Shown here: positions 1-64,000 of the stretch, one piece after another
Position numbering within the stretch: the first letter of the stretch is position 1
Layout: every line of letters begins with the position of its first letter
Made by a program: the position numbers and the translations under genes
The notes under the pieces: model-generated
What the model was told of the DNA's origin: nothing
The model's database searches: none
The model's input: only the letters and a program-made list of their open reading frames with translations
DNA from: Trypanosoma brucei gambiense DAL972
Taxonomy: Eukaryota; Euglenozoa; Kinetoplastea; Trypanosomatida; Trypanosomatidae
DNA: 64,000 nucleotides
Direction: 5' to 3'
NCBI RefSeq assembly: GCF_000210295.1
Contig: NC_026741.1
Span: 1,612,001-1,676,000 of the forward strand

Positions 1-429
1 GGGGGTGATGTGATGGGTGCGGCTGGAAGTGGTTTCTTTTCCGCACTCGGAGAACGGCAGGGCCCGCTGCAAGTGCCTCAAAATGAACTTGAGTCCCTTA
101 GCAAGATGGCTCCGGAACGCTGTCGGCAGCAGCTTGGTATATACTTGCAGTATTGGAATCATACGCAGCAGCCGGAAGGGGGAGCCCCCAGTACGGCGAA
201 AGTTGCGTCTACTTTTCGTATTGATACCGTGGCGCGTGGTGCAGCGGCCAAAATGTCGGATGATGGTGTTCTTATCGGCCGCCTGGTCGCTCACGATGCC
301 GAGCAGCGTGCAGTGGCTGAGCGACAGCTTGCCGAGTTAGCTCGATCTGTGTATCATGCACGGCGCGTTGGCTCACCGCAGGAGCAGTCGCAACTTTTCC
401 CGGTTATCACTCTGTGCGGAGAGATGTGA
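1..429 (+). CDS. 3' end of an unknown protein gene, cut by the left window edge
   Basis: The reading frame is open from base 1 and ends at a stop at 427-429, so only the last 142 or so residues are seen; the true start lies outside the window. The visible part is rich in Ala, Gln, Glu and Arg. It has helix-forming stretches near the end (AEQRAVAERQLAELARSVYH) and no membrane segment or motif that I recognise. Codon use is GC-balanced like the neighbouring genes, which supports it being coding. I do not recognise the family. Confidence 0.6.
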   Translation, partial: GGDVMGAAGSGFFSALGERQGPLQVPQNELESLSKMAPERCRQQLGIYLQYWNHTQQPEGGAPSTAKVASTFRIDTVARGAAAKMSDDGVLIGRLVAHDAEQRAVAERQLAELARSVYHARRVGSPQEQSQLFPVITLCGEM

Positions 430-689
430 GGTTGCGTATGGACATGCCACATTACACTTTGTGCATGTGTACAGTTTGTGCATATTTGTTGTGATTCTCT
501 TATTTTTCGCTTCTGTTCCTTTCTGTGCTGCTTTTTCTTCCGCCGTATCTTCCGCTGTCCGCCCAACTGTTCTCTGTATTATTATTATTATTATTTTTGT
601 GGGGGGCACTCCCTCTTATCTGTACGTGATGACCAGGACAACTCCACTGGTGGCGAGCTTAGGTGGAGAGGTGCCATTTGTCGGGATTC

Positions 690-1955
690 ATGGAAGACGC
701 GGTAGAGGCGCACCGCACTGAGTTGGTGGTGGCCCTCTGCGGTTCCGAAAAGAAACACCGACAGTCGTTTGAAAAAATCCGACGGTACGCTGAAGGCATA
801 AGAGACGAAAGTGGTAAGAATGGTACACCTACCTTTGGCGGTGGACGCACCTTTGTCTTTGTTGATATGAAGTACGATGCCCACAACCGCGAGATGACCA
901 CCGACGATGATGATATGAAAGTGGATGTAGTTCTTCACAAGTTGAGTACGCTGCCGCCAGAGGCCTTCGGTGCGCTTCTGGAGTGGTGTGAGGCAACATC
1001 AGCAAAGCGACGACAGAAACGGTTACCACCCGTTGTTGTAATTGACCCTCCTAACGCGGCGCGAGTCGTTATGAAGCGTTCCACATTGGCCAAAGCTCTT
1101 GAGGGTCGACCGGTACCATCATTTTTCCTGACACCCCGTTCGTGGTTTTGTTCTTGTGGTGGTGGAGCGCTGGAACCACTTGGGTGGCGGAACACTGATT
1201 CCACCGTGATCCCCGATACCACAGAGGGTAGCTGTGAGTGGTGGATCACCAAAACAGATCTTAGCACAGGTCCATCCTACACTCATCGCATGGTCGTATG
1301 GCAGGGACCAGTTCCAACAAATGGCGTACCCGAAGCAGTGATGAAACTCCTGCCCTCTGAGTCGCAAACGTACATTGTCCAGAAGTTTTTCTTGAGTGCC
1401 CTTCCCTTTGTTCTGAAGGTGTACTGTGTGAGAGAATACGTGGCCATCCGAGCGGTTTCAGCCTTTTCATTGTTACGTGCTTTGCTGGACGGCTATTCTT
1501 CCATAAACAGCAACCGTGAAGGTTTTCAACCTGTCTGTATCGATTCCCAAAAGATATTTGCAAATAAAGATCTGTGGGATCAGCAAAACCCACAGTTAGC
1601 GCAGCATTGGCAGCGTTATCTTATTGAGGGCGGGGAAGCCCACACCCAGTGCAAGGCGATTGCTGCTCAACTGTCGCAGACGTTGCAACTGTCGCTTTTC
1701 GGTTTTGATTTACTATTGTTACCTAAGGATTTACCTTCCGGTAATCAGCCTATACTTGAGAGCCCCATAACTGCGGAAGCAGTGGGGGCGCTGCTGTTTG
1801 AAGAAAAAGGTGTCGGTTCCCCTACAATTCTTCTACGCACTGCGGTGCCGATGGTTGTAGATGTTAATTACTTCCCGGGTTATGCTGGGATGTCCGAAGT
1901 GGAACGCCGTATAACGGAAATGATCGAGTCAAGTGTTGTTTCAAAAGATTGCTAA
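690..1955 (+). CDS. Inositol-tetrakisphosphate 1-kinase (ITPK1)-like, ATP-grasp fold
   Basis: Predicted 421-residue kinase of the Ins(1,3,4)P3 5/6-kinase / Ins(3,4,5,6)P4 1-kinase family, which phosphorylates soluble inositol phosphates on the way to InsP5, InsP6 and pyrophosphates. Seen: a VVVIDPP block near residue 115 followed by RSTLAKAL, matching the family's IDP..RSTM region; a central strand KVYCVREYVAI near 243; LFGFDLLL near 336; and the metal-binding end VDVNYFPGY near 390, close to the family's D-x-N-x-FPGY signature. The frame opens upstream at a GTG, but the first ATG is at 690 and is taken as the start. The family is usually 310-420 residues, so the protein looks full length. 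Trypanosomes use inositol phosphates in nuclear and phosphate signalling; which isomer this enzyme handles cannot be read from sequence. Confidence 0.8.
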   Translation: MEDAVEAHRTELVVALCGSEKKHRQSFEKIRRYAEGIRDESGKNGTPTFGGGRTFVFVDMKYDAHNREMTTDDDDMKVDVVLHKLSTLPPEAFGALLEWCEATSAKRRQKRLPPVVVIDPPNAARVVMKRSTLAKALEGRPVPSFFLTPRSWFCSCGGGALEPLGWRNTDSTVIPDTTEGSCEWWITKTDLSTGPSYTHRMVVWQGPVPTNGVPEAVMKLLPSESQTYIVQKFFLSALPFVLKVYCVREYVAIRAVSAFSLLRALLDGYSSINSNREGFQPVCIDSQKIFANKDLWDQQNPQLAQHWQRYLIEGGEAHTQCKAIAAQLSQTLQLSLFGFDLLLLPKDLPSGNQPILESPITAEAVGALLFEEKGVGSPTILLRTAVPMVVDVNYFPGYAGMSEVERRITEMIESSVVSKDC

Positions 1956-2708
1956 AGCGGTGTGGGTGGTAGCAGAATCATCTCAGTTCTTTGGACTGTT
2001 ACGTCACTGTACTTGATGCGGTAAAGGTGCGTGCGCGGAGAGACACTGGGGGAAGATGGAGTGTGTTTGTGCATGCTTGTTGCTTCCTCCCCACTTGAAA
2101 TTTGATACAATGGTTGCACGACCGTAATACACGTGCGACAGGTTTACTGCTTGTATAACCACCCAACATCACGATCTTTGAGTGTGTGAACAGTGCGACA
2201 GTTATTTCCGTGTGACATAACAATACCACTGCGGCATTTTTTTTTTTTTGAACGGAGACAATCTATATTATTGTTGCAATAATTTTTATCCCTTACTATC
2301 GAACGAAGGCAACTCCCCTTTGCTCTGCAGGTGCATCACTTTCACTTTGTTCCGACTTTTACTCCTTTATAAGAGGCTGACTGATAGGTATAGCGCAAGG
2401 TACGAGGTAACAAGGCGAGGAAAACTCAACTAAGCATTGCAAAAACCTACAAGCTGTTATAGAGTGTGATACACACTTCTATTTTTTTTTTCCAGAAAGC
2501 AAGGGCAGTTTAGCGCAGGTGTCTTGTGGAAGGCACAGAGCAACAACCCGGTAAGTAGATACTGTACGAAGCAGAAGGACAGGTCGGTAGGTGGGAGGGG
2601 GAAAGATCAAAGCGGGTCAGAGGAAAACAACAGGTATATTTATATATTGGGAACGATCTTGCATAGAGTGGAAAGGAGTCATAGAAAAAGAAAGGGAGGG
2701 GAACCTTT
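1956..2708. other. Intergenic: 3' UTR and trans-splice region
   Basis: No credible gene. AT-rich with T runs at about 2237-2250 and 2482-2492; the latter is the acceptor tract of the coiled-coil gene downstream. A purine-rich stretch (2560-2705) forms the probable 5' UTR. Confidence 0.6.
2480..2495 (+). promoter_or_regulatory. Probable spliced-leader acceptor: T tract then CCAG
   Basis: A run of T ends in TCCAG, with AG at 2494-2495. It is the strongest acceptor upstream of the ATG at 2709 and would give a 5' UTR of about 213 nt. Confidence 0.65.
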
Positions 2709-4166
2709 ATGATAGCTGCAACTCAGGTGCCAGGCTTGAATGAAATATCTCGACAGGCGGCCTCAGGTAGTCCATTTCCACAGGTACTACCGCCAAGGTA
2801 CCCTGCCAACAAAGTCAGCACGGCGGGGCTGCAGTCAAGCAACCACGGCGCCGCACAACTCGTGCACGACGTGAACAATGTGGCTGCTGAGATTCATCAT
2901 CCGCTTATAACTGCTGCTGACTACAGCGACCGTAGACAACTTCTGTCACACATAACGGTGTTGAGTGGTCAACTGCAGCGGGCGCAGCTACTGCTTCGCA
3001 ACACGCCAAGCTGCGTCGTGTCTGACGCTGATATCGCACGTTTCGATCCCCTTATTGCGCAAGCTGAGGTGGAACGTCTTGACAGCGCACTTGCGCAACT
3101 GAGCCTCCTTCACGAAATGGAACGTGCCCGTAGTGGCTCCTTAGAGGCAGAGCAACAACAACTTCGCGAGGAGCGCAATCAGCTTGTAGCACGAGTGGAC
3201 ACTTTGGAGTCCCGTTCAGTGGCGCTAGAGACGGAAAACGTGCAGCTTCGCAGTGCTTTGGAAGTGGCCCAGCAGGAATTACAGGTACTGCGCGTGGGGG
3301 AGTCCGCCCTCGGAAACAAACTACATGCAATTGAACAGCTTCAGCGTGACGGAGGGCGCTTTGACGGTGTTAATGTTGTCATAGCACCACCACGCGCAGT
3401 CTGTAGTACAGCGGCAAAGGAACTGCAACTGCAGGAAAACATACAGCGACTGTCGCTGCTGTTGGACATGATGATGGATCCCATGTACATTGCATTTGAC
3501 GCCGGGGTAGTGTGGATAACAGAAACGGAGCACCATCGCGCTGGTGGGCAAGTTTGTGGAGCGGCTCTCAGCAATGCACCTCATGACAGCGAAGAACTGA
3601 CGACGACGGTTGGTGGAAACAGCCCTCTTGGTAATGCGAGCGACGCGACACTACCGCAAGATGTCGTCGCTAATCCCCCTCATGTTGTTGCAAGTGAGGT
3701 GGACATATCTCTACTTCAGCAACAACAGCAGGAATTGTGCCGTCAGTTGGACGCAGTAAGGGAGAGCTGCCGTGTTGCCGAACGAAATCAAGAGCGGTTA
3801 CAGGATCTCTTGTTGGAGGAACAGCGGCGTACAGAAGCAATGGCCCAGGAACACTGCAAGCAGTTGCAGTGTGTGCACGACAGGGTGGTCCATGAGCGCC
3901 GCCAGGTGGTGGAGAGCCTCGTGGCAGAGGTGGAGGAAAAGATGCGGAATGCCTTCCGTGATGGCCGCTTATATCAGAAGCAGTTGGACGAGAGGTTGAT
4001 TCACAGGCGTTCGTCAAGTACATTCCAGTCACGGAGTGGGCATTCGTCAGCGCGAAGCACCCCTTTTGCGTCACGGCACAAGGCGTTTGGTGGCAATGGG
4101 ACGTGTAAAGGAGATGGGGACGCGAACAGCAGTCGTAGTGCTCGTTCGCCGATACTCGGTGGATGA
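2709..4166 (+). CDS. Coiled-coil protein, function unknown
   Basis: A 485-residue protein starting at the first ATG after a strong splice acceptor. Residues from about 75 to 210 and from about 335 to 425 are rich in Leu, Glu, Gln and Arg with heptad spacing (for example LREERNQLVARVDTLESR), predicting long coiled coils. The two are separated by a linker of about 120 residues with a hydrophobic patch (LLDMMMDPMYIAFDAGVVWI, near 250-270). The tail is Ser/Arg/Gly-rich and basic. No enzymatic motif is visible. A cytoskeletal, basal-body or scaffold role is the usual meaning of such architecture in kinetoplastids, but that is inference; I do not recognise the family. Confidence 0.8.
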   Translation: MIAATQVPGLNEISRQAASGSPFPQVLPPRYPANKVSTAGLQSSNHGAAQLVHDVNNVAAEIHHPLITAADYSDRRQLLSHITVLSGQLQRAQLLLRNTPSCVVSDADIARFDPLIAQAEVERLDSALAQLSLLHEMERARSGSLEAEQQQLREERNQLVARVDTLESRSVALETENVQLRSALEVAQQELQVLRVGESALGNKLHAIEQLQRDGGRFDGVNVVIAPPRAVCSTAAKELQLQENIQRLSLLLDMMMDPMYIAFDAGVVWITETEHHRAGGQVCGAALSNAPHDSEELTTTVGGNSPLGNASDATLPQDVVANPPHVVASEVDISLLQQQQQELCRQLDAVRESCRVAERNQERLQDLLLEEQRRTEAMAQEHCKQLQCVHDRVVHERRQVVESLVAEVEEKMRNAFRDGRLYQKQLDERLIHRRSSSTFQSRSGHSSARSTPFASRHKAFGGNGTCKGDGDANSSRSARSPILGG

Positions 4167-4775
4167 ATACACAGGAGTCGAAAAGGAAATTAAATGCTTT
4201 TCAAGGGGTATGTTTGTATACTCTGTGATGGGTTTGTTGTGTAACTTGCAGTCTGGTGTACGTTTAAGTTTTACTGGGTTATTTTTGGCTTATTTCGTAT
4301 TCTTTCCTCCGTGCGCTTGTGCATGCATTTTTTTTTTTTTGCCTGTACGTGGGTATGTACTATCGTACTTTCGTATGGCTCCGCTGCATTACCGTATACT
4401 TTCAATCATAGACTTATTCCAATCGTGAAGGGGTTTCTTAGGAGCACATTGGTTGAGTTGACGGGGAACTATCTCTTTGTTTTTTTTTTCGTACCCAACT
4501 TGGCTGGTGTGCACATGGCCATGGAAACTCTTCTTCAGGCTTACAATTGTTGGTCTTTTCATCTCGTCCCGTAATTACCACTTTACATACTCAGTTACTT
4601 TTGACGTTTTACTTTTTATTTGTCTCTTATTTACTTCTTCCCCCTGTCCCTTATTTACTCATTGTTTTTTTTGTTCTTAAGTCGTGGTCGCTGGTTTGGC
4701 ACGATTTCCAACACAACCACTGCTACCACTGGTTGCAAGAGGGTTTGGCACCAAAGTAAATTCTAAAATAAAGAT
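4167..4775. other. Intergenic: T-rich 3' UTR and acceptor region
   Basis: Strongly T-rich over its whole length with several pyrimidine tracts (4330-4340, 4480-4490, 4600-4680). Small frames here are low-complexity translations of these tracts. The last tract ends in an AG at 4680-4681, about 95 nt before the next start codon. Confidence 0.6.
4616..4681 (+). promoter_or_regulatory. Probable spliced-leader acceptor for the Pam18-like gene
   Basis: A long C/T tract (about 60 nt, few purines) is followed by its first AG at 4680-4681. The predicted 5' UTR is about 94 nt. Confidence 0.65.
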
Positions 4776-5138
4776 ATGGCGGCACCACTAGCAGCGTTGG
4801 TCCTACTGGGTGGTGCGTATTACATTTTTAGGTTGGCTCCGCGAATAACGCAGCGTGTTTCAATGGCACAAGGCCTAACGTGCGCGGCAAATCGGCAGCT
4901 GCGACCGTACCGCCGATACGAGGGGGGTTTCGAGAAATCCATGACGAAACGTGAGGCACTACTGCTGCTTGGCTTTACTGAAGATGTTGCCTCCGGTGGA
5001 TTCCTTTCCCTTCCATCAGATGAGGAAATAAAAACACGGTATTATGGTTTAATGAAGCAACTACACTCGGACGTGGATGGCAGTCCGTATATTGCAGCGA
5101 AGTTGAATGAAGCACGGGACATACTGGGGAAGAAGTAA
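4776..5138 (+). CDS. PAM18: Pam18/Tim14-like mitochondrial J-domain protein with HSD in place of HPD
   Basis: A 120-residue protein with the Pam18 layout: an N-terminal membrane span (residues about 3-20), a short basic linker, then a J-like domain (about 55-120). In the usual import motor, Pam18 is anchored in the mitochondrial inner membrane and stimulates mtHsp70 at the TIM23 channel. Seen: MTKREALLLLGF at the domain start, a central helix LMKQL, and the typical Pam18 end GSPYIAAKLNEARDILGKK. The tripeptide that activates Hsp70, normally HPD, reads H97-S98-D99 here. There is also an insertion (ASGGFLSLPSDEE) between helices I and II. From memory, trypanosomes use a different J protein for presequence import and their Pam18 orthologue has another job; the altered HPD fits that, but it is not proof. 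Confidence 0.8.
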   Translation: MAAPLAALVLLGGAYYIFRLAPRITQRVSMAQGLTCAANRQLRPYRRYEGGFEKSMTKREALLLLGFTEDVASGGFLSLPSDEEIKTRYYGLMKQLHSDVDGSPYIAAKLNEARDILGKK

Positions 5139-5607
5139 CATGTCATTTAACTATCGCTTAGCAAATTCCAATCTGATATGTGTAGTCCGTGCTTCAGTGT
5201 GATATACAAGTCAGCTCAGCTTTCATCACTGAGTAATGTCCCCCTCTCGAACGCTGAACAAAAAAAAAAACCGTTCGACAACATTCGACAACATAGTGCC
5301 CTTGCAAATATCGTACAGTACCTGGCGAGTGGAAGGTTTGAATGCATCCGAGTACGCACATATATTCTTCTGTGTGCATTAGGCCTCAAGTGTGTTACTT
5401 CCCCTTCTATCACTTGTATCTACGAAACAAAGTTTTTGTAGGGTCCACGCGGCTGTGGTGAATAGGTGCCGGACGCTGCTGTGCGTGTGCAAGGTGATCA
5501 AGTGGGTTAAAACTAGCGAACAAACTTAGCGTCGTGTGTTTTGGGTACTTGAAAGGTGAGCAGAAGGTAAAGTGCACAAAGGGGAAAGGAAGAGGCAGTT
5601 GTGTTAA
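5139..5607. other. Intergenic: 3' UTR and acceptor region
   Basis: No supported gene. An 87-codon ATG frame at 5178-5441 crosses a run of ten A's and lacks gene-like composition, so I do not call it. An AG at 5440-5441 follows a pyrimidine-rich stretch and could serve the downstream gene. Confidence 0.5.
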
Positions 5608-6861
5608 ATGATGTCATCCTCAGCTTTTACGGCGGCGGCAATCGGTGAACGGCTACAAGTAGCACTGGAAGAAGCAACACGTCACCTCGAATGCGGTTGC
5701 TCCATAAAATGCTCGCTGGCAATATTACCAGACATCGCTCTGCAGGGGATGGCACACAGTTGGGGGATCGTTGACCTTATCGAACATTCACAGGGCAGCA
5801 CCTACGAGTTGGCTGTAGGTTTGGGAAAAGATGTGCTAAGGGAGGCCCTCGCAGATTTCTTACGTGAACAACAGAATTCCGATAGAAGAGAAGAGGCGCT
5901 GCCCCTCATAGCACCCGTTGTGCATAACCTGCCACGTTTCTCTGTAGTGCTGTTGCTCCTCATCATGCCTGCTCACAGCAGCCTGTGGAGTGCGAGACGA
6001 CGTTGGATAGAGACATGCACTGCAAACGGTGAAGATCATTCCCGCTCCTTCTTGTTTCAGGAGGTGCTCGTAACGTCTTTACTGCTAAACTTTTATTATA
6101 AAGTGCAGGAGGTCTGGGTTCATCGGTGGTGGGTAGTAGAACGGCTCTTATCGCATCCTGGTATAAACTTGGAGGTTTCCAACGACCACGACCGCGGTGT
6201 GCTGATGGAGGCCGCTGACAAGCATCCCATGAACTATAACGCCTGGAACTATCGCCGTCAGGTGTTCGAAAATATTTTGAACATCACACAAAACGCAAGT
6301 AGGTGCAGGTCATGCGCGTCAACACCTTCATTACTCCAGCAGGAGGTTGAAATCGCGCTGCGTTTTTTTGAAACCCACAACGGTGATACGTCTGCTGCGT
6401 CGTATCTTATTTTTCTTCTTCACAAGGCGGAGACCATCAGAAGTGACAGCGCAGAGGGTAAGTATAATCAGGATAGTGGTGTTTGTGCCGGTTCCTTAGT
6501 GCATAGTGTGTGGAAAAGGCTTATGTTAGCCAGTACACAAGAGTTGCGTCGGCACTGGGACAAGGGTCACGAAGCCGTCTGGGTGTTGCGTTTGGCACTC
6601 ATTCACTGGGCGCTTTGCATCCGCCCCATGTGCGGTTGGTCACTCGAGGATGAAATGCATCTCATATCAGTTTATATGGAATTGCCAACGCTGCATGATG
6701 AATGGGTTGGTTTGAGCGAAGTGACGTGGGTGGCGGCCTCAGGGAGTCCCTCATGGACTTCGTTTTATGCAGCACGGTACGGCGTTCAGTTGCTAAAATT
6801 AGTTACTAATGCGTGCCGTGGGAAGGGAAGAAAAGTTATCGACTCTGATGGCCACAAATAA
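5608..6861 (+). CDS. Prenyltransferase alpha-subunit repeat protein (PTAR1-like)
   Basis: A 417-residue protein with the tandem W-x-x-R helices of protein prenyltransferase alpha subunits: VWVHRWWVVERLL (about residue 170-182) and YNAWNYRRQVFENIL (about 210-224), with a weaker copy near 330 (AVWVLRLALIHW). The spacing and the presence of only two or three clear repeats resemble PTAR1-type proteins more than a canonical farnesyl- or geranylgeranyl-transferase alpha subunit, which has five or more. PTAR1-type subunits pair with a beta subunit in the type III geranylgeranyltransferase that acts on SNARE proteins in other eukaryotes. Two ATGs lie back to back at the start; the first is used. Role inferred from family only. 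Confidence 0.65.
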   Translation: MMSSSAFTAAAIGERLQVALEEATRHLECGCSIKCSLAILPDIALQGMAHSWGIVDLIEHSQGSTYELAVGLGKDVLREALADFLREQQNSDRREEALPLIAPVVHNLPRFSVVLLLLIMPAHSSLWSARRRWIETCTANGEDHSRSFLFQEVLVTSLLLNFYYKVQEVWVHRWWVVERLLSHPGINLEVSNDHDRGVLMEAADKHPMNYNAWNYRRQVFENILNITQNASRCRSCASTPSLLQQEVEIALRFFETHNGDTSAASYLIFLLHKAETIRSDSAEGKYNQDSGVCAGSLVHSVWKRLMLASTQELRRHWDKGHEAVWVLRLALIHWALCIRPMCGWSLEDEMHLISVYMELPTLHDEWVGLSEVTWVAASGSPSWTSFYAARYGVQLLKLVTNACRGKGRKVIDSDGHK

Positions 6862-7252
6862 GAATAGCGGTGATGAAAGCGCGGGAGTGTCGTCACCTCT
6901 CGGGTTTGTGTAACCGCTCAGTGTTTCTTGCGCATGCGCTCGCATTGCTTTGGTCGTTCGCCACCACATTCTTCGTAGCGAGCTGCACAAAAGAAGAGAT
7001 ATGGACCTGCTGTCATTGTAACCTCTGTTGCTGTCAAGTTGAGCCCGTGCTGCGGATTGATATATCACACTTTCATTACCTATTTCTTTCCTTCGCAATG
7101 GAGAAACGACTAATTTACTCCCCAGAAAAGGAAAGTTAACAAGGGTAAAGGGACGGTACGTGGCGAAAAAAAAAAAAGAAAAGAAAAAGCAGGCAAAGTG
7201 AACTAAAAGAAGGTGGAACGGAACGCATTAAACACACTAAAAGTTACCAACT
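6862..7252. other. Intergenic: 3' UTR and acceptor region
   Basis: No supported gene. A pyrimidine tract at about 7068-7095 is followed by AG at 7102-7103. A purine-rich leader with a run of about 12 A's follows, up to the ATG at 7253. Confidence 0.55.
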
Positions 7253-9913
7253 ATGTCGGAGGCCCCTGAGCTGTGTTATTTGTTGCGCGCAGAGGGCCGC
7301 ATTCATACAGCCGATGTTCGTCACGTTTCCTCTTCGTCGGGTCTCCTCTTAACCTCCTCGCGCGACCAGACTACTTTTGTCATTGATGCTCCAGGCACTA
7401 CACCGTGGTCCTCAGGTGACGATTTTCCCACGGGGTTGACACTCACCGGTCACACTGCTTTTGTCAACTTCGCCATAATGCATAGCGGGATACCGCTTTT
7501 GGGTGGTGAGCCATGCGTTATCACGGGCGGCAATGACAAACATGTTGCACTATGGAACCCGCAAACAGCTGCGCTGGAAGCAGTTCTCGACAGTCACAGT
7601 CACGGTGTTTGCTGTGGTCTTGTGGTTACATCCACCGTTGCTGAGGGTGCGGGGCACGACGGTAGTGTTGGGGATATTGTGACAGGTGATTGGGGTGGTA
7701 TGTGTCTCGTTTTTGATGCGACAACGGGTGATGTAAAGCAGTGCTACAGGGGACACTCAACAGCCGTTCGGGGTATCACGCAATTACCAAGGACCAGCAG
7801 CATTGTGAGCGCCTCTGGGGACAAAACCCTTCATCAGTGGAACGTGGCGACGGGTGAGGAAATTGCCGTGTACACTGGTCATACAGATGTAGTTCAATGT
7901 GTATGTGCCATAAGCTCTACTCGGTTCGCCTCTGGTAGCAACGATGCGACGATCATAATTTGGGACACAACAGTTGGAACTCACCCCCTACGCAGCTTAC
8001 TCGTGCACCATAGTTTGGTCTACTCCTTGTGTTTTTGCAACGACCGTCAGTTACTCTTCTCTGCTTCGGAAGACTGCACTGTGAAGGTGATTAGTGGCGC
8101 GAGCACTGTATCTGCCCCCACTGTAGGATCCTCGGTGGATGTTGGTGACGTGGCCGTAGTTCAGAGTATCAACCACCCATGTGTTGTGTGGTCTGTGTGC
8201 ACAACGGAGATTGGGGATATTGTGACGGGCGCCGCGGATGGTGCCGTGCGAGTGTGGACACTTAATGATGAGTTAATGGCATCTGTTGGAAAGTTGGAAG
8301 CACTTGCGGAGGCGGTTGCCACGCAGAAACTCGACATCAAGATTACATCAATCGCCGGAACTAATATTGCTGATCTCCCCCCTGTAGAGCAACTCCATCA
8401 AAAGAAGGGGGTTCAAGAGGGTGAACGCTGCTTTGTACGCACGAAAGGGGAAACGGTGGAAGTTTATGCATGGGACCAAGGCCGATGGGAGAAAATAGGC
8501 ATCGTCACTGAGGGAACTCAGGGTCAACCGTACACAGGTGTGCAATCGGGCAGCGCAGCGCAGAAGCCCAAGGTGTATTTCAACGGGGTTCCCTACGATT
8601 ACGTTTTCGATGTTGATGTGAATGGGACAATGCTTAAGCTTCCGTACAACCGTGGTCAGAATATCTTTGACGCAGCGCAAGATTTCATCAACAAAAATAG
8701 CGCCGTTGTCTCCCAGACTCACAAGGAAGAGATACAAAACTTTATTCTGAATAACATCGACCCCCAGGACGCGCTGCTGCTGACCGGCTCGCAACAAGGG
8801 CTATCAGTTGCAGGGGGAGGAGCGGTGTCTGGTGGTGGGAATCATGAACCTGTTTTCTCCCAGTTCGCACGTGAAGCCATGGAGATGCGCCAAGCGGGTG
8901 CCTCGCACGTACCAAGTTGGGGTGAGGCGCTGCGAAACATGGAGAATGCCGGCGTAACTGCAAATGATGTGGCCTTCTCGGGCTATGCCCGCGAGGAGAT
9001 TGAACTTCAGAGGCAGCAGGAGAAACAGCTGCCACAGGCGCCCACTGCGGGGGGAAGCGATGTCGTTGCATGGAGTAGTCATCGATACTTCACCTCCATC
9101 AACCTGGAGGGTGTGCAAAAGAAGATTAACGAACTAACAGGAGGCACGGAATTCGGAGAGCTCGTGAAACGAGTTGAGGCGGGAGCGAGGGCGGCGCCGA
9201 GTGTAGGCTTACTTCTTAACATCATGGAGCTTCACAAGCGGCTACCGGAGGCCTCGCGCTTCCCTGCGCTTGATTTGCTCAGTCGTCTACTGGCGGTGGG
9301 ACGTCATCCCTACCGGTGGCTTCTGCTACTTTTAGGTGACAGCCCCGGGGAGTGGTATTGTTCCCCGCTAAAGTTTATGGAAGAATGCGTGTTGGGTGTC
9401 GACCGCGCCAGTGATGCTGAGTGTTTGGTGACTGTACGACTTTTCCTCCATGCTGCTGCAGCACTTGACGCCTTGCCGGCTAGCACCTCCATAACACCGG
9501 AACAAGCTGCGGTGCTGCTGCAGGCCTTTACACAAGCACCGCGTTCTTTCATCAAAAAGAATATGAACAACAACATGAAGAAATCAGTTAGTGCCCTGCT
9601 TCAGAATGTTTCCTTACTTCTTGCGCACGGCGCCCCAATGTTTGGTGATGAGGGTCGCCTGAACTGCACGCAGGAATGTGTGCGCATGGCGTCCCACATG
9701 CTGCTACTGGAGCCCATGTCATCCCCCGTAATAGCGGAGGTGGTGGCCACGGTCTTAACGTTACTGCAGGCAGAAAGCACTGCTAACGCAGCTGCCGCTG
9801 TTGGTCGGGGCACTTTATTGCACACGATGCGTCTCCTGAAATCTGGGTCAGAGCAGCGCTGCAGAAGGGCAGCAGATATAATCCTCCGTGTGCTAGAGGC
9901 TGATGGGTCTTGA
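7253..9913 (+). CDS. PLAA: PLAA / Doa1 / Ufd3 homologue (WD40-PFU-PUL)
   Basis: An 886-residue protein with the full three-domain order of the Cdc48/p97 cofactor Doa1 (Ufd3, PLAA). Residues about 10-345 hold WD40 repeats (for example SASGDKTLHQWN, SGSNDATIIIWDT and TGAADGAVRVW). The PFU ubiquitin-binding domain starts near 390 (RCFVRTKGETVEVYAWDQG). A C-terminal PUL domain of armadillo-like helices starts near 610, which binds the Cdc48 tail. A Gly/Gln-rich linker with the repeated motif FSxYAREE/FSQFAREA lies between PFU and PUL. In other eukaryotes this protein maintains free ubiquitin, acts in ribophagy and endosomal sorting, and works in the cytosol and nucleus with Cdc48. Length and domain order match the family (yeast 715, human 795). 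Confidence 0.92.
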   Translation: MSEAPELCYLLRAEGRIHTADVRHVSSSSGLLLTSSRDQTTFVIDAPGTTPWSSGDDFPTGLTLTGHTAFVNFAIMHSGIPLLGGEPCVITGGNDKHVALWNPQTAALEAVLDSHSHGVCCGLVVTSTVAEGAGHDGSVGDIVTGDWGGMCLVFDATTGDVKQCYRGHSTAVRGITQLPRTSSIVSASGDKTLHQWNVATGEEIAVYTGHTDVVQCVCAISSTRFASGSNDATIIIWDTTVGTHPLRSLLVHHSLVYSLCFCNDRQLLFSASEDCTVKVISGASTVSAPTVGSSVDVGDVAVVQSINHPCVVWSVCTTEIGDIVTGAADGAVRVWTLNDELMASVGKLEALAEAVATQKLDIKITSIAGTNIADLPPVEQLHQKKGVQEGERCFVRTKGETVEVYAWDQGRWEKIGIVTEGTQGQPYTGVQSGSAAQKPKVYFNGVPYDYVFDVDVNGTMLKLPYNRGQNIFDAAQDFINKNSAVVSQTHKEEIQNFILNNIDPQDALLLTGSQQGLSVAGGGAVSGGGNHEPVFSQFAREAMEMRQAGASHVPSWGEALRNMENAGVTANDVAFSGYAREEIELQRQQEKQLPQAPTAGGSDVVAWSSHRYFTSINLEGVQKKINELTGGTEFGELVKRVEAGARAAPSVGLLLNIMELHKRLPEASRFPALDLLSRLLAVGRHPYRWLLLLLGDSPGEWYCSPLKFMEECVLGVDRASDAECLVTVRLFLHAAAALDALPASTSITPEQAAVLLQAFTQAPRSFIKKNMNNNMKKSVSALLQNVSLLLAHGAPMFGDEGRLNCTQECVRMASHMLLLEPMSSPVIAEVVATVLTLLQAESTANAAAAVGRGTLLHTMRLLKSGSEQRCRRAADIILRVLEADGS

Positions 9914-10880
9914 TAATTCGCAACGCGAAATTCAAAGATGACCGTATGTCCGTCAACACGAACTGAAGGCACTCCTTCAAAGTACCTATAAGTCCTTCAT
10001 GGTACATTTTCCGGCAATCATGCGTCGTAGGTGCCTAATTTTCATTGTCGTTGCCATTATTGGTTGGCCTTCCTCCCATAACTTCAGACAGTAGTCCGTT
10101 GAACTGATGCAAGCACGCGCCTTCCGAAGGATAATGTAGCATAACACGGTTACCTTGTCAGGTGCGAGGAGGCTCCGTGATTGAGTGGGCAAAAAAAAGA
10201 AAAAGAATAAACAAATAAATAATGAAATGGGGAGGGAGGGAGGGAAGAGAGGCAATGGAAAGAATCTGAAGTGGGAAGTGGGAAGGAATTTGACAGGTGA
10301 GGAAAGTACGAGGAACCGTGTGACTCCCGCACACAAGTTGCACTTCTGCGAATACTGTCAAAATGCGCGACTTTGTTTTCCCCTCTTCCTAATGACAATT
10401 TGAGTGTCGTTTCACCTACTCTAAGGTTTTTTTTTTCGTCGACTCGCATTTGTGTCTTGCCAGAATTGGGTGTACTTCGCTCCTCTTCTTCTTCATTCTC
10501 ATTTTCATCCTTTAACATCTCGCGAACAAACGTGCATACATAAATTCCCCGCATTTTTTTTTTGGTGGAGAAAAGTAACGAGCCCAAATCCAGTGTGGGA
10601 GAAAGGACAAGAGAAAACAACAGGCAAGCGAACAAGGTTGTGGTGGGCTGGAGTAAAGAAATATATTATTTTTCTATTTGGTGTATTTTATATTTCGCTT
10701 CTCCACAATAGCCATATACAAAAAAAACCAATAACAATATAAAATAAATAACAGCAAGCAATCAGCCTTTCAAACGGCAATAATCTGGAAGGGAGCAAAT
10801 AAACTAATAGACAAACGGAAAACAGAAATATAAAGGAAGTGGATTACTCGAATCGTAACTTTAACTTCAGTGATATCAAT
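9914..10880. other. Intergenic: 3' UTR and acceptor region (0.97 kb)
   Basis: AT-rich, no supported gene. It alternates purine-rich blocks (10180-10300) with pyrimidine-rich blocks (10360-10530), the latter ending in candidate acceptors. An A-rich leader precedes the cyclin gene. A GTG-initiated in-frame extension (10839) exists, but the first ATG is at 10881. Confidence 0.55.
10427..10463 (+). promoter_or_regulatory. Candidate spliced-leader acceptor for the first cyclin gene
   Basis: A T-rich tract with few purines is followed by CCAG, with the AG at 10462-10463. A second pyrimidine tract (10471-10505) lies just downstream, so the site actually used is uncertain. It would give a long 5' UTR of about 400 nt. 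Confidence 0.4.
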
Positions 10881-11891
10881 ATGAAGAAGGCTTTGATCTC
10901 GGATTTCTTTCGTGAGGGAGTAAATGTGGCTGCGCGGGGTGTAAGCGAATGCAATGGAGCTACTGCGCCTCAACTTCATTCTCGGTGTGATTCCAGCATA
11001 GATGATGTGGACAACCGAAGTGTTGGTTGTTGTCACAGTCGTTGCGATAGCGCGGGGAGCGAGTGGGTGTGCCCTGAACTGCATGAGAAACGCTCAGAGC
11101 GGGAAATCCTCCTCCTCACTCCATCCGTCGCCGCGCCCCAACATTACGACAAAAGAGAAAAGTTAAATGAAGCCGATTCCCTACACTTGAAACATGCAGC
11201 GGAGTATGAAATCATCGTCCCTGCTGTGGCCCGCGCGCTTCAACATGTGGTGGAGGCTCATGAAGCCTGGCGGCTGGAGATGTCTTCATCTGCTGGTGGC
11301 ATACGTGTGCGGAAAAGTCTCATTTCCAACAGTAGTGCCGCACATGCTGCTACGGATGTTGCTGCTGCATGTGGTTCTGAGGGCACCGTGAGAGAAAAGA
11401 AAAGGAATCACTATCCGCAGGTATTTGAATCAGCAGTGCCTCCACCCTTCACGCTCCTCCACTACGTGCAGATGCTGGCACACCATACATTTGTATCGCC
11501 ATCCGTCCTTGTTGCAGCGTGTTTATACACAGATCGATTTGTTGAACAGTGGTCCGACTTGCGGTTAACATTGAACAATGTATTCAAGATCTTTCTTACG
11601 GCTGTGCGCGTTGCCAACAAAATTCTGGACATTAGAGTACTAAATAATGAGGACTTCGCCGCTGTTGGTGGGGTGAGTAACCCGGAACTCAATGCCATGG
11701 AAAAGATATTTACATGGGGTCTACGATTTGACTTGTACATCAGCTCAACGGAGTTTGACCGGTACGTCACCGGTCTCATGTCTCAATCTTCCACAAAACC
11801 TTTTAAGCAGGTCGGTTGCACTTGCAAAATCACGAAGTCAAACATTATGATTGAGGTACCTGCAGAGGCAGTGGAAGGCGCAGCAGTTTGA
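10881..11891 (+). CDS. PHO80-family cyclin
   Basis: A 336-residue protein, counting from the first ATG at 10881. The C-terminal half (about residues 100-320) is a PHO80-type cyclin box: a helix ending in IIVPAVARALQHVVEA, then FTLLHYVQMLAHHTFVSPSV, LVAACLYTDRF, FLTAVRVANKILD and ELNAMEKIFTWGLRFDLYIS. These cyclins bind a CDK/CRK and in trypanosomes several of them drive G1 progression. The N-terminal 100 residues are Ser/Cys/His-rich and probably disordered. The cyclin box is closely related to that of the next gene (16486-18849), which points to an old tandem duplication. The exact CYC number cannot be assigned from sequence alone. Confidence 0.85.
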   Translation: MKKALISDFFREGVNVAARGVSECNGATAPQLHSRCDSSIDDVDNRSVGCCHSRCDSAGSEWVCPELHEKRSEREILLLTPSVAAPQHYDKREKLNEADSLHLKHAAEYEIIVPAVARALQHVVEAHEAWRLEMSSSAGGIRVRKSLISNSSAAHAATDVAAACGSEGTVREKKRNHYPQVFESAVPPPFTLLHYVQMLAHHTFVSPSVLVAACLYTDRFVEQWSDLRLTLNNVFKIFLTAVRVANKILDIRVLNNEDFAAVGGVSNPELNAMEKIFTWGLRFDLYISSTEFDRYVTGLMSQSSTKPFKQVGCTCKITKSNIMIEVPAEAVEGAAV

Positions 11892-13034
11892 GCAAATCTC
11901 TCCTTTTCCATACCATAATATAATATTATTGGTAGTTCTCCTTCTTATCTTATCTTCTTCATCTTTTTTTCATATTCTCTTTTTTTTTCAAGTTTTTGTC
12001 TCCTTATGAGAGGTTGGTTGACAAGTGACTGCAACGAAATGCTTAGGCAAAAGTGAGAGGGGGAAAGTTTTTTAAAAAAGAAAAGAAGTGAGATATATGT
12101 GTGAAACAATGAGATATTATTTTAAGTTCATTACTTACCAATTTGTTTTCTCCTTTGGGTGCGAGTTAGGTTAAGGGAGAAATAAATCAATTACCACGGG
12201 ATATAAATGTTTATATTTGTGTGAGTGCTTTTGTTTTTTTTTTGCTTTATTTTTATTTGTCCGTGATTTTTTTCTTTCCATTTCCTCTTTGTTTTTCATT
12301 TTCTGAGAGCTTCTTCTTGTTGTTGAGCGGAAGTTTCCAACTGTTTTGTTTTTGTTTTTACCATCATTTACTTCCTTTTATTTCTTATTTTTCATTAATT
12401 CATTCAGTTTTTTTTTGTTTTTGTTACGCCTTATTTACTTCTCTTCCCCACCACTATCATTTTCTTTTTGTTGTTGAAGAAAGTTTTGTTCTTTTTTTTT
12501 TTTGATCGATTGATTTTGTTGTTTTTAGTTTGTTTGTTTTTGTTGTTTTTGTTGTTTGTGTGTTGCAATCGGCTGTGAAGATTTGCGTTTTTGTTTTTTT
12601 GTTTTTGTGTGTGTGTGTGTTTGTTTTGGGGAAAAATAAACGCCGTGGCGGCTTCACCATGCTTTTTTTTATTGGTTTTGCTCATGAAAAGGGATAATTT
12701 TTTTTTTAAAAAAGAAAGTGATAAGTAACAAAAAGAAATTTTTTTAAAAAAAGGCTGAAGTGCGTGGGGTAGAAATCAAAAAGAAAATGAAGAGAAAGAA
12801 AATTTTTTCTTCTGCTTTTGTTGTGCCACTGCGAAGCTAAATGAAAGAGGGGAAGTAAACAAGTATATAAGTATATATTTATGTTTATTTATGTATACTT
12901 GTTTAAATGTACATTTATGTACAAATGAGGCAAACCAAAAAAAAAAAGCAGAGGAAAAGAGGATTTTCTTCCCTTTTTATTTTATTTTTTTCTTTTGGAT
13001 TCACTCCTGTTACGCATTGTTACGCCTTTATGTA

Positions 13035-13083
13035 TTATTATTATTATCATTATTATTATTATTATTACTATTATTATTATTAT
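13035..13083 (+). repeat. (TTA)n microsatellite
   Basis: Nearly uninterrupted TTA triplets, about 15 copies with single C substitutions, within the cyclin-gene desert. Confidence 0.8.
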
Positions 13084-14716
13084 TCGGAAAGTATGACGAT
13101 AAAAGTGAGAAGGCGAGTGGGTGAAATCACTCATATTTAAAGAAAAAGAAAAGGGTTGAAGGGAAGGAAAACAGAATGTATTCAAATGTATGCTTGTGTT
13201 TGTCTCTTTGTTGTTGTTTTTTTTTCATATTTTTCGAAAAAAAAAAGGAAGGGAAAAAAATGGACTTGCACTGGGAAACTTACAATAAAAGCAACTTATA
13301 TTTGAAAGCAATAGGACGAAATAATATTAAATGAAGTGGTAATTTAATATTTTGTTCAATGTTAATTTTTCCCTTTCCCTCCCCCTCCCCCTTCTTTCGG
13401 TTCCTTTTCTTTTTTGCTTTATTATCGTCATAACTATAACAATAATTATTATTACTATCATTGTTACTTCTTTTATCATTATAATAATTTTCTATTAATA
13501 TCATTTATTATTATTATTATTTATATTTGTGTGTAAGGCGCTGAAAGTAGCAGGAGAAGAAAAAAATAAAATAAAGACCAAAAAAAATATCAAAGAAAAT
13601 AGCGAAGCAGAGATAAAATGATGAAATTATTAAAGAGTCAATGGGTGTATTTAAGTGAATTGAGTGAATTTGCATTTGGAAGGTTTGGGAATTGAAATAA
13701 TAACGGTGAAGGAGTTTTGATGGCTAACGGTGAGAAATGGAAATAGAGAGAGAGAGTTTTTTTTTTGGTTTGTTTTTTGTTTGTTTGTTTTTGGTGATTT
13801 ACTTTCGCGATCCCTGCAGTTATTGTTGCGACCTCTGGATTTGTTCCACAGGGCTGCAGGTTTCTTTCACCTGTTATCTTTTTGTTTTATTTTGTTTTGT
13901 ATTGCTTTTCACAAAAAAGAGAAAAAAAAATAATAATAATAAACGAAAAACTTTTTGTATAATGGTGCGTCACGTTTCATACAAACCATATCTTTAATAT
14001 TTATATTTATCCATTTATTTACAAATAAATATTTATAGTTATTTATCCCACTTCACTTCATCATGAGGTATATTCCGCTTCTAAACATAAATGTACCGGA
14101 ATTTCTACCCTCTTTTTTTAAAAAAATAAAAATAAAAAGAATACTGACGGTTTTCATGCGAATAACAAACTAAAAGCAAATAATTATTACCGTTGTGTTG
14201 TATGCTCATACGGTTGTTCAAAGCGTAGAGGTAAAACAGAGAATAATAATAATAATAATAATAATAATAGTTTCATATTATTATTTTTTTTAAAAAAAAG
14301 AAAGAAAGAAGAGAAAAATTAAAAATAAGAATAAAATTTTTCATACCACCGTTCTTCCTCTCCTTGTCATCCTTCACCATTGAATTCCTTCAACTCTGTC
14401 CCCAATTGCAAAAGTCGCTTTTGCTTTCGTGTGTGTTTGCGTGTGTTTTTTTTTCCCCTTCCCCCTTTAATTTCATTATTTTAAATTTATTTCTCTACAG
14501 CAACACCTCCTCACATCTTTCATTTCATTTCATTTCATTTTTTTTTCTTGAAAACGTCAACATCTTTCGGTTTATATCTTTCGTTCCATTCATCGTTTTT
14601 TTTTTCCTTCTCTTGTTGTTGTTGTTGTTGTTGTTTTCGCCATGTCGGCATGCGGGTGTATTTTCCCATTTCTTTTTATCTTTTGAGAATAAAATTTTTA
14701 TACCGAATTTTTTAAC

Positions 14717-14738
14717 ATATATATATATATATATATAT
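14717..14738. repeat. (AT)n microsatellite
   Basis: Eleven perfect AT units in the desert between the cyclin genes. Confidence 0.85.
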
Positions 14739-14890
14739 CACTTCCCCCTTTTAATTTTATTTTTCAAACTTCACACCCCACACACACCCGCCTCACACAT
14801 TCAAACAGACAAATACGCGCAAGCACGCGTGGTAAAAAATAATAATAATAATAATAATAAATAGAGAAAAAGAGACATCCACGTCTTATT

Positions 14891-14972
14891 ATCAGTAATA
14901 TTAACACTAATGATTATTATTATTGTTATTATATCAATGGTTATAATAATTATTGTTGTTATCATTACTGAT
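14891..14972. repeat. Imperfect inverted repeat in AT-rich desert
   Basis: ATCAGTAAT at 14891-14899 pairs exactly with ATTACTGAT at 14964-14972. Inside this, TAAC and ATTATTAT segments also pair with mismatches, giving imperfect arms of about 30 nt around a loop of about 18 nt. Confidence 0.5.
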
Positions 14973-16317
14973 GGATCCTTTTGGCATGTTCATAAACAAA
15001 CACCCGTCCCTTTTTGTATATATTTATTATTTATATCTACTTGTGAACGTTTATTATTACTATAAGGAAAAACAACAGCAACAATAAGGTGAAAGGAAAA
15101 AAGAAAAAAATAAAGTATGAAAGGAAAAAACAAAAAAAATAATGATGAAAAGAAAGTCATATAGGTTCCATGTCATTTTATTACCCTTTTTCTTTTTGAC
15201 GCTGCTTTATGTTTTTTTTATATGTTTATATTTATATTTTCTTTTTCTTTTCGTTAATTTTTATACAGGTCTTCCATAACATTTTAAATCTAATTTGTTA
15301 TTATTACTATCATTACAGTTTTTTTTTCTTTGGGTCGTTAACACTGTTTCATATCCATGCTTGGATGTTAGTGTTTGACCGGAAGCGTCATCGGAAAATC
15401 ATTTTCGACCATTTTTTTTTTTTTACTTTTCTTTCTTTTTTTGTATTTGCATATGTTCTTTTCTTTTCTTTTTTTTTCCTCATTCTTTTTTTGTTTGCGA
15501 ATTAAAGGTAATGAGGCAAAAATACTTTGGTGATCGCCTCTTACATGTGTTCATGTTTATGTTTATGTTTATGTTTATGTGTGTGTCTGTGTTTTGACTT
15601 TATAAGTAGTTGGATGCCGATTTTACGTCAGAATTACATTTCACAACACATTTCTCATTCACTTCTTTTTTTTTTTCCTCGCTATTGTTTCGCTTACTTT
15701 TCCATTCCATAATTCGCAATGGATGCGCAAGTGCTCGTATTTTGTTTTTTGTTGTTGTTGTTGCATTACGTGCTATTGATATTGTTTACTTCTATCGGTA
15801 ATGCGTGATCATCTCTTATTTAATCAATCAAGTATTTATTCTTCCTTATTTCTTTTTTCTATCTTACTATTTTGATAATCATTTATTAGTGAAAGTAAAA
15901 GGAATTGTTGTCATTAGGAAGTATAAGTTGACAATCAAATAGAATAAAAAGTTGCATCAAGCTGATAAACGACCTGAGACAAACGGCACGAATAAATAGG
16001 GAAGGAAAATACGACAATTAGACAATCACAGCATTTGAGGTTATATATATATATATATAATTTTCTCTCTGTGTGTGTATGTGTGTGCGTTTCATTATTT
16101 CCTTTGGGATTTCTAATTCTCCAGTGAAAATAAGGCATTTTCACTACAACTGATTGATCGATACCCACTTTTCTCTCTCTCTCTTTCTCTTTCCTTTCAC
16201 CGTTGGGCACAAAGTGCTCCGTTTATCCCCTTGTTTCCTGGGTTTTTGTTACGCAGACGCAAAAGTGTCTGAAAATAAGAGGATAGGCAAAAAAAAAAAA
16301 AGTAATACAAAAGGGAA

Positions 16318-16349
16318 GAAATTTCTTTCCTTTTTTTCTTTTTTTGCAG
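16318..16349 (+). promoter_or_regulatory. Candidate spliced-leader acceptor for the second cyclin gene
   Basis: A T/C tract ends in TTTGCAG, with AG at 16348-16349. It would give a 5' UTR of about 136 nt for the ATG at 16486. A second tract with AG directly before the ATG competes with it (see the next entry). Confidence 0.5.
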
Positions 16350-16448
16350 AAGGGAAACAAAAAGAAGTACAAAGTTATTGATAGTATTATTTAATCTCTC
16401 TAAATCCGGTGACTTGCGCCGCTATTTTTGACTGCTTCACCGACAGCA

Positions 16449-16485
16449 TTTTTTTTTTTTTGTCGACTCTCCACGCTTCGCTCAG
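16449..16485 (+). promoter_or_regulatory. Second acceptor whose AG abuts the start codon
   Basis: Twelve or more T's, then a C/T-rich stretch; the first AG is at 16484-16485 and the ATG follows at 16486. If used, the leader would join the start codon with no gene-encoded 5' UTR. Confidence 0.45.
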
Positions 16486-18849
16486 ATGACTGCTCAAACC
16501 CCCTCAGGGAAGGCGCATTGCGCTGATCATCAGACGGCTGATATGTCGTTGTGGGAACTACCAGTGGATGAACCGTTTCCCCTCGTACAGTTGGTACTTT
16601 CTATCCATACACTTTACAATCTCCCGCCGGAACTGGGCCGACTTGACCCACGCTATGAGCAATTAGAAATTGTGATGTGGCCGGTTGTGAAGTACACATA
16701 TCGTGAGCGGCGAATCATGCATCTCCCATTACCGGAGCACGTCTTTCCTGTCTCTGTTACCGCCATGGTGTTGCGAGGTGACACATGTTTGATTGACTTT
16801 GATGGTATAAAGAAGGATGCCACATGTGAGTCAAGCACTTCACTGAGCAGTTCTCCATCATTGGAAGCCCCAGAGGGAAGCAGTGGCGAGCAACCCGTTA
16901 TTGTAAAGGGAAACTCCGCCACGCTACAGTTCCCGTGTCCCACTGGGTTGAGGGCGGTGGTTCGGGTCTCAATTGGAGTCCGCCAGCGCCGGTTAGGCTT
17001 CTCTGCGGTGCGGTGGATCACTGAAAACGCAAATCCACGTACCACATCGGATGGCATTGGCGTCTTTTCAGTTGCAACGGAGGAGGTTTATCGGACGAAG
17101 TTAGTCACACGTGTTGTGGGCCACAGCGTTGGTGCCATGATTTGCTCTCTTGGGGTCAACCCGTATGATGGTCGCGACGTTATTGTGCAGCGCCTCCTAC
17201 GCGACAAGGAGCGGTTTACTTCCACATACGTCTCCCAGAGGCCCTTGCTGGAAAAGGCGAATGTAGAGGCGATGCTGCGAGATGGCTACAGTGAGCAGCT
17301 GATTTACCGTCACATGCTTTTGCTTGTCGAACCCAATCACTACAAAATGAGGTTGGAAGCCCTATTCACAATGTACGATCTCAATAGGCGCCCGAGTTGG
17401 TGGAGAGACTCGTTGCTTCAGACTGATTACATTCTGCGGGAGGAGGAACTTATTCGACGTGTGTGTGTAGAGATCGGACCTGAATGCAGTGCAACATCCC
17501 CACGCTACCGTCTGTGGGCGTTCCGCAAAAAGTATTCCCTCAGTGAGACGAGTATTGTTTCATGCTTGCGGCCCATTATCAACTCCAGTGTTACTGAAGC
17601 ACTTCTCTCCGAACCGGGGACCATTTTCGCTGCACTCACTCGCCGTTTCGGGTGCGAACCGCTGCCAACGGCGTATCTCTTTCCACCGCGAAGTTACGAA
17701 GGGGAGTATCGTACATTTATCTTTGAAGCACTGAGCCTTCCGCTGGGGCCGTTTATGGGTAAGTACACTGACGTGTCACACATCGCACGGGCCAAAAGGG
17801 CCCCTTTCACATCGTCACCGTACGAGCAGCCGCTTGCAAAGGTTGCGGCGGGAAGTCCGCCCGGTGGCGTGATGAGTGAAGTGGATGCACTGCGCGCGAA
17901 GCATGCACCGGAGTTTGTACAGATTGTGCCTCCTATTGCCGCTGCGTTACGCGCCGTAGTGGAGCAGAGTGGGAAGTTACCACTGGAACAACAAGAAAAG
18001 GCGAACGCGGTAACACATATCTTCTGTGAGAGGCAAATGTCCCCGCAGGGGCCCTTCCATGATTTCATGCACCGACTGGCGGATCTGACGTTTATTTCAC
18101 CCGCTACACTTCTTGGAGCGGCAATACTCCTTGACCGCCTCTGTATGCGGCGGCCTGATATCCTTGTCACGGAGTTGAATGCACTACGTCTCTTCCTCAC
18201 CTCTGCGCGCGTTGTGTCGAAGGTTCTGGAGCTGCGGAGCGTCAGCAACCGTTGCTTCGCCAACGCCTTCGGGGTGAATACCAAGACGCTTAACCTGTGG
18301 GAAGAATTCTTTATCAAGATGCTCAAGTTTGACCTCTGCATTAAGCCACAGGAATTCAAGGAGTACACAAACTTACTTTTTACGTCGGCTGCCCCGCCAG
18401 TGCGGGTAGCGGCTTCTCCAATATCGAGATTCCGCATTCATAACGACAATTTGTGCACGCGGATGGGGTCTCTAACGCGGAAATGTGAAGCAACAACAGC
18501 GCTGTCGAGCAGGTCCCTCCGCTCCACAGCCGTTGAAATGCCAAACATGTACGCCTACAACAAAAGGTACGGCCCGAGGCAAGGCGCAGATATTGGTTTG
18601 GATGGCAGCAATGTTGTTATTGGGCGTGAGGATGATGCAAGAAACGCTAGTGCTGCACGGGACATAAAAGCTGCAGCAGGAGGCTCGGGCGGCTCATTGA
18701 GTACTTTTGAAGCTGGAACTATGGGTTGTTTATCACACGTGAATGGCGTGGGGATCCGACGGGGTACAGAACCGACCATTTTGCCTCGAAAAATATGCAA
18801 TGGAAGGAATTTGAGCCCCTGTCTGACCGTGGCAAGGCGAGGGAGTTGA
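16486..18849 (+). CDS. PHO80-family cyclin with a large N-terminal extension
   Basis: A 787-residue protein. Residues about 465-640 form a PHO80-type cyclin box paralogous to the upstream gene: KHAPEFVQIVPPIAAALRAV, FMHRLADLTFISPAT, LLGAAILLDRL, FLTSARVVSKVLEL, NLWEEFFIKMLKFDLCI. The first 460 residues are absent from the upstream cyclin. They include a probable beta-rich N-terminal part (VQLVLSIHTLYNLPPELG, possibly C2-like; weak) and a helical middle (EEELIRRVCVEIGPE). The tail after 640 is Ser/Gly-rich. Cyclin of this type implies binding to a CRK; the extension may target or regulate it. The next in-frame ATG (16543) is an alternative start if the acceptor at 16485 is not used as modelled. 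Confidence 0.8.
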   Translation: MTAQTPSGKAHCADHQTADMSLWELPVDEPFPLVQLVLSIHTLYNLPPELGRLDPRYEQLEIVMWPVVKYTYRERRIMHLPLPEHVFPVSVTAMVLRGDTCLIDFDGIKKDATCESSTSLSSSPSLEAPEGSSGEQPVIVKGNSATLQFPCPTGLRAVVRVSIGVRQRRLGFSAVRWITENANPRTTSDGIGVFSVATEEVYRTKLVTRVVGHSVGAMICSLGVNPYDGRDVIVQRLLRDKERFTSTYVSQRPLLEKANVEAMLRDGYSEQLIYRHMLLLVEPNHYKMRLEALFTMYDLNRRPSWWRDSLLQTDYILREEELIRRVCVEIGPECSATSPRYRLWAFRKKYSLSETSIVSCLRPIINSSVTEALLSEPGTIFAALTRRFGCEPLPTAYLFPPRSYEGEYRTFIFEALSLPLGPFMGKYTDVSHIARAKRAPFTSSPYEQPLAKVAAGSPPGGVMSEVDALRAKHAPEFVQIVPPIAAALRAVVEQSGKLPLEQQEKANAVTHIFCERQMSPQGPFHDFMHRLADLTFISPATLLGAAILLDRLCMRRPDILVTELNALRLFLTSARVVSKVLELRSVSNRCFANAFGVNTKTLNLWEEFFIKMLKFDLCIKPQEFKEYTNLLFTSAAPPVRVAASPISRFRIHNDNLCTRMGSLTRKCEATTALSSRSLRSTAVEMPNMYAYNKRYGPRQGADIGLDGSNVVIGREDDARNASAARDIKAAAGGSGGSLSTFEAGTMGCLSHVNGVGIRRGTEPTILPRKICNGRNLSPCLTVARRGS

Positions 18850-19170
18850 AACTATGGCAGATTATGCACACCAGAACTTTCCTCACATTTTCGTTTTTGA
18901 GTTACTGTTTTTTTAATTTATTTCCTTACCTTACCTTCCCTCCGTTTCTCTTCACATGAATAAACGGAAATGTTGTAGAATGACAGAGCTGCGATACTTA
19001 TGGGGTATGGTGTCTCTAATAAGTGAAGTGTGAACTTGGCACCCACCCCCCTTCCTCTCCAGAGTAAAATAAAGGGGGGAAAGCAGAGCAAAGTGAAGAG
19101 AGAAGAAAGAAGAAAGAAAAACGCTCATATTTGTGGTGTTTGTTCTTTTTTTACCTTTCTTTTCCTCGTC

Positions 19171-19210
19171 CATATATATATATATTTATATATGTGTGTG
19201 TGTGTGTGTG
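19171..19210. repeat. Compound (TA)n(TG)n microsatellite
   Basis: TA units with one TTTA interruption run directly into about eight TG units. Confidence 0.8.
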
Positions 19211-21331
19211 CTTTCCTCTAGTTTTCCATGTTTGTTATTTGACTACCATCATTTCCATCAGTGTTTTATACTTGTCAACACATCGTATCGATATATCGCC
19301 CTTTTATACATATTTTTATAATTATATCTTTTTTATTAAATTTGGATTTGCCAGTGTTTCTGTCCTTCTTTCTTTTTTTGTTTTTTGTTTTAACATTCAC
19401 CTTCTTCTCAACACTTCCTATGCAACACACACACATATATATATATATATATGCGCACAGACAACTTTCAGTCGTTGTTATGTCAGCGCCTGCATGGCTG
19501 CGTTGTTTTTTTTTTTCCTTGTTTAACTTTTGCGTGTTTTTCTTTTTTGAGAAACTCGTACTATCGGTGTAACGAAATGAATTGATAATAGCAAAGCAAA
19601 GCGAATGGGAAAAATATGCGCGTTTGAATGATTGAGAACCTCAAGTGTAAAGAAGAAAGATGAACAAAAAAAAAATGGGAAGTGTGGAAGAAGTGAAAAG
19701 AAAAGGAAAGAAAAGAGGGAAAGGGGATATGCAAATGGTTATATCGAGAATTCTTTTAATTCCCCTCCTTCAGAGGTGTAACTTAGGCATTAAATAACGA
19801 ATTTAGTTTAAATTTAAATTAATTTGCTGGTCCGGAAGAAAAAGGAAGAGAGAAAAATAGGAAAAGTGGGAAGTCTGCAAATTTGATGTTAATCCCCGCA
19901 AGCCCACTGAGTGTATTTATATGCACATTTGTGTGTTTGTGACAGTTTTCATGTCGCACGACTGCGGGCTTGTATTTGGTTATTTTTCGCCTCTCACCAT
20001 TGTTTTCACATATCTGTGTATTATAAATACTCTCATTATTATTATTGTTATTATTTATAGATATTATTATTACTATTGCTGTTGTTGTTGTTGTTTTCGG
20101 CATTGTGCATTCCTTGGTATGTGCTACTTAGAGCCATGTCATCGGTTCCCTCTGCTCTTTACCCCCGTTCTCCCGCACTTCCCCCCTTCGCTTAATTAAT
20201 TATAACAGTTATTATTTTCACGGTCTCAGGTGCAAATCTACAAAGACTTTGTTTCATTATATATTTTTACGGTCGATTCTGTTTGCTTATGTGATAATAT
20301 TGTTTTTTATGTATGTGAGTGAAGAGACTAAAAGGGATTTCAAAAAAATTTAATGCTAAATGAGTGGTCGTAGAGAATGAAATTTAATGAGTTGATGATG
20401 AAAATGTGGGAAAGAGAATGGGCAGTAAACAGAAACTAATTTTAAAGCAAATAAAAGTAAGAAAGTGAGTGTGAATACGGAAATATTGGTGGAAAGATGA
20501 ATAAAGCGCGAGGGAACGGCAAAGAGAAGGAGAGGAATGGCACATAAAATAATGAACCCCTCATATCTCTTTTTGTTTTGTGTGTGTGTGTATATATGGG
20601 TGTGTTACCTTTTCGTTTTCTCCTCTCCTCGTATGAGTTTGTGTACAATTGTTGTTTTCTTTCCCCCCTTTTATTGGTTCACCCCTCTGGTGTGACCCTT
20701 TGGGTTCTTGTTTAGTCTACTGCCATGTGGCACTTCGTCAACCTCTGTGAGTTACCCTTTTACAGACATTTTAGTTTGTCCGTTCACTAGCTTTTCACGC
20801 ACGCGCTGCTTGTTTGTTTCCTTTCGGTTTTTGTTTTGTTTCAGCCACGCCATTGAAACTGTAGAAAATGAGGGAAAGGGTAGAAAAGGAGTTACGGCCG
20901 TTAGCTTCATTACGTCATCCAAAATATATGCGTTTTTGTTGATATTGTTGTCTCTGTTTTTTTTTGGGGGGTTGTTTTCCGGGAAGCGGGTGCCGCGAGG
21001 GTAGCCGCCGAGTTTTTTCCAGCCGTTATCCGCGTACGTTCGTGGGCGCAAATGCTTTTTTTATTTCAATTTTTTTTCATTTTTTTACTTTTTATTTTTC
21101 TGACTTTTTTGTTCTTGAGTGGGTTTCTGTAGTATTTGGGGTGTATCGCCACGAAATCGCCACAACTGTTCGTTTTCCCCCAGGATTCCCTCCTTTTCAA
21201 TATATGCAATACACAGCTTTACCTCCGGGAGCAGCGCCTTAGAGATTTCGGTACGCAAAGGAAGAAATAAACATATGTGTATATGTTACTGTTCATTTAA
21301 AATATATACGTGTGGAGTGTGACTGAGTGCA

Positions 21332-21350
21332 CGTCAGTGTCTCGTTTCAG
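21332..21350 (+). promoter_or_regulatory. Candidate spliced-leader acceptor for the SPRY/CTLH gene
   Basis: CTCGTTTCAG ends at 21350, about 207 nt before the ATG at 21558. Further AGs at about 21383-21430 are alternatives. Confidence 0.4.
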
Positions 21351-21557
21351 AAGTAGTGAACGGTCTCTTGTTCTAATCCTGTCAGTAGCTTCTCTTGTGC
21401 TTTAGCCTTCACATAATTTGATCCACAGGCCCAATTCATACTACATTATTAACCCCCGTCGAGGCGCGGACATTCACAAGAAAGGCACACGCAGAAGGGG
21501 ATATAAAAGGAAAGGGAAGGGGAAAAAAAACCGGTGCTGCAATAGCGGCTTTGGCAT

Positions 21558-24260
21558 ATGTTTTACTCAGGGTGGCAGTTTCCCACACCGCAGCGTTTGG
21601 AAGGTCGTGGTAGCGATGCGCAAAGTGGCTATCTCCTGCAGAACTCACAAAACTCAAGCATATCTTTCGTGCATTTTCTCCCATCTGGCGACAGACGCCA
21701 GTTGGTCCGACAGCGTGAAACCGGCTCCCGAATTCATCTCAAGAGTGACGTCTCCATCCACCCGAACAGCGGCGTGTTTTACTTCGAGGTTGAGGTCCAA
21801 TTTTCCGGCGCCGCTGGAGGAGGAGGAGGTGGTGGTGGTGGTGGTGGGGCGTCGGAACCGGCGTTGGTAATCGGCGTGTGCCGCCGGTCCCTCCCATCGA
21901 ATGGGCTCCCGGGAGAAGAGGCCAATAGTGTCGGACTCTTCACTTCACAGCGCATGGTGTATGCCAATGGGAAACGGGAGGGAGAAGTCGTACGGTTCCC
22001 TACAGGTACACGCGCACGAAGCATCGCAGGAAATAATGTCGACAATATCAACGGTGATGCCGCGGCAAGTGGGGAAAATGGAACTGCTGAAGGTGAGGAA
22101 CAAGAAGGGCGGCGTTTTAGGGGACTTCGAGTAGGCGACACGGTGGGATGCATTGTCAATTTGTTGGATGGAACAGTGCGCTTCACATTCAATGGTGAAA
22201 TCCTTGACTTTACGGCTGTTTTGAGCCGTCGCACACCAAAACATGGGTACTACGCCGCAGTCGGGGTCTTTCGGCGCGTTCCACCCGTTGCGGTGCGAGT
22301 GATTTTTCCGTCGGTAGCAAGGCAAACGCCCATTCCTCAGCCAATTTCCGCAACCGCTGCTGAAAAGAGAGAAGATGATGAGCAGCGGAAGGCGGAGCCC
22401 GCGGTGGGTTCCGTGCTTAATGAGGCTGCCTCACGCGGAGGTTATTTTAATTTTGACATCGACGGGTACTGTGAGGACGTTACGAAGAAATTGGTGTTGG
22501 CGCACCTCCTGGGGAAAGCGAAGGGGCCCGTGGTTGAGCTGAAAGAAAATGAATGCACGTGTCGTGACACGAGCATCGTAGCGGCCATATGCAAGCATTT
22601 AGCAGCGCGTGGCATGACAAGTGCCCTTTCTGCTTTCGAAAAGGAGCAACAGGAACTCACCTGTGCCAAATGTGGCTGCGGAGCTGAACCCCCTGAAAAA
22701 GCAGATGCGGCCATTCCAAAACATGTTGATCCGACAAGTGAAATGCTGGGGGCCGGGACCTACAACCGCAGTAACGGGGACAGTTTAACCAGCGGAACTT
22801 GCACGGAAAGTGAATCGCGCACCGTCACCTACAGTGCACACATCAGGCGACTTCGTGAAGATGTGGCCAATGGTAGAATGTCCGCTGCTGTGGAGCGCAC
22901 GCTTAGCTTTGGGCTTGTTTCCCCGGGGGTGCTCGAAAAGGTGAGGAGTTGCGTTGAAAATGTTGACGCACTTCTCCCTGACTTCTGGGGTCTTCTTTTT
23001 TTCGCCCAGCGCTGTGATATCCTCTTTCTCCTTCGTGTTACTCATTTGGTGGAACTTTCGTTCGACACTATGCAAAGAAGACTCGAAATTCTGCTCCGCA
23101 ATGTTAGTGGTGAAGAGAGCATCGGTAGGAATGCAACTGAAGACGCCCATGAAGCAGAAACTACTACCGCATGCCCATTCACAACAGCCGCTGAGCTAAT
23201 GGAGTTCGCACACCGCTTCCTTCTTGAGCCTATGAGAAGCGTTGCTTCCACTATTCGACAGCACCGCAACAGCACAACAAAGGGACCATGGACCAGTGAA
23301 GTTCTTGCCTTCGGTTCTTTTGAAAGCAGCGCCGACGAGGGTACTGATTCGTTCGAAGAGCTCGCAGCGCATCTATTCGTGAGCGGCCGGGACAGCTCTT
23401 GGTCAGGACCTGAGGCTCCTGCAACACTTCTGGTGCGGCACAGTGTACCCAACGTACCGGCTCCAAAATCCCAACAGCAGCGGCACATCGTGCAGACACT
23501 TGCAACGCTCATCTCCCACCAACGTGCAGTTTGCGCACGGGCAGAGCGATACCACAAGCCGGGCATGTCATACAAGTGGGCGGAGGAGTGGCTGGTTCTC
23601 GTGGAGGACACTCGGCGGGAGTGCCGCACCCGTTGTACATCACTTCTCCTTCATGCGATTGAGGATTTCAACGGTGCGTTAGAGCATCGTCTGGTGGTGT
23701 GGACGCAGCGGCAACAGCAACGCACGAGGGGGGTGGCATTTGGTGGTAGCTTAGAGCAACATGGTGCCTCGGTTGTGCCTTCAAAAAGTGGTGGCAAGGA
23801 GGGAAAAAACGCGGCGGTGGAGACTAGGGAAGTTCTATTCCCTTCACTGCGCTCGGCGTGGCGGCATGTGCATGCAGCTGCTGCGTTGGAACCACTTCTT
23901 CAGGTTGCAACAAAAGCCTTTAGTGATCAGCTTAATCGGGTAGTCGTTAATGCGCGACTGATGGCAGAGTCCATTTCAACGAAGGAACCGCCTTCCACTT
24001 TCTGCAAGGGCCCCAAGCGCGGCATTCTTCACTCACCCGAGTTGAGCGTAAGCGGTGCAGACAAGAAGGTTGCTGAAAGCAACGGAAGCAGTGCTTCCTC
24101 ATGTGAGCCATCGGTGGGTTCCCGCACAGCACCGGTAGAAAGCGAAAGGGAATGTGTCAGTAACAACAGCGTATGCCAAAAGAGAATGGCATGTTATACG
24201 GATGACTTACGTATGAGTTTCCTGTATATGAAGAGCGTTTATAGGGCGGTTTTTGCCTAG
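21558..24260 (+). CDS. RanBPM/RanBP9-type SPRY-LisH-CTLH protein (probable GID/CTLH ubiquitin ligase subunit)
   Basis: A 900-residue protein. Residues about 65-255 form a SPRY domain (SGVFYFEVEVQF, LVIGVCRRSL, RVGDTVGCIVNLLDGTVRF, YYAAVGVF). It is interrupted by a run of 11 Gly encoded by GGN codons after FSGAA, and by an Asn/Gly/Glu-rich insert. A LisH-like helix pair follows near 342-365 (IVAAICKHLAARGMTSALSA). A CTLH-like segment lies near 428-500 (IRRLREDVANGRMSAAVER ... LLFFAQRCDILFLL), and then a long helical C-terminal region. SPRY-LisH-CTLH-CRA is the order of RanBP9/RanBP10 and yeast Gid1, scaffolds that present substrates to the GID/CTLH E3 ligase. The protein is somewhat longer than human RanBP9 (729), mostly from inserts. 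The CRA part is divergent. Confidence 0.75.
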   Translation: MFYSGWQFPTPQRLEGRGSDAQSGYLLQNSQNSSISFVHFLPSGDRRQLVRQRETGSRIHLKSDVSIHPNSGVFYFEVEVQFSGAAGGGGGGGGGGGASEPALVIGVCRRSLPSNGLPGEEANSVGLFTSQRMVYANGKREGEVVRFPTGTRARSIAGNNVDNINGDAAASGENGTAEGEEQEGRRFRGLRVGDTVGCIVNLLDGTVRFTFNGEILDFTAVLSRRTPKHGYYAAVGVFRRVPPVAVRVIFPSVARQTPIPQPISATAAEKREDDEQRKAEPAVGSVLNEAASRGGYFNFDIDGYCEDVTKKLVLAHLLGKAKGPVVELKENECTCRDTSIVAAICKHLAARGMTSALSAFEKEQQELTCAKCGCGAEPPEKADAAIPKHVDPTSEMLGAGTYNRSNGDSLTSGTCTESESRTVTYSAHIRRLREDVANGRMSAAVERTLSFGLVSPGVLEKVRSCVENVDALLPDFWGLLFFAQRCDILFLLRVTHLVELSFDTMQRRLEILLRNVSGEESIGRNATEDAHEAETTTACPFTTAAELMEFAHRFLLEPMRSVASTIRQHRNSTTKGPWTSEVLAFGSFESSADEGTDSFEELAAHLFVSGRDSSWSGPEAPATLLVRHSVPNVPAPKSQQQRHIVQTLATLISHQRAVCARAERYHKPGMSYKWAEEWLVLVEDTRRECRTRCTSLLLHAIEDFNGALEHRLVVWTQRQQQRTRGVAFGGSLEQHGASVVPSKSGGKEGKNAAVETREVLFPSLRSAWRHVHAAAALEPLLQVATKAFSDQLNRVVVNARLMAESISTKEPPSTFCKGPKRGILHSPELSVSGADKKVAESNGSSASSCEPSVGSRTAPVESERECVSNNSVCQKRMACYTDDLRMSFLYMKSVYRAVFA

Positions 24261-25607
24261 GCGGTTTTTTTTTTTCAGTCCGACGCCTCAGTGAGTATAT
24301 GAATATGCAGACAAACACGTATATACATATATGTATATTTATCGGTGGTGTGCAGGCGCACAGTGTAGTTTTGGGGCAGATGCTACGTATGCGCTGTTTC
24401 ATCACGCTTCTCAATCATTTCTCTCTCATATTTTCCCCCTTCATTCACATGATCACCAGTATTGGCGTGTTTCTGTGCGTGCGTTGAATGGTGAGGCGTC
24501 GTGTTTCACACCGCCCCAGTCCCTGAGGCCGCTACCGGTGCTCTGGTTTAGTTAAACTTTAGTGCATTATTGTTATTATCATTTTCACTTCGCTGTGTAC
24601 AATGGGTAGTGATTGTGAAACTTTTGTGTTTACTCACTCGGTTGTCTCCCTTTTCAACTCTTAGTGAGCATTTTCCCCTGTTACGTCAAGTGTGGGAACT
24701 TTCTCACGTTCGCGCTTCATGAAAAGTGACGACCTTTTTGTTTTGTTTTTCTTTTCTTTTGCGCTGAGCTGCGCCCGCCATTGAAATATGAAGGAGTATG
24801 TGCAAAGGCAGTAGGGAGAGGGTTGTCGTGGTGATGCTAACGGTGGGAAGGGGAGACCAAAGTGGTAATTCTTTGTTGTTGTTTCTTTGCTTTCACTCAT
24901 TTACGGTCAAATGTGTATGAAATTAACGGTTGTTCAGAGTTGCTTAGGTAGAGAAATGGCATAACGAAACCTTATGTTTTACTTTCCTTCCCATTTGCTT
25001 TTTTCCTCTTTTCTTCTTTTTTTTTTTTAATTGTCTCCTCCTCCCCTTCCCCCGTTTCTTCGCTCTCATCAGCGTCCCTCATTTCAACTACGTCTCCTCT
25101 GGTTGAAGGATTCATTGAATATGCGTTAGTACCTGTAAATGTGATTTTCTCTCTTTTTGTCACTAAATTGTTACCCTGTTGCTTTCATTATCATTCTTAT
25201 CATCGTTAGACTAATCCGTCCACTCTCCATCAAGACGCAGCTCAATATTTTAGAAAAAAAAATCTTAAGATAGTAAAGACAGGAGGGGGATACTAGAATT
25301 TCAAAAGGAAAGGGACCTGGTACGTATACCGGAACGTTATCTATAAGACAGCAGATATTAGTATTTGAACACTTTCCGTCCCCTCTCGTGCCTTTGCTCT
25401 TTTTTCCCCCCTGTTCTGTCTACGGGCACTGACGGGAGAAGAAGAAAGCAGTGGCACGCAAGTGTTGGTGAAAGGCGCAACTTCATACAAGCACAAATAT
25501 ATATATATAAGATTCACAAACCACACACACACACACACAAGCGCGTGTACGTGCATACATATAGAGAGAGAGGAAGTGAAGGACAACTGTGTTGAATAAC
25601 AGCAGTA
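24261..25607. other. 1.35 kb intergenic region
   Basis: No supported gene. T tracts lie at 24266-24276 and 25013-25029 and A-rich runs at 25253-25262. A pyrimidine tract at 25376-25425 has AG at 25437-25438 and probably serves the downstream gene. (TA)n and (CA)n lie at 25497-25540. Confidence 0.6.
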
Positions 25608-26942
25608 ATGAAAGAAAAAAAAGAGGTGAATTCAAGCCGTAAAGGATGGATGCCACCACGAGGTCGGCTGACGGCAACATCACGTGGCCCGGTGCCACCA
25701 CCGCCTAGTCGCACACCCACGCGATGCTCGAGCATTTGTCGTGTTCCCAAAGATCGCTTTCGCGGCCCCCCGGCAGTAGCAGCGACAACAACACCGCGAA
25801 GTCGGGAAAGCGGCTCAGCTTGTCATTGTGTACCTCTTCGACGCAAGAACGCATCAAACGATAATGCCTTTGCGACACGACGCACGGCCATAGTGGATGA
25901 GAAGACACCGTCACCGCAGAAGCCTGTTCAGCCCTATGTAGCGGATGGGCGAATAGAGAAAATGCGTAGGTCAATGAATGGTACGAATCGCCGTTCCTGT
26001 AGCGAGTCTATGCGAGATGCGGAGCCTGTGAGTTTTCATATGGCGCCGTACCCGCGAGTTCCTTTTGTACGGCAGAGTAGCAACCGGTGTGAGTCAACTC
26101 CTTCAAGCTATAGAACTCGGGTGAGTACGGCACAGCAATGTTCATTTGGGGGACATGCTGCGAGACCAACGGTTGCTGGCACGGAGCTACTTCCGCGGAT
26201 GCCACGCCTTCAGGGTACTCACCGTACCTCCAAAGAGCGGGGTCGCGCGACGTTAGAGCGCTTCCTCCAAACTCAACCAACAGATGCACAAAATGAAGTA
26301 CGAGATCTAATGAAGGAGTACAAGGGTCGAGAGGAGGAGCTATGCGATGCTCTAAACATTGCATTCGGGGAGTCAGCAGGAGGTGTAGCAATGGGTCTCA
26401 GTACCAGTACTAGTGGAGGAGCCACACCGGTTCCCCGACGTTATGATATTCCACAACCATACCGAGAGCCCACGCCACTGAAACAAGAGGTGACTGACAC
26501 GTCGATACTTAACACTTCACCCAAGCTTCATAGCCGCAGCGCCATGAGTGCTACTGTTAGAGTGAATAGTGAAGCAAATCCAATAGCATCGAGCGCCTCG
26601 CCTTACCGTCATGGTTGTTCCCCCTGTAGGACTCAACCGTCGCGGAATCGTGTGAACCCTCGCGATGGCGTTTATTCACAACCTCCCTCTGGTATGATAT
26701 CCGCCTGCACACCCATTTCCAGCCCTTCACGTGGGAGGGGAACCGGTTGGGCTAAAAGTCTCTATAATGAATTGAGGGAAGAGGGCAGTTTGTCGCCATA
26801 CCTCCGTTACCTTCCCAGTGATGTGTCAGGAGGTGAATGGGATAAACCTGATGTTGGAGACGTGCTTTGCTTTCAGGCGAAGGAGCCGCAGCGAAGACGT
26901 GTGCTCACCTCGCCCGTCCCCGATGAGTTACTCATAAAATAA
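25608..26942 (+). CDS. Basic, Ser/Arg/Pro-rich kinetoplastid protein with a GREEEL motif (cytoskeletal type)
   Basis: A 444-residue protein, strongly basic and rich in Ser, Arg, Pro and Thr, largely predicted disordered. Residues about 205-245 form the only clearly folded part: RATLERFLQ, DLMKEYKGREEELCDALN. This matches a recurrent trypanosomatid motif (helix, then K/RYxGREEEL, then a helix) found in many flagellar and cytoskeletal proteins of these parasites. The C-terminus has a second ordered-looking block (SLYNELREEGSLSPYLRYLP). No catalytic residues are seen. Composition suggests binding to microtubules or another acidic surface; that is inference. The start is the first ATG, preceded by an A-rich leader. 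Confidence 0.7.
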   Translation: MKEKKEVNSSRKGWMPPRGRLTATSRGPVPPPPSRTPTRCSSICRVPKDRFRGPPAVAATTTPRSRESGSACHCVPLRRKNASNDNAFATRRTAIVDEKTPSPQKPVQPYVADGRIEKMRRSMNGTNRRSCSESMRDAEPVSFHMAPYPRVPFVRQSSNRCESTPSSYRTRVSTAQQCSFGGHAARPTVAGTELLPRMPRLQGTHRTSKERGRATLERFLQTQPTDAQNEVRDLMKEYKGREEELCDALNIAFGESAGGVAMGLSTSTSGGATPVPRRYDIPQPYREPTPLKQEVTDTSILNTSPKLHSRSAMSATVRVNSEANPIASSASPYRHGCSPCRTQPSRNRVNPRDGVYSQPPSGMISACTPISSPSRGRGTGWAKSLYNELREEGSLSPYLRYLPSDVSGGEWDKPDVGDVLCFQAKEPQRRRVLTSPVPDELLIK

Positions 26943-28880
26943 TACGCCCAACAGCAAGATTTGAGGTACTTTATATGGCCTGATGTTGGAGGTGTGTTTT
27001 ACTGACATGGCAAAGGGAGGGAGAAAGGAAGAGTAGATATGTATGTGTAAATATAAGTTTAGAAAAGATGGATCGCAGGGGAGCAAACGGTGTTTGGGAG
27101 GGAAAAAAACAAGTGAAAACATGCGAGCATGGATATAAAACAGTGGCGACATTAGAGTTTATTAGATTTCCAGTATGTGAGGTAGCCCCATTGCAGCACT
27201 GATGGGGAAAAGGAGGGACGAAAGGAAAGAGAAATTAAAATGCCCCGACTCTCGCCCCTCCACGCGTTTTTTTTGTTCAAAAGTTTAATTACTGGATCCA
27301 TGAAAATGAAGAATACTTTTGTCTTATTATTTACAACAGTGATGATGATGATAGTAATAATAATAACGTGGCAGCAGTATTATTATTATTATTGTTGTTG
27401 TTGTTACTTGAGATCCCTCATACTGCTTTGCAGAACGTAAGAAAAAGATAACTTATATTTTTTTTTTAAAAAGCAAGCCTACCAAGGAAAAGAAAAAGGG
27501 AAGGTGATTTGTTTTATTGTTTTCTTTAATCAATATAGAAGTCCTTTCGCATACGTGAGATAATTACGAGTGTATTTGCTTGTTGTTGTTGTTTTAATTC
27601 CCCTTGTTTTATTGTTGTCCAATGGCAATTTTGTTTATATATATATATATATATCACTGTTACTGTTACCGTTACGATTTTCTGTTTGTTTCGTTTTTTT
27701 TTGATGTCGTCGTGTAAATAAGGTGGGAATGGTGATGGATTTGAGTGTTGGGGCTGCGGCGTGTATTGCTCAAGTGATTTGGCGAGTTAATTTATTTATT
27801 TATTTATTAACTTAATATTTATAATATGGCAGTAGGGGAGGGGGTAACGGAGGAAAAAGGGAAAATGCGACATCATCGCAGTGTATCGTGAAATTTCCGT
27901 GCCGTGGTCGCATCCCGCGCGCCTGGCTTGTATGAACATCCCATTTCTTTATGTTCCCTCCTGTGTTTCATTATTCCCTTGTTTTTTGTGTAGATGAGTT
28001 GGTCCTCCTTCTTTTTTTTTTTTGATAATTTTCCGCCCCACTTCATTTGTCTTTTTTTTTTTACTTTGCTTCTCGGTTCCTTTTTTTTTTTGGTATTTCC
28101 TCGATTCTGATTTCGGTCTTTTTTTAAAAAAAAAAAAGAAAAATCCTCTTCCTTGAACACGAGCGCCACGACCTTCACCCACCAACCTCCGAGTTTTCAT
28201 ATTTTAATAGAAGGAAAACTACTAACATCGCAAATTGCGATTTGTGTGGTGATTGACGCAGTTCAGCAAACGTTTCACTAATAAAAGGAGAAAATAAAAA
28301 TAAGAAGAGGACAAAAGGGGGGATGGTGTGAAAATAAAGCAGCGGCAGGAAAGAGAATTCAGCTCCTCATCATCACACGTTCCAGTAGTCAAGTGATGAA
28401 TTTTTTTTTTATTTTGTTTGTGTGGGTTTTCTGTTTGTCGTCGTATCGGCATGTTTTGTTCTGTCGAAAAGGGATTTTCCGCAAATGTGTGTGTGTGTGT
28501 GTATTTACCGTACCAATAACTATTAGTTGTTGTTGTTGTTTTTTAAATTCAAAATACATTTACCTCGCCTCTTTCCCCAGCTCCTCAATCCCACTAAGTG
28601 ATAATAACCCAAAAAGAAAATGAAAAAAAAAAAGCAGCGCACGTGGATTGTTTTGTTATTCTTTTTTTTCCTTTAATTCCCTCCTCAGTGTCATATCGTA
28701 CCTCATTCAATTGCACCTCTTTGTTCCCCTTTACTTTATTTTTTGTTTAATTTTGTTTTGTTTTTTTTTTGCTTTTCCCTTCTTTTTCCCAACGGAAATC
28801 CCAAAACCACAGGGGTACACAGTCGCTCCCCATCCTTTAGTTACATTACCTCATAATTTACGGGAACACACATATACCCA

Positions 28881-28942
28881 AATATACGAATAGACACGCA
28901 CATATTTGTATATATATATATATATTTGTATATTCGTATATT
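28881..28942. repeat. Inverted repeat with 12 bp arms around (TA)n
   Basis: AATATACGAATA (28881-28892) is the exact reverse complement of TATTCGTATATT (28931-28942). The 38 nt between them contain a (TA)n palindrome, so the whole can fold into one long hairpin. Confidence 0.7.
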
Positions 28943-29089
28943 AGTTGTGGTTGGAAAGGAAAGGAAAGGAAAGGGAGAGTGCGCCCCTACAGTACGTGAC
29001 GGCGCTTTTGCAGCTTATTCGTTTCTAGTGCTTCAAAAAGAAAAAGAAGAAAAAAGGAGCGGAGGAACAAAGGGTTCTTCGCCCTTAGT

Positions 29090-29137
29090 TGTTTCTTTTT
29101 TCTCTTTTTCCCTCCTCCCCCTTTCCTACATTTAAAG
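29090..29137 (+). promoter_or_regulatory. Probable spliced-leader acceptor for the type I membrane protein gene
   Basis: A C/T tract of about 40 nt is followed by TTTAAAG with AG at 29136-29137; the 5' UTR would be about 126 nt. Confidence 0.6.
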
Positions 29138-29263
29138 GTGACAGACGACTGTTCGAGGTAAAATATTCAGAAAGTACAAAACGAAGGCAACTAAAGGGGA
29201 AAAAAAAGGGGGTGCATATAGAAACATCAGTGCAGGGTTGCGTTCCCCCCGCCATCCGAACAA

Positions 29264-30067
29264 ATGATAGTGCGGTTGCTTTTCTTTTCATATTTCCTCC
29301 TACTGTTGACTGCCACGCAACTCACTGCGCAGGTAACTGATGAATCCACCACAATTACATTCGCACATGAAATTGGCCCAGTAGAAAAACTCAAGCAGCC
29401 ACAGTTATTGTGGTTCCTCACATGGCGCTCAAGTGATGAACAAACCACTTCAATGGCTAGTGTGAATGCGCCTGCTGGCGAACTCGCTGTAACCCTCAAT
29501 ACGGAAACGCAACAATTAACGAAATATGTCGCGGGACTGCAGTGCGAGGAGTCCCGAAAGCTTAACGCGGGATTCCGCTCGGGGCGCTGCACACTTTTGT
29601 TGACGGCCTGCGAAGCGGAAGAGCGGCCAGATGTGTTCTTCAACTACCGCGTGACTAAACATATTGAACACGATACAACTCTAGGCGGCACCGCGACTCA
29701 CGTTAGTAAACTATATGAAGAAGGTGACAATGAAGATGCCGTAGAGGTGGGCACAGTTACGTACAGTGTGGAAAACAGTAGTGATGACGAGCGTGATCCC
29801 AGTGTTGCATTTATTTTGGAGTTTAATTTAACAGTGAAAGCGGGTGGCTGCAAGAATTGGATTCCCTCCTGGTTGAAGGTGGAGGGACTATCACCTGATG
29901 AAGTGGAGATGCGCACCTGGCGGCGAAGGGCTGCCACTTCTGTTGTGGAACGATGGGGTTATCCGCTACTTTTGGCGGCTGCGGTGTACGGTGCGTTGCA
30001 TGCCTTGACTGCAATTGCGAGACGCCACCAACAGGCCGCGGCGGAGAAGAGGAAAAAGATGAAGTAG
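29264..30067 (+). CDS. Type I membrane protein with signal peptide and KKxx ER-retrieval tail
   Basis: A 267-residue protein. The N-terminus is a clear signal peptide (MIVRLLFFSYFLLLLTATQL, cleavage probably near QLTAQ). The luminal part, about 205 residues, is rich in Thr, Glu and Val and predicted beta-rich, with four or more Cys that may form disulphides. A single membrane span lies near 229-248 (YPLLLAAAVYGALHALTAIA) and is followed by a short basic tail ending K-K-M-K, which fits the C-terminal KKxx COPI retrieval signal. This predicts an ER or early-Golgi resident type I protein. I do not recognise the family; a subunit of an ER translocation, glycosylation or cargo-receptor complex is possible but not shown. 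Confidence 0.75.
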   Translation: MIVRLLFFSYFLLLLTATQLTAQVTDESTTITFAHEIGPVEKLKQPQLLWFLTWRSSDEQTTSMASVNAPAGELAVTLNTETQQLTKYVAGLQCEESRKLNAGFRSGRCTLLLTACEAEERPDVFFNYRVTKHIEHDTTLGGTATHVSKLYEEGDNEDAVEVGTVTYSVENSSDDERDPSVAFILEFNLTVKAGGCKNWIPSWLKVEGLSPDEVEMRTWRRRAATSVVERWGYPLLLAAAVYGALHALTAIARRHQQAAAEKRKKMK

Positions 30068-30544
30068 TCGCAGTTGCATTTACTTACCGCAGTGTTCCTC
30101 ACAATCAATCACATTATGGTTCAGAGTTGAGATGTATGGAGTTGTGCGAGTGGTGTCCATTAACTCAACTATGCAGATGTGAGACAGAAATTACTGTCGG
30201 GCTGCGCAGCATCGAAGAAACGTATAAAAATAAGGGGTGAGAAGGTTATGAGGCGAATTTACATTACATCTCACCGTTTCCTGTAAACACAAAAGCAACT
30301 GTTGTTTTTCACATTTTTTGGTGACCTATTGGCTTCGGCGCGAGGAACGTTGCGAAGTTGCTCGGGAGCAAGTGAAGACATCCACAGAAAAAGAATTAAC
30401 ACTTTATCAAAGCTATAGGAAATCTTATTATTATTATTTTTTTGACCCATTATTGTTAGTGCATCGTTGTTAAATAAATCAGAAGGGCAAAAAAAAAAAA
30501 GAACTTACTTGTCATTTACGAAACCTCACTGAAAGTTGACGATA
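30068..30544. other. Intergenic: 3' UTR and leader
   Basis: No supported gene. A T-rich stretch at 30301-30325 and a (TTA)n stretch near 30425 are the only pyrimidine signals. A run of about 12 A's (30490-30500) precedes the next gene. Confidence 0.5.
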
Positions 30545-31387
30545 ATGTTTGGCACGCCGGTTGAGAATCTGACGGCAAATCAGATCAAGGAAGAACTGCG
30601 AACTCTATACGGTGTCAGCGACTTCTCGGGATGCATTGAGCAAAAGGATCTTCAAGAGAAACTTGAAAAAACACGTGAAACGGAGCTCATCACACACGGA
30701 CTGAAGTATGGCCCGCTTCTGCAAATCGGCAACAGACAAAGCCCCAGTGGTATTGTGACCCTCACACACGGTTTGGGGGACTCCGCCAATGGTTGGGAGA
30801 GTGTTGCAGTGGAGCTTTCACGGCGCCTCCCACATCTTTTGTTTTTACTCCCAACAGCATCCATGCAGCCCGTCGGTATTAATGGAGGAGCAGTTATGAA
30901 TTCATGGTATGATATCAGAAATGTGAACTCAGGGAATGGAGTAACGGAGGATGCTGAGGCCATCATAATGTCAGCCAATTACCTCAAAAGTCTCGCATAC
31001 ACCGCGTCACGGCGCTACCAAGTACCTGCTGGTCGCGTGGTGTATGCCGGATTCTCGCAAGGTGCTGTTATTTCGCTCGCCGCAGGCCTGACCGCTCGCA
31101 TTGCACCAGCAGGTGTGGCTGCCTTGTCGGGATATTTCGCTGCCGCGGAGAAAATATTGCCGCAGCTGTGCAACAAAAGTCTACCAGTGCTCCTCTGCCA
31201 CGGCACGATGGACAACATCATCCCTTTCAGTGCGGCTGAGAAAACTAAGGAAACGTTGGAGAGCCTTGGCGTGGGCCCCGTCACGCTCTATTCCTACCCA
31301 ATGGAGCACTCCTCTCATCCCAAAGAAATTAATGACCTTGAGAAGTTTTTGCAGCAAGTCCTCCCCGGACCTTCATCGAAATCGTAA
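30545..31387 (+). CDS. Acyl-protein thioesterase / carboxylesterase (APT1-LYPLA family) with N-terminal helical extension
   Basis: A 280-residue alpha/beta hydrolase. The frame opens at a TTG upstream, but the first ATG is at 30545. Seen: the oxyanion segment LTHGLGDSANGW, the nucleophile elbow GFSQG with Ser171, the acid Asp223 in HGTMDNIIP, and the base His255 in PMEHSSHP, all in the APT1 order. Such enzymes remove palmitate from protein cysteines or act as lysophospholipases, usually in the cytosol. About 50 residues at the N-terminus (LTANQIKEELRTLYGVSDFS, then CIEQKDLQEKLEK) are extra relative to human LYPLA1 (230 residues). They resemble the SAP-like helical pair with a CxxK/E-type turn found at the ends of MANF/ARMET proteins and in several trypanosomatid proteins. 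Confidence 0.88.
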   Translation: MFGTPVENLTANQIKEELRTLYGVSDFSGCIEQKDLQEKLEKTRETELITHGLKYGPLLQIGNRQSPSGIVTLTHGLGDSANGWESVAVELSRRLPHLLFLLPTASMQPVGINGGAVMNSWYDIRNVNSGNGVTEDAEAIIMSANYLKSLAYTASRRYQVPAGRVVYAGFSQGAVISLAAGLTARIAPAGVAALSGYFAAAEKILPQLCNKSLPVLLCHGTMDNIIPFSAAEKTKETLESLGVGPVTLYSYPMEHSSHPKEINDLEKFLQQVLPGPSSKS

Positions 31388-31982
31388 TTTTTGTGGAGTT
31401 GTAAGAAAGAGAGGTGAATGCCAGAAGCGGCTGCCACAATGTTGAGGAAAGTAAATATGGCGCGTCACCTGAGAGAGAGAGAGAGAGAGGAAAGGGGGGG
31501 GGAAAAAAAGGTGGAAAGAAAGGTCAGAAATGCAGGAAAATACAAAAATAAGGATGAGTTCAGGAATGTCACTCCCAGAAGGTAACGTAACTATCTCCAA
31601 CAGGTATTGCTAGTCCCGTTGGCAGGCATGAAATGAGTTTTATTTAACCAGAATGTTTGCTGTGACTCATTATCACAGTCGTTTCTTTGTTTAACTTTGG
31701 AGTTTTTCTTCCCCTTTCCTCGGGACATCTTAAGGCGTCTGGTGACTGATTGCCTTGTCCTCAACGCTGTTATTGCAGATGCTCTCATTTCACACGCGCG
31801 CACACATCGTAAAAATATTTTTTTGAAAAAAAAAAGAAGAAAAAAACGAGGAGCGTATTTACCGGGTGCCGTAGGAGCAAGCACCAAAACACGTTTGCAT
31901 TATAAGGCGCCGTTGCGCCGACTGTCTTGCAATTTGTGGCCGCGGCCACTTCCACCTGCGTCACTCAGAACTTCAATAGGAC
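31388..31982. other. Intergenic: 3' UTR and acceptor region
   Basis: No supported gene. It holds (GA)n at 31470-31489, then G and A runs. A pyrimidine tract at 31681-31725 has AG at 31733-31734, a candidate acceptor, and an A-rich stretch lies at 31826-31848. Confidence 0.55.
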
Positions 31983-32693
31983 ATGCGCCACTCCGTGAAG
32001 TGTTTAGCGGGTATCATGTTCACCACCCGGAGTCCACTACGGTCAGGCTACAAATATTTCGAAGATATGTTCCCCAAGCACGAGCCGGCACCTCGGTACA
32101 ACACCTACGAGGAACAACAGCGAGGCGCCACTGTTAAGTCATTAGAGCCACGGCGTCAACTTAGCGAGTCGGAGAAGCTCCACCATTTGCACGACTGGAA
32201 GAAAGAACAAGATGGCTTAACGCCTCCACCAGAGTTTGGTTGGCCAGAGGAGTGGGGTCCGGAACCCGGTGAAGAGGGCCATAGCGAGTGGTACAAGAAA
32301 AATCGCGTATATATGTCATATGAAGAAAAGGCAAAATATGACTTCCGTTTAGGTGTTCCGGTAGAGAAAAACTCGATGAGACATCAGGAAATGCCGTACC
32401 ACCGCCGTATGAAGGCCGCCTACCACAACCTACAGGAGGACAAACCGCAATGGTTCGACCCCCGGCAACGGAAATATTGGGCCCAATACTCTTACGAAGA
32501 TCAGCGTGACTCTGTGGCTAAGTCAAGGGATGATTACTTGCGCGAGTGGTTGGATAAGCCGGATGTTACACAAGAAAATGTGGCGAAGAAAATTGGTGAC
32601 TACAACGGTACAGCGAAGCACCAGAGTGTGAAACCGGTGCAAAGGCGGCCAGAGTGGGAGTTGGCTCCCCTACAGGGGAAGAAGAGTGATTGA
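31983..32693 (+). CDS. Probable mitochondrial protein, kinetoplastid-type, unknown function
   Basis: A 236-residue protein. The first 30 residues (MRHSVKCLAGIMFTTRSPLR) lack acidic residues and carry several Arg/Lys and Ser/Thr, typical of a mitochondrial targeting signal. The rest is highly charged and unusually rich in Trp, Tyr and Glu (for example FGWPEEWGPEP, PQWFDPRQRKYWAQYSYED), with no membrane span. Such composition is common among kinetoplastid-specific subunits of mitochondrial ribosomes and respiratory complexes. Assignment to either is inference. No catalytic motif is seen and I do not recognise the family. Confidence 0.75.
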   Translation: MRHSVKCLAGIMFTTRSPLRSGYKYFEDMFPKHEPAPRYNTYEEQQRGATVKSLEPRRQLSESEKLHHLHDWKKEQDGLTPPPEFGWPEEWGPEPGEEGHSEWYKKNRVYMSYEEKAKYDFRLGVPVEKNSMRHQEMPYHRRMKAAYHNLQEDKPQWFDPRQRKYWAQYSYEDQRDSVAKSRDDYLREWLDKPDVTQENVAKKIGDYNGTAKHQSVKPVQRRPEWELAPLQGKKSD

Positions 32694-33042
32694 AAACTTC
32701 ATTGCTAAGCATCGGAAAGGAAAGAGTGGTGACCTGTTGCGGTATAACGACGGGTGCATTGTCTTCTTTGGAAAGCGAAGGAGGTATAATGACTCTTTTG
32801 CTTGTACTGTAGCTATCGAATTAACGTGTGGTTATGACCGAAGTAGAAGGGTGACGCAATTCAACAATCTCATCTGCCATCTTACCACTGTGCAAAACCG
32901 TCATTCATCTCCCATTTATTGTCGCATCATCTGTGGAGAAGTGCAGAAAGAGGAACGAACGCACTAAAAGGTCCCCTAAGTAAGACAAAGCAAAAAACAA
33001 AAAAAGGACGACAGAACCACGGCGAATCAACACGACAAAGTG
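32694..33042. other. Intergenic: short 3' UTR and leader
   Basis: No supported gene. Pyrimidine-rich stretch at about 32890-32930; A/G-rich leader before the next start codon. Confidence 0.5.
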
Positions 33043-34467
33043 ATGCATCTTGTGAGGAAGGGGAGAGTCGCCGTAGGCGCCAGTATCGTCGGGACGCTTC
33101 GCTTTCAGGCCGACAAAGTGTCAATTTTTCGCCATCATAGCACAACAACTCCTAGTCCAAGGACGACGCAACCAAAGATGCATACACTCAGTGAAAATAA
33201 AGCGGACGCCTCCGCCTACGCATTTGGTGACGATCTTGCCAACTACTCTTCTTTACGGCACAACTTCTACTTGTTACTGCACGGCCGGCGCATGTGGTTG
33301 CCGTTGGTCATGCTGGGTATATACAATGTTCTTGCGCCGCTGTACCTCACCACCTGGATCACTAATGCCCTTTATTGGAGTGGATGTATTTTACTGCAGC
33401 GCTACAGCGTGCGGGGACGAATGAACCGCCTCCGAAAGGACTTCACTGACCATGTTTGCGTTGTTACGGGTGGAACAAGTGGTATTGGGCTCTACACCGC
33501 CATGCAGCTGTGGGAAATGGGAGCTCACGTAGTGGTCGCCTCCCGTCCAGGAAAGGAAACAGAGACAAGAGAGTTTATTCGGAAAAACTGTCGGCTCCCA
33601 AAGGAGTCAGAGGAGGACACACCACTGGAACGCTTGACCTTTGTGTCGGTTGATTTATCAGATCAATTGGAGGTCATGGCAGCGGCCGCCCGCATTAAGG
33701 GAATGTTCGATAACCGCGTAGACTTGTTGGTGAATTCCGCCGCTGTGTGGCGCGAGGTGCCGAACGCAACGCGACAGGGTCTCGAAGAGCATATTGCAAC
33801 CAACTTCCTTGGCCCATTCCATCTAACAGAGGCGTTACTGCCATCACTGCGTCGGTCACGTCGCGGCGGCCGCATTGTTTACGTTACATGTGCATCGCAT
33901 AACGGTGTTCGTCGTGCCGATGTTGTTCGCGAGCGAATGACCCTGAAACCATCAGAAGATACACAGCAGCTAACGGCACGCTGCTACAGCGCGTCAAAGC
34001 TGGGTAATATTTACCATGTTCAGTCCCTAGCCGCGAGGCGCTACGAAGGTATTCCACTGAACACGCCTTCGGCTGACCTGCGGCCAGTGGATGTTTGTGC
34101 TGTTGATCCAGGGTTCTGTGCGACAGGTCACACATGGCGAGAGAGTCCACCATTTCTTGGCACGGGTTTGTTGGGCCGCGCCCTTCGCTCATTATGGATG
34201 AAGGACGGCTATGAGGGAAGCCAAACAGTAGTGAATTGTTGCGTGCGGGAAGATCTGGAAAGTGGCGGTTTTTACGCAGCATGCATGTGCATGCCGTCAG
34301 GTCTCAGTCGCCGGGCGCACGACTCCAAGAGTTGTCGCGAGGTGATGCAGTGGGCAATGGCGAAAGCAATTGCGAGGTACTACACCGTAAGGCCGCGAGC
34401 AGATAACAAAGGGGACACCAGCAACAGTGTTAGTAATAACCTTAGTAAGGTTAGCAGTGCGAACTGA
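33043..34467 (+). CDS. Short-chain dehydrogenase/reductase, membrane anchored (first of a tandem pair)
   Basis: A 474-residue protein, starting at the ATG at 33043. A basic, Ser/Thr-rich N-terminus (RHHSTTT near 31-37) suggests a mitochondrial or other targeting signal. One or two hydrophobic segments lie near 85-125 (WLPLVMLGIYNVLAPLYL). A classical SDR domain follows: the NAD(P)-binding TGGTSGIG near 142, LLVNSAA in place of the usual NNAG, and a YxxxK catalytic pair at Tyr315-Lys319 (YSASK). It resembles retinol-dehydrogenase/WWOX-type extended SDRs; the substrate is unknown. The next gene shares the layout and active-site spacing, so the two are tandem paralogues. The Arg residues after the first beta strand (VVVASRPGKE) suggest NADP(H) preference, which is inference. 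Confidence 0.85.
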   Translation: MHLVRKGRVAVGASIVGTLRFQADKVSIFRHHSTTTPSPRTTQPKMHTLSENKADASAYAFGDDLANYSSLRHNFYLLLHGRRMWLPLVMLGIYNVLAPLYLTTWITNALYWSGCILLQRYSVRGRMNRLRKDFTDHVCVVTGGTSGIGLYTAMQLWEMGAHVVVASRPGKETETREFIRKNCRLPKESEEDTPLERLTFVSVDLSDQLEVMAAAARIKGMFDNRVDLLVNSAAVWREVPNATRQGLEEHIATNFLGPFHLTEALLPSLRRSRRGGRIVYVTCASHNGVRRADVVRERMTLKPSEDTQQLTARCYSASKLGNIYHVQSLAARRYEGIPLNTPSADLRPVDVCAVDPGFCATGHTWRESPPFLGTGLLGRALRSLWMKDGYEGSQTVVNCCVREDLESGGFYAACMCMPSGLSRRAHDSKSCREVMQWAMAKAIARYYTVRPRADNKGDTSNSVSNNLSKVSSAN

Positions 34468-35032
34468 TCATTGAGGCAATCGCTGAAAGCCGTGCCAGGA
34501 GATGACACCTCATTTTTTCGTGGGTTTAAAGGGTTGTTGTTTTTTTTTTTTAATGAATACATACCGATTCGTTTAGTTTATCGTCACTGTCTATAACTTT
34601 CTTACTTTGTATTTTAATGTTTAAAGTACAGAACTGTGCAACGTTCCGATCAACAAGCGATCGGATTCAGTTCGTGCCAGAGGAGTAATGCTATGCAGTT
34701 GCATGTCATTCGTTTCTTGGCACACCATCACGTTGTAGACGCATGCGAGGCCGCGAGCAGCGCGTTCTGTTTTGTTTGGTGGCATCTATTCTTCCTCGTT
34801 CAAATCTTGTGCCACTCGCTGGTGTTGTTTGTTTGTTTTTTCCGTGACTTGTCAACAATGCAAGATGCGTACGCAGCTATAGTAGAGGACGTTCCCGTGT
34901 ACATATACCGACACCAAAAACTCCATTGAATTGTGGAGAGACGAGGGTGTAGAGGGGAAATTGTTGGAAGGAACACTTACCATAACGTATCAACATAGAC
35001 ACGAAGAAAGACGGGAGTAGGGCGATTACCTA
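34468..35032. other. Intergenic between the two SDR genes
   Basis: No supported gene. A frame at 34636-34929 has a hydrophobic stretch but opens at GTG, has no early ATG and is probably chance. T runs lie at 34540-34550; T/G-rich pyrimidine stretches at 34770-34850 may hold the acceptor. Confidence 0.5.
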
Positions 35033-36529
35033 ATGCCATTCCAGCTAAGCCGTCGTCTCGTGGTAGCTTCAGTGCGACAAATGCGCGTCAGAATTCCGTG
35101 CAGCCGATGTTATTGTTTGTACGAGAGCTGCCGGAGCTACCGACAGACGCCGTCTCTCTTTCCTCCACGTAAACTTTCCCAGGCAAAACAGAAGCCGTTG
35201 TTCCCTGGCATGTATCGCACGGTGAGACTGTTTGATGGTGAGCACACATACCATTACGGCCGGCACACCTACACTATCATGCGGGAGAGCCTCACATTTG
35301 CCATCATACCACTTGGTTGCGTAGCTGCTTATGCCGCCACTTACTTTGATCCCTTTGCGGCGGTTCCACTAGAACTTCAAGGGGCTTATCTCGTATTTCT
35401 TCTTATTGGTTCACGGTTGTACGCCCGCGGTCGCAGTTGTCGGACCGTAAAGGATCTTACGGGTCGCCATGCGGTTGTTACGGGCGGCACCAGCGGCATT
35501 GGGAAGGAAACGGCGGCCCGACTTGCTGCAGCGGGCGCCGATGTAACTGTTTTAGCCCGTAGCAGCTCCCATGCTGAGGCAGCGATAACCTACATAAGGC
35601 GTTCCGCTCATTGTGAAGGACAAGTGGTGCAATTTACCCCACTTGACCTCTCAGACTTTCTTGCAGTGCGCGATTACTGTAGGAGACTTCGTCATACCAA
35701 CACGCGACTAGATATTTTGGTCAACTGCGCTGGGGTTATGCACCAACGGCAAGTGATGTCACGCTGCGGTGACGATGAACAGCTGGCTGTGAACCTGCTT
35801 GGGCCGTACCTATTGACAGAAGGACTCCTTCCACTTATCGCAGAGAGCGGTGGCCGGATTGTAAACGTTTCGTGCTCTGCCCATGTAGCAGTGAGAGGAA
35901 ATATTGTGCAAACGTACCTTTCGGGTCGGGGGGTGTGGTCTCCACGAGTGCGTGGGAAGTTCGATGGACTTGAACAGTATGGGCTCACAAAACTTGGCTG
36001 CATTTACCACGCACAAGAACTCGCTAGTCGTTCCTACCACTCCACAACGAAAGGAAATGCATCATTTTGTCCAACCGATACGTCCCACCCCTCACTGGGC
36101 TCAAGTGCCATCAACAAAGGTAGTAACTTAAACCTTTATCATTACAAACATAACAGCGGCAACCGAGCGAGTAATAACAACGACAGCGGAGACGCGGGAG
36201 GTGATGATGAAGCTGGCGCGCCAAATTACACAACCTGTGTAGCCGTCCCAGGTGGTGTAGTGACTGGTATATACCGTTATGTGCCTCTTGCTGCCACATT
36301 TCGTTGGTTCCGTTGGATATACCTCCTCTTCATGCGTAGTGCCCGTGAAGGGAGTCAGACAGTAGTGGATTGCTGTCTAAGGGATGATATTGTGAATGGT
36401 GGGTACTATCAGAACTGTCGCTACGCACCCAGTGGACTTTCCGCCGCAGCCTGCAACATAGAAGAGCGGAAGAATGTTCTCACGTGGGTGAGACGTAAAA
36501 TGCAACCATATATGCAATGGGATAGATAA
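35033..36529 (+). CDS. Short-chain dehydrogenase/reductase, membrane anchored (second of a tandem pair)
   Basis: A 498-residue SDR paralogous to the preceding gene. The N-terminus (MPFQLSRRLVVASVRQMRVR) is basic and lacks acids, like an organellar targeting signal. Hydrophobic segments lie near 88-107 and 114-126. The SDR core has TGGTSGIG near 149, LVNCAGVM, and the catalytic pair Tyr316-Lys320 (YGLTK). Between the active-site helix and the following strand there is an insert of about 60 residues (about 340-400) rich in Ser, Asn, Gly and Asp (RASNNNDSGDAGGDDEAG). The insert is absent from its neighbour and is probably a surface loop. Substrate unknown. Confidence 0.85.
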   Translation: MPFQLSRRLVVASVRQMRVRIPCSRCYCLYESCRSYRQTPSLFPPRKLSQAKQKPLFPGMYRTVRLFDGEHTYHYGRHTYTIMRESLTFAIIPLGCVAAYAATYFDPFAAVPLELQGAYLVFLLIGSRLYARGRSCRTVKDLTGRHAVVTGGTSGIGKETAARLAAAGADVTVLARSSSHAEAAITYIRRSAHCEGQVVQFTPLDLSDFLAVRDYCRRLRHTNTRLDILVNCAGVMHQRQVMSRCGDDEQLAVNLLGPYLLTEGLLPLIAESGGRIVNVSCSAHVAVRGNIVQTYLSGRGVWSPRVRGKFDGLEQYGLTKLGCIYHAQELASRSYHSTTKGNASFCPTDTSHPSLGSSAINKGSNLNLYHYKHNSGNRASNNNDSGDAGGDDEAGAPNYTTCVAVPGGVVTGIYRYVPLAATFRWFRWIYLLFMRSAREGSQTVVDCCLRDDIVNGGYYQNCRYAPSGLSAAACNIEERKNVLTWVRRKMQPYMQWDR

Positions 36530-37078
36530 AGTGCTTGAGCGGTAGGCTTATAAATGAATTTGGTGGTGAAGGTAAAGTTCAGTGTGTATGATTGTTTTAC
36601 ATGTTATTTGTTACAGATTCATTATTATTATTATTATTATTGTTGTTGTTGTTGTTGTTGTTGTCACTACTTTTTTTTTTAAAATCCGCGAACGAAATAA
36701 GAGTGAAAATGGACAGTGCCTTGTGAACCTAAAGTGCCACGTAGTGTTGTCGCTTAGTCTGGAGCTACATTGTATACCAAACACTTTCTCGCACCACTCG
36801 TTTCTTTTTTTTTGGTTTGGTTCGGTTTTGTCTTGCGTGTTCGGTTTCCTTTTCCCTCCTTTGGGTAAAGTATTAGCACGCTAAAGAAAAGATCAACGGC
36901 AGAGTCCCCCTTTTTTTGTTTTTGTTTTTGAATTGCTTTTAGCGGCGCGGAACTCACAAAAGTTCGCACAACCTAAACGCATACACAGCACATCAAAGTG
37001 GAAGAAAAAAAAAAGAAGGAAGACTTCAAAATAACAATAACAATTTAAAAGAAATAACAAGTAATACCAACTACAGCA
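36530..37078. other. Intergenic: 3' UTR and acceptor region
   Basis: No supported gene. It holds (ATT)n then (GTT)n at 36617-36664, a T-run/A-run junction at 36671-36684, and a pyrimidine tract at 36797-36865 with AG at about 36870. An A-rich leader follows. Confidence 0.55.
36617..36664. repeat. Compound (ATT)n(GTT)n microsatellite
   Basis: About seven ATT units pass directly into about eight GTT units, in the 3' flank of the second SDR gene. Confidence 0.8.
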
Positions 37079-37396
37079 ATGGTAAAGTTGACTCATGAAG
37101 ATACGCAGCGCATCAAAACTGCTTTTCTCTCTTATTCACAGGGTCAACCGAAGGTGACGGAGCAGATGATGGACCAACTTATTTGTGGTGCCATTCCGGG
37201 AATTTCATGGGAAGAACTTCAGGCAAAGAAGGGCCCCAAGGCAGCGCAGGGATATGACCGCAGCGCGTTCTTTTCATTGGTTACTTCTGACGACCGGTAC
37301 GTGCAGTTTATTGTCGCCAACTTCCCCCCAGCACCTGAAGAGGAAAAGGCGCCGCAGGTCGATGCATTGGAATTGAAAACTGCAAAGGGTTTCTAA
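37079..37396 (+). CDS. Small conserved-looking acidic/basic protein, unknown function
   Basis: A 105-residue protein from the first ATG after an A-rich leader. It is gene-like in composition, helical at the start (THEDTQRIKTAFLSYSQG) and has an ordered-looking middle (DRSAFFSLVTSDDRYVQFIV). The tail is Pro/Glu/Lys-rich. There is no signal peptide, membrane span or known catalytic motif. The helix-loop pattern is vaguely EF-hand- or TPPP-like, but no calcium loop is present. I do not recognise the family. Confidence 0.65.
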   Translation: MVKLTHEDTQRIKTAFLSYSQGQPKVTEQMMDQLICGAIPGISWEELQAKKGPKAAQGYDRSAFFSLVTSDDRYVQFIVANFPPAPEEEKAPQVDALELKTAKGF

Positions 37397-37872
37397 GTTG
37401 TGCAGTTGTGCCGGTGCCGGTGCCGGGAAGCGAAAAAAAAAAAAGAAGAAAAAAGGAAAGATTTCTCAAGAGGAGCTGCAGGAAGAAATGCGGATGAAGC
37501 GAACCCGTATGCGAACTAATGGGAAAATCACATACAAGTGAAGAGATGAATATATATATAGAGAGAGAGAGGAGTTGCTACGGCACTTGATGATACATAT
37601 GTAAGTGAGCCAACTCATATGCGTGTACGTGCATGGATGTGTGTATATAAAGGAAAGTTAGGTGGAGTAAGAATTCATACACACGCACATATACATATAT
37701 TTTTATTTATGGATATTTTCTGTGAAGGTGCTGGCTCCACTAAAGTAATAGAGGGAATGAGAAGGTTGGTTAGAGGAATAAGTGCCTGTACCTGAATGTG
37801 GACCTTGTATTGTTGTTGTTGTTGATCTTGTTTCCTTTTCCACGAACCCTTCAATATATACCACCTTCTTTC

Positions 37873-37873
<1 letters not shown>

Positions 37874-37918
<45 letters not shown>
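37874..37918. repeat. Compound (TA)15(TG)7 microsatellite
   Basis: Thirty bases of alternating T and A pass directly into seven TG units. It is the longest TA tract in the window. Confidence 0.85.
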
Positions 37919-38119
37919 ACATGTATGTGTGTCTGAAAGGCATATAATAAAGCTTATATCAAATATGTTGTTGTTTTTTTTTTTTTTTCGTTGCTTATGG
38001 ATCATCCCTTACCCGCGTTTCCGCGATCGTGTGATGAACTTTTCGTTCTATTTATGATAGCGGTTTCTACTGTATTTGTTAGCGACCCGTGGCTCTTGTT
38101 TATATATCTTTATGGGCAT

Positions 38120-38153
38120 TTCCTTTTTTTTTTTTTACGTATATGTGATGAAG
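38120..38153 (+). promoter_or_regulatory. Probable spliced-leader acceptor for the RRM gene
   Basis: CC followed by about 14 T's, then the first AG at 38152-38153, only 14 nt before the ATG at 38167. Confidence 0.6.
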
Positions 38154-38166
38154 GAAGGATTGAACA

Positions 38167-39886
38167 ATGGAAGACAATCTTGCGGCAGAAATTGCGCGAA
38201 TAGAGGCGGAGTTGGAAGCGGACCGACAGCAGCGCGAAAAACAACAACAACAACAACAGCAGCAGCAGCAGCATCAAATGAGCATGCAAAACATGATGCC
38301 CAGCTTTGGTGTATCCGCAGTTCCACAACCAATGCAACATCAACATCAGCAGTCACAACAACAGTCACAACAGCAAATGGGTGTATTGCATGGGCAAGTC
38401 AGTGGTTCAACATCACATGCGCCTGGTCAACCTCACCATTTCTCAAAGGATAGCGATGGGCGATCCATTTTTGTTGGAAATCTTCCTAAAGGTGATAATG
38501 GCGGACCCACAACCACGCCAGAGGAGTTGGCGCATTTATTTGCCGACTGTGGTCCCATCCTCAACTGTACGTTACTGCGCGATCGCACAACTGGTGAGTT
38601 GAAGGGCACGGCATATGTTGAATTTTCCACTTACACCGGAATGGGTAAAGCTATTGATACTAAAAACAACACCATGTTCAAGGGTAGTACTTTAATTGTA
38701 TGTTGACCGTGTGAGTTCCTTTACATAATGGGGCGCACTTTTATGTGTGCGTTCCCTTCAACTTCTCCCCACTTTTCCCCACTCCCCTCTACAAACAGGG
38801 GAACGAACTGAAGGGTGCGAGAAGAAGTGATTGAGTGAATAATAACAACAATAACAACAACAACAACATTTAAGTAAATAAATAAACAAATAATAGTGAA
38901 TAGTAATAGTGGTAATACTAGTAGTGATTTTAATTTCTTTTCTTTTCTTTTTTTTTGTTTTTTTAAAAAAAAAGAAAATCAAAATCAAAATCAAAATAAT
39001 AAAGAGAGTGAAAAACGTTAGCAGCATAATGACACAACCATTGAAAAATGCTTCACAACAAAAACAAACCAAACAATGGAAGAAAAATAATAATAATAAT
39101 AATATACTGGCGCTAACAGTACATACACCACTAAATGAAGTATTGGAAACGGGGTGGAAAGAAAACTTTTATTTAATATATATATATATATATATATCAA
39201 ATTACTGAGCAACAACAAAAATAACAATAGCAACAAAGAAATGCACTAAAAAACAAAAATAAAAAGAGAATATGGGGCTTTAGACCTCTTCTATCGTCAC
39301 CCACCATAGATGGCTTAGATTCACAAAAAAAAAAAAAATAAAAGAAAGAAAGAAAGAATATTGGTACTGTCACCAAAATTAACAAATATAACAATGATAG
39401 TGCAACAGTATCATCCACCAACAAAATATATATAAATATAAATAGCACGCGCAAAAAAAAAAAAAAGAACATACACAAACATTGCGTAAATGCGCTCATT
39501 CACTTACTTGCAATCCCTCAGCCGCTCCCCTCCTCCTCTCTTCATTCTCCTCTCTCATTTTTTTTAAATATATATATACTCATGAATCAATGTGAAATCA
39601 CTTCTTCTTCTTCCCACTCCTCCATTCTTTTTTTTTCTTTAATACTTCGATGGCTGAAAAGGTGACGAAAAAACGCTCATCATTCCGACCGGAACGAGCG
39701 CGTGGTGGACGTGGCGGCGGAGGGACCGGGCGGGGAGCTCAAATGCCTGATCCCTATCAAGCAATGATGGCACTTATGGGAATGGTGGCAGGCGGGGTAA
39801 TGGCGCGTGGTGGACGTGGCGGTGGTCGTGGCAGTCGGGGTGGAAATTCGCAGCGTGTGATGGGTGGATTTCAACCCTTTCAATAA
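38167..39886 (+). CDS. PABPN1-like RRM/RGG RNA-binding protein, predicted two exons (38167-38697 joined to 39662-39886)
   Basis: Read without splicing, the frame stops at 38704-38706, just inside the last RRM strand (GSTLI then V-C-stop). A GTATGT begins at 38698, exactly after the Ile codon. The first AG after the next strong pyrimidine tract is at 39660-39661. Joining the exons keeps phase and gives STLI-VTKKRSSFRPERARGG, the expected RRM end plus basic/RGG tail of nuclear poly(A)-binding protein PABPN1. The product is 251 residues. It has a short coiled helix (about 3-25, LAAEIARIEAELEADRQQRE), a Gln-rich tract with 10 consecutive Gln, and an RRM at about 97-180 (RSIFVGNLPKG as RNP2, KGTAYVEF as RNP1). 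An RGG tail with a Met-rich insert (QAMMALMGMVAGGVMA) completes it. If unspliced, the protein would be a truncated 179-residue RRM. It probably binds nuclear mRNA or poly(A). Confidence 0.75.
38698..39661 (+). other. Predicted conventional (cis-spliced) intron, 964 nt
   Basis: The donor GTATGT (38698-38703) equals the yeast consensus. The acceptor is a C/T tract of about 40 nt (39601-39640) followed by its first AG at 39660-39661; a possible branch site TTAAT lies near 39640-39644. The intron is phase 0. The body is AT-rich, with (TA)n at 39176-39197, a T-run/A-run junction at 38958-38973 and an A run at 39325-39338. The acceptor lies downstream of the only ATG (39650) that could start a separate 78-codon gene. 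Trans-splicing at this AG would therefore remove that ATG, which favours cis-splicing. Confidence 0.75.
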
Positions 39887-40208
39887 ATTTATTTCTCCCC
39901 ATCACCACCACCACCACCACCAGGCCTACTTGTCAATACTTCGGTATCGCATGATGTGAAGAAAAAAGAGGAATGGAAAAAAAAAAATGGAAAAGAGGAA
40001 TAGAAGGAGAAAAGGAAGTGGATGGGTAGTGGAATGGAATGGAATGGAATGGGGGGACAATGACAAAAAAGCGCTGTTTTGACTGTTGTTGTCATTCGCG
40101 GCGTGTTATTGTTTTAATTCCAATAGCCCTCTCATCCTCGACCCCTTTCTTTCTTTTCGCTGTCCTGCTTTTCTTTTTTTTTTTTTTTTACAAAAAAGAC
40201 AAAAAAAC

Positions 40209-40242
40209 TTCTGCCTCTTCCTCTCTCTCCTTTTCTTTCCAG
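40209..40242 (+). promoter_or_regulatory. Strong splice-acceptor-like tract with no assigned gene
   Basis: A nearly pure C/T tract of about 30 nt ends in TTTCCAG (AG at 40241-40242). An ATG follows at 40249, opening a 30-codon frame (40249-40341). This may mark a small transcript or an alternative site for ICP mRNA. Confidence 0.35.
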
Positions 40243-41322
40243 CTGCAGATGCCGTTGGGAGGACGAAGGTGGTACCGTAAGTCCAACACCGAAAGAAATA
40301 CGGATCTAAAGTCAACGGTGTGTGGATGGTTGTGTGGATAATACGAAACTAACAAATAAAATGAAGGTGAAACAATGGGGGAGGGGGGTGGAGATTAAAA
40401 AAAAGAAAAAAGTGAAGGAGGGTTGAAGAATGAAGAAAGAAAGAAAGAAAGGGGGTAACTGGTGTGGGCGCGAGAGGAGAAAGTGTGCTGAGAATAGGAA
40501 AAGTTGAATGGAAAGACAAAACAAAAAAGATGAAAAGTGTGTGGTACAAGTGATGAAGGTGTGGCGAGAAATGTCCCGATGCGCCATCATCACATTTGTG
40601 TACCATCACTTCTCCTTCCACGCTTTAGTTTGTTTTGTTTGTTTGTTTTTGTATTCGCTCTTATCCCTCTTTCCATTGCTTCAATGATGCTGTGGTGACG
40701 GAGAACCCTCTTGGGGGGTCCGGTTGCGTGGCATCGCTGCCCTTCTAACCGTTTCTTTCAGCGTGGTATCTCCTTCACATTCCCGAAGCCTCTTATTTTG
40801 CCTTTTTAAAGAAAAGAAAAAAAGAGAAAAAAGATAGAAAGGTGTGGGGAGTGGAGAAGAATTGGAAAAGGGATAGCGAAAACTATGGAGAAGATAAGCG
40901 ATGCAGGGAAACAAACTCACGCGTGCAGTTGCATGAGTGCCAGGTTGTTCAATCCCTTAACGAGAAGTGACAAAATAATATAACGAAAAGGGAAAAGGGA
41001 AATAAAGGAAACGAAAAGCATGTGACGGCAATATTTCCTCCCACTTCCACTTGCTGCATTTGGTACGTGCACCGCTCCATCAAACAAAACAGCTATGTTG
41101 ATAATGTCACGAATGTGCAGGTGGAACACGGTGGCTTGTGATAACTCTCCATGTCATTGATTTTTGTTGCTCTTCCATTCCTCAACCCCTCCCGCTTCTA
41201 CACTGTGCTTGACTTCTTTCTTTCTTCTTTTTTTTCTTTTCTTTTTCCCTCTCTCTCTCTTTCACTTTCACTTTCCCCTTTTGTCGTGACACACACACAC
41301 ACACACACACACACTTCACTAG

Positions 41323-41357
41323 AAAAGCTTTTTTGTTTTTTTTTCTCTCCGCGCAAG
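41323..41357 (+). promoter_or_regulatory. Probable spliced-leader acceptor for ICP
   Basis: A T/C tract of about 30 nt is followed by CGCAAG with AG at 41356-41357, only 14 nt before the ATG at 41372. Confidence 0.65.
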
Positions 41358-41371
41358 TTACCTAATACAAT

Positions 41372-41737
41372 ATGTCCCACAACCTATTTACTGAGGAAGA
41401 CAACAACAAGACCATCCGTATGGTCATTGGTGAAACCTTCACAATTGAACTTGAGAGCAACCCAACCACCGGCTACACGTGGCTTCGTTCAGGTCTCGCC
41501 GGTACCGAACTCAGCGATTGCACCTTCGCCATCCAAAGCAAATTTAACAACCGTGCGCCTCATGATAACCACAAGAACCACAGACGCCTATTGGTTGGTG
41601 CGGGTGGCACGATGGTACTCGAAGTGAAAGCCCTTAAAGCTGGGAAGCACACGCTTTCACTCGCTTACGGACGCCCATGGGTTGGATTCAATGCCGCAGC
41701 CAAACGTTACAACATTCACGTCGAGGCCACCGCATAA
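41372..41737 (+). CDS. ICP: ICP, chagasin-family inhibitor of papain-like cysteine peptidases
   Basis: A 121-residue protein without signal peptide that carries all three inhibitory loops of the chagasin/ICP family: NPTTGY (30-35), GAGG (76-79) and RPW (101-103). The immunoglobulin-like fold inserts these loops into the active-site cleft of cathepsin-L-type enzymes. In trypanosomes it controls the parasite's own lysosomal cathepsin L and cathepsin B. Length is typical (chagasin 110). The short 5' UTR and strong acceptor suggest good expression. Identification is firm from the motifs. Confidence 0.95.
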   Translation: MSHNLFTEEDNNKTIRMVIGETFTIELESNPTTGYTWLRSGLAGTELSDCTFAIQSKFNNRAPHDNHKNHRRLLVGAGGTMVLEVKALKAGKHTLSLAYGRPWVGFNAAAKRYNIHVEATA

Positions 41738-42698
41738 ATAAGGCGGTATGTGGAAGTGGAGAAGGAAGGAAATAAATAAATATATAAATATATATATATA
41801 TATATAGGATTCTGCTTTTTTGTTTGTTTGTTTGTTTTTGTACAGATGTATAATCGTTTAGTGTACGGGGGGGGGAGGGGAAGAAGGAAGAGGGAAGAGG
41901 AAGTAGTACATATGAAGGGGAAAATAATTTTCTGCCCGCCTTCACTTTTATGTTTTTTTTCTTTTAATCAGCGAGAGCAGAACAAATTGAAGCAAAGAAA
42001 TGAAAGTGAAAAATTAACAGTTTACGTGATTGCTCCCTGAAATAACATGAAAAGGAGGTTTTCCTTTTATATTTTTTTTTCCTTTGACTTTTGTACGATG
42101 AAGAAGGAAAGGGCATATCCGTCAAAAGGAAAAATGAGGAAAATCTAACTTCATCTGGAGGGGAAAGGGAAGGTGGAAAACTGAATACGCTACTTTGATG
42201 TCCTTTTTCCCCTTGTGTTCTTCCCTGTTTCTCCGTTGTTTTTTTTTTACCCCTTGTGTGGATGCTTCATATTATTATTTTTATTATTGCTATACCCTTG
42301 CTTCGCCTTAGGAAAAAGTTATACCAATGACATAGTGGAAACCAGAGGTGTGCAAAACAAAACGAGTAGGGAAAGGGGGTGATATGCTTTACTTTCTTCT
42401 GTTGTTATTTGCTGTTTCCGTTCTGCCGTTTGGAATGCCCGCTTTCCCTTCTTTTTTAAACTGCTTCAATTTAATAGCTTATGTTTACTCCATCCCGCCT
42501 TTTATTCTCGAATTTGAGCAGGCGTAACTTTCAGTTGCAAGGGTGACTGGAAGTGTCATTCAGTTGTACACAAGTCTTAACGCCCTAGCAATAGAAGAAA
42601 TACCTACGTTTAACGCTAACCATAGCAAAGACAAAAGTAGAACAAGCGTCACGTTGGAAAAGCAAGTGAATTTGTTTGGAAACTTGGGGAGACGCGTA
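41738..42698. other. Intergenic region before the Cgi121-like gene
   Basis: It holds (TA)n at 41780-41806, (GTTT)n near 41821-41837, and G-rich and A-rich tracts. Pyrimidine tracts at 42443-42460 and 42497-42510 have AG at 42520-42521. The downstream reading frame is open from 42528 but has no ATG before 42699. Confidence 0.55.
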
Positions 42699-43238
42699 AT
42701 GGAACGAATTGGTGAGTTTACCGTCATGGCATTTCATAATGTTCGCAATGCCGCTGCACTCCACGATCACTTCAAGAAGAAAAAGATTGACGCGGCGGTT
42801 ATAGATGCAGCTTACATTGTGTCGCACCTTCACCTTTCCGTGGCTTTGCATCGCTTATCAACTGAGCCGCTTATCACAGAAAGCGGTGCCAAATCAGTTG
42901 CTTCTTCATCAACCGCTTGCGGCACATCTCTCGTACCAGAGCGGAAGGTTACCGCTCGCGATGTTTTTTCGTCGCTGTCGCACACTCGCAACCTCGACCG
43001 GGTGCTGGAGCGCCTTACTTGCGCAAGCACCACAACTGCAGTCGTCATTGTGTTGCATGCGCCATCGTCCCAGCATGTGGAGGGCGTTGCGGCATTTGTT
43101 GAAGGTGAACCGCATCGCTTGTCAGATAACAACCGTTACTGTAAAGAAGCGGCCGTGCGAGACTTTTATGGCGTCGGAGAAGCTGAGACGGGGCTTGAGG
43201 CGGCTGTCGTGAATCGGTTAGCCACAAGCGGTATTTGA
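42699..43238 (+). CDS. Cgi121/TPRKB-like KEOPS subunit (candidate)
   Basis: A 179-residue protein from the only ATG at the front of the frame. It fits the Cgi121/TPRKB pattern in length (human TPRKB 175) and block order. An N-terminal strand-helix (FTVMAFHNVRNAAALHDHF) is followed by AAVIDAAYIVSHLHLSVALHRL, matching the family's INPxxIVDPFQVxVAANKA region. Then come a helix RDVFSSLSHTRNLDRVLERL, equivalent to LSPSxNIxEALxxF, and a hydrophobic strand TAVVIVLHA. Cgi121 binds the kinase Bud32 and tRNA in the KEOPS complex, which makes t6A37 on ANN-decoding tRNAs. Sequence identity is low, so this rests on pattern and length. The 50 in-frame codons upstream have no ATG and are treated as 5' UTR. 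Confidence 0.6.
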   Translation: MERIGEFTVMAFHNVRNAAALHDHFKKKKIDAAVIDAAYIVSHLHLSVALHRLSTEPLITESGAKSVASSSTACGTSLVPERKVTARDVFSSLSHTRNLDRVLERLTCASTTTAVVIVLHAPSSQHVEGVAAFVEGEPHRLSDNNRYCKEAAVRDFYGVGEAETGLEAAVVNRLATSGI

Positions 43239-43730
43239 GAAGATGTTGGGTTCTGTTGAAAAGTGCTAAAAGGTAGTGAGTGGCAGGGCGAAGCAATAGA
43301 AGGTGGGTCTAAAACCGAATTGTGGCGAGAAACGGTTCCATTGCGTGGCGGCAGAAAAGAAGGAATACAAAAAAAAATGGTTGTGGGCACCTGCGACGGC
43401 TACTGCAACTGCCATGATCACTTTGATGCCTCTCGTCACTACAAGGCCGGTTGTCGAGTTGTGTTGTGCTGCCGGGTCAGGACAAACGGAAAACGAATCG
43501 AGGAAAAGTTTCCGACCCCCTGTGTTTTTTACTGCCTTATTTTCCCCTCTTTCTTTTATTTATTTGCAACTTGAACCCTTCATAGGTTCCCACACGCACA
43601 AATTTCCCCCTTTTTTTTTTCTTCCTCACTCAACCCCGCGCGCAGTCGTTTCATTAGCAGGTAGGGTGGCGATTTCCCTCCCGTCCCTCACATATATATA
43701 TATATATACATATACATATATGACCGGATA
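43239..43730. other. Intergenic: 3' UTR and acceptor region
   Basis: No supported gene. Two pyrimidine tracts (43520-43560 and 43604-43635) occur, the second with AG at 43644-43645. (TA)n at 43691-43708 sits in the predicted 5' UTR. Confidence 0.55.
43600..43645 (+). promoter_or_regulatory. Probable spliced-leader acceptor for the first SET gene
   Basis: A long C/T tract is followed by GCGCGCAG with AG at 43644-43645, 85 nt before the ATG. Confidence 0.6.
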
Positions 43731-45368
43731 ATGCCTGGGTGTCTTGAGGTACGTTACATTGGTGAGAGTCATGGCGTGGGTTCCTATACACTGAAACCAG
43801 CCAAAGCGGGGGATGTCCTTCTGCAGGAGTACCCCGTCGCATTTGCCAAGGCCCAAAGACAAGACGCACTGGAACCTCATCGCATCTGTGGCGGTTGCGG
43901 TATGATCCTCACCAGTCTAAAGGAGGAGTGCCGGCGCTTAGCGCTGCTCGCACTTGAGGCAACCACCGGAGGGTCATCGCAACTTGATGAGCGAGCGCAC
44001 GGCAGTAGTAATGCATGTGAAGAGCAAAAATATGAGCATGAAGCAGTTGGTAATCGAGCGGGCGTCACGGAATGTGCTGTCGAAGCGCCGGAGCTGGCTG
44101 TTATAGTCTCACCTGACAAGTTATATGACACATTCAAGGACCATGAAATGTGGGAACACTTCCAGAAGGGGGTTGAAGCCAGTGACGATATACCAGAAGG
44201 CAGAGCCGATAGCGCGGAGGTTCGGTTTTGCAGTATGGAATGCAAGGAGCGCTGCCTTGGGGGCCGGGGCGGGCGTTTCGTGCTTCCACTGTTGCGGGAA
44301 CCGCCATGCAACGAACTGCAGCTCACCTCTGGCGTAATGGAGGCACAAGGCATTGAAGATGTTGACAAGCTACGCACACCATCCGCTGATACAATCATGT
44401 ACCAGTCAACAACCTTGACGGCTGAAGTCGCGGTGGAAGTGTGGCCAACCAAGGCCCATGCACTCGCTACGTTGGAGTTTCTTGCAGAAAAGTATAATGC
44501 ACGATTGCGGCTTGTTCTGTTCATCCTTGCTCGCTTTCTCTCGGACATTCTTTCCACGGGCTCGGTGGCAGCTAACAAACAGTTTGAAGAGCGTCTTGGT
44601 GAAAGGGTGCAAGAATTTGTACAGCATTACGACGAGGGTGCGTCGCGAGGCCTATCACCCGAGCAGCGCTCGTTTCTTCGCTTCTCGTGGAAGTGCGTTT
44701 GCCGCTGGATAACTCTTTGCTGCGTGAATGAAGGAAAGGTAGCCACTGAAGTTGCAGGTAGCGAAGGTAAATTTTGTGAAGGACTATGCAGTGCAGAGAG
44801 AGTGTGCTCTAGCGCAGCTGAATGGTTCCCCCTCCAACTTTACCTACGTTGCTTTTGGGTAACAGATGCTAATGCACACATGTACGTTGTAGTTTCCCCG
44901 CTCTATAGCTTGTTATCCGAGAGGTTGCCAATACTGAGTGGCATATACCGTATCCAGAGCGAAACACATTTTGGCAAAGGCAGAGGTGAAAACGTTTGTG
45001 AGAACGAAGATTCCAACGTTGGTAGCGGGCGAGAGGTGGATCGTTTAAACCGTCAAATGAAAATACTCCAATTTCTGTTCCAAACTGTGGACCCGAACAG
45101 AGCTCACTCCAGAGGTGTGGCTCTCTATGATGCGGCGGCGAAGATAAACCATAGTTGCGCGCCATCAGTGCGATTTGTGCCGACCCATGGCGGGGTCAAG
45201 GCCGTCGTTGTGGCGTTGCGAGATATTCCCAGCGGCGAGGAGGTGAGGACGTCGTACATTGAAGTTGGGGCGTATCCCACAAACAAGGCACGGAGGGAGT
45301 TCCTGCTTAGCAGCTACGGGTTTAACTGTGATTGCCCACTATGCGTAACTGAATGTGAACCAACATAA
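43731..45368 (+). CDS. SMYD-type SET-domain protein with a split MYND-like finger
   Basis: A 545-residue protein. The N-terminal SET half (GVGSYTLKPAKAGDVLLQEYP, near 15-35) is followed by a zinc-binding insert. Its first Cys pair is in ICGGCG (about 53-57) and a later pair in FCSMECKERC (about 166-175), about 110 residues apart instead of the usual 20 or so. The C-terminal SET core has KINHSCAPSVRF (about 472-483), the GEEVRTSYIEV strand, and a post-SET cysteine cluster (FNCDCPLC). This order is that of SMYD/SET5 lysine methyltransferases, which methylate histones or cytosolic proteins using S-adenosylmethionine. Long acidic or Ser-rich inserts make it larger than human SMYD2/3 (about 430). 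The substrate is unknown. Confidence 0.8.
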   Translation: MPGCLEVRYIGESHGVGSYTLKPAKAGDVLLQEYPVAFAKAQRQDALEPHRICGGCGMILTSLKEECRRLALLALEATTGGSSQLDERAHGSSNACEEQKYEHEAVGNRAGVTECAVEAPELAVIVSPDKLYDTFKDHEMWEHFQKGVEASDDIPEGRADSAEVRFCSMECKERCLGGRGGRFVLPLLREPPCNELQLTSGVMEAQGIEDVDKLRTPSADTIMYQSTTLTAEVAVEVWPTKAHALATLEFLAEKYNARLRLVLFILARFLSDILSTGSVAANKQFEERLGERVQEFVQHYDEGASRGLSPEQRSFLRFSWKCVCRWITLCCVNEGKVATEVAGSEGKFCEGLCSAERVCSSAAEWFPLQLYLRCFWVTDANAHMYVVVSPLYSLLSERLPILSGIYRIQSETHFGKGRGENVCENEDSNVGSGREVDRLNRQMKILQFLFQTVDPNRAHSRGVALYDAAAKINHSCAPSVRFVPTHGGVKAVVVALRDIPSGEEVRTSYIEVGAYPTNKARREFLLSSYGFNCDCPLCVTECEPT

Positions 45369-45770
45369 GGTTTATTTATTAAACGTGCGTTTTGGTTGTT
45401 TGGATGGCGTGCTTCCTGTTCGCTCTCCGGTTCTCACGCGGACATGCGTGGTGGGTTTGTCGCGCGGCGAGGGGCGTTATTAGTTACATTAACTTACTTG
45501 ATATTAACCGTAATAGTTACGCATGGTCGGGTAGGGCTCGTTGTGCTGCTTGTGCTAACGCTGCTCTCGATCGTCATTACAACTTTCCAAGGAAAAAAAA
45601 AACGCATACATACACATATCTTATCATTTAAATGTACTACGTTTACCGTTGTTGGTAGTATGAGGAGCTCTGCGCGCGCGTCCAATCCTATCGTGTGAGC
45701 AACTGCAACAAAGAAACATAAAAAGGTCACGCAAGTTGTGAAGTTAGTTTCTATTCGGAGCGTTCCGCGT
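45369..45770. other. Intergenic: 3' UTR and leader
   Basis: No supported gene. The hydrophobic frames here open at non-ATG codons. A run of A's (45592-45602) is present. The IBA57 frame is open upstream from a GTG at 45738, but the first ATG is 45771. Confidence 0.5.
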
Positions 45771-46790
45771 ATGGGGTTCAAGTGTCTCCTCTCATCACGC
45801 GCCCTTCTTCAGGTTACCGGGTCTGTTGCTCATGAATTCCTGCAGGGCCTCTTCACAAATGACTTGCGGCAACTCCAGCCCGGTGGCAGCCTGTGGGGAT
45901 GTTTTCTTCACCACACGGGTCGCGTTATGTGCGATGCCTATCTTTACCAATCGACTCGCACGCCCGAAGGACAGGCAACTATTATGATTGATGTGCATTG
46001 TGGCGTTGCGGACACCCTGTTGGAGCACCTGAAAGAGTACCGGATGCGCAAGAAGTTAGAAATACGGAGTGCAGCCGAAGAGTTGGTGGTGGTGGCTGCT
46101 GCAACGATTGGAAATTCGATCTCGTCTTGCGGAGACAGTGCTGGAAGTTCCCCATCATCATCGTCGGCAACATACGGTGGGGACCAGGAACTTAGTGGCC
46201 CACAAGGTGTGGATTCATTCGATACCTTGGCGGAGACATTTACTGACCCACGCAGCTTCGCTCTCCCAGCCACTCTTCGGAAGATGATTGTTCCTCGGAA
46301 AGGTGCCCCACCCACTCTGGACTCAGAGAAATTGTACAAGAAGTTTCTGTACGCAGCCGGCGTAGGTGAAGGACCCGAAGTGTTCAGGCCTTCGAAAACA
46401 CTACCCTTTGAAGCAAACACTGACTTGTTACGAGGCGTAAGTTTTCACAAAGGCTGTTATATGGGACAAGAGCTCACTCACCGTACTCATGTAATGCTTG
46501 TCACACGCAAGCGCACAGTACCACTGTTCCTTCAGGGGGAACTGTTTGACGGGAAGGAAGGCGAAAAAACACCGCATGTTGAGGGGACGTTGGTGATCGG
46601 CAACCAGAAGGTTGGTGAGGTTCTCACTGCATGTGGTAACGTTGGGCTCGGGTTACTGCGTTTGAACCACGTGGACATCACGACGCGAAGCTTTCCGGGG
46701 TTGTCACTGAGCGATGGCACAACTGTCGATGCGAGAATCCCTGAGTGGTGGGACGAAAAGGAGCTACGCAAAGTCCTCACCAAATCATGA
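45771..46790 (+). CDS. IBA57: IBA57 / CAF17 (YgfZ family), mitochondrial Fe-S cluster assembly
   Basis: A 339-residue protein from the ATG at 45771. It has the folate-binding GcvT/YgfZ fold: an early block (VTGSVAHEFLQGLFTNDLRQL), then GCFLHHTGRVMCDAYLY. The YgfZ signature K-G-C-Y-x-G-Q-E follows, with Cys229 in HKGCYMGQELTHR. In mitochondria IBA57 acts with ISCA1/ISCA2 in maturing [4Fe-4S] proteins such as aconitase and lipoate synthase. The N-terminus (MGFKCLLSSRALLQ) is short but consistent with mitochondrial import. A Ser/Gly-rich insert (about 120-150) is expected to be a loop. Length is typical (human 356). Confidence 0.9.
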   Translation: MGFKCLLSSRALLQVTGSVAHEFLQGLFTNDLRQLQPGGSLWGCFLHHTGRVMCDAYLYQSTRTPEGQATIMIDVHCGVADTLLEHLKEYRMRKKLEIRSAAEELVVVAAATIGNSISSCGDSAGSSPSSSSATYGGDQELSGPQGVDSFDTLAETFTDPRSFALPATLRKMIVPRKGAPPTLDSEKLYKKFLYAAGVGEGPEVFRPSKTLPFEANTDLLRGVSFHKGCYMGQELTHRTHVMLVTRKRTVPLFLQGELFDGKEGEKTPHVEGTLVIGNQKVGEVLTACGNVGLGLLRLNHVDITTRSFPGLSLSDGTTVDARIPEWWDEKELRKVLTKS

Positions 46791-47229
46791 TGGTGGCTGA
46801 AAGACAGAACGGGGTTGGAGGAGGAATGGGTGGTGTTTTTTTTTTGATCCGCTCTACCAAATTTTACTCTCCTACACACAAATATACGAACATTTGAAAT
46901 GGCGCGGAGAACGGGCGCTTTCGTGCCCGACTAGCCGTGAGAAAATTTGGTCCTGTGGTGTTTTTCCCCAGCACCACCACGCCCATTGCCTTGTTTGTTC
47001 TCACTAAATCTATTGTCAGAGTGTATTTTTTCTCAGTGTTGTTACTCTTGAATGAAGTGTATGGAAATGATGAAAGTTGACATTGTCCTTGCTGCCGACC
47101 CTTTTTTAAACATTCCGTATTCTTTTTGTTGGCGTGGTCGTGCTGTTGCAACCACCATGCAAATACAGGCGAGGGAGTATGCATTGGAGAATACCCCCAG
47201 AATAGCGACGTGGCGGATACACATCCTAA

Positions 47230-47261
<32 letters not shown>

Positions 47262-47774
47262 CTTTATAACTGTATTTACGTGGGTGCTTGTGTTGGCGTT
47301 TGTAGCGTGAAGTTCAGTGGGAGTAAATGTGAAGGTGATGGGTAGAGCCATATTCTAAGTACCGTGTTACTCTCACATTATTCTTTCTCTTCCTTCTGCT
47401 TTGCTAACTTGTTAAACGCATTTTAAACACGCATTTTGCTTATCGAAGGTAAGAAGAACCAAACAAAGGTGACGGTGGGTGGCCACACAGAAGTTAAGGA
47501 TTTCGCTCCGGCGCGCGCACCTCGCTGAACAAGGACGCCACACATAACGGGCTAGCCAAAAAGGGGGAAAAGTGAGGCTGACGGAGGCACGCTTCCCTTC
47601 CATCGTTCTGGTTGGTTCTCCTGGTATCGCTCACTCTACCTGCATTCTCCTTCACCCCCTTACCAGGCCATTCTACTGGAAAACAGAAGGGACTTGGCTT
47701 ACTTACTTTTCCTTTATCTAAGAGCGCCGTGAAGGAGCCAAGGGAGTAAAACGACAGTGTGGTTAAAAAAAGTG
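46791..47774. other. Intergenic region before the kinase gene (0.98 kb)
   Basis: No supported gene. It holds (TA)n at 47233-47260 and pyrimidine-rich stretches at 47370-47410 and 47640-47720, the latter with candidate AGs near 47722-47745. Confidence 0.55.
47233..47260. repeat. (AT)14 microsatellite
   Basis: Perfect alternating A and T over 28 bases. Confidence 0.85.
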
Positions 47775-50700
47775 ATGGGCTGTGGTGCCTCCAGCAGGGT
47801 TGTGGAATCCGATGACAGGGAACGGCATAAATCACCACATTCCGCAGCCGAATGTTCGCCTAAGCTGGGCGCCGCTGAGGTTTCCCCTAACGCCAAACTC
47901 AAGGAGGTTCCGTCTGTTTCAACAAGCGTCATCGAAGGCCTGAAAGGACACCAGGGGACCTTCGTCATGTCGAAGTTCTCCAATGATAGCATGACTACAA
48001 GCGCATCGTATCTCAATCAGCCAAACACCAATGAGGCTTTACCTCCCATCCAAACCGCAGAAGCTTCCTTTGCTCCGTCGGACGCCGCTGACTCCACAAG
48101 GGGAAATGGGAGATCGCCCTTCGCGTCGAATTTTACCGACAGCAATGTGGCTACCAGTTTTCTTAGAATCCCGCATTTAAACAGTGAGGTTGATTCGGAC
48201 GCGAGGTTTAGCAGCAACGCATTTGGAAGCAGATGTCGTTCCGGCTCTGTGGTGAGCACTGGCGTGTGCAACGTACCCATACTTCCAACATTTTCCCATT
48301 GCAATAGCAGGGATTCACGTTTTCAAAGCCCATGTGGAGTAAATAGGTGTGACTCTTACAGTCCAACGGCTCGTCCTCATGAATGTTCACGCCGCTGTGG
48401 TTGGGGGGAGTACGAAACGCTGAGACGACTCAGTATTAATAACAGCATGGACGGCACTAACGGCACCATAGCAGACACAGCAACCACAGCCAGCAGCGTA
48501 GAACACTCCAATAATTATGCGGGGCATCGTTATAGTTTCATAGGGACGGACTGTGGGTGTAGCAGCCTCTTTTATGACCCATGTGAGAGGTGCAGCCGTT
48601 GTATACTCGACACGGAGGCGGTGTACCGATGCGATTTATGTATGCTGATCTTCTGCACTGACTGCCATGCGGAAATTGGGGCGGCACTGCACAGACACAA
48701 ACTAACAAGCTTCAGGCGCGCCGTAAATAGCAATGTGACTGACTCATTCCTCATCAACAAGGGGAGAAATAGGGACGGGAACAAAGTAATCAATGAATAT
48801 GTGGTGATAAAGGTGCTTGGAAGGGGGTCACACGCGAAAGTTAATCTCGTGCAACACCACCAGGATCGTACGTTTTATGCAGTGAAAATATTGCGATGTG
48901 ACCGTACCAAAAAAATACATCATGGGATCGTTTCGAAGTCCAGCACCGCCAGTGATGATGACCTTCTGCGCGAAATCGCGGTTATGAAGTTTGTATCACA
49001 TCCCAATCTCATTAAACTGAAAGAGGTGATAGATGACGTTGAATCGCATAAGGTGTACGTAATCATGGAATACTGTGCCAAGGGACCAGTTCATGTTCAC
49101 GGTGAGCCGCCGCTACCCCCAGAGAAGGTGAGAAAATACGGATGTGACATACTATCCGGCCTGTTGCAACTCCACGCACAGTATCTTTATCACTGGGATA
49201 TTAAACCGGCCAATTGCCTTGTTGACGACAATGACGTCGCGAAGATAGCTGACTTTGGTGCTTGCGGTAGCTCGACGCGAACCTGCAAGGTTGGCGGCAC
49301 TCCCGCATACAGCTGCCCCGAACAGTTTGCTGGAACGCACATTGGAGGCCATGTTGCAGATAGTTGGGCTTTTGCCATGACGTTATATCAAATGTCACAT
49401 GGCACCCTCGCGTATAGCACTACCTCCATTTCCAGCTTGAGGGACAGTATGCTAGATCCAACACCGCTACCCATTCAAGAAGGAGTAGAGCCCGAGTTGA
49501 AGGATTTATTGCGCCGAATGTTAAATAAGGATATGTCGCAGCGAATGATGCTACACGATGCTATGAAGCACTCGTACTTCAGTGGATATGTGACGCAAAG
49601 TTATACAACAGTCGAGCCTTCCAATGAGTCAGCGGAGTGCATCACGGAAGACTTGTACGCCCGTGCACAGCAAGCAGTGCTTCGAGGGAAACGGGTCGGT
49701 GATTTCTTTCATGGCGTGCAGTTTGTGCGGAGAATACGCCGCATGATGGTTCGTCATATCAACACGCACGACGTGGACGATGATGATTTTTTCCCTGAAC
49801 TACGAGAGGCATCCTCATTGGAGAGTACCCAACGTTTAGTGACCAACGAAGCTGACATACACGAAGTGCATAAGATAGTCAGTAGTTTCGTCGGGGATGC
49901 TGTGAAAGGAGCGCTTCGAATTGACGGAATCCTCATGACTACACTTCATTCCTTCGTAGCGGAGGCGGCACCGTTGGTTTCGAAGCTGTGTTGCAGCAAT
50001 AACAAGCTCACGTGTGTGGGAACGGTTGATTTCTCGAAGTTTCAACACCTTCGCGTGCTGCAGATTTGTGAAAACTCGCTCAGGCAATTTCCACTGGATG
50101 TTCTCCACGCCCCTAGGTTACAGTTCCTGGATTTATCTCACAATCATATCAAAGACATACCGCCCGCGCTCACCTGCGCCCGGGAACTTCAAACATTGTG
50201 CATGAACCACAACCAAGTGGCATACGTGGGTTGTAACGAGTGCGGTGCATCCGTCCTCTCAGGAGAATCTATGCAAAAGGTGGTGCTGACTGCCAACCCA
50301 TTGCGCCATCTACCAGCTGAGATCACATCATGTTCCAAGTTGGAGTTAATTTTAGACGATGCCCCATCGCTGTTGGAGGAGTGGTATGCATCAATTAATC
50401 AGTCGACAAGTGTGAGTATTACGTGGAACGACATTTATCCTTGTCGAGTATACCCCGAGGTGCCACTCTTCGTTGCTTCTAAAAGCATTAAACTATATAA
50501 CTTGACTATACTAGAGGCACTCGGCACGCGTAATGTTGTGTTGACACAATTCGAGTCGTGGCTCCCCACAGGTGAAGTGAATTCTGCTGCAATGGAAGAG
50601 CACGTTCGACGCCGGCAGAAGGAGTCAGTGAGGGTTAATGGAAATGATAGCGAATGTGAAATTCGCTCGCCAGTCGTTAGAAAGACGGCAATGAATGTCG

Positions 50701-51011
50701 GGGATTGTCTTCCCATACCGAATATTCTCTCTAAATCAGTTTGTCGGTTCCTCCATAGTTACTTTATATTGGAAGAGAAAACCTCCTATACAGTATCTGC
50801 CTACGGAGCTCTCAAGAATTATCTCACAACATGTCTCGGTAGAAATGAAAGTGTTGTTGTATTTCTCGATGAGCGGAGGGATTCACAAAATACCCGTGAT
50901 ACAATTGTTGCAGTTTTGTGTGAAGTACTGATGGCTGCGAAAGGGGGTAAGAGAACACTGAGTGGTTGCATCAGCGATGTAGTTGATGCGACGCGGGGGC
51001 TCTACGCGTGA
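47775..51011 (+). CDS. N-myristoylated zinc-finger / protein kinase / leucine-rich-repeat protein
   Basis: 1078 residues from the ATG at 47775, whose start MGCGAS is a myristoylation site (Gly2, Ser6) with a palmitoylatable Cys3; this supports the start. Residues 7-250 are Ser-rich. A B-box/ZZ-like zinc finger lies at about 262-312 (CERCSRC, CDLCMLIFCTDCH). The kinase domain (about 340-600) has GRGSHAKV, VAIK-type Lys371, and DFG at 493-495. TPAYSCPEQF replaces the usual APE. The catalytic loop reads HWDIKPAN (His473-Trp474-Asp475), so the HRD arginine is replaced by Trp; the catalytic Asp and the Lys and Asn are kept. It resembles CAMKK/CAMK-like kinases. A leucine-rich repeat region (about 735-860: LRVLQICENSLRQFPLDVL, LQFLDLSHNHIKDIPPAL) and a C-terminal region follow. 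It probably acts at a membrane, perhaps the flagellum or plasma membrane. Confidence 0.85.
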   Translation: MGCGASSRVVESDDRERHKSPHSAAECSPKLGAAEVSPNAKLKEVPSVSTSVIEGLKGHQGTFVMSKFSNDSMTTSASYLNQPNTNEALPPIQTAEASFAPSDAADSTRGNGRSPFASNFTDSNVATSFLRIPHLNSEVDSDARFSSNAFGSRCRSGSVVSTGVCNVPILPTFSHCNSRDSRFQSPCGVNRCDSYSPTARPHECSRRCGWGEYETLRRLSINNSMDGTNGTIADTATTASSVEHSNNYAGHRYSFIGTDCGCSSLFYDPCERCSRCILDTEAVYRCDLCMLIFCTDCHAEIGAALHRHKLTSFRRAVNSNVTDSFLINKGRNRDGNKVINEYVVIKVLGRGSHAKVNLVQHHQDRTFYAVKILRCDRTKKIHHGIVSKSSTASDDDLLREIAVMKFVSHPNLIKLKEVIDDVESHKVYVIMEYCAKGPVHVHGEPPLPPEKVRKYGCDILSGLLQLHAQYLYHWDIKPANCLVDDNDVAKIADFGACGSSTRTCKVGGTPAYSCPEQFAGTHIGGHVADSWAFAMTLYQMSHGTLAYSTTSISSLRDSMLDPTPLPIQEGVEPELKDLLRRMLNKDMSQRMMLHDAMKHSYFSGYVTQSYTTVEPSNESAECITEDLYARAQQAVLRGKRVGDFFHGVQFVRRIRRMMVRHINTHDVDDDDFFPELREASSLESTQRLVTNEADIHEVHKIVSSFVGDAVKGALRIDGILMTTLHSFVAEAAPLVSKLCCSNNKLTCVGTVDFSKFQHLRVLQICENSLRQFPLDVLHAPRLQFLDLSHNHIKDIPPALTCARELQTLCMNHNQVAYVGCNECGASVLSGESMQKVVLTANPLRHLPAEITSCSKLELILDDAPSLLEEWYASINQSTSVSITWNDIYPCRVYPEVPLFVASKSIKLYNLTILEALGTRNVVLTQFESWLPTGEVNSAAMEEHVRRRQKESVRVNGNDSECEIRSPVVRKTAMNVGDCLPIPNILSKSVCRFLHSYFILEEKTSYTVSAYGALKNYLTTCLGRNESVVVFLDERRDSQNTRDTIVAVLCEVLMAAKGGKRTLSGCISDVVDATRGLYA

Positions 51012-51373
51012 TGGTCCGTATTCGTTTCGATAATATGCGGTGCCAAAGAGGGTAATGTAAAGAGAGAGAGAGAGGAGGGGAAACAAAAAAGCAATAAAGA
51101 GAAAAAATAATAATGATAATAACAATAAAAATGCGCGGTTTATTCAAGTGCAGTTTGCAAAACGGTTGCGGTCGTATTGCTTTTCAGTTACCGTGGATGT
51201 GGAAGGGTTCCGCATCTGCATTCCCACTTTGTATGTGTATTTCTCAATGTGTATTTATGTGTTCATGTGTACGTTTATGTCTGTAGTCGCAGTTGATATG
51301 CAAGTTGGGAGCCATTTGGTTCTTGTGACTGCCGTTGGTCACCTTTATTTGTTTGTTTTTGCGTAATGTGCCT

Positions 51374-51421
51374 GTTGTTTTTTTGTTTTGTTTTTGTTTT
51401 TGTTTTTGTTTTTGTTTTTTT
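51374..51421 (+). repeat. (GTTTTT)n hexamer repeat
   Basis: About seven consecutive GTTTT/GTTTTT units in the 3' flank of the kinase gene. Confidence 0.75.
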
Positions 51422-51749
51422 TTGTATCTTTTCCCTTCCGCCTCCACCTGTCGCACACCTCTCTTTTATTTATTTACTTATTTTTGTTTGTATCGAGTGA
51501 TTTGTGACGAAACGCTGTCCTTTATCGTGAGGGGTTCTTGTTGTTTTTTTTTTTGCATTTACTATGGAGAAGTGAATCAAAAGGAAAATAAGAGCAAAGG
51601 TAAAGAAAAGTGTATCGAGGAACAAATACTGCATGTACACCTGTTGTATTTGTGTTTATTTTACTTATTATTTTTTTTTTGGCATTTTATCATTTTAGTG
51701 CGGAGGGCACGGTGCGGTGTGGTGTGATGTGTCCCACGAGCCTGGGTAA

Positions 51750-51774
51750 CATATATATATATATATATATATAT

Positions 51775-51805
<31 letters not shown>

Positions 51806-51806
51806 T
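51750..51806. repeat. Compound (AT)n(TTTA)n microsatellite
   Basis: About 12 AT units followed by about eight TTTA units. Confidence 0.85.
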
Positions 51807-52656
51807 ATTATTGTCATTAAAAATACAACTATATGTTACACATGTATTCCAGAAAGAAAATGAAAGGAAAGGAAAAAGAGGGGAAGAATAAGTGCATGTA
51901 TTGCACAATACCACATCCATTTATTTGTTTGGTTTATTTGCCTTGAGCGTCACGGAGAATAAATGTTTAAAGTGTTATTGTGTGTGTGTGGGGGGGGGGG
52001 GTATTGTTATTATTGTGTGAAGAGGACATATTTGTGTAATGACGTCTAGTGAGATGATCCAAGTCCTTTTATGTATTTAATTTAATTTAATTTAATTTAT
52101 CTTCCCTTGAACCACGATGTGTTTCTCTCTGCTCTTCACTTCACGTTTACAATTGGCGAGTGCTTTCCTTTTTCTTTGCTCGTATGCGCTACTGTGTGCG
52201 TGTGCGTAATATGTATGTCCCCCGTTTTTTTCTTTCGTTAATTTTATTTATTTGTTTTTCCCTTTGAGCGTTTACGAAAACAAAAGAAAATAAGTAAGTA
52301 ATCGTGTCGGCGCGCACTTGGTTTCGATCGGACGATGTTAAAAGAAAGTGAAAGGATTTTTTTATTTTTTGCTCACGTCTGTGTTCGTGTGAATTCTAGA
52401 CAATTTTTATTTTTATTTTTTTGCTTGAATGAAAGAGAGAATAGTAGAGCGCGACAGGAACGAATCGAGATAAAGGGTTGTTGTTGTTGTTTTTTTCCAA
52501 GTGTGAGTTAATAAAATACAAACACGACTCGTTACTTTATTATAATTTCCCTTCCCTCTTCATCCCTTCCTCCTCAGTGTTGATGCACGTGTGTTTTATC
52601 ATATTTTTTTTTATTAATATTATATTTATTTACTTCGATTACTTTAATTTTTTAAA

Positions 52657-52932
52657 GTCACGCATGCGTGACGCGGTGCACTACGACTTATTTGCATAAT
52701 ATATATATATATATTATGTGTTATATCTTGATATGAATATTTATGTGCGCGTACGTTGAATTATTATTATTATTATACGAGTGTGACGAACATATAACGG
52801 AGTGAAGTGAAACAAGCCCGCATGTGTTAACCCAAATTGCAGCACTTTAACACGACTAATAATAATGATAATAATAAATATTATTATCATTATTGTTATT
52901 AACGCCGGGGCTAACTGTTGCTGCAGCCCCGG
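52657..52932. repeat. Cluster of five palindromes/hairpins
   Basis: (1) GTCACGCATGCGTGAC, 52657-52672, a perfect 16 bp palindrome. (2) A perfect 24 bp palindrome at 52695-52718, CATAAT to ATTATG around (AT)n. (3) GTGTTAA/TTAACAC arms at 52824-52830 and 52847-52853. (4) 16 nt arms at 52861-52876 and 52879-52894 with a 2 nt loop. (5) A GC-rich stem, CCGGGGCT (52905-52912) with AGCCCCGG (52925-52932) and a 12 nt loop. Confidence 0.75.
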
Positions 52933-54789
52933 ATCCTATCTTATCGTCGTATATGTTTATCTTTTTACTTTTCTTTTAAAAAAAAAAAAGATAATAAAGC
53001 AGTATTTATATATAAGTTCTTCCCTCCAGATTATTTTTTGTTACCTTCTTTTTAATTATTATTATTATTATATATATTATCTCCTCTTTCCCCTTTCATT
53101 CAATCTCATTATCAACATCATTGCTGTTAACAACATTTCTTTTATGTGTTTATGTTTACTTTTTACGTATTCGTTTCGTGCTTACTTGAGTTTATGGGTG
53201 AATTAACCAGACTGGTGTTCTGTATTTGTTTATGTGAGTGTGTATAATTTAAAGAAGAAAATGGTTGAAATATGAATAAAGATATAAATATTTGAATGAT
53301 GAATAAATAAATAAATAAATATATGCGTGTGTATGTGTATGTGTATGTGTCATCCATTACTTTTTGCTCTCCGCGTGGTGGTTGAGGAGTGAGAGAAAAA
53401 TTAAAAAGTTAATAGAGAGAAAAGTGTACAGGTATCTGAGAGAATGCACTGATTTGATCCTATGAGGTGCATTTTGTTATATAAACTCAATTGCGTATGT
53501 ATGGGAACGGGAGGGAGTGAAAAGCCTGATTTCTTTCAATAAATAAATATATAATATGATATGAAAGTTATTTGTTTCTTTTTTTTTCTATTATTATTAT
53601 TATTATTATTTTGCAATACTTACATCGTTTCGTTATATGTGTTTGATCCCTTCACTATCCCTCTCATTCAAACTCCCACAACTTTTCTTCGGGCCATCAA
53701 CCCTCCACTTAAATATGTCACTTCTTCGTTTTATTTTTGTTTTGCTCATAACCTGCTGCTGTTTTGGGGTTTTTATTCATTTTATCTGCTCAATTTATTC
53801 ATAATCACTTCTCTTCTATTCTATTTTTGTTTCTTTCTTTTCTTTTTTTTGTCGTTTGACATTTCTTTTTCGTTCTTATTGCTGTTAGGTACCCGCAATT
53901 GTTTTAGTTTGTATTTCACTCACCTCGCCAGAGCGGCATCTTCTTATTTTGTTTTATTAGTTCTTTCCCCCTCGTTGTCTCTCCTTGGCTTTTCAGCTAC
54001 TCCAAGAGACAAACAAGAAACAAAAAAAAAAGAACAGAACAGAACAGAAAAAAATATATTATTAAAAACAAAAACAAAAGCAAAAAAAGAAAGTAAAAGG
54101 GTCACTTTATCTTTTTGTAAACTTCTTCACTTTGATTTCCACTTGTAATTAATTGACCTTCCTGTTTCATAGTTCCTGCTCCCTTGTACCTGTTTATTAT
54201 TATCATTATTACTAGTAGTGTTTGTATTGTTGCGGCTTATTTGCCTTCACGCTAGTAACTTCGAACCGTTGACGCACGGATCTCATTGATTGATTGGGGA
54301 GTTATATATATATATATTCTTCCCTATCAAAAATTAAAAAAGAAGGAAGAGAAAAGAGTATATATTGTTATATAAAGGATTTTAACAACTAAAAGTAAAC
54401 AAAAGGAGGAAGGGAACCCCGGCGTTTGTTATCAACATACGACGACACGTGAATTCAAGCAAACACCACATATATATTCCCTCCGTTTTTTGTAGGTTTT
54501 TTTTTGCCTTTTGGTTTTGGTTTTTTTCTTTAAAAAAACAAATCAGAAGAAAAGGCAAGGAAGCTTACCCTACAGAAGGAGGCTAATTGAAAAGAAAAAA
54601 CCAAATCGGAATAAGTAGGTAAAGGGAGGGTCAGAAAAAAAAAAAAGAACAGAAGAACAAAAAAAAGGGAAATACCCTTAGTTTTTGGTGAAGTGAGAGA
54701 GCCCTGTAGTTTCATTTTTTTTTTTTCAAATATATATCACGAAGCGGTACAGCGAAAAGGAAGGGAGAAGGAGAAGAAAGACTTTATCG

Positions 54790-54842
54790 AGTTTTTTTTT
54801 TTCGTTTGCTTTATATCACTTTTGTCGTTGTTTTGTCCTGAG
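54790..54842 (+). promoter_or_regulatory. Probable spliced-leader acceptor for CDC20
   Basis: A T-rich tract of about 50 nt with few A's is followed by CCTGAG, AG at 54841-54842. It predicts a 5' UTR of about 264 nt. Confidence 0.5.
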
Positions 54843-55106
54843 GTGCTTGGACGCGTAGTGCGAAAGAAATTAATTTCAGAAGGGAAACCGAATCGACAGG
54901 TAGCGGATAAGCCCATTTGCTGTTGTTTTACATCTTTTTAATTCACTCCGTTATTTGTAGAAGCAGAGGATCGTGGTTGACTTGTTTGTGGTTTTTTTTT
55001 GTTTGTCTGTTTGCTTGTTATTGTGTGTGAGTGCATTTGTGCGTTGTAAACTGTTGGCGGGTGAACGAAAAAATAAATCAATAAATAAAGGAACGGATAG
55101 GGGTAG

Positions 55107-56729
55107 ATGAACTTCGAGTTGAGCATCAACACCCCTACGCGTCCCACGCGTTGGGTTTCCAACGAAACGCCATCACCTCCGGTGAACATTTCCTTCTCGA
55201 CTCCGGACCGTTTCATTTCCGATCGGAATTCACAGGATAATTCCATATCACATTTCTTCCTCACAACAAAAGAGAATGTTGTGCCACTGCGTACCGCCTC
55301 AGGTCAGAGGGCCCATTCCTCAGTGATGGTGACGCCGCCAAATCGTGGCACGACGGTTGGTGGTGGTGGTGGTGGGGCCTCTGCTCCACCCGTCTTTGGT
55401 GGTGGCGGCGGCAGTAGTGGTGGTGGAAGCCCCAGCAAATCTGCCAAACGTGCCGCTCAATGTAGTTACACATGTGCACCAGAACTCGGTACGGAACCAT
55501 ACACAAATAAACTTGCCCGTACACTTTTCCCGGGCACCCAGTCTACTGTTTTGGGGATTAACAGTCAGGTGCAACCGCGGCCCGCACCAGAAACAGAGCA
55601 GGAGCGGTACAGCAACTCGCTGGGTGTGGTATTCGAGGAAAATCGGGCAAGGAATTTTATGTCAAGAACGTTCCGGGTTATATCGCGAGCTCCAGAGCGT
55701 ATTCTCGACGCGGTGGATATGATAGACGACTTTTACCTTCAGCTCATGGATTGGTCCGCAAAGGACGTCCTCGCTGTGGGGTTGCAAGGGTCTGTCTACC
55801 TGTGGTATGAGAAAACATCTAACATTGCGCAGCTCCCGTGCCAACGGCCAGCCAACGGGATCATTTGCGGTGTTAGTTGGAGTGAGGATGGAAATCACTT
55901 AGCCCTGGGCGCTGACGACGGCTCAGTGGAGATTTGGGATGTAGAGGCGGAGCGCATTACGCGCCGATTGCATCAACACACGGATCGTGTGGGGGCTCTC
56001 TCATGGAATGGAAGCGTCCTTTCAAGCGGCAGCAAGGACACAACCATTCGTATTAATGATCTACGGGACCCTCTAGGCACATGGACGCTGCAGGCTCACC
56101 GGCAAAGTGTGTGTGGTTTGCGCTGGTCACCTGATGGATTGCGCCTGGCAAGTGGTGGAAACGACAATCAACTTCTGCTCTGGGACATGCGCACTTTATC
56201 CATGAACTCAACACCCTCCATGTTACTCAATAAGCACACAGCAGCGGTAAAAGCAATTGCGTGGAATCCAGTGCAACACAATCTTCTGGTTAGTGGCGGC
56301 GGTTCTGATGACAAGATGTTGCGCTTCTGGAACACGTCGACCGGTGAGTGCATAAGCAACTTTAACGCAGAAAGCCAGGTGTGTGGCGTACTGTGGAACC
56401 ATGGCGGTACAGAACTTGTAAGTTCCCATGGCTATTCCCACAATCGCCTTACAATTTGGAAGTACCCAACGATGCGGCGCGTTGCGGACTTGGCAGGGCA
56501 TACGTCACGTGTTCTGCACATGTGCATGTCAACTGATGGGGAGGTGGTGGTATCCGCAGCAGCTGATGAGACAATTAGGTTTTGGCGTTGCTTCTCCCCA
56601 TGCGAACAAACAAATTACTGCCGAACCCGACACGAGAGCCATCGTGACCCGAATTGCGTACCACCCGGACTGGGGGTAAATGCGCTTCAGTTGGACACAA
56701 GCCTGCGTAATGAGCTCCCCTTGCGCTGA
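55107..56729 (+). CDS. CDC20: CDC20/CDH1-family APC/C activator
   Basis: A 540-residue protein with the family layout: a disordered N-terminus, a conserved block before the propeller (RVISRAPERILDAVDMIDDF, then YLQLMDWS), and seven WD40 repeats from about 210 to 510. The repeats include GVSWSEDGNHLALGADDGSV, SSGSKDTTIRINDLR and SGGNDNQLLLWDMR. A C-box-like DRFISDR lies at 34-40, where the usual DRFIP has Ser for Pro; a KEN triplet follows at 55-57. The protein ends in Leu-Arg where Cdc20/Cdh1 end in Ile-Arg. Two Gly runs (about 88-115) are low complexity. The family brings substrates to the anaphase-promoting complex. CDC20 versus CDH1 cannot be settled from sequence here; CDC20 is used as the name. 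Confidence 0.9.
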   Translation: MNFELSINTPTRPTRWVSNETPSPPVNISFSTPDRFISDRNSQDNSISHFFLTTKENVVPLRTASGQRAHSSVMVTPPNRGTTVGGGGGGASAPPVFGGGGGSSGGGSPSKSAKRAAQCSYTCAPELGTEPYTNKLARTLFPGTQSTVLGINSQVQPRPAPETEQERYSNSLGVVFEENRARNFMSRTFRVISRAPERILDAVDMIDDFYLQLMDWSAKDVLAVGLQGSVYLWYEKTSNIAQLPCQRPANGIICGVSWSEDGNHLALGADDGSVEIWDVEAERITRRLHQHTDRVGALSWNGSVLSSGSKDTTIRINDLRDPLGTWTLQAHRQSVCGLRWSPDGLRLASGGNDNQLLLWDMRTLSMNSTPSMLLNKHTAAVKAIAWNPVQHNLLVSGGGSDDKMLRFWNTSTGECISNFNAESQVCGVLWNHGGTELVSSHGYSHNRLTIWKYPTMRRVADLAGHTSRVLHMCMSTDGEVVVSAAADETIRFWRCFSPCEQTNYCRTRHESHRDPNCVPPGLGVNALQLDTSLRNELPLR

Positions 56730-58251
56730 GGAAGCCCGAACGCGTCACGGCTCTGGATCGTCATCTGACGCTATACGTATATGTTTTTAAATACATGACA
56801 AGGATATCAGGGCGTAAAATATTCATTAAAAGGAAGAGAAACGGTGACGTCAGGAAATGGAAGTGAATTGCTCTAAAGTTTTGTACAGTAATGTTGGAGT
56901 GTCAGGCCACTTGGAAGGGGAGCGCGCGGAAAAGTGGTGAAAGCAACGAAAGAAGGAAGAGGAGGGGGTTTGTATCGTTGAATGGCGAGTGGGAAATTGG
57001 AAGGGCTGAGAGGAATGATTGCACGGCGAGAAGAAGGAGAACAGAGCGGAATCTGAACTTTCGGTGCCCCACCCTTCCCTTCCCTTCCTGAACCGCATCC
57101 CCCAATTCCCACTCGCAAGGGAGCATGCAAAAGCGTACAATTGTATATATGTACATATAAATGACTGTATGGGCTGTATAGGTGATTGTAAAGATCAATG
57201 TCTATATATATATATTTATATTGTCTATGACATTTGCGCGTATGTGGCTGAGTGTGTGGAATGCGGTCAATGTGCCAATGATTATCGCCCGCTTTTAAAA
57301 ACTCCCATTAACTCATCCCATGCATTCCACATTTTCTTACCACACTCCCAAACGTTAGCTTTCTCTCTCATCATGTTTTCTGCTCATGTTGAACTTGTAC
57401 CTGTACGTTTCTTTTTAAAATGAAAAAAATGTGGTACCTTACAGCTCAAATTGTATTGAAGAAAATGGAGAAGGGAATTCGAAAGGAGGCAGAGGAATGA
57501 AACAAGAAGCAGACGGATGAGATGCAAAGGAAGGAGTGGAAGAGAAGCGGGAAGAGACGAGAAACGACCATACACACACACACATATATATATATGTGTC
57601 GGTGTGTGTTTGTATATGTATATGTATTTTTCCAAATGAGTGAAATAATTGTGGATAACGCGATGCGTTACGAGTGTTGTTGGGTGAAGAAGTATAGTAT
57701 GTGACTGTGCGCGTGCGGACTTTTGAGGAGCTACCTAATTTTTTCTTTTTTTTTCAGGTACTAAGACATGGAGATGTATCATCACCTTGTGGTCGTTATT
57801 GTCTTAGGTGCTTCTATTTTTGTTTAATTTCTTTGTGGATACCTCGTTCTCGTTCTTTGCTACGTTAAAAAGTATTTCGGACCTTCATTCGCCCCTCCTT
57901 CCAAAAACGCGTATTCCTTTCGAACGCGAAAAGGAAGGAGGGGCCGCGGGTGGTAGTTCCCTCTTTCTATTTCCATCCCACCCTTCTGACTTTTAAAAAA
58001 AAAAAAAGTTGGTATGCTTCAGAGCCATCAGAGTGGCACCATGAAAAATGGGCGTATCATTACACACTCACTTCACGCGCTGGTGGGATCTCTCCCCTTT
58101 ATCTTGTTTGTTCATTTATTAACCCTTTGCCGCATTACATCACAAAGCGGCGTGTTGTTGGCAACGAGGGAAAGGTGAGAAGAGGGAGGTTGAGTGTAGG
58201 GGCATACATACGGGAGGAAAGAAAAGGGACGAAGGTAAAGGGGGGAAGCAA
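56730..58251. other. 1.5 kb intergenic region
   Basis: No supported gene. A frame at 57019-57423 is low-complexity 3' UTR. It holds (TA)n near 57203-57215 and 57587-57596, (CA)n near 57571-57584, a T tract at 57738-57755 with AG at 57757-57758, and a T-run/A-run junction at 57991-58007. Confidence 0.55.
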
Positions 58252-58848
58252 ATGCTCTCACGCATCAAGAGGCAGCAAGAGGAGGCGCAGGCGGCCACCA
58301 GGTCTGGTGGTGAAAGCGCAATAAATCAACCGGGGCAGAAAGAATCCATGGCTGTTTTGCGCCTCAAAAATGATTTAGACAATTTAGACGGTATTTGCAG
58401 CAAGGTTGTGATTCCCGATCCAGATAACATGCTGCGGATGAAGGTCACCGTCCGTCCATCCCGGCCTTCCATTTGGCATGGAGGACTCTTCGATTTCCTT
58501 CTAGAGTTCCGTGAGGAATACCCGTACGAAGGCCCAAGAGTGCGGTACGTGGGGCCCAACCGAGTGTGGCATCCGAACATTGAGGGAAGTGAATTTGCTG
58601 AAAAGGAAGGTATGGAGAAGGCATCACGAAAGACGGAGTGGAGTGTTTGTCTAAGTTTCCAGACGGATTGGAAACCAACTTTCAGTCTTCGTGATGTTAT
58701 TATCATGATTGAACTCCTCTTCCAAGATCCCAACCCTGATGATCCGCTACACGGAACGTCAAAACAGGCGGCACAGATGATGAAAGACGACCCTGTGAGG
58801 TTTAGGACGAAGGCTCGTTACTGGATGAGTGGGCATTATATCGACTGA
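58252..58848 (+). CDS. UBC12: UBC12-type E2 (NEDD8-conjugating enzyme) with an insert before the active-site cysteine
   Basis: A 198-residue E2. The N-terminus (MLSRIKRQQEEAQAA) resembles the Ubc12 tail (MIKLxxxKK..) that docks on the NEDD8 E1. The UBC fold follows: RLKNDLDNLDGI, FDFLLEFREEYPYEGPRVRY, the HPN triad in VWHPNIEG, catalytic Cys133 in WSVCLSFQTDWKP, and the Ubc12-like end LFQDPNPDDPLH ... GHYID. In human Ubc12 seven residues separate HPN from the Cys; here there are about 22, so some 15 residues (within GSEFAEKEGMEKASRKTE) are inserted next to the active site. Expected role: transfer of NEDD8 to cullins. Confidence 0.85.
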   Translation: MLSRIKRQQEEAQAATRSGGESAINQPGQKESMAVLRLKNDLDNLDGICSKVVIPDPDNMLRMKVTVRPSRPSIWHGGLFDFLLEFREEYPYEGPRVRYVGPNRVWHPNIEGSEFAEKEGMEKASRKTEWSVCLSFQTDWKPTFSLRDVIIMIELLFQDPNPDDPLHGTSKQAAQMMKDDPVRFRTKARYWMSGHYID

Positions 58849-59230
58849 GTTGTAGCCGCCGATTGGGGCTGCTTACTTGAAAATGCGACCACCGAGTGTG
58901 TTCTCCTCAAATAAAGGAGTTTGGTGGCGCATCAGGTGGCTCCACAGAAACGGTGTTGCGTGTAAAATAACTGAAAATTATTGGATATCTCAGGGCGCGT
59001 TCCCCTCTCCCCTTTCCGATAGCACACGGGACACGGGGTTGCATTTCGCACTCCGAACCACGTATATACATCCGTGTATATCGGATGGTGATCTTTGTTT
59101 ATGTGCTTGCCTTCACTCGCTTTCTTTCCCCCCCCCTCCTATTGTGTGTCCTTCTCCCCACAAAATATGTTAACACACATTTGTGCGTTCGTGCGTGCAC
59201 ATTCAAAATGAAACGTGTCACTGTCCGTAC
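58849..59230. other. Intergenic: 3' UTR and acceptor region
   Basis: No supported gene. A pyrimidine tract at 59003-59020 has AG at 59023-59024. A second, stronger C/T tract lies at 59110-59160; its first AG is at 59254-59255, past the first ATG of the next gene. Confidence 0.55.
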
Positions 59231-60535
59231 ATGTACCAAATGAATGACACGAAAGAACAGAAACAAACTGCCACCATCAGTCTGTCAACGATGGAAGAAA
59301 AGACGACGAAGATTGACACTGTGATCGGGTCAGCCCTCTTCGGTGCCAACAGACCAAAGGAAACGGGGACGCCGTACACAAGCGCGGGTGGGGGCGAGGT
59401 GTACTTCAATCCCTCCAACCTTCTTGGCTACGTGTGGAGCTATGTTAAGGATGAACGTGCTCGTGGAGACTCCAGTGGAATGGGTGTGTCTGGACCGGAC
59501 CTCCACATGCGACCTCCGCAGTGGATGGAAGACAAAAATGTTTCCATTGATGGCACGCCGCTGACGGAGGAAGAACTCAGAGCACCCAACTTTTGGCAGA
59601 CAAAGTACAAACGCGAGCTCGACATTGGGGAAGCTATTCAGGAGGTTAAGCGAACCCGACGGACGGAAGCTACACACGATATTGTTGGCTCCATATCGTG
59701 GCTTGGGCGCAAACTGGGATGGTCGGAGCCACTGGACGAACAGTACGCTCGCAAAAAGGTGGAGGAGCGTTACCGACTTCTCGGAGGCCAAGATACCACA
59801 GGTTCGGTTGTGGATGAAGCGACGACGGGACAGAAAATAGGAGTAGCCACACCATGGAAGGTTTTGCTTGAGTCCGTAGAGACTGGAAGACCCGTTGCGA
59901 AAGTGGCGAATGAGCGTCGGCTGTGTGTCGACTTTTACGGTGTTGATCATTTTTTCGACGCACGACTCCCACTTATCTGGTTCACCACAAAATGCGGCAT
60001 CGCCGTGGGAATCATTCAGGGATCACTCAAGGCTATCCAAGCGGTGAACGTCGACGTGCAGTTTCTTAAAGCATCCGGCGTAGGGATCCTTTCCATTCTT
60101 AACATGTCAGTGTTTGCCAGTGTCGTAAAGTGGGGTGGAAATTGTGCTCTCTTCTCAACGGCGTTTTGCTTTGGGGATAGTCTTGCAACATCTTTGAAGT
60201 ACTTTTTATTGCCTCCACATGATGCACGGCAGCGTAGCATCCTCAACTACTCTCTCGGGTTTGCCATGTCTGGCTCCACAGTCGGTATCTTACCGTGGTG
60301 GATCCTAAGTGACATGAGCTTGGCCTTTCGGCTCAGTGTTTCCGGTGCTTTCGTGGGTGGCATACTCGGCCTTGCAGTCGGAACTGTCATGCGCCGTCTG
60401 GTAATACTCAATACGACACGGCTGGAGGCAACAAATCGAGAGCTTCGACGTTATGAGGCCCTCATGCGTCGCCAGCGTTGCTGGGTGGAAGAAGAACGGT
60501 TAAAGGCAACGAATCAAAGGCTTGTGTGGTGGTAA
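59231..60535 (+). CDS. Multi-pass membrane protein, probably mitochondrial inner membrane (weakly Tim17/22/23-like)
   Basis: 434 residues from the ATG at 59231; in-frame ATGs at 59240 and 59291 are alternative starts (the last gives 414). The first 240 residues are soluble and charged, with motifs such as FNPSNLLGYVWSYVKDERAR and GSISWLGRKLGWSEPLDEQY. From about 245 to 395 there are four or five hydrophobic segments rich in small residues (IWFTTKCGIAVGIIQGSLKA, GVGILSILNMSVFASVVKWG, GAFVGGILGLAVGTVM). A basic coiled tail ends the protein. Glycine-rich spans with Arg/Asp loops recall the PRAT (Tim17/22/23, B14.7) family, but the match is weak. I cannot exclude a complex I or kinetoplastid-specific inner-membrane protein. 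Confidence 0.65.
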   Translation: MYQMNDTKEQKQTATISLSTMEEKTTKIDTVIGSALFGANRPKETGTPYTSAGGGEVYFNPSNLLGYVWSYVKDERARGDSSGMGVSGPDLHMRPPQWMEDKNVSIDGTPLTEEELRAPNFWQTKYKRELDIGEAIQEVKRTRRTEATHDIVGSISWLGRKLGWSEPLDEQYARKKVEERYRLLGGQDTTGSVVDEATTGQKIGVATPWKVLLESVETGRPVAKVANERRLCVDFYGVDHFFDARLPLIWFTTKCGIAVGIIQGSLKAIQAVNVDVQFLKASGVGILSILNMSVFASVVKWGGNCALFSTAFCFGDSLATSLKYFLLPPHDARQRSILNYSLGFAMSGSTVGILPWWILSDMSLAFRLSVSGAFVGGILGLAVGTVMRRLVILNTTRLEATNRELRRYEALMRRQRCWVEEERLKATNQRLVWW

Positions 60536-60863
60536 GGTTTTGTACACACACACACACATCGTTTTTAATTAGTTGTGCTTACCTGACTGGTCGCTCGTAC
60601 TGAGGGGAAAGTGCTGCTCATTTCCTTCATGGAGAAAAGATTCTACCGCAACTGCTCACGTGATCCTTACCCAACTTGAGTTAGCCTGACTTTTAAAAAA
60701 AAAAAAAACTGCGGCGCACATTGCTGACGACATCATCATATTCAATTTTTACACATGCCCATTAACAAGTATTCGTAACCACCTCCAGGGGGGAGTGCAG
60801 CAAATAAAAGGGAATAGCGCAAAGGCGGGGCTGGAGAAATTAAAAGGTGGAAAGGCGTAGCGA
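60536..60863. other. Intergenic: 3' UTR and leader
   Basis: No supported gene. (CA)n at 60543-60558; T4/A14 junction at 60691-60708; purine-rich leader before the next ATG. Confidence 0.5.
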
Positions 60864-61982
60864 ATGAACAGGGGGTCGGTTGCCGGCGCTATTGCTCTCA
60901 AACGGCGATGTCATCATGTAATTGACGCATTGGGTGCCAGGACTCCGCCAGAAGCGTTTCTTTTCCGCGGGAATGCTTACATGGCTTTGGGCCAGCCGTA
61001 CTTTGCCTTAGCGGACTACAACACGGCGGCTCAAGTGTTGCAGCTATCGGGCCAACATCAGCAGCGCTGTCAGGAAGCACTGCTGCGCTTCCCGCCGCAC
61101 CAAGTAGGTGTCTACCCGGCCGACAACTCACACCTACACATTCATGTGCATCCATACCTCAACGAGGAATGCGAGGTGAAACAAATTGATGCCGTGATCG
61201 GTCGTGGAATTGTGGCGAGGGAAAACCTCAAGAAGGGCACAGTTGTAATCCAGCGGGCCGAACCTTGGATGCGGTACCCGGTTGCTGACGGCCTCTGCGC
61301 ACTGTGCACCAAACCTCTGCCAGAGAGGTTCTTTACATGCACAAACCCCCGTTGCCACGAGGAATACTGCAGCCGCGATTGTAGAACAATAGCTCTTTCT
61401 CGTTATCACTCTCGTACTTGTCGCATAGAGGGTTTGCAAGCTATCGAACTTGATTTATTCTCACAAATGAAATCATCTGAAGCAGCTACAGACAAAAACT
61501 CAGCGGCCGCACAACTGCTGATGCTGCGTGTTTTAGCTGCATCGCTGCAGCAGCAAATTGTTCCTTCAGCGCTGAGTGAAGTGCGTATTCTAAGCGGTAG
61601 GTTGCTCTTCTCCCCAGCAGCCCTCGCAGGAAAGTTTCTGGAAATCTACGAACGTTTCACCAGGGCATGTTCCACCTCCACCTCCATTCCCTACGAGGAG
61701 ATGATCGGAGTTTTGGCGCGTGTGACAACCAACTGTTTCCACCGGGAGAATTGTGTAGAGCTGAGCCTTCCCCGCTCTCTCCTGAACCATTCGTGTGACG
61801 CAAACGTAGCGGAGGATGCTGAAACGGGGGAGATGAGAACGACGCAGGATGTCGCACGGGGTACAGAACTCACCATTAATTACTATCCACAACTGAAGGA
61901 ACTGAATTATAAAAGCCGCTCGAGAGAGCTCGAGCGGCGTGGCTTCGTTTGCTGTTGTTCCCGATGCAGGAAGGAGAGGTAA
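60864..61982 (+). CDS. SMYD-like SET-domain protein with N-terminal TPR-like helices
   Basis: A 372-residue protein. A TPR-like pair lies at about 33-60 (FLFRGNAYMALGQPYFALAD). The SET N-half (GRGIVARENLKKGTVVIQ) is near 113-130. A MYND-like finger at about 147-190 has the pattern CALC ... CTNPRC ... YCSRDC ... H..TC. The SET core has SLLNHSCDANV (about 308-318), GTELTINYYP and a post-SET Cys cluster (FVCCCSRC). TPR plus SMYD-type SET recalls SMYD4, which carries N-terminal TPRs. Predicted S-adenosylmethionine-dependent lysine methyltransferase; substrate and location unknown. It is the second SMYD-type gene in the window and is not an obvious recent duplicate of the first. Confidence 0.8.
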   Translation: MNRGSVAGAIALKRRCHHVIDALGARTPPEAFLFRGNAYMALGQPYFALADYNTAAQVLQLSGQHQQRCQEALLRFPPHQVGVYPADNSHLHIHVHPYLNEECEVKQIDAVIGRGIVARENLKKGTVVIQRAEPWMRYPVADGLCALCTKPLPERFFTCTNPRCHEEYCSRDCRTIALSRYHSRTCRIEGLQAIELDLFSQMKSSEAATDKNSAAAQLLMLRVLAASLQQQIVPSALSEVRILSGRLLFSPAALAGKFLEIYERFTRACSTSTSIPYEEMIGVLARVTTNCFHRENCVELSLPRSLLNHSCDANVAEDAETGEMRTTQDVARGTELTINYYPQLKELNYKSRSRELERRGFVCCCSRCRKER

Positions 61983-62348
61983 CCTTACCGCACAGGCTTT
62001 GTTGTGAAACCACCGGTTGTGTGGTTGAGAAGGTGCGCGGTATCCTTGTCTGTTTATGGTGCGTGAGTGGTGGAAAAGTTTCCGATGTCCGAATCTCGTG
62101 ACCCTTCGGCAACCGTGTAATGAGCAACCCACAAAGCGCTTGCGCATCCGAAAAAAAGTTGAGTTTCCTTGCGCGAGGGCCCCCTAAATGTGTGATTCCC
62201 CGAGCTTTATTTTTTTTTATTATTATCCTCTTTCTTTGTGGATGACTTTGCAATTTCTTTCCCAGTGCGTGTACGGCTGTAGTGCAGCATAATCGCACGT
62301 AGGAAAAAGCGTGTAGGGTTTTATTATATTACAACCGGCTTCATAACG
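61983..62348. other. Intergenic: 3' UTR and acceptor region
   Basis: No supported gene. A T tract at 62208-62235 lies in an otherwise mixed sequence, with AG candidates at about 62263-62281. Confidence 0.5.
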
Positions 62349-63404
62349 ATGCTTAAAACCGTGCTACTACTTGACGGAAGTGAGGCGGTGAACTGCTCTT
62401 TGGACTACCTCCCCACGCGGCTGATTGCTCTCCGCCCTCAGCTCAACAAATTTGTGCACACCTACCTCGATGCCAATCCCTTAGCATCACTCGGTGTCGT
62501 TGTGATGCGAGACGGTGTGGCCCAACGCCTTATCCCTTGCACAACGAATGCCACAGACATTGTACAAACTCTGGAGCTGAAGTATTTTCGATTTGGTGGC
62601 TCAGGGGCAATGTCGTTGGAGAACGGACTGCGCATGGCCCTTTCCGAGCTGGTGGACCTCAGGCGAATTGCAAAGCGACTGCGAGAAAATAACTCGGGTT
62701 CCACTGGCAGCGACGTGCAGGAGGATGTCACGTCGCGTCTTCGTATAGTTCTCGCCTCGTCATCGGTAACCATTGTGGACCCACTAGACGTTTTTGCTGT
62801 GCAGAAAATCGTAGCCCAACTTAGAGTGCGTGTCGACGTTATTTCGTTCTGCGGAGCCGTACACGTTCTTCAGGAGGCTGCAGTCCTCACGGGCGGATCT
62901 CTACATACCCCCATGAACTATGAGCATCTCACGGAAATATTACGGCACTTGGCGTCACCCGAAGGAGGAAGCGCCCGGCATGTCGGTGTGCAGCCAGCTT
63001 TGATCCAAATCGGCTTCCCCATGTATGTAGGGGATGAAGCTGAGGGGAAGCGCTACCTGACTTGCCCACAATGCGGACTCATCCAAACATCCATTCCGTC
63101 AACCTGCCCCCTTTGCAAATTGCTACTCTTTAGCGTCCCACTAATTCACGTCACCTTCATCACGCGGAATGAACTGTGTGCGCCCTCGCAAAAAGTCGAG
63201 CACGCTACGAAAAAGAAAACAACGGCAGCCGCTGGTGGTGCAGCGGATACCGCGCGCTGTTCACTCTGTCAGCGAAAGCTGGCCGGTGAGGATGGGGGAG
63301 GATACTGGTGCTGTGGTTGTTGCCTTTGCGAACGTTGTGAAGCATGTGAAACCTATATTCGGGAAAATTTAGGCCTCTGCCCAACTTGCGTTGCCACCTC
63401 GTGA
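62349..63404 (+). CDS. SSL1: TFIIH core subunit SSL1 / p44
   Basis: A 351-residue protein with the p44 layout. A von Willebrand A-like domain (about 1-210) starts VLLLDGSEAVNCSLDY, has LGVVVMRDGVAQRL and ends with a Rossmann strand (RVDVISFCGAVHVLQEAA). A zinc ribbon (about 238-262, TCPQCGLIQTSIPSTCPLC) is followed by a C-terminal RING-like region (CSLCQRKL ... CCGCCLCERCEACETY ... CPTC). SSL1/p44 stimulates the XPD helicase in TFIIH, for repair and transcription initiation. In trypanosomes TFIIH serves spliced-leader RNA gene transcription. It lacks the N-terminal extension of about 50 residues of human p44 (395), which is usual in divergent forms. Confidence 0.92.
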   Translation: MLKTVLLLDGSEAVNCSLDYLPTRLIALRPQLNKFVHTYLDANPLASLGVVVMRDGVAQRLIPCTTNATDIVQTLELKYFRFGGSGAMSLENGLRMALSELVDLRRIAKRLRENNSGSTGSDVQEDVTSRLRIVLASSSVTIVDPLDVFAVQKIVAQLRVRVDVISFCGAVHVLQEAAVLTGGSLHTPMNYEHLTEILRHLASPEGGSARHVGVQPALIQIGFPMYVGDEAEGKRYLTCPQCGLIQTSIPSTCPLCKLLLFSVPLIHVTFITRNELCAPSQKVEHATKKKTTAAAGGAADTARCSLCQRKLAGEDGGGYWCCGCCLCERCEACETYIRENLGLCPTCVATS

Positions 63405-63692
63405 CGTTCCAGCACCGCCAAAGCAGTCCGAGTGCACACACGAACGTGCATCTGTTTTTGGTCTCATCACGTTCAGTTTTCTATGCCCGCAGCATAATTC
63501 AGTGGTATTCCCCCTGCCCCATCCTGTTGAGTGCGCTCGCTGCCTAACCGTGTGGTGTTTCCATATCTGCCCTTCTATCGTTTTCTGTTCTCCGCATCAC
63601 TGCCGCTCATGGGCCTTCCAACATGGGTCAAATGATTTGGTCGACGCCTCCTCCTTAAAATGGTGAAATATCGCCACAACTAGTGGTCAAAC

Positions 63693-64000
63693 ATGTGGCG
63701 GCGGACGCCAACTCTCGCTTCCTGTTTGTCAGCGGCGCAGGCGCTCGTGCCCTCGACGTGGCGGTCCGCCCCTTCCGGGTGGTTTCTCGTACCACAGTCC
63801 AACACAACTGAGGGTGATGAGCTTTGCGTGGCCAAACTCTTTCTGTTCCTCAACCATGCCGCACAATACATGTTTCTCGGTAAAGTTATGGCGCTTGCCG
63901 AAGAAATCCAATGTGTTCCCCGCCTCGAGTGGTTCTATGCGGAGCTGTACTTTACCCTCCCTCCAACCCCAGCTGCCGAGCGCTTGGCATGTTACATGAA
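63693..64000 (+). CDS. 5' end of a probable mitochondrial protein gene, cut by the right window edge
   Basis: An ATG at 63693 opens a frame with no stop to the window end (102 codons). The N-terminus (MWRRTPTLASCLSAAQALVP) is rich in Arg, Ser, Ala and Leu with no acids, typical of a mitochondrial presequence. The following residues (DELCVAKLFLFLNHAAQYMF, then EEIQCVPRLEWFYAELYFTL) look like folded helices. It begins 288 nt after SSL1, a normal spacing here. Family not recognised; the remainder lies outside the window. Confidence 0.6.
   Translation, partial: MWRRTPTLASCLSAAQALVPSTWRSAPSGWFLVPQSNTTEGDELCVAKLFLFLNHAAQYMFLGKVMALAEEIQCVPRLEWFYAELYFTLPPTPAAERLACYM

Follow-up and report, generated by a model that had tools for sequence, protein, structure and literature searches.

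The intron of the RBP20 gene in a Trypanosoma brucei genome and sequence elements shared among cis-spliced introns

Two reading frames on the forward strand of the window (the whole stretch of 64 000 nt analyzed here, C8:1612001-1676000) raise the question of whether they are two independent genes or the two exons of a single gene which is interrupted by a cis-spliced intron. A preliminary description of this DNA chose the second reading, proposed a conventional intron in a PABPN1-like gene and considered another such intron host to be notable. We reanalyzed the locus together with the genome assembly of 22,148,088 bases in 11 contigs and compared it with published work (cited by PMC number; each of these papers was available in part).

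Exon–intron structure and identity of the gene

The first frame (38167-38706) encodes an RRM and ends with ...STLIVC followed by a TGA at 38704-38706. This stop is located two codons after a GTATGT which starts exactly at a codon boundary (38698). The second frame starts at 39662, comprises 74 codons and a stop, as in the 75 codons counted before, and reads VTKKRSSFRPERARGG...GGFQPFQ. It directly follows the first AG (39660-39661) past a pyrimidine tract, while the preceding AG is found at 39520. The coordinates, the phase-0 donor, the position of the stop and the choice of the acceptor in the preliminary description all proved correct (Table 1). Joining both parts in frame yields a PABPN1-like protein of 251 aa with an RRM and an RGG tail, and by sequence the GT donor, the AG acceptor and the in-frame join leading to a conserved protein are what would be expected for a GT-AG cis-intron. 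The RRM_1 profile was matched by residues 101-176 of exon 1 with its positions 1-69 of 70, which means that exon 2 supplies the very end of the RRM and the basic/RGG tail and that no large piece is missing. The downstream frame had been described as carrying the missing RRM end and the RGG tail; this holds, with the nuance that the RRM is nearly complete in exon 1 already.

Table 1. Features of the locus and flanking landmarks (window positions; a slash marks the exon border)
Feature	Position	Strand	Details and basis
Landmark: Abhydrolase_2 lipase, Tb927.8.6390 (TbAPT-L)	30545..31387	+	family per PMC9693859; exact primer match
Exon 1, coding part of RBP20	38167..38697	+	177 codons: Q-rich N-terminus and RRM; RRM_1 E 1e-16
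Cis-spliced intron, 964 nt, GT-AG, phase 0	38698..39661	+	in-frame join, joined relatives, T. brucei RBP20 splicing in PMC12592628
5' splice site GTATGT	38698..38703	+	sequence; same hexamer at the DBP2B donor
Donor-proximal TGAGTTC, common to PAP1 and DBP2B introns	38712..38718	+	intron comparison
Polypyrimidine tract preceding the acceptor	39625..39640	+	sequence
In-frame ATG 5' of the acceptor	39650..39652	+	not in an RNA starting at 39662
3' splice site AG (GCTGAAAAG/GTG)	39660..39661	+	sequence
Exon 2, coding part and stop: KKRS motif, RGG tail, GGFQPFQ end	39662..39886	+	sole window frame matching the relatives' tails
Landmark: ICP, chagasin-family peptidase inhibitor, Tb927.8.6450	41372..41737	+	sole PF09394 match in the genome

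TA/TG repeats and long A/T runs, which are usual in trypanosome intergenic DNA, are present around the gene (window positions 37875-37920 and 39178-39198).

For the identification of the gene we used landmarks on both sides. An RNAi primer printed for Tb927.8.6390 (PMC9693859) matches the window exactly at 30788-30807, and the inhibitor gene downstream corresponds to ICP, which is Tb927.8.6450 (PMC2680270). The published ICP primer gave no match at up to two mismatches; by eye, the primer sequence is present in the window except for an additional A in one run (about 40387-40414). Between both landmarks we counted likely genes with starts at 31983, 33043, 35033, 37079 and 38167 as 6400-6440, so that the RRM gene, the fifth by count, receives the number 6440. 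This count is soft: before position 36500 it covers frames of at least 150 aa, and three forward-strand frames which by eye seemed unlikely to be genes were left out of it (36588, 98 aa; 40039, 100 aa; 41151, 158 aa, overlapping ICP). The two TCTP genes at C8:1737751 and 1739365 agree with the Tb927.8 numbering (gene numbers from PMC5992589 and PMC9165267). Elsewhere in the genome, 16 exact copies of the spliced leader (SL) were found on contig C9 and two poly(A) polymerase genes on C3 and C7; the T. brucei poly(A) polymerases are Tb927.3.3160 and Tb927.7.3780 (PMC4041458). On chromosome 8 (contig C8 of 11), the RRM gene is thus flanked by Tb927.8.6390 and Tb927.8.6450 as expected for RBP20; by its sequence it codes for an RNA-binding protein and is interrupted by a single cis-intron. 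Tb927.8.6440 is named RBP20 (PMC12592628). As in the published T. brucei RBP20, the flanking landmarks, the domain and the interruption of an RNA-binding protein gene by a cis-intron agree, and we observed no conflict with the available text of PMC12592628; the two were matched by landmarks and domain, and the present sequence may come from a different strain or subspecies.

The novelty of the locus did not withstand this comparison. The preliminary description correctly stated that only a poly(A) polymerase and a DEAD-box helicase gene (PAP1 and DBP2B) are classically described as cis-spliced, and an earlier RNA-seq study found only two cis-spliced genes, as far as its available part goes (PMC2936537); the accessible text of PMC11888146 (March 2025) still counts two. 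However, RBP20 was reported as the third cis-spliced trypanosome gene by Kostygov et al. 2024, as cited in PMC12592628 (2025), and three intron-containing kinetoplastid genes are given in PMC12621601. Since the RBP20 intron is in print, it was already known and is confirmed, not added, by our analysis: it is a real, ordinary spliced intron, published in 2024-2025 as that of the third intron-bearing trypanosome gene.

Relatives of the protein and conservation of the junction

A search with the exon 1 protein gave 34 relatives besides the window's own entry, including orthologues from T. congolense, T. cruzi and Leishmania. We then took residues 90-251 of the joined protein as the query of another search; 7990 candidates were scored, and among the best 120 of 409 matches we took the ten new entries ranking above the first fungal match (P0037-P0046), which were chosen before their sequences were seen. 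RRM and tail are joined, as judged by motif, in 12 of the 44 relatives (2 of 34 from the exon 1 search and 10 of 10 from the joined-query search, a set which leans to joined proteins because its query contained exon 2); an example is P0038, which reads ...SSLIVTKKRSAFRPDRARGGRGG... at this site. The joined protein is 61% identical to P0038 over 145 aa, through the junction, and its likeness to P0032 continues to the final GGFQPFQ. We further built a profile from ten joined tails, eight of them from the search whose query held exon 2 and two (P0032 and P0036) from the exon 1 search, and compared it with every stop-to-stop frame of 25 aa or more in the window (1656 in total). Exon 2 alone scored (E 3.1e-16; the next frame reached 0.15), which is more than chance; the preliminary description had said that the in-phase join, the donor and acceptor and the fit to PABPN1 are hard to explain by chance.

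In 30 of the 44 relatives the residues V-C were observed at the junction: 13 of these proteins stop right there, 15 continue as V-C-V-S and 2 as V-C-W, and this short or read-through form is the database record. The remaining two are neither joined nor show V-C (P0008 ends at V, P0035 differs). As V-C is the product of an unspliced GTATGT-type donor, the break appears to be common to Trypanosoma, Leishmania and other trypanosomatids, a reading made from proteins and not from their DNA. These data also bear on the idea that the window contains a frame-broken copy of the gene, i.e. strain-specific remnants of a once continuous frame. Such a copy would be compatible with the stops found in all three forward frames of the 964 nt and with the two frames lying apart, but named Trypanosoma and Leishmania species are among the relatives with the same V-C break, and exon 2 is still alike to P0032 up to the last residues. 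We rejected this explanation, whose probability we regard as negligible, because the same break recurs across genera.

The type of the protein was further assessed by comparison with known structures. Exon 1 alone matches 2jwn, a structure of embryonic PABP2, with E 4.8e-10, and the joined protein with E 2.6e-11 (domain E 3.1e-11), whereby the alignment crosses the junction into KRTN/KRSS. 2jwn is the best single domain among the five aligned PDB matches; 6r5k (Pab1) is nominally better, but its score is the sum of four weak domains. In fungal Pab2, 36 of 92 residues are identical. The match to 2jwn across the junction and the match to fungal Pab2 support a PABPN1-like RRM of the PABP2 type that runs into a K-R-S/T stretch, and together with the joined relatives they bear out the proposed conventional cis-intron in a PABPN1-like gene. 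Like PABPN1/PABP2, the protein contains a single RRM followed by the K-R-S/T stretch; unlike these, it possesses a Q-rich N-terminus and an RGG tail, and poly(A) binding by RBP20 is putative. The RBP20 protein is thereby corrected from 179 to 251 aa.

Cis and trans use of one acceptor

Is the locus nevertheless transcribed into two separate mRNAs? In this case one leader-spliced and polyadenylated RNA would encode a short RRM protein that terminates at 38706, and another, processed in the same way, would encode a separate RGG peptide or be a lncRNA. Each frame indeed has its own ATG (38167 and 39650, the latter in frame with exon 2 and reading MAEKVTKKRS...), the short protein is listed in many databases, and SL-exon 2 reads are known from T. 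brucei, where a previous annotation treated exon 2 as lncRNA KS17gene_2001a (PMC12592628). However, the ATG is located 12 nt before exon 2 and thus upstream of the acceptor, so that a leader-spliced RNA from 39662 loses it. Furthermore, relatives with joined RRM and tail exist, and the cis-splicing of RBP20 is documented by split reads and RT-PCR (PMC12592628), two of the checks which had been suggested for this locus. The joined relatives and the published split reads led us to reject two separate genes, which we consider highly improbable. SL reads at exon 2 in place of junction reads had been named as evidence against an intron; such reads do occur, but alongside junction reads, as SL addition at RBP20 exon 2 is a competing event (PMC12592628), and this test needs to be amended. 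The absence of the ATG from the exon-2 RNA fits the annotation of exon 2 as lncRNA.

We conclude, with a probability of roughly 97%, that the locus corresponds to RBP20 (orthologue of Tb927.8.6440) in a T. brucei genome, with one U2-type cis-intron (38698-39661) whose 3' site can be used in cis or in trans. Gene structure, junction and orthology by position were established here, and we infer the snRNP steps and the branch point. The RBP20 pre-mRNA would be cut from the polycistron by trans-splicing upstream of exon 1, and its GTATGT donor would be recognized as in PAP1 and DBP2B, by the U1 snRNP and then by U6. With its AG preceded by a pyrimidine tract, the 3' site is of the kind common in trypanosomes and should therefore be usable in both ways: cis use would join exon 1 to exon 2 and result in the 251-aa RRM-RGG protein, and trans use by the spliced leader would result in an RNA that consists of exon 2 only and lacks the upstream ATG. 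For T. brucei RBP20, cis-splicing is favoured by DRBD3, an RNA-binding protein whose depletion impaired it and raised the SL-exon 2 reads 6- to 8-fold (PMC12592628). U1 proteins were crosslinked at the donor of PAP1 and, in DBP2B, close to the donor (+11, +22), and depletion of U1C shifts PAP1 exon 2 to trans-splicing (PMC4041458). By analogy, the same U1 machinery may act on RBP20. A search of the genome with Rfam RF00003 gave no U1 snRNA match. For the known trypanosomatid intron no clear branch point is described in the available part of PMC2483917; within the last 45 nt of the RBP20 intron we observed a 9-nt run of pairs with U2 (GATGGCTGA), a value computed without shuffled control.

Sequence elements shared by the three introns

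Next to the RBP20 intron (964 nt, GTATGT...GAAAAG) we analyzed the introns of PAP1 (Tb927.3.3160; 651 nt, GTATGG...GTGAAG, joining ...ESDLDV/ALICPS) and DBP2B (Tb927.8.1510; 1301 nt, GTATGT...GAAAAG, joining ...VHRIG/RTGRAG) in the same genome, in which the SL RNA donor is GTATGA. Their boundaries were set by frame logic as for RBP20, and DBP2B was identified by its contig and the split DEAD-box frame. PAP1 shares with RBP20 a frame-restoring GT-AG intron, the GTATG donor and a TGAGTTC near the donor; DBP2B shares the GTATGT donor, the ...TGAAAAG/G acceptor and TGAGTTC. Both differ from RBP20 in carrying a 19-nt element, and the DBP2B intron splits a DEAD-box motif (HRIG/RTGRAG).

TGAGTTC occurs once per intron within 30 nt of the donor (PAP1 +7, DBP2B +22, RBP20 +15). 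Among 5000 dinucleotide shuffles there was no trio with a common 7-mer within the first 30 nt, the fixed GTATG being excluded. This test flatters TGAGTTC, as both the 7-mer and the 30-nt limit were fixed once the match had been seen. The pattern GTATGN{0,20}TGAGTTC has one match in the window with 0.11 expected, and 10 of 100 shuffles contained at least one. Genome-wide, GTATGKN{0,16}TGAGTTC was found at 22 sites compared to 14 for the reversed pattern. Regarding 1.5 kb on each side of the 22 sites, only those in PAP1, DBP2B and RBP20 lie at the end of an ATG frame which comes from upstream, measures 100 aa or more and stops at most 20 nt past the donor. A candidate for a fourth intron at C1:536572 was rejected; its stop lies 34 nt past the donor and the frame looked non-coding by eye.

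The 19-nt element, CGCAAC[C/G]ATACCATTTCAA, was found at C3:735911-735929 (-) in the PAP1 intron and at C8:352756-352774 (+) in the DBP2B intron, and the distance from the start of its 12-nt core to the intron end is 54 and 75 nt, respectively. The pattern CGCAACSATACCATTTCAA, which was built from these two introns, has exactly two exact sites genome-wide, one in each. No other genome site was found within two mismatches, which does not prove rarity; nine further sites, all at 3 mismatches, compare with two for the reversed control, and the core has five genome sites compared to three for the control. Among the nine, the site on C5 was inspected and dropped as it lies inside a long reading frame that is LRR-like by eye. 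When the PAP1 and DBP2B introns are compared over their 3'-terminal 120 nt, the best 19-nt match has 18 identical positions, and at most 15 were reached in 150 shuffles. For RBP20 the best 19-nt match is 15 with PAP1 and 14 with DBP2B, which equals the shuffle level, and its intron lacks the element, with a best match to the core of 8 of 12. Between the shared elements and U2, U6 or SL RNA we observed no convincing pairing; the longest run for the 19-mer is 7 nt (CATACCA with the SL donor, without shuffled control).

A speculative and rather unlikely proposal is that such marks outside the splice sites, with TGAGTTC present in each of the three introns and the 19-nt element in PAP1 and DBP2B, might keep the spliceosome on the cis path although nearly all acceptors of the cell serve trans-splicing, and that RBP20, without the second, would leak most to trans. 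This agrees with SL-exon 2 reads being abundant enough to quantify only for RBP20 (PMC12592628, as far as its available text goes), which could also be explained by transcript abundance.

Taken together, reading the raw sequence alone recovered a real intron which is not reported in the available part of the transcriptome study PMC2936537. What remains of interest are the two shared elements. If functional, they would provide an approach to the question of how a cell that relies on trans-splicing distinguishes its few cis-introns.
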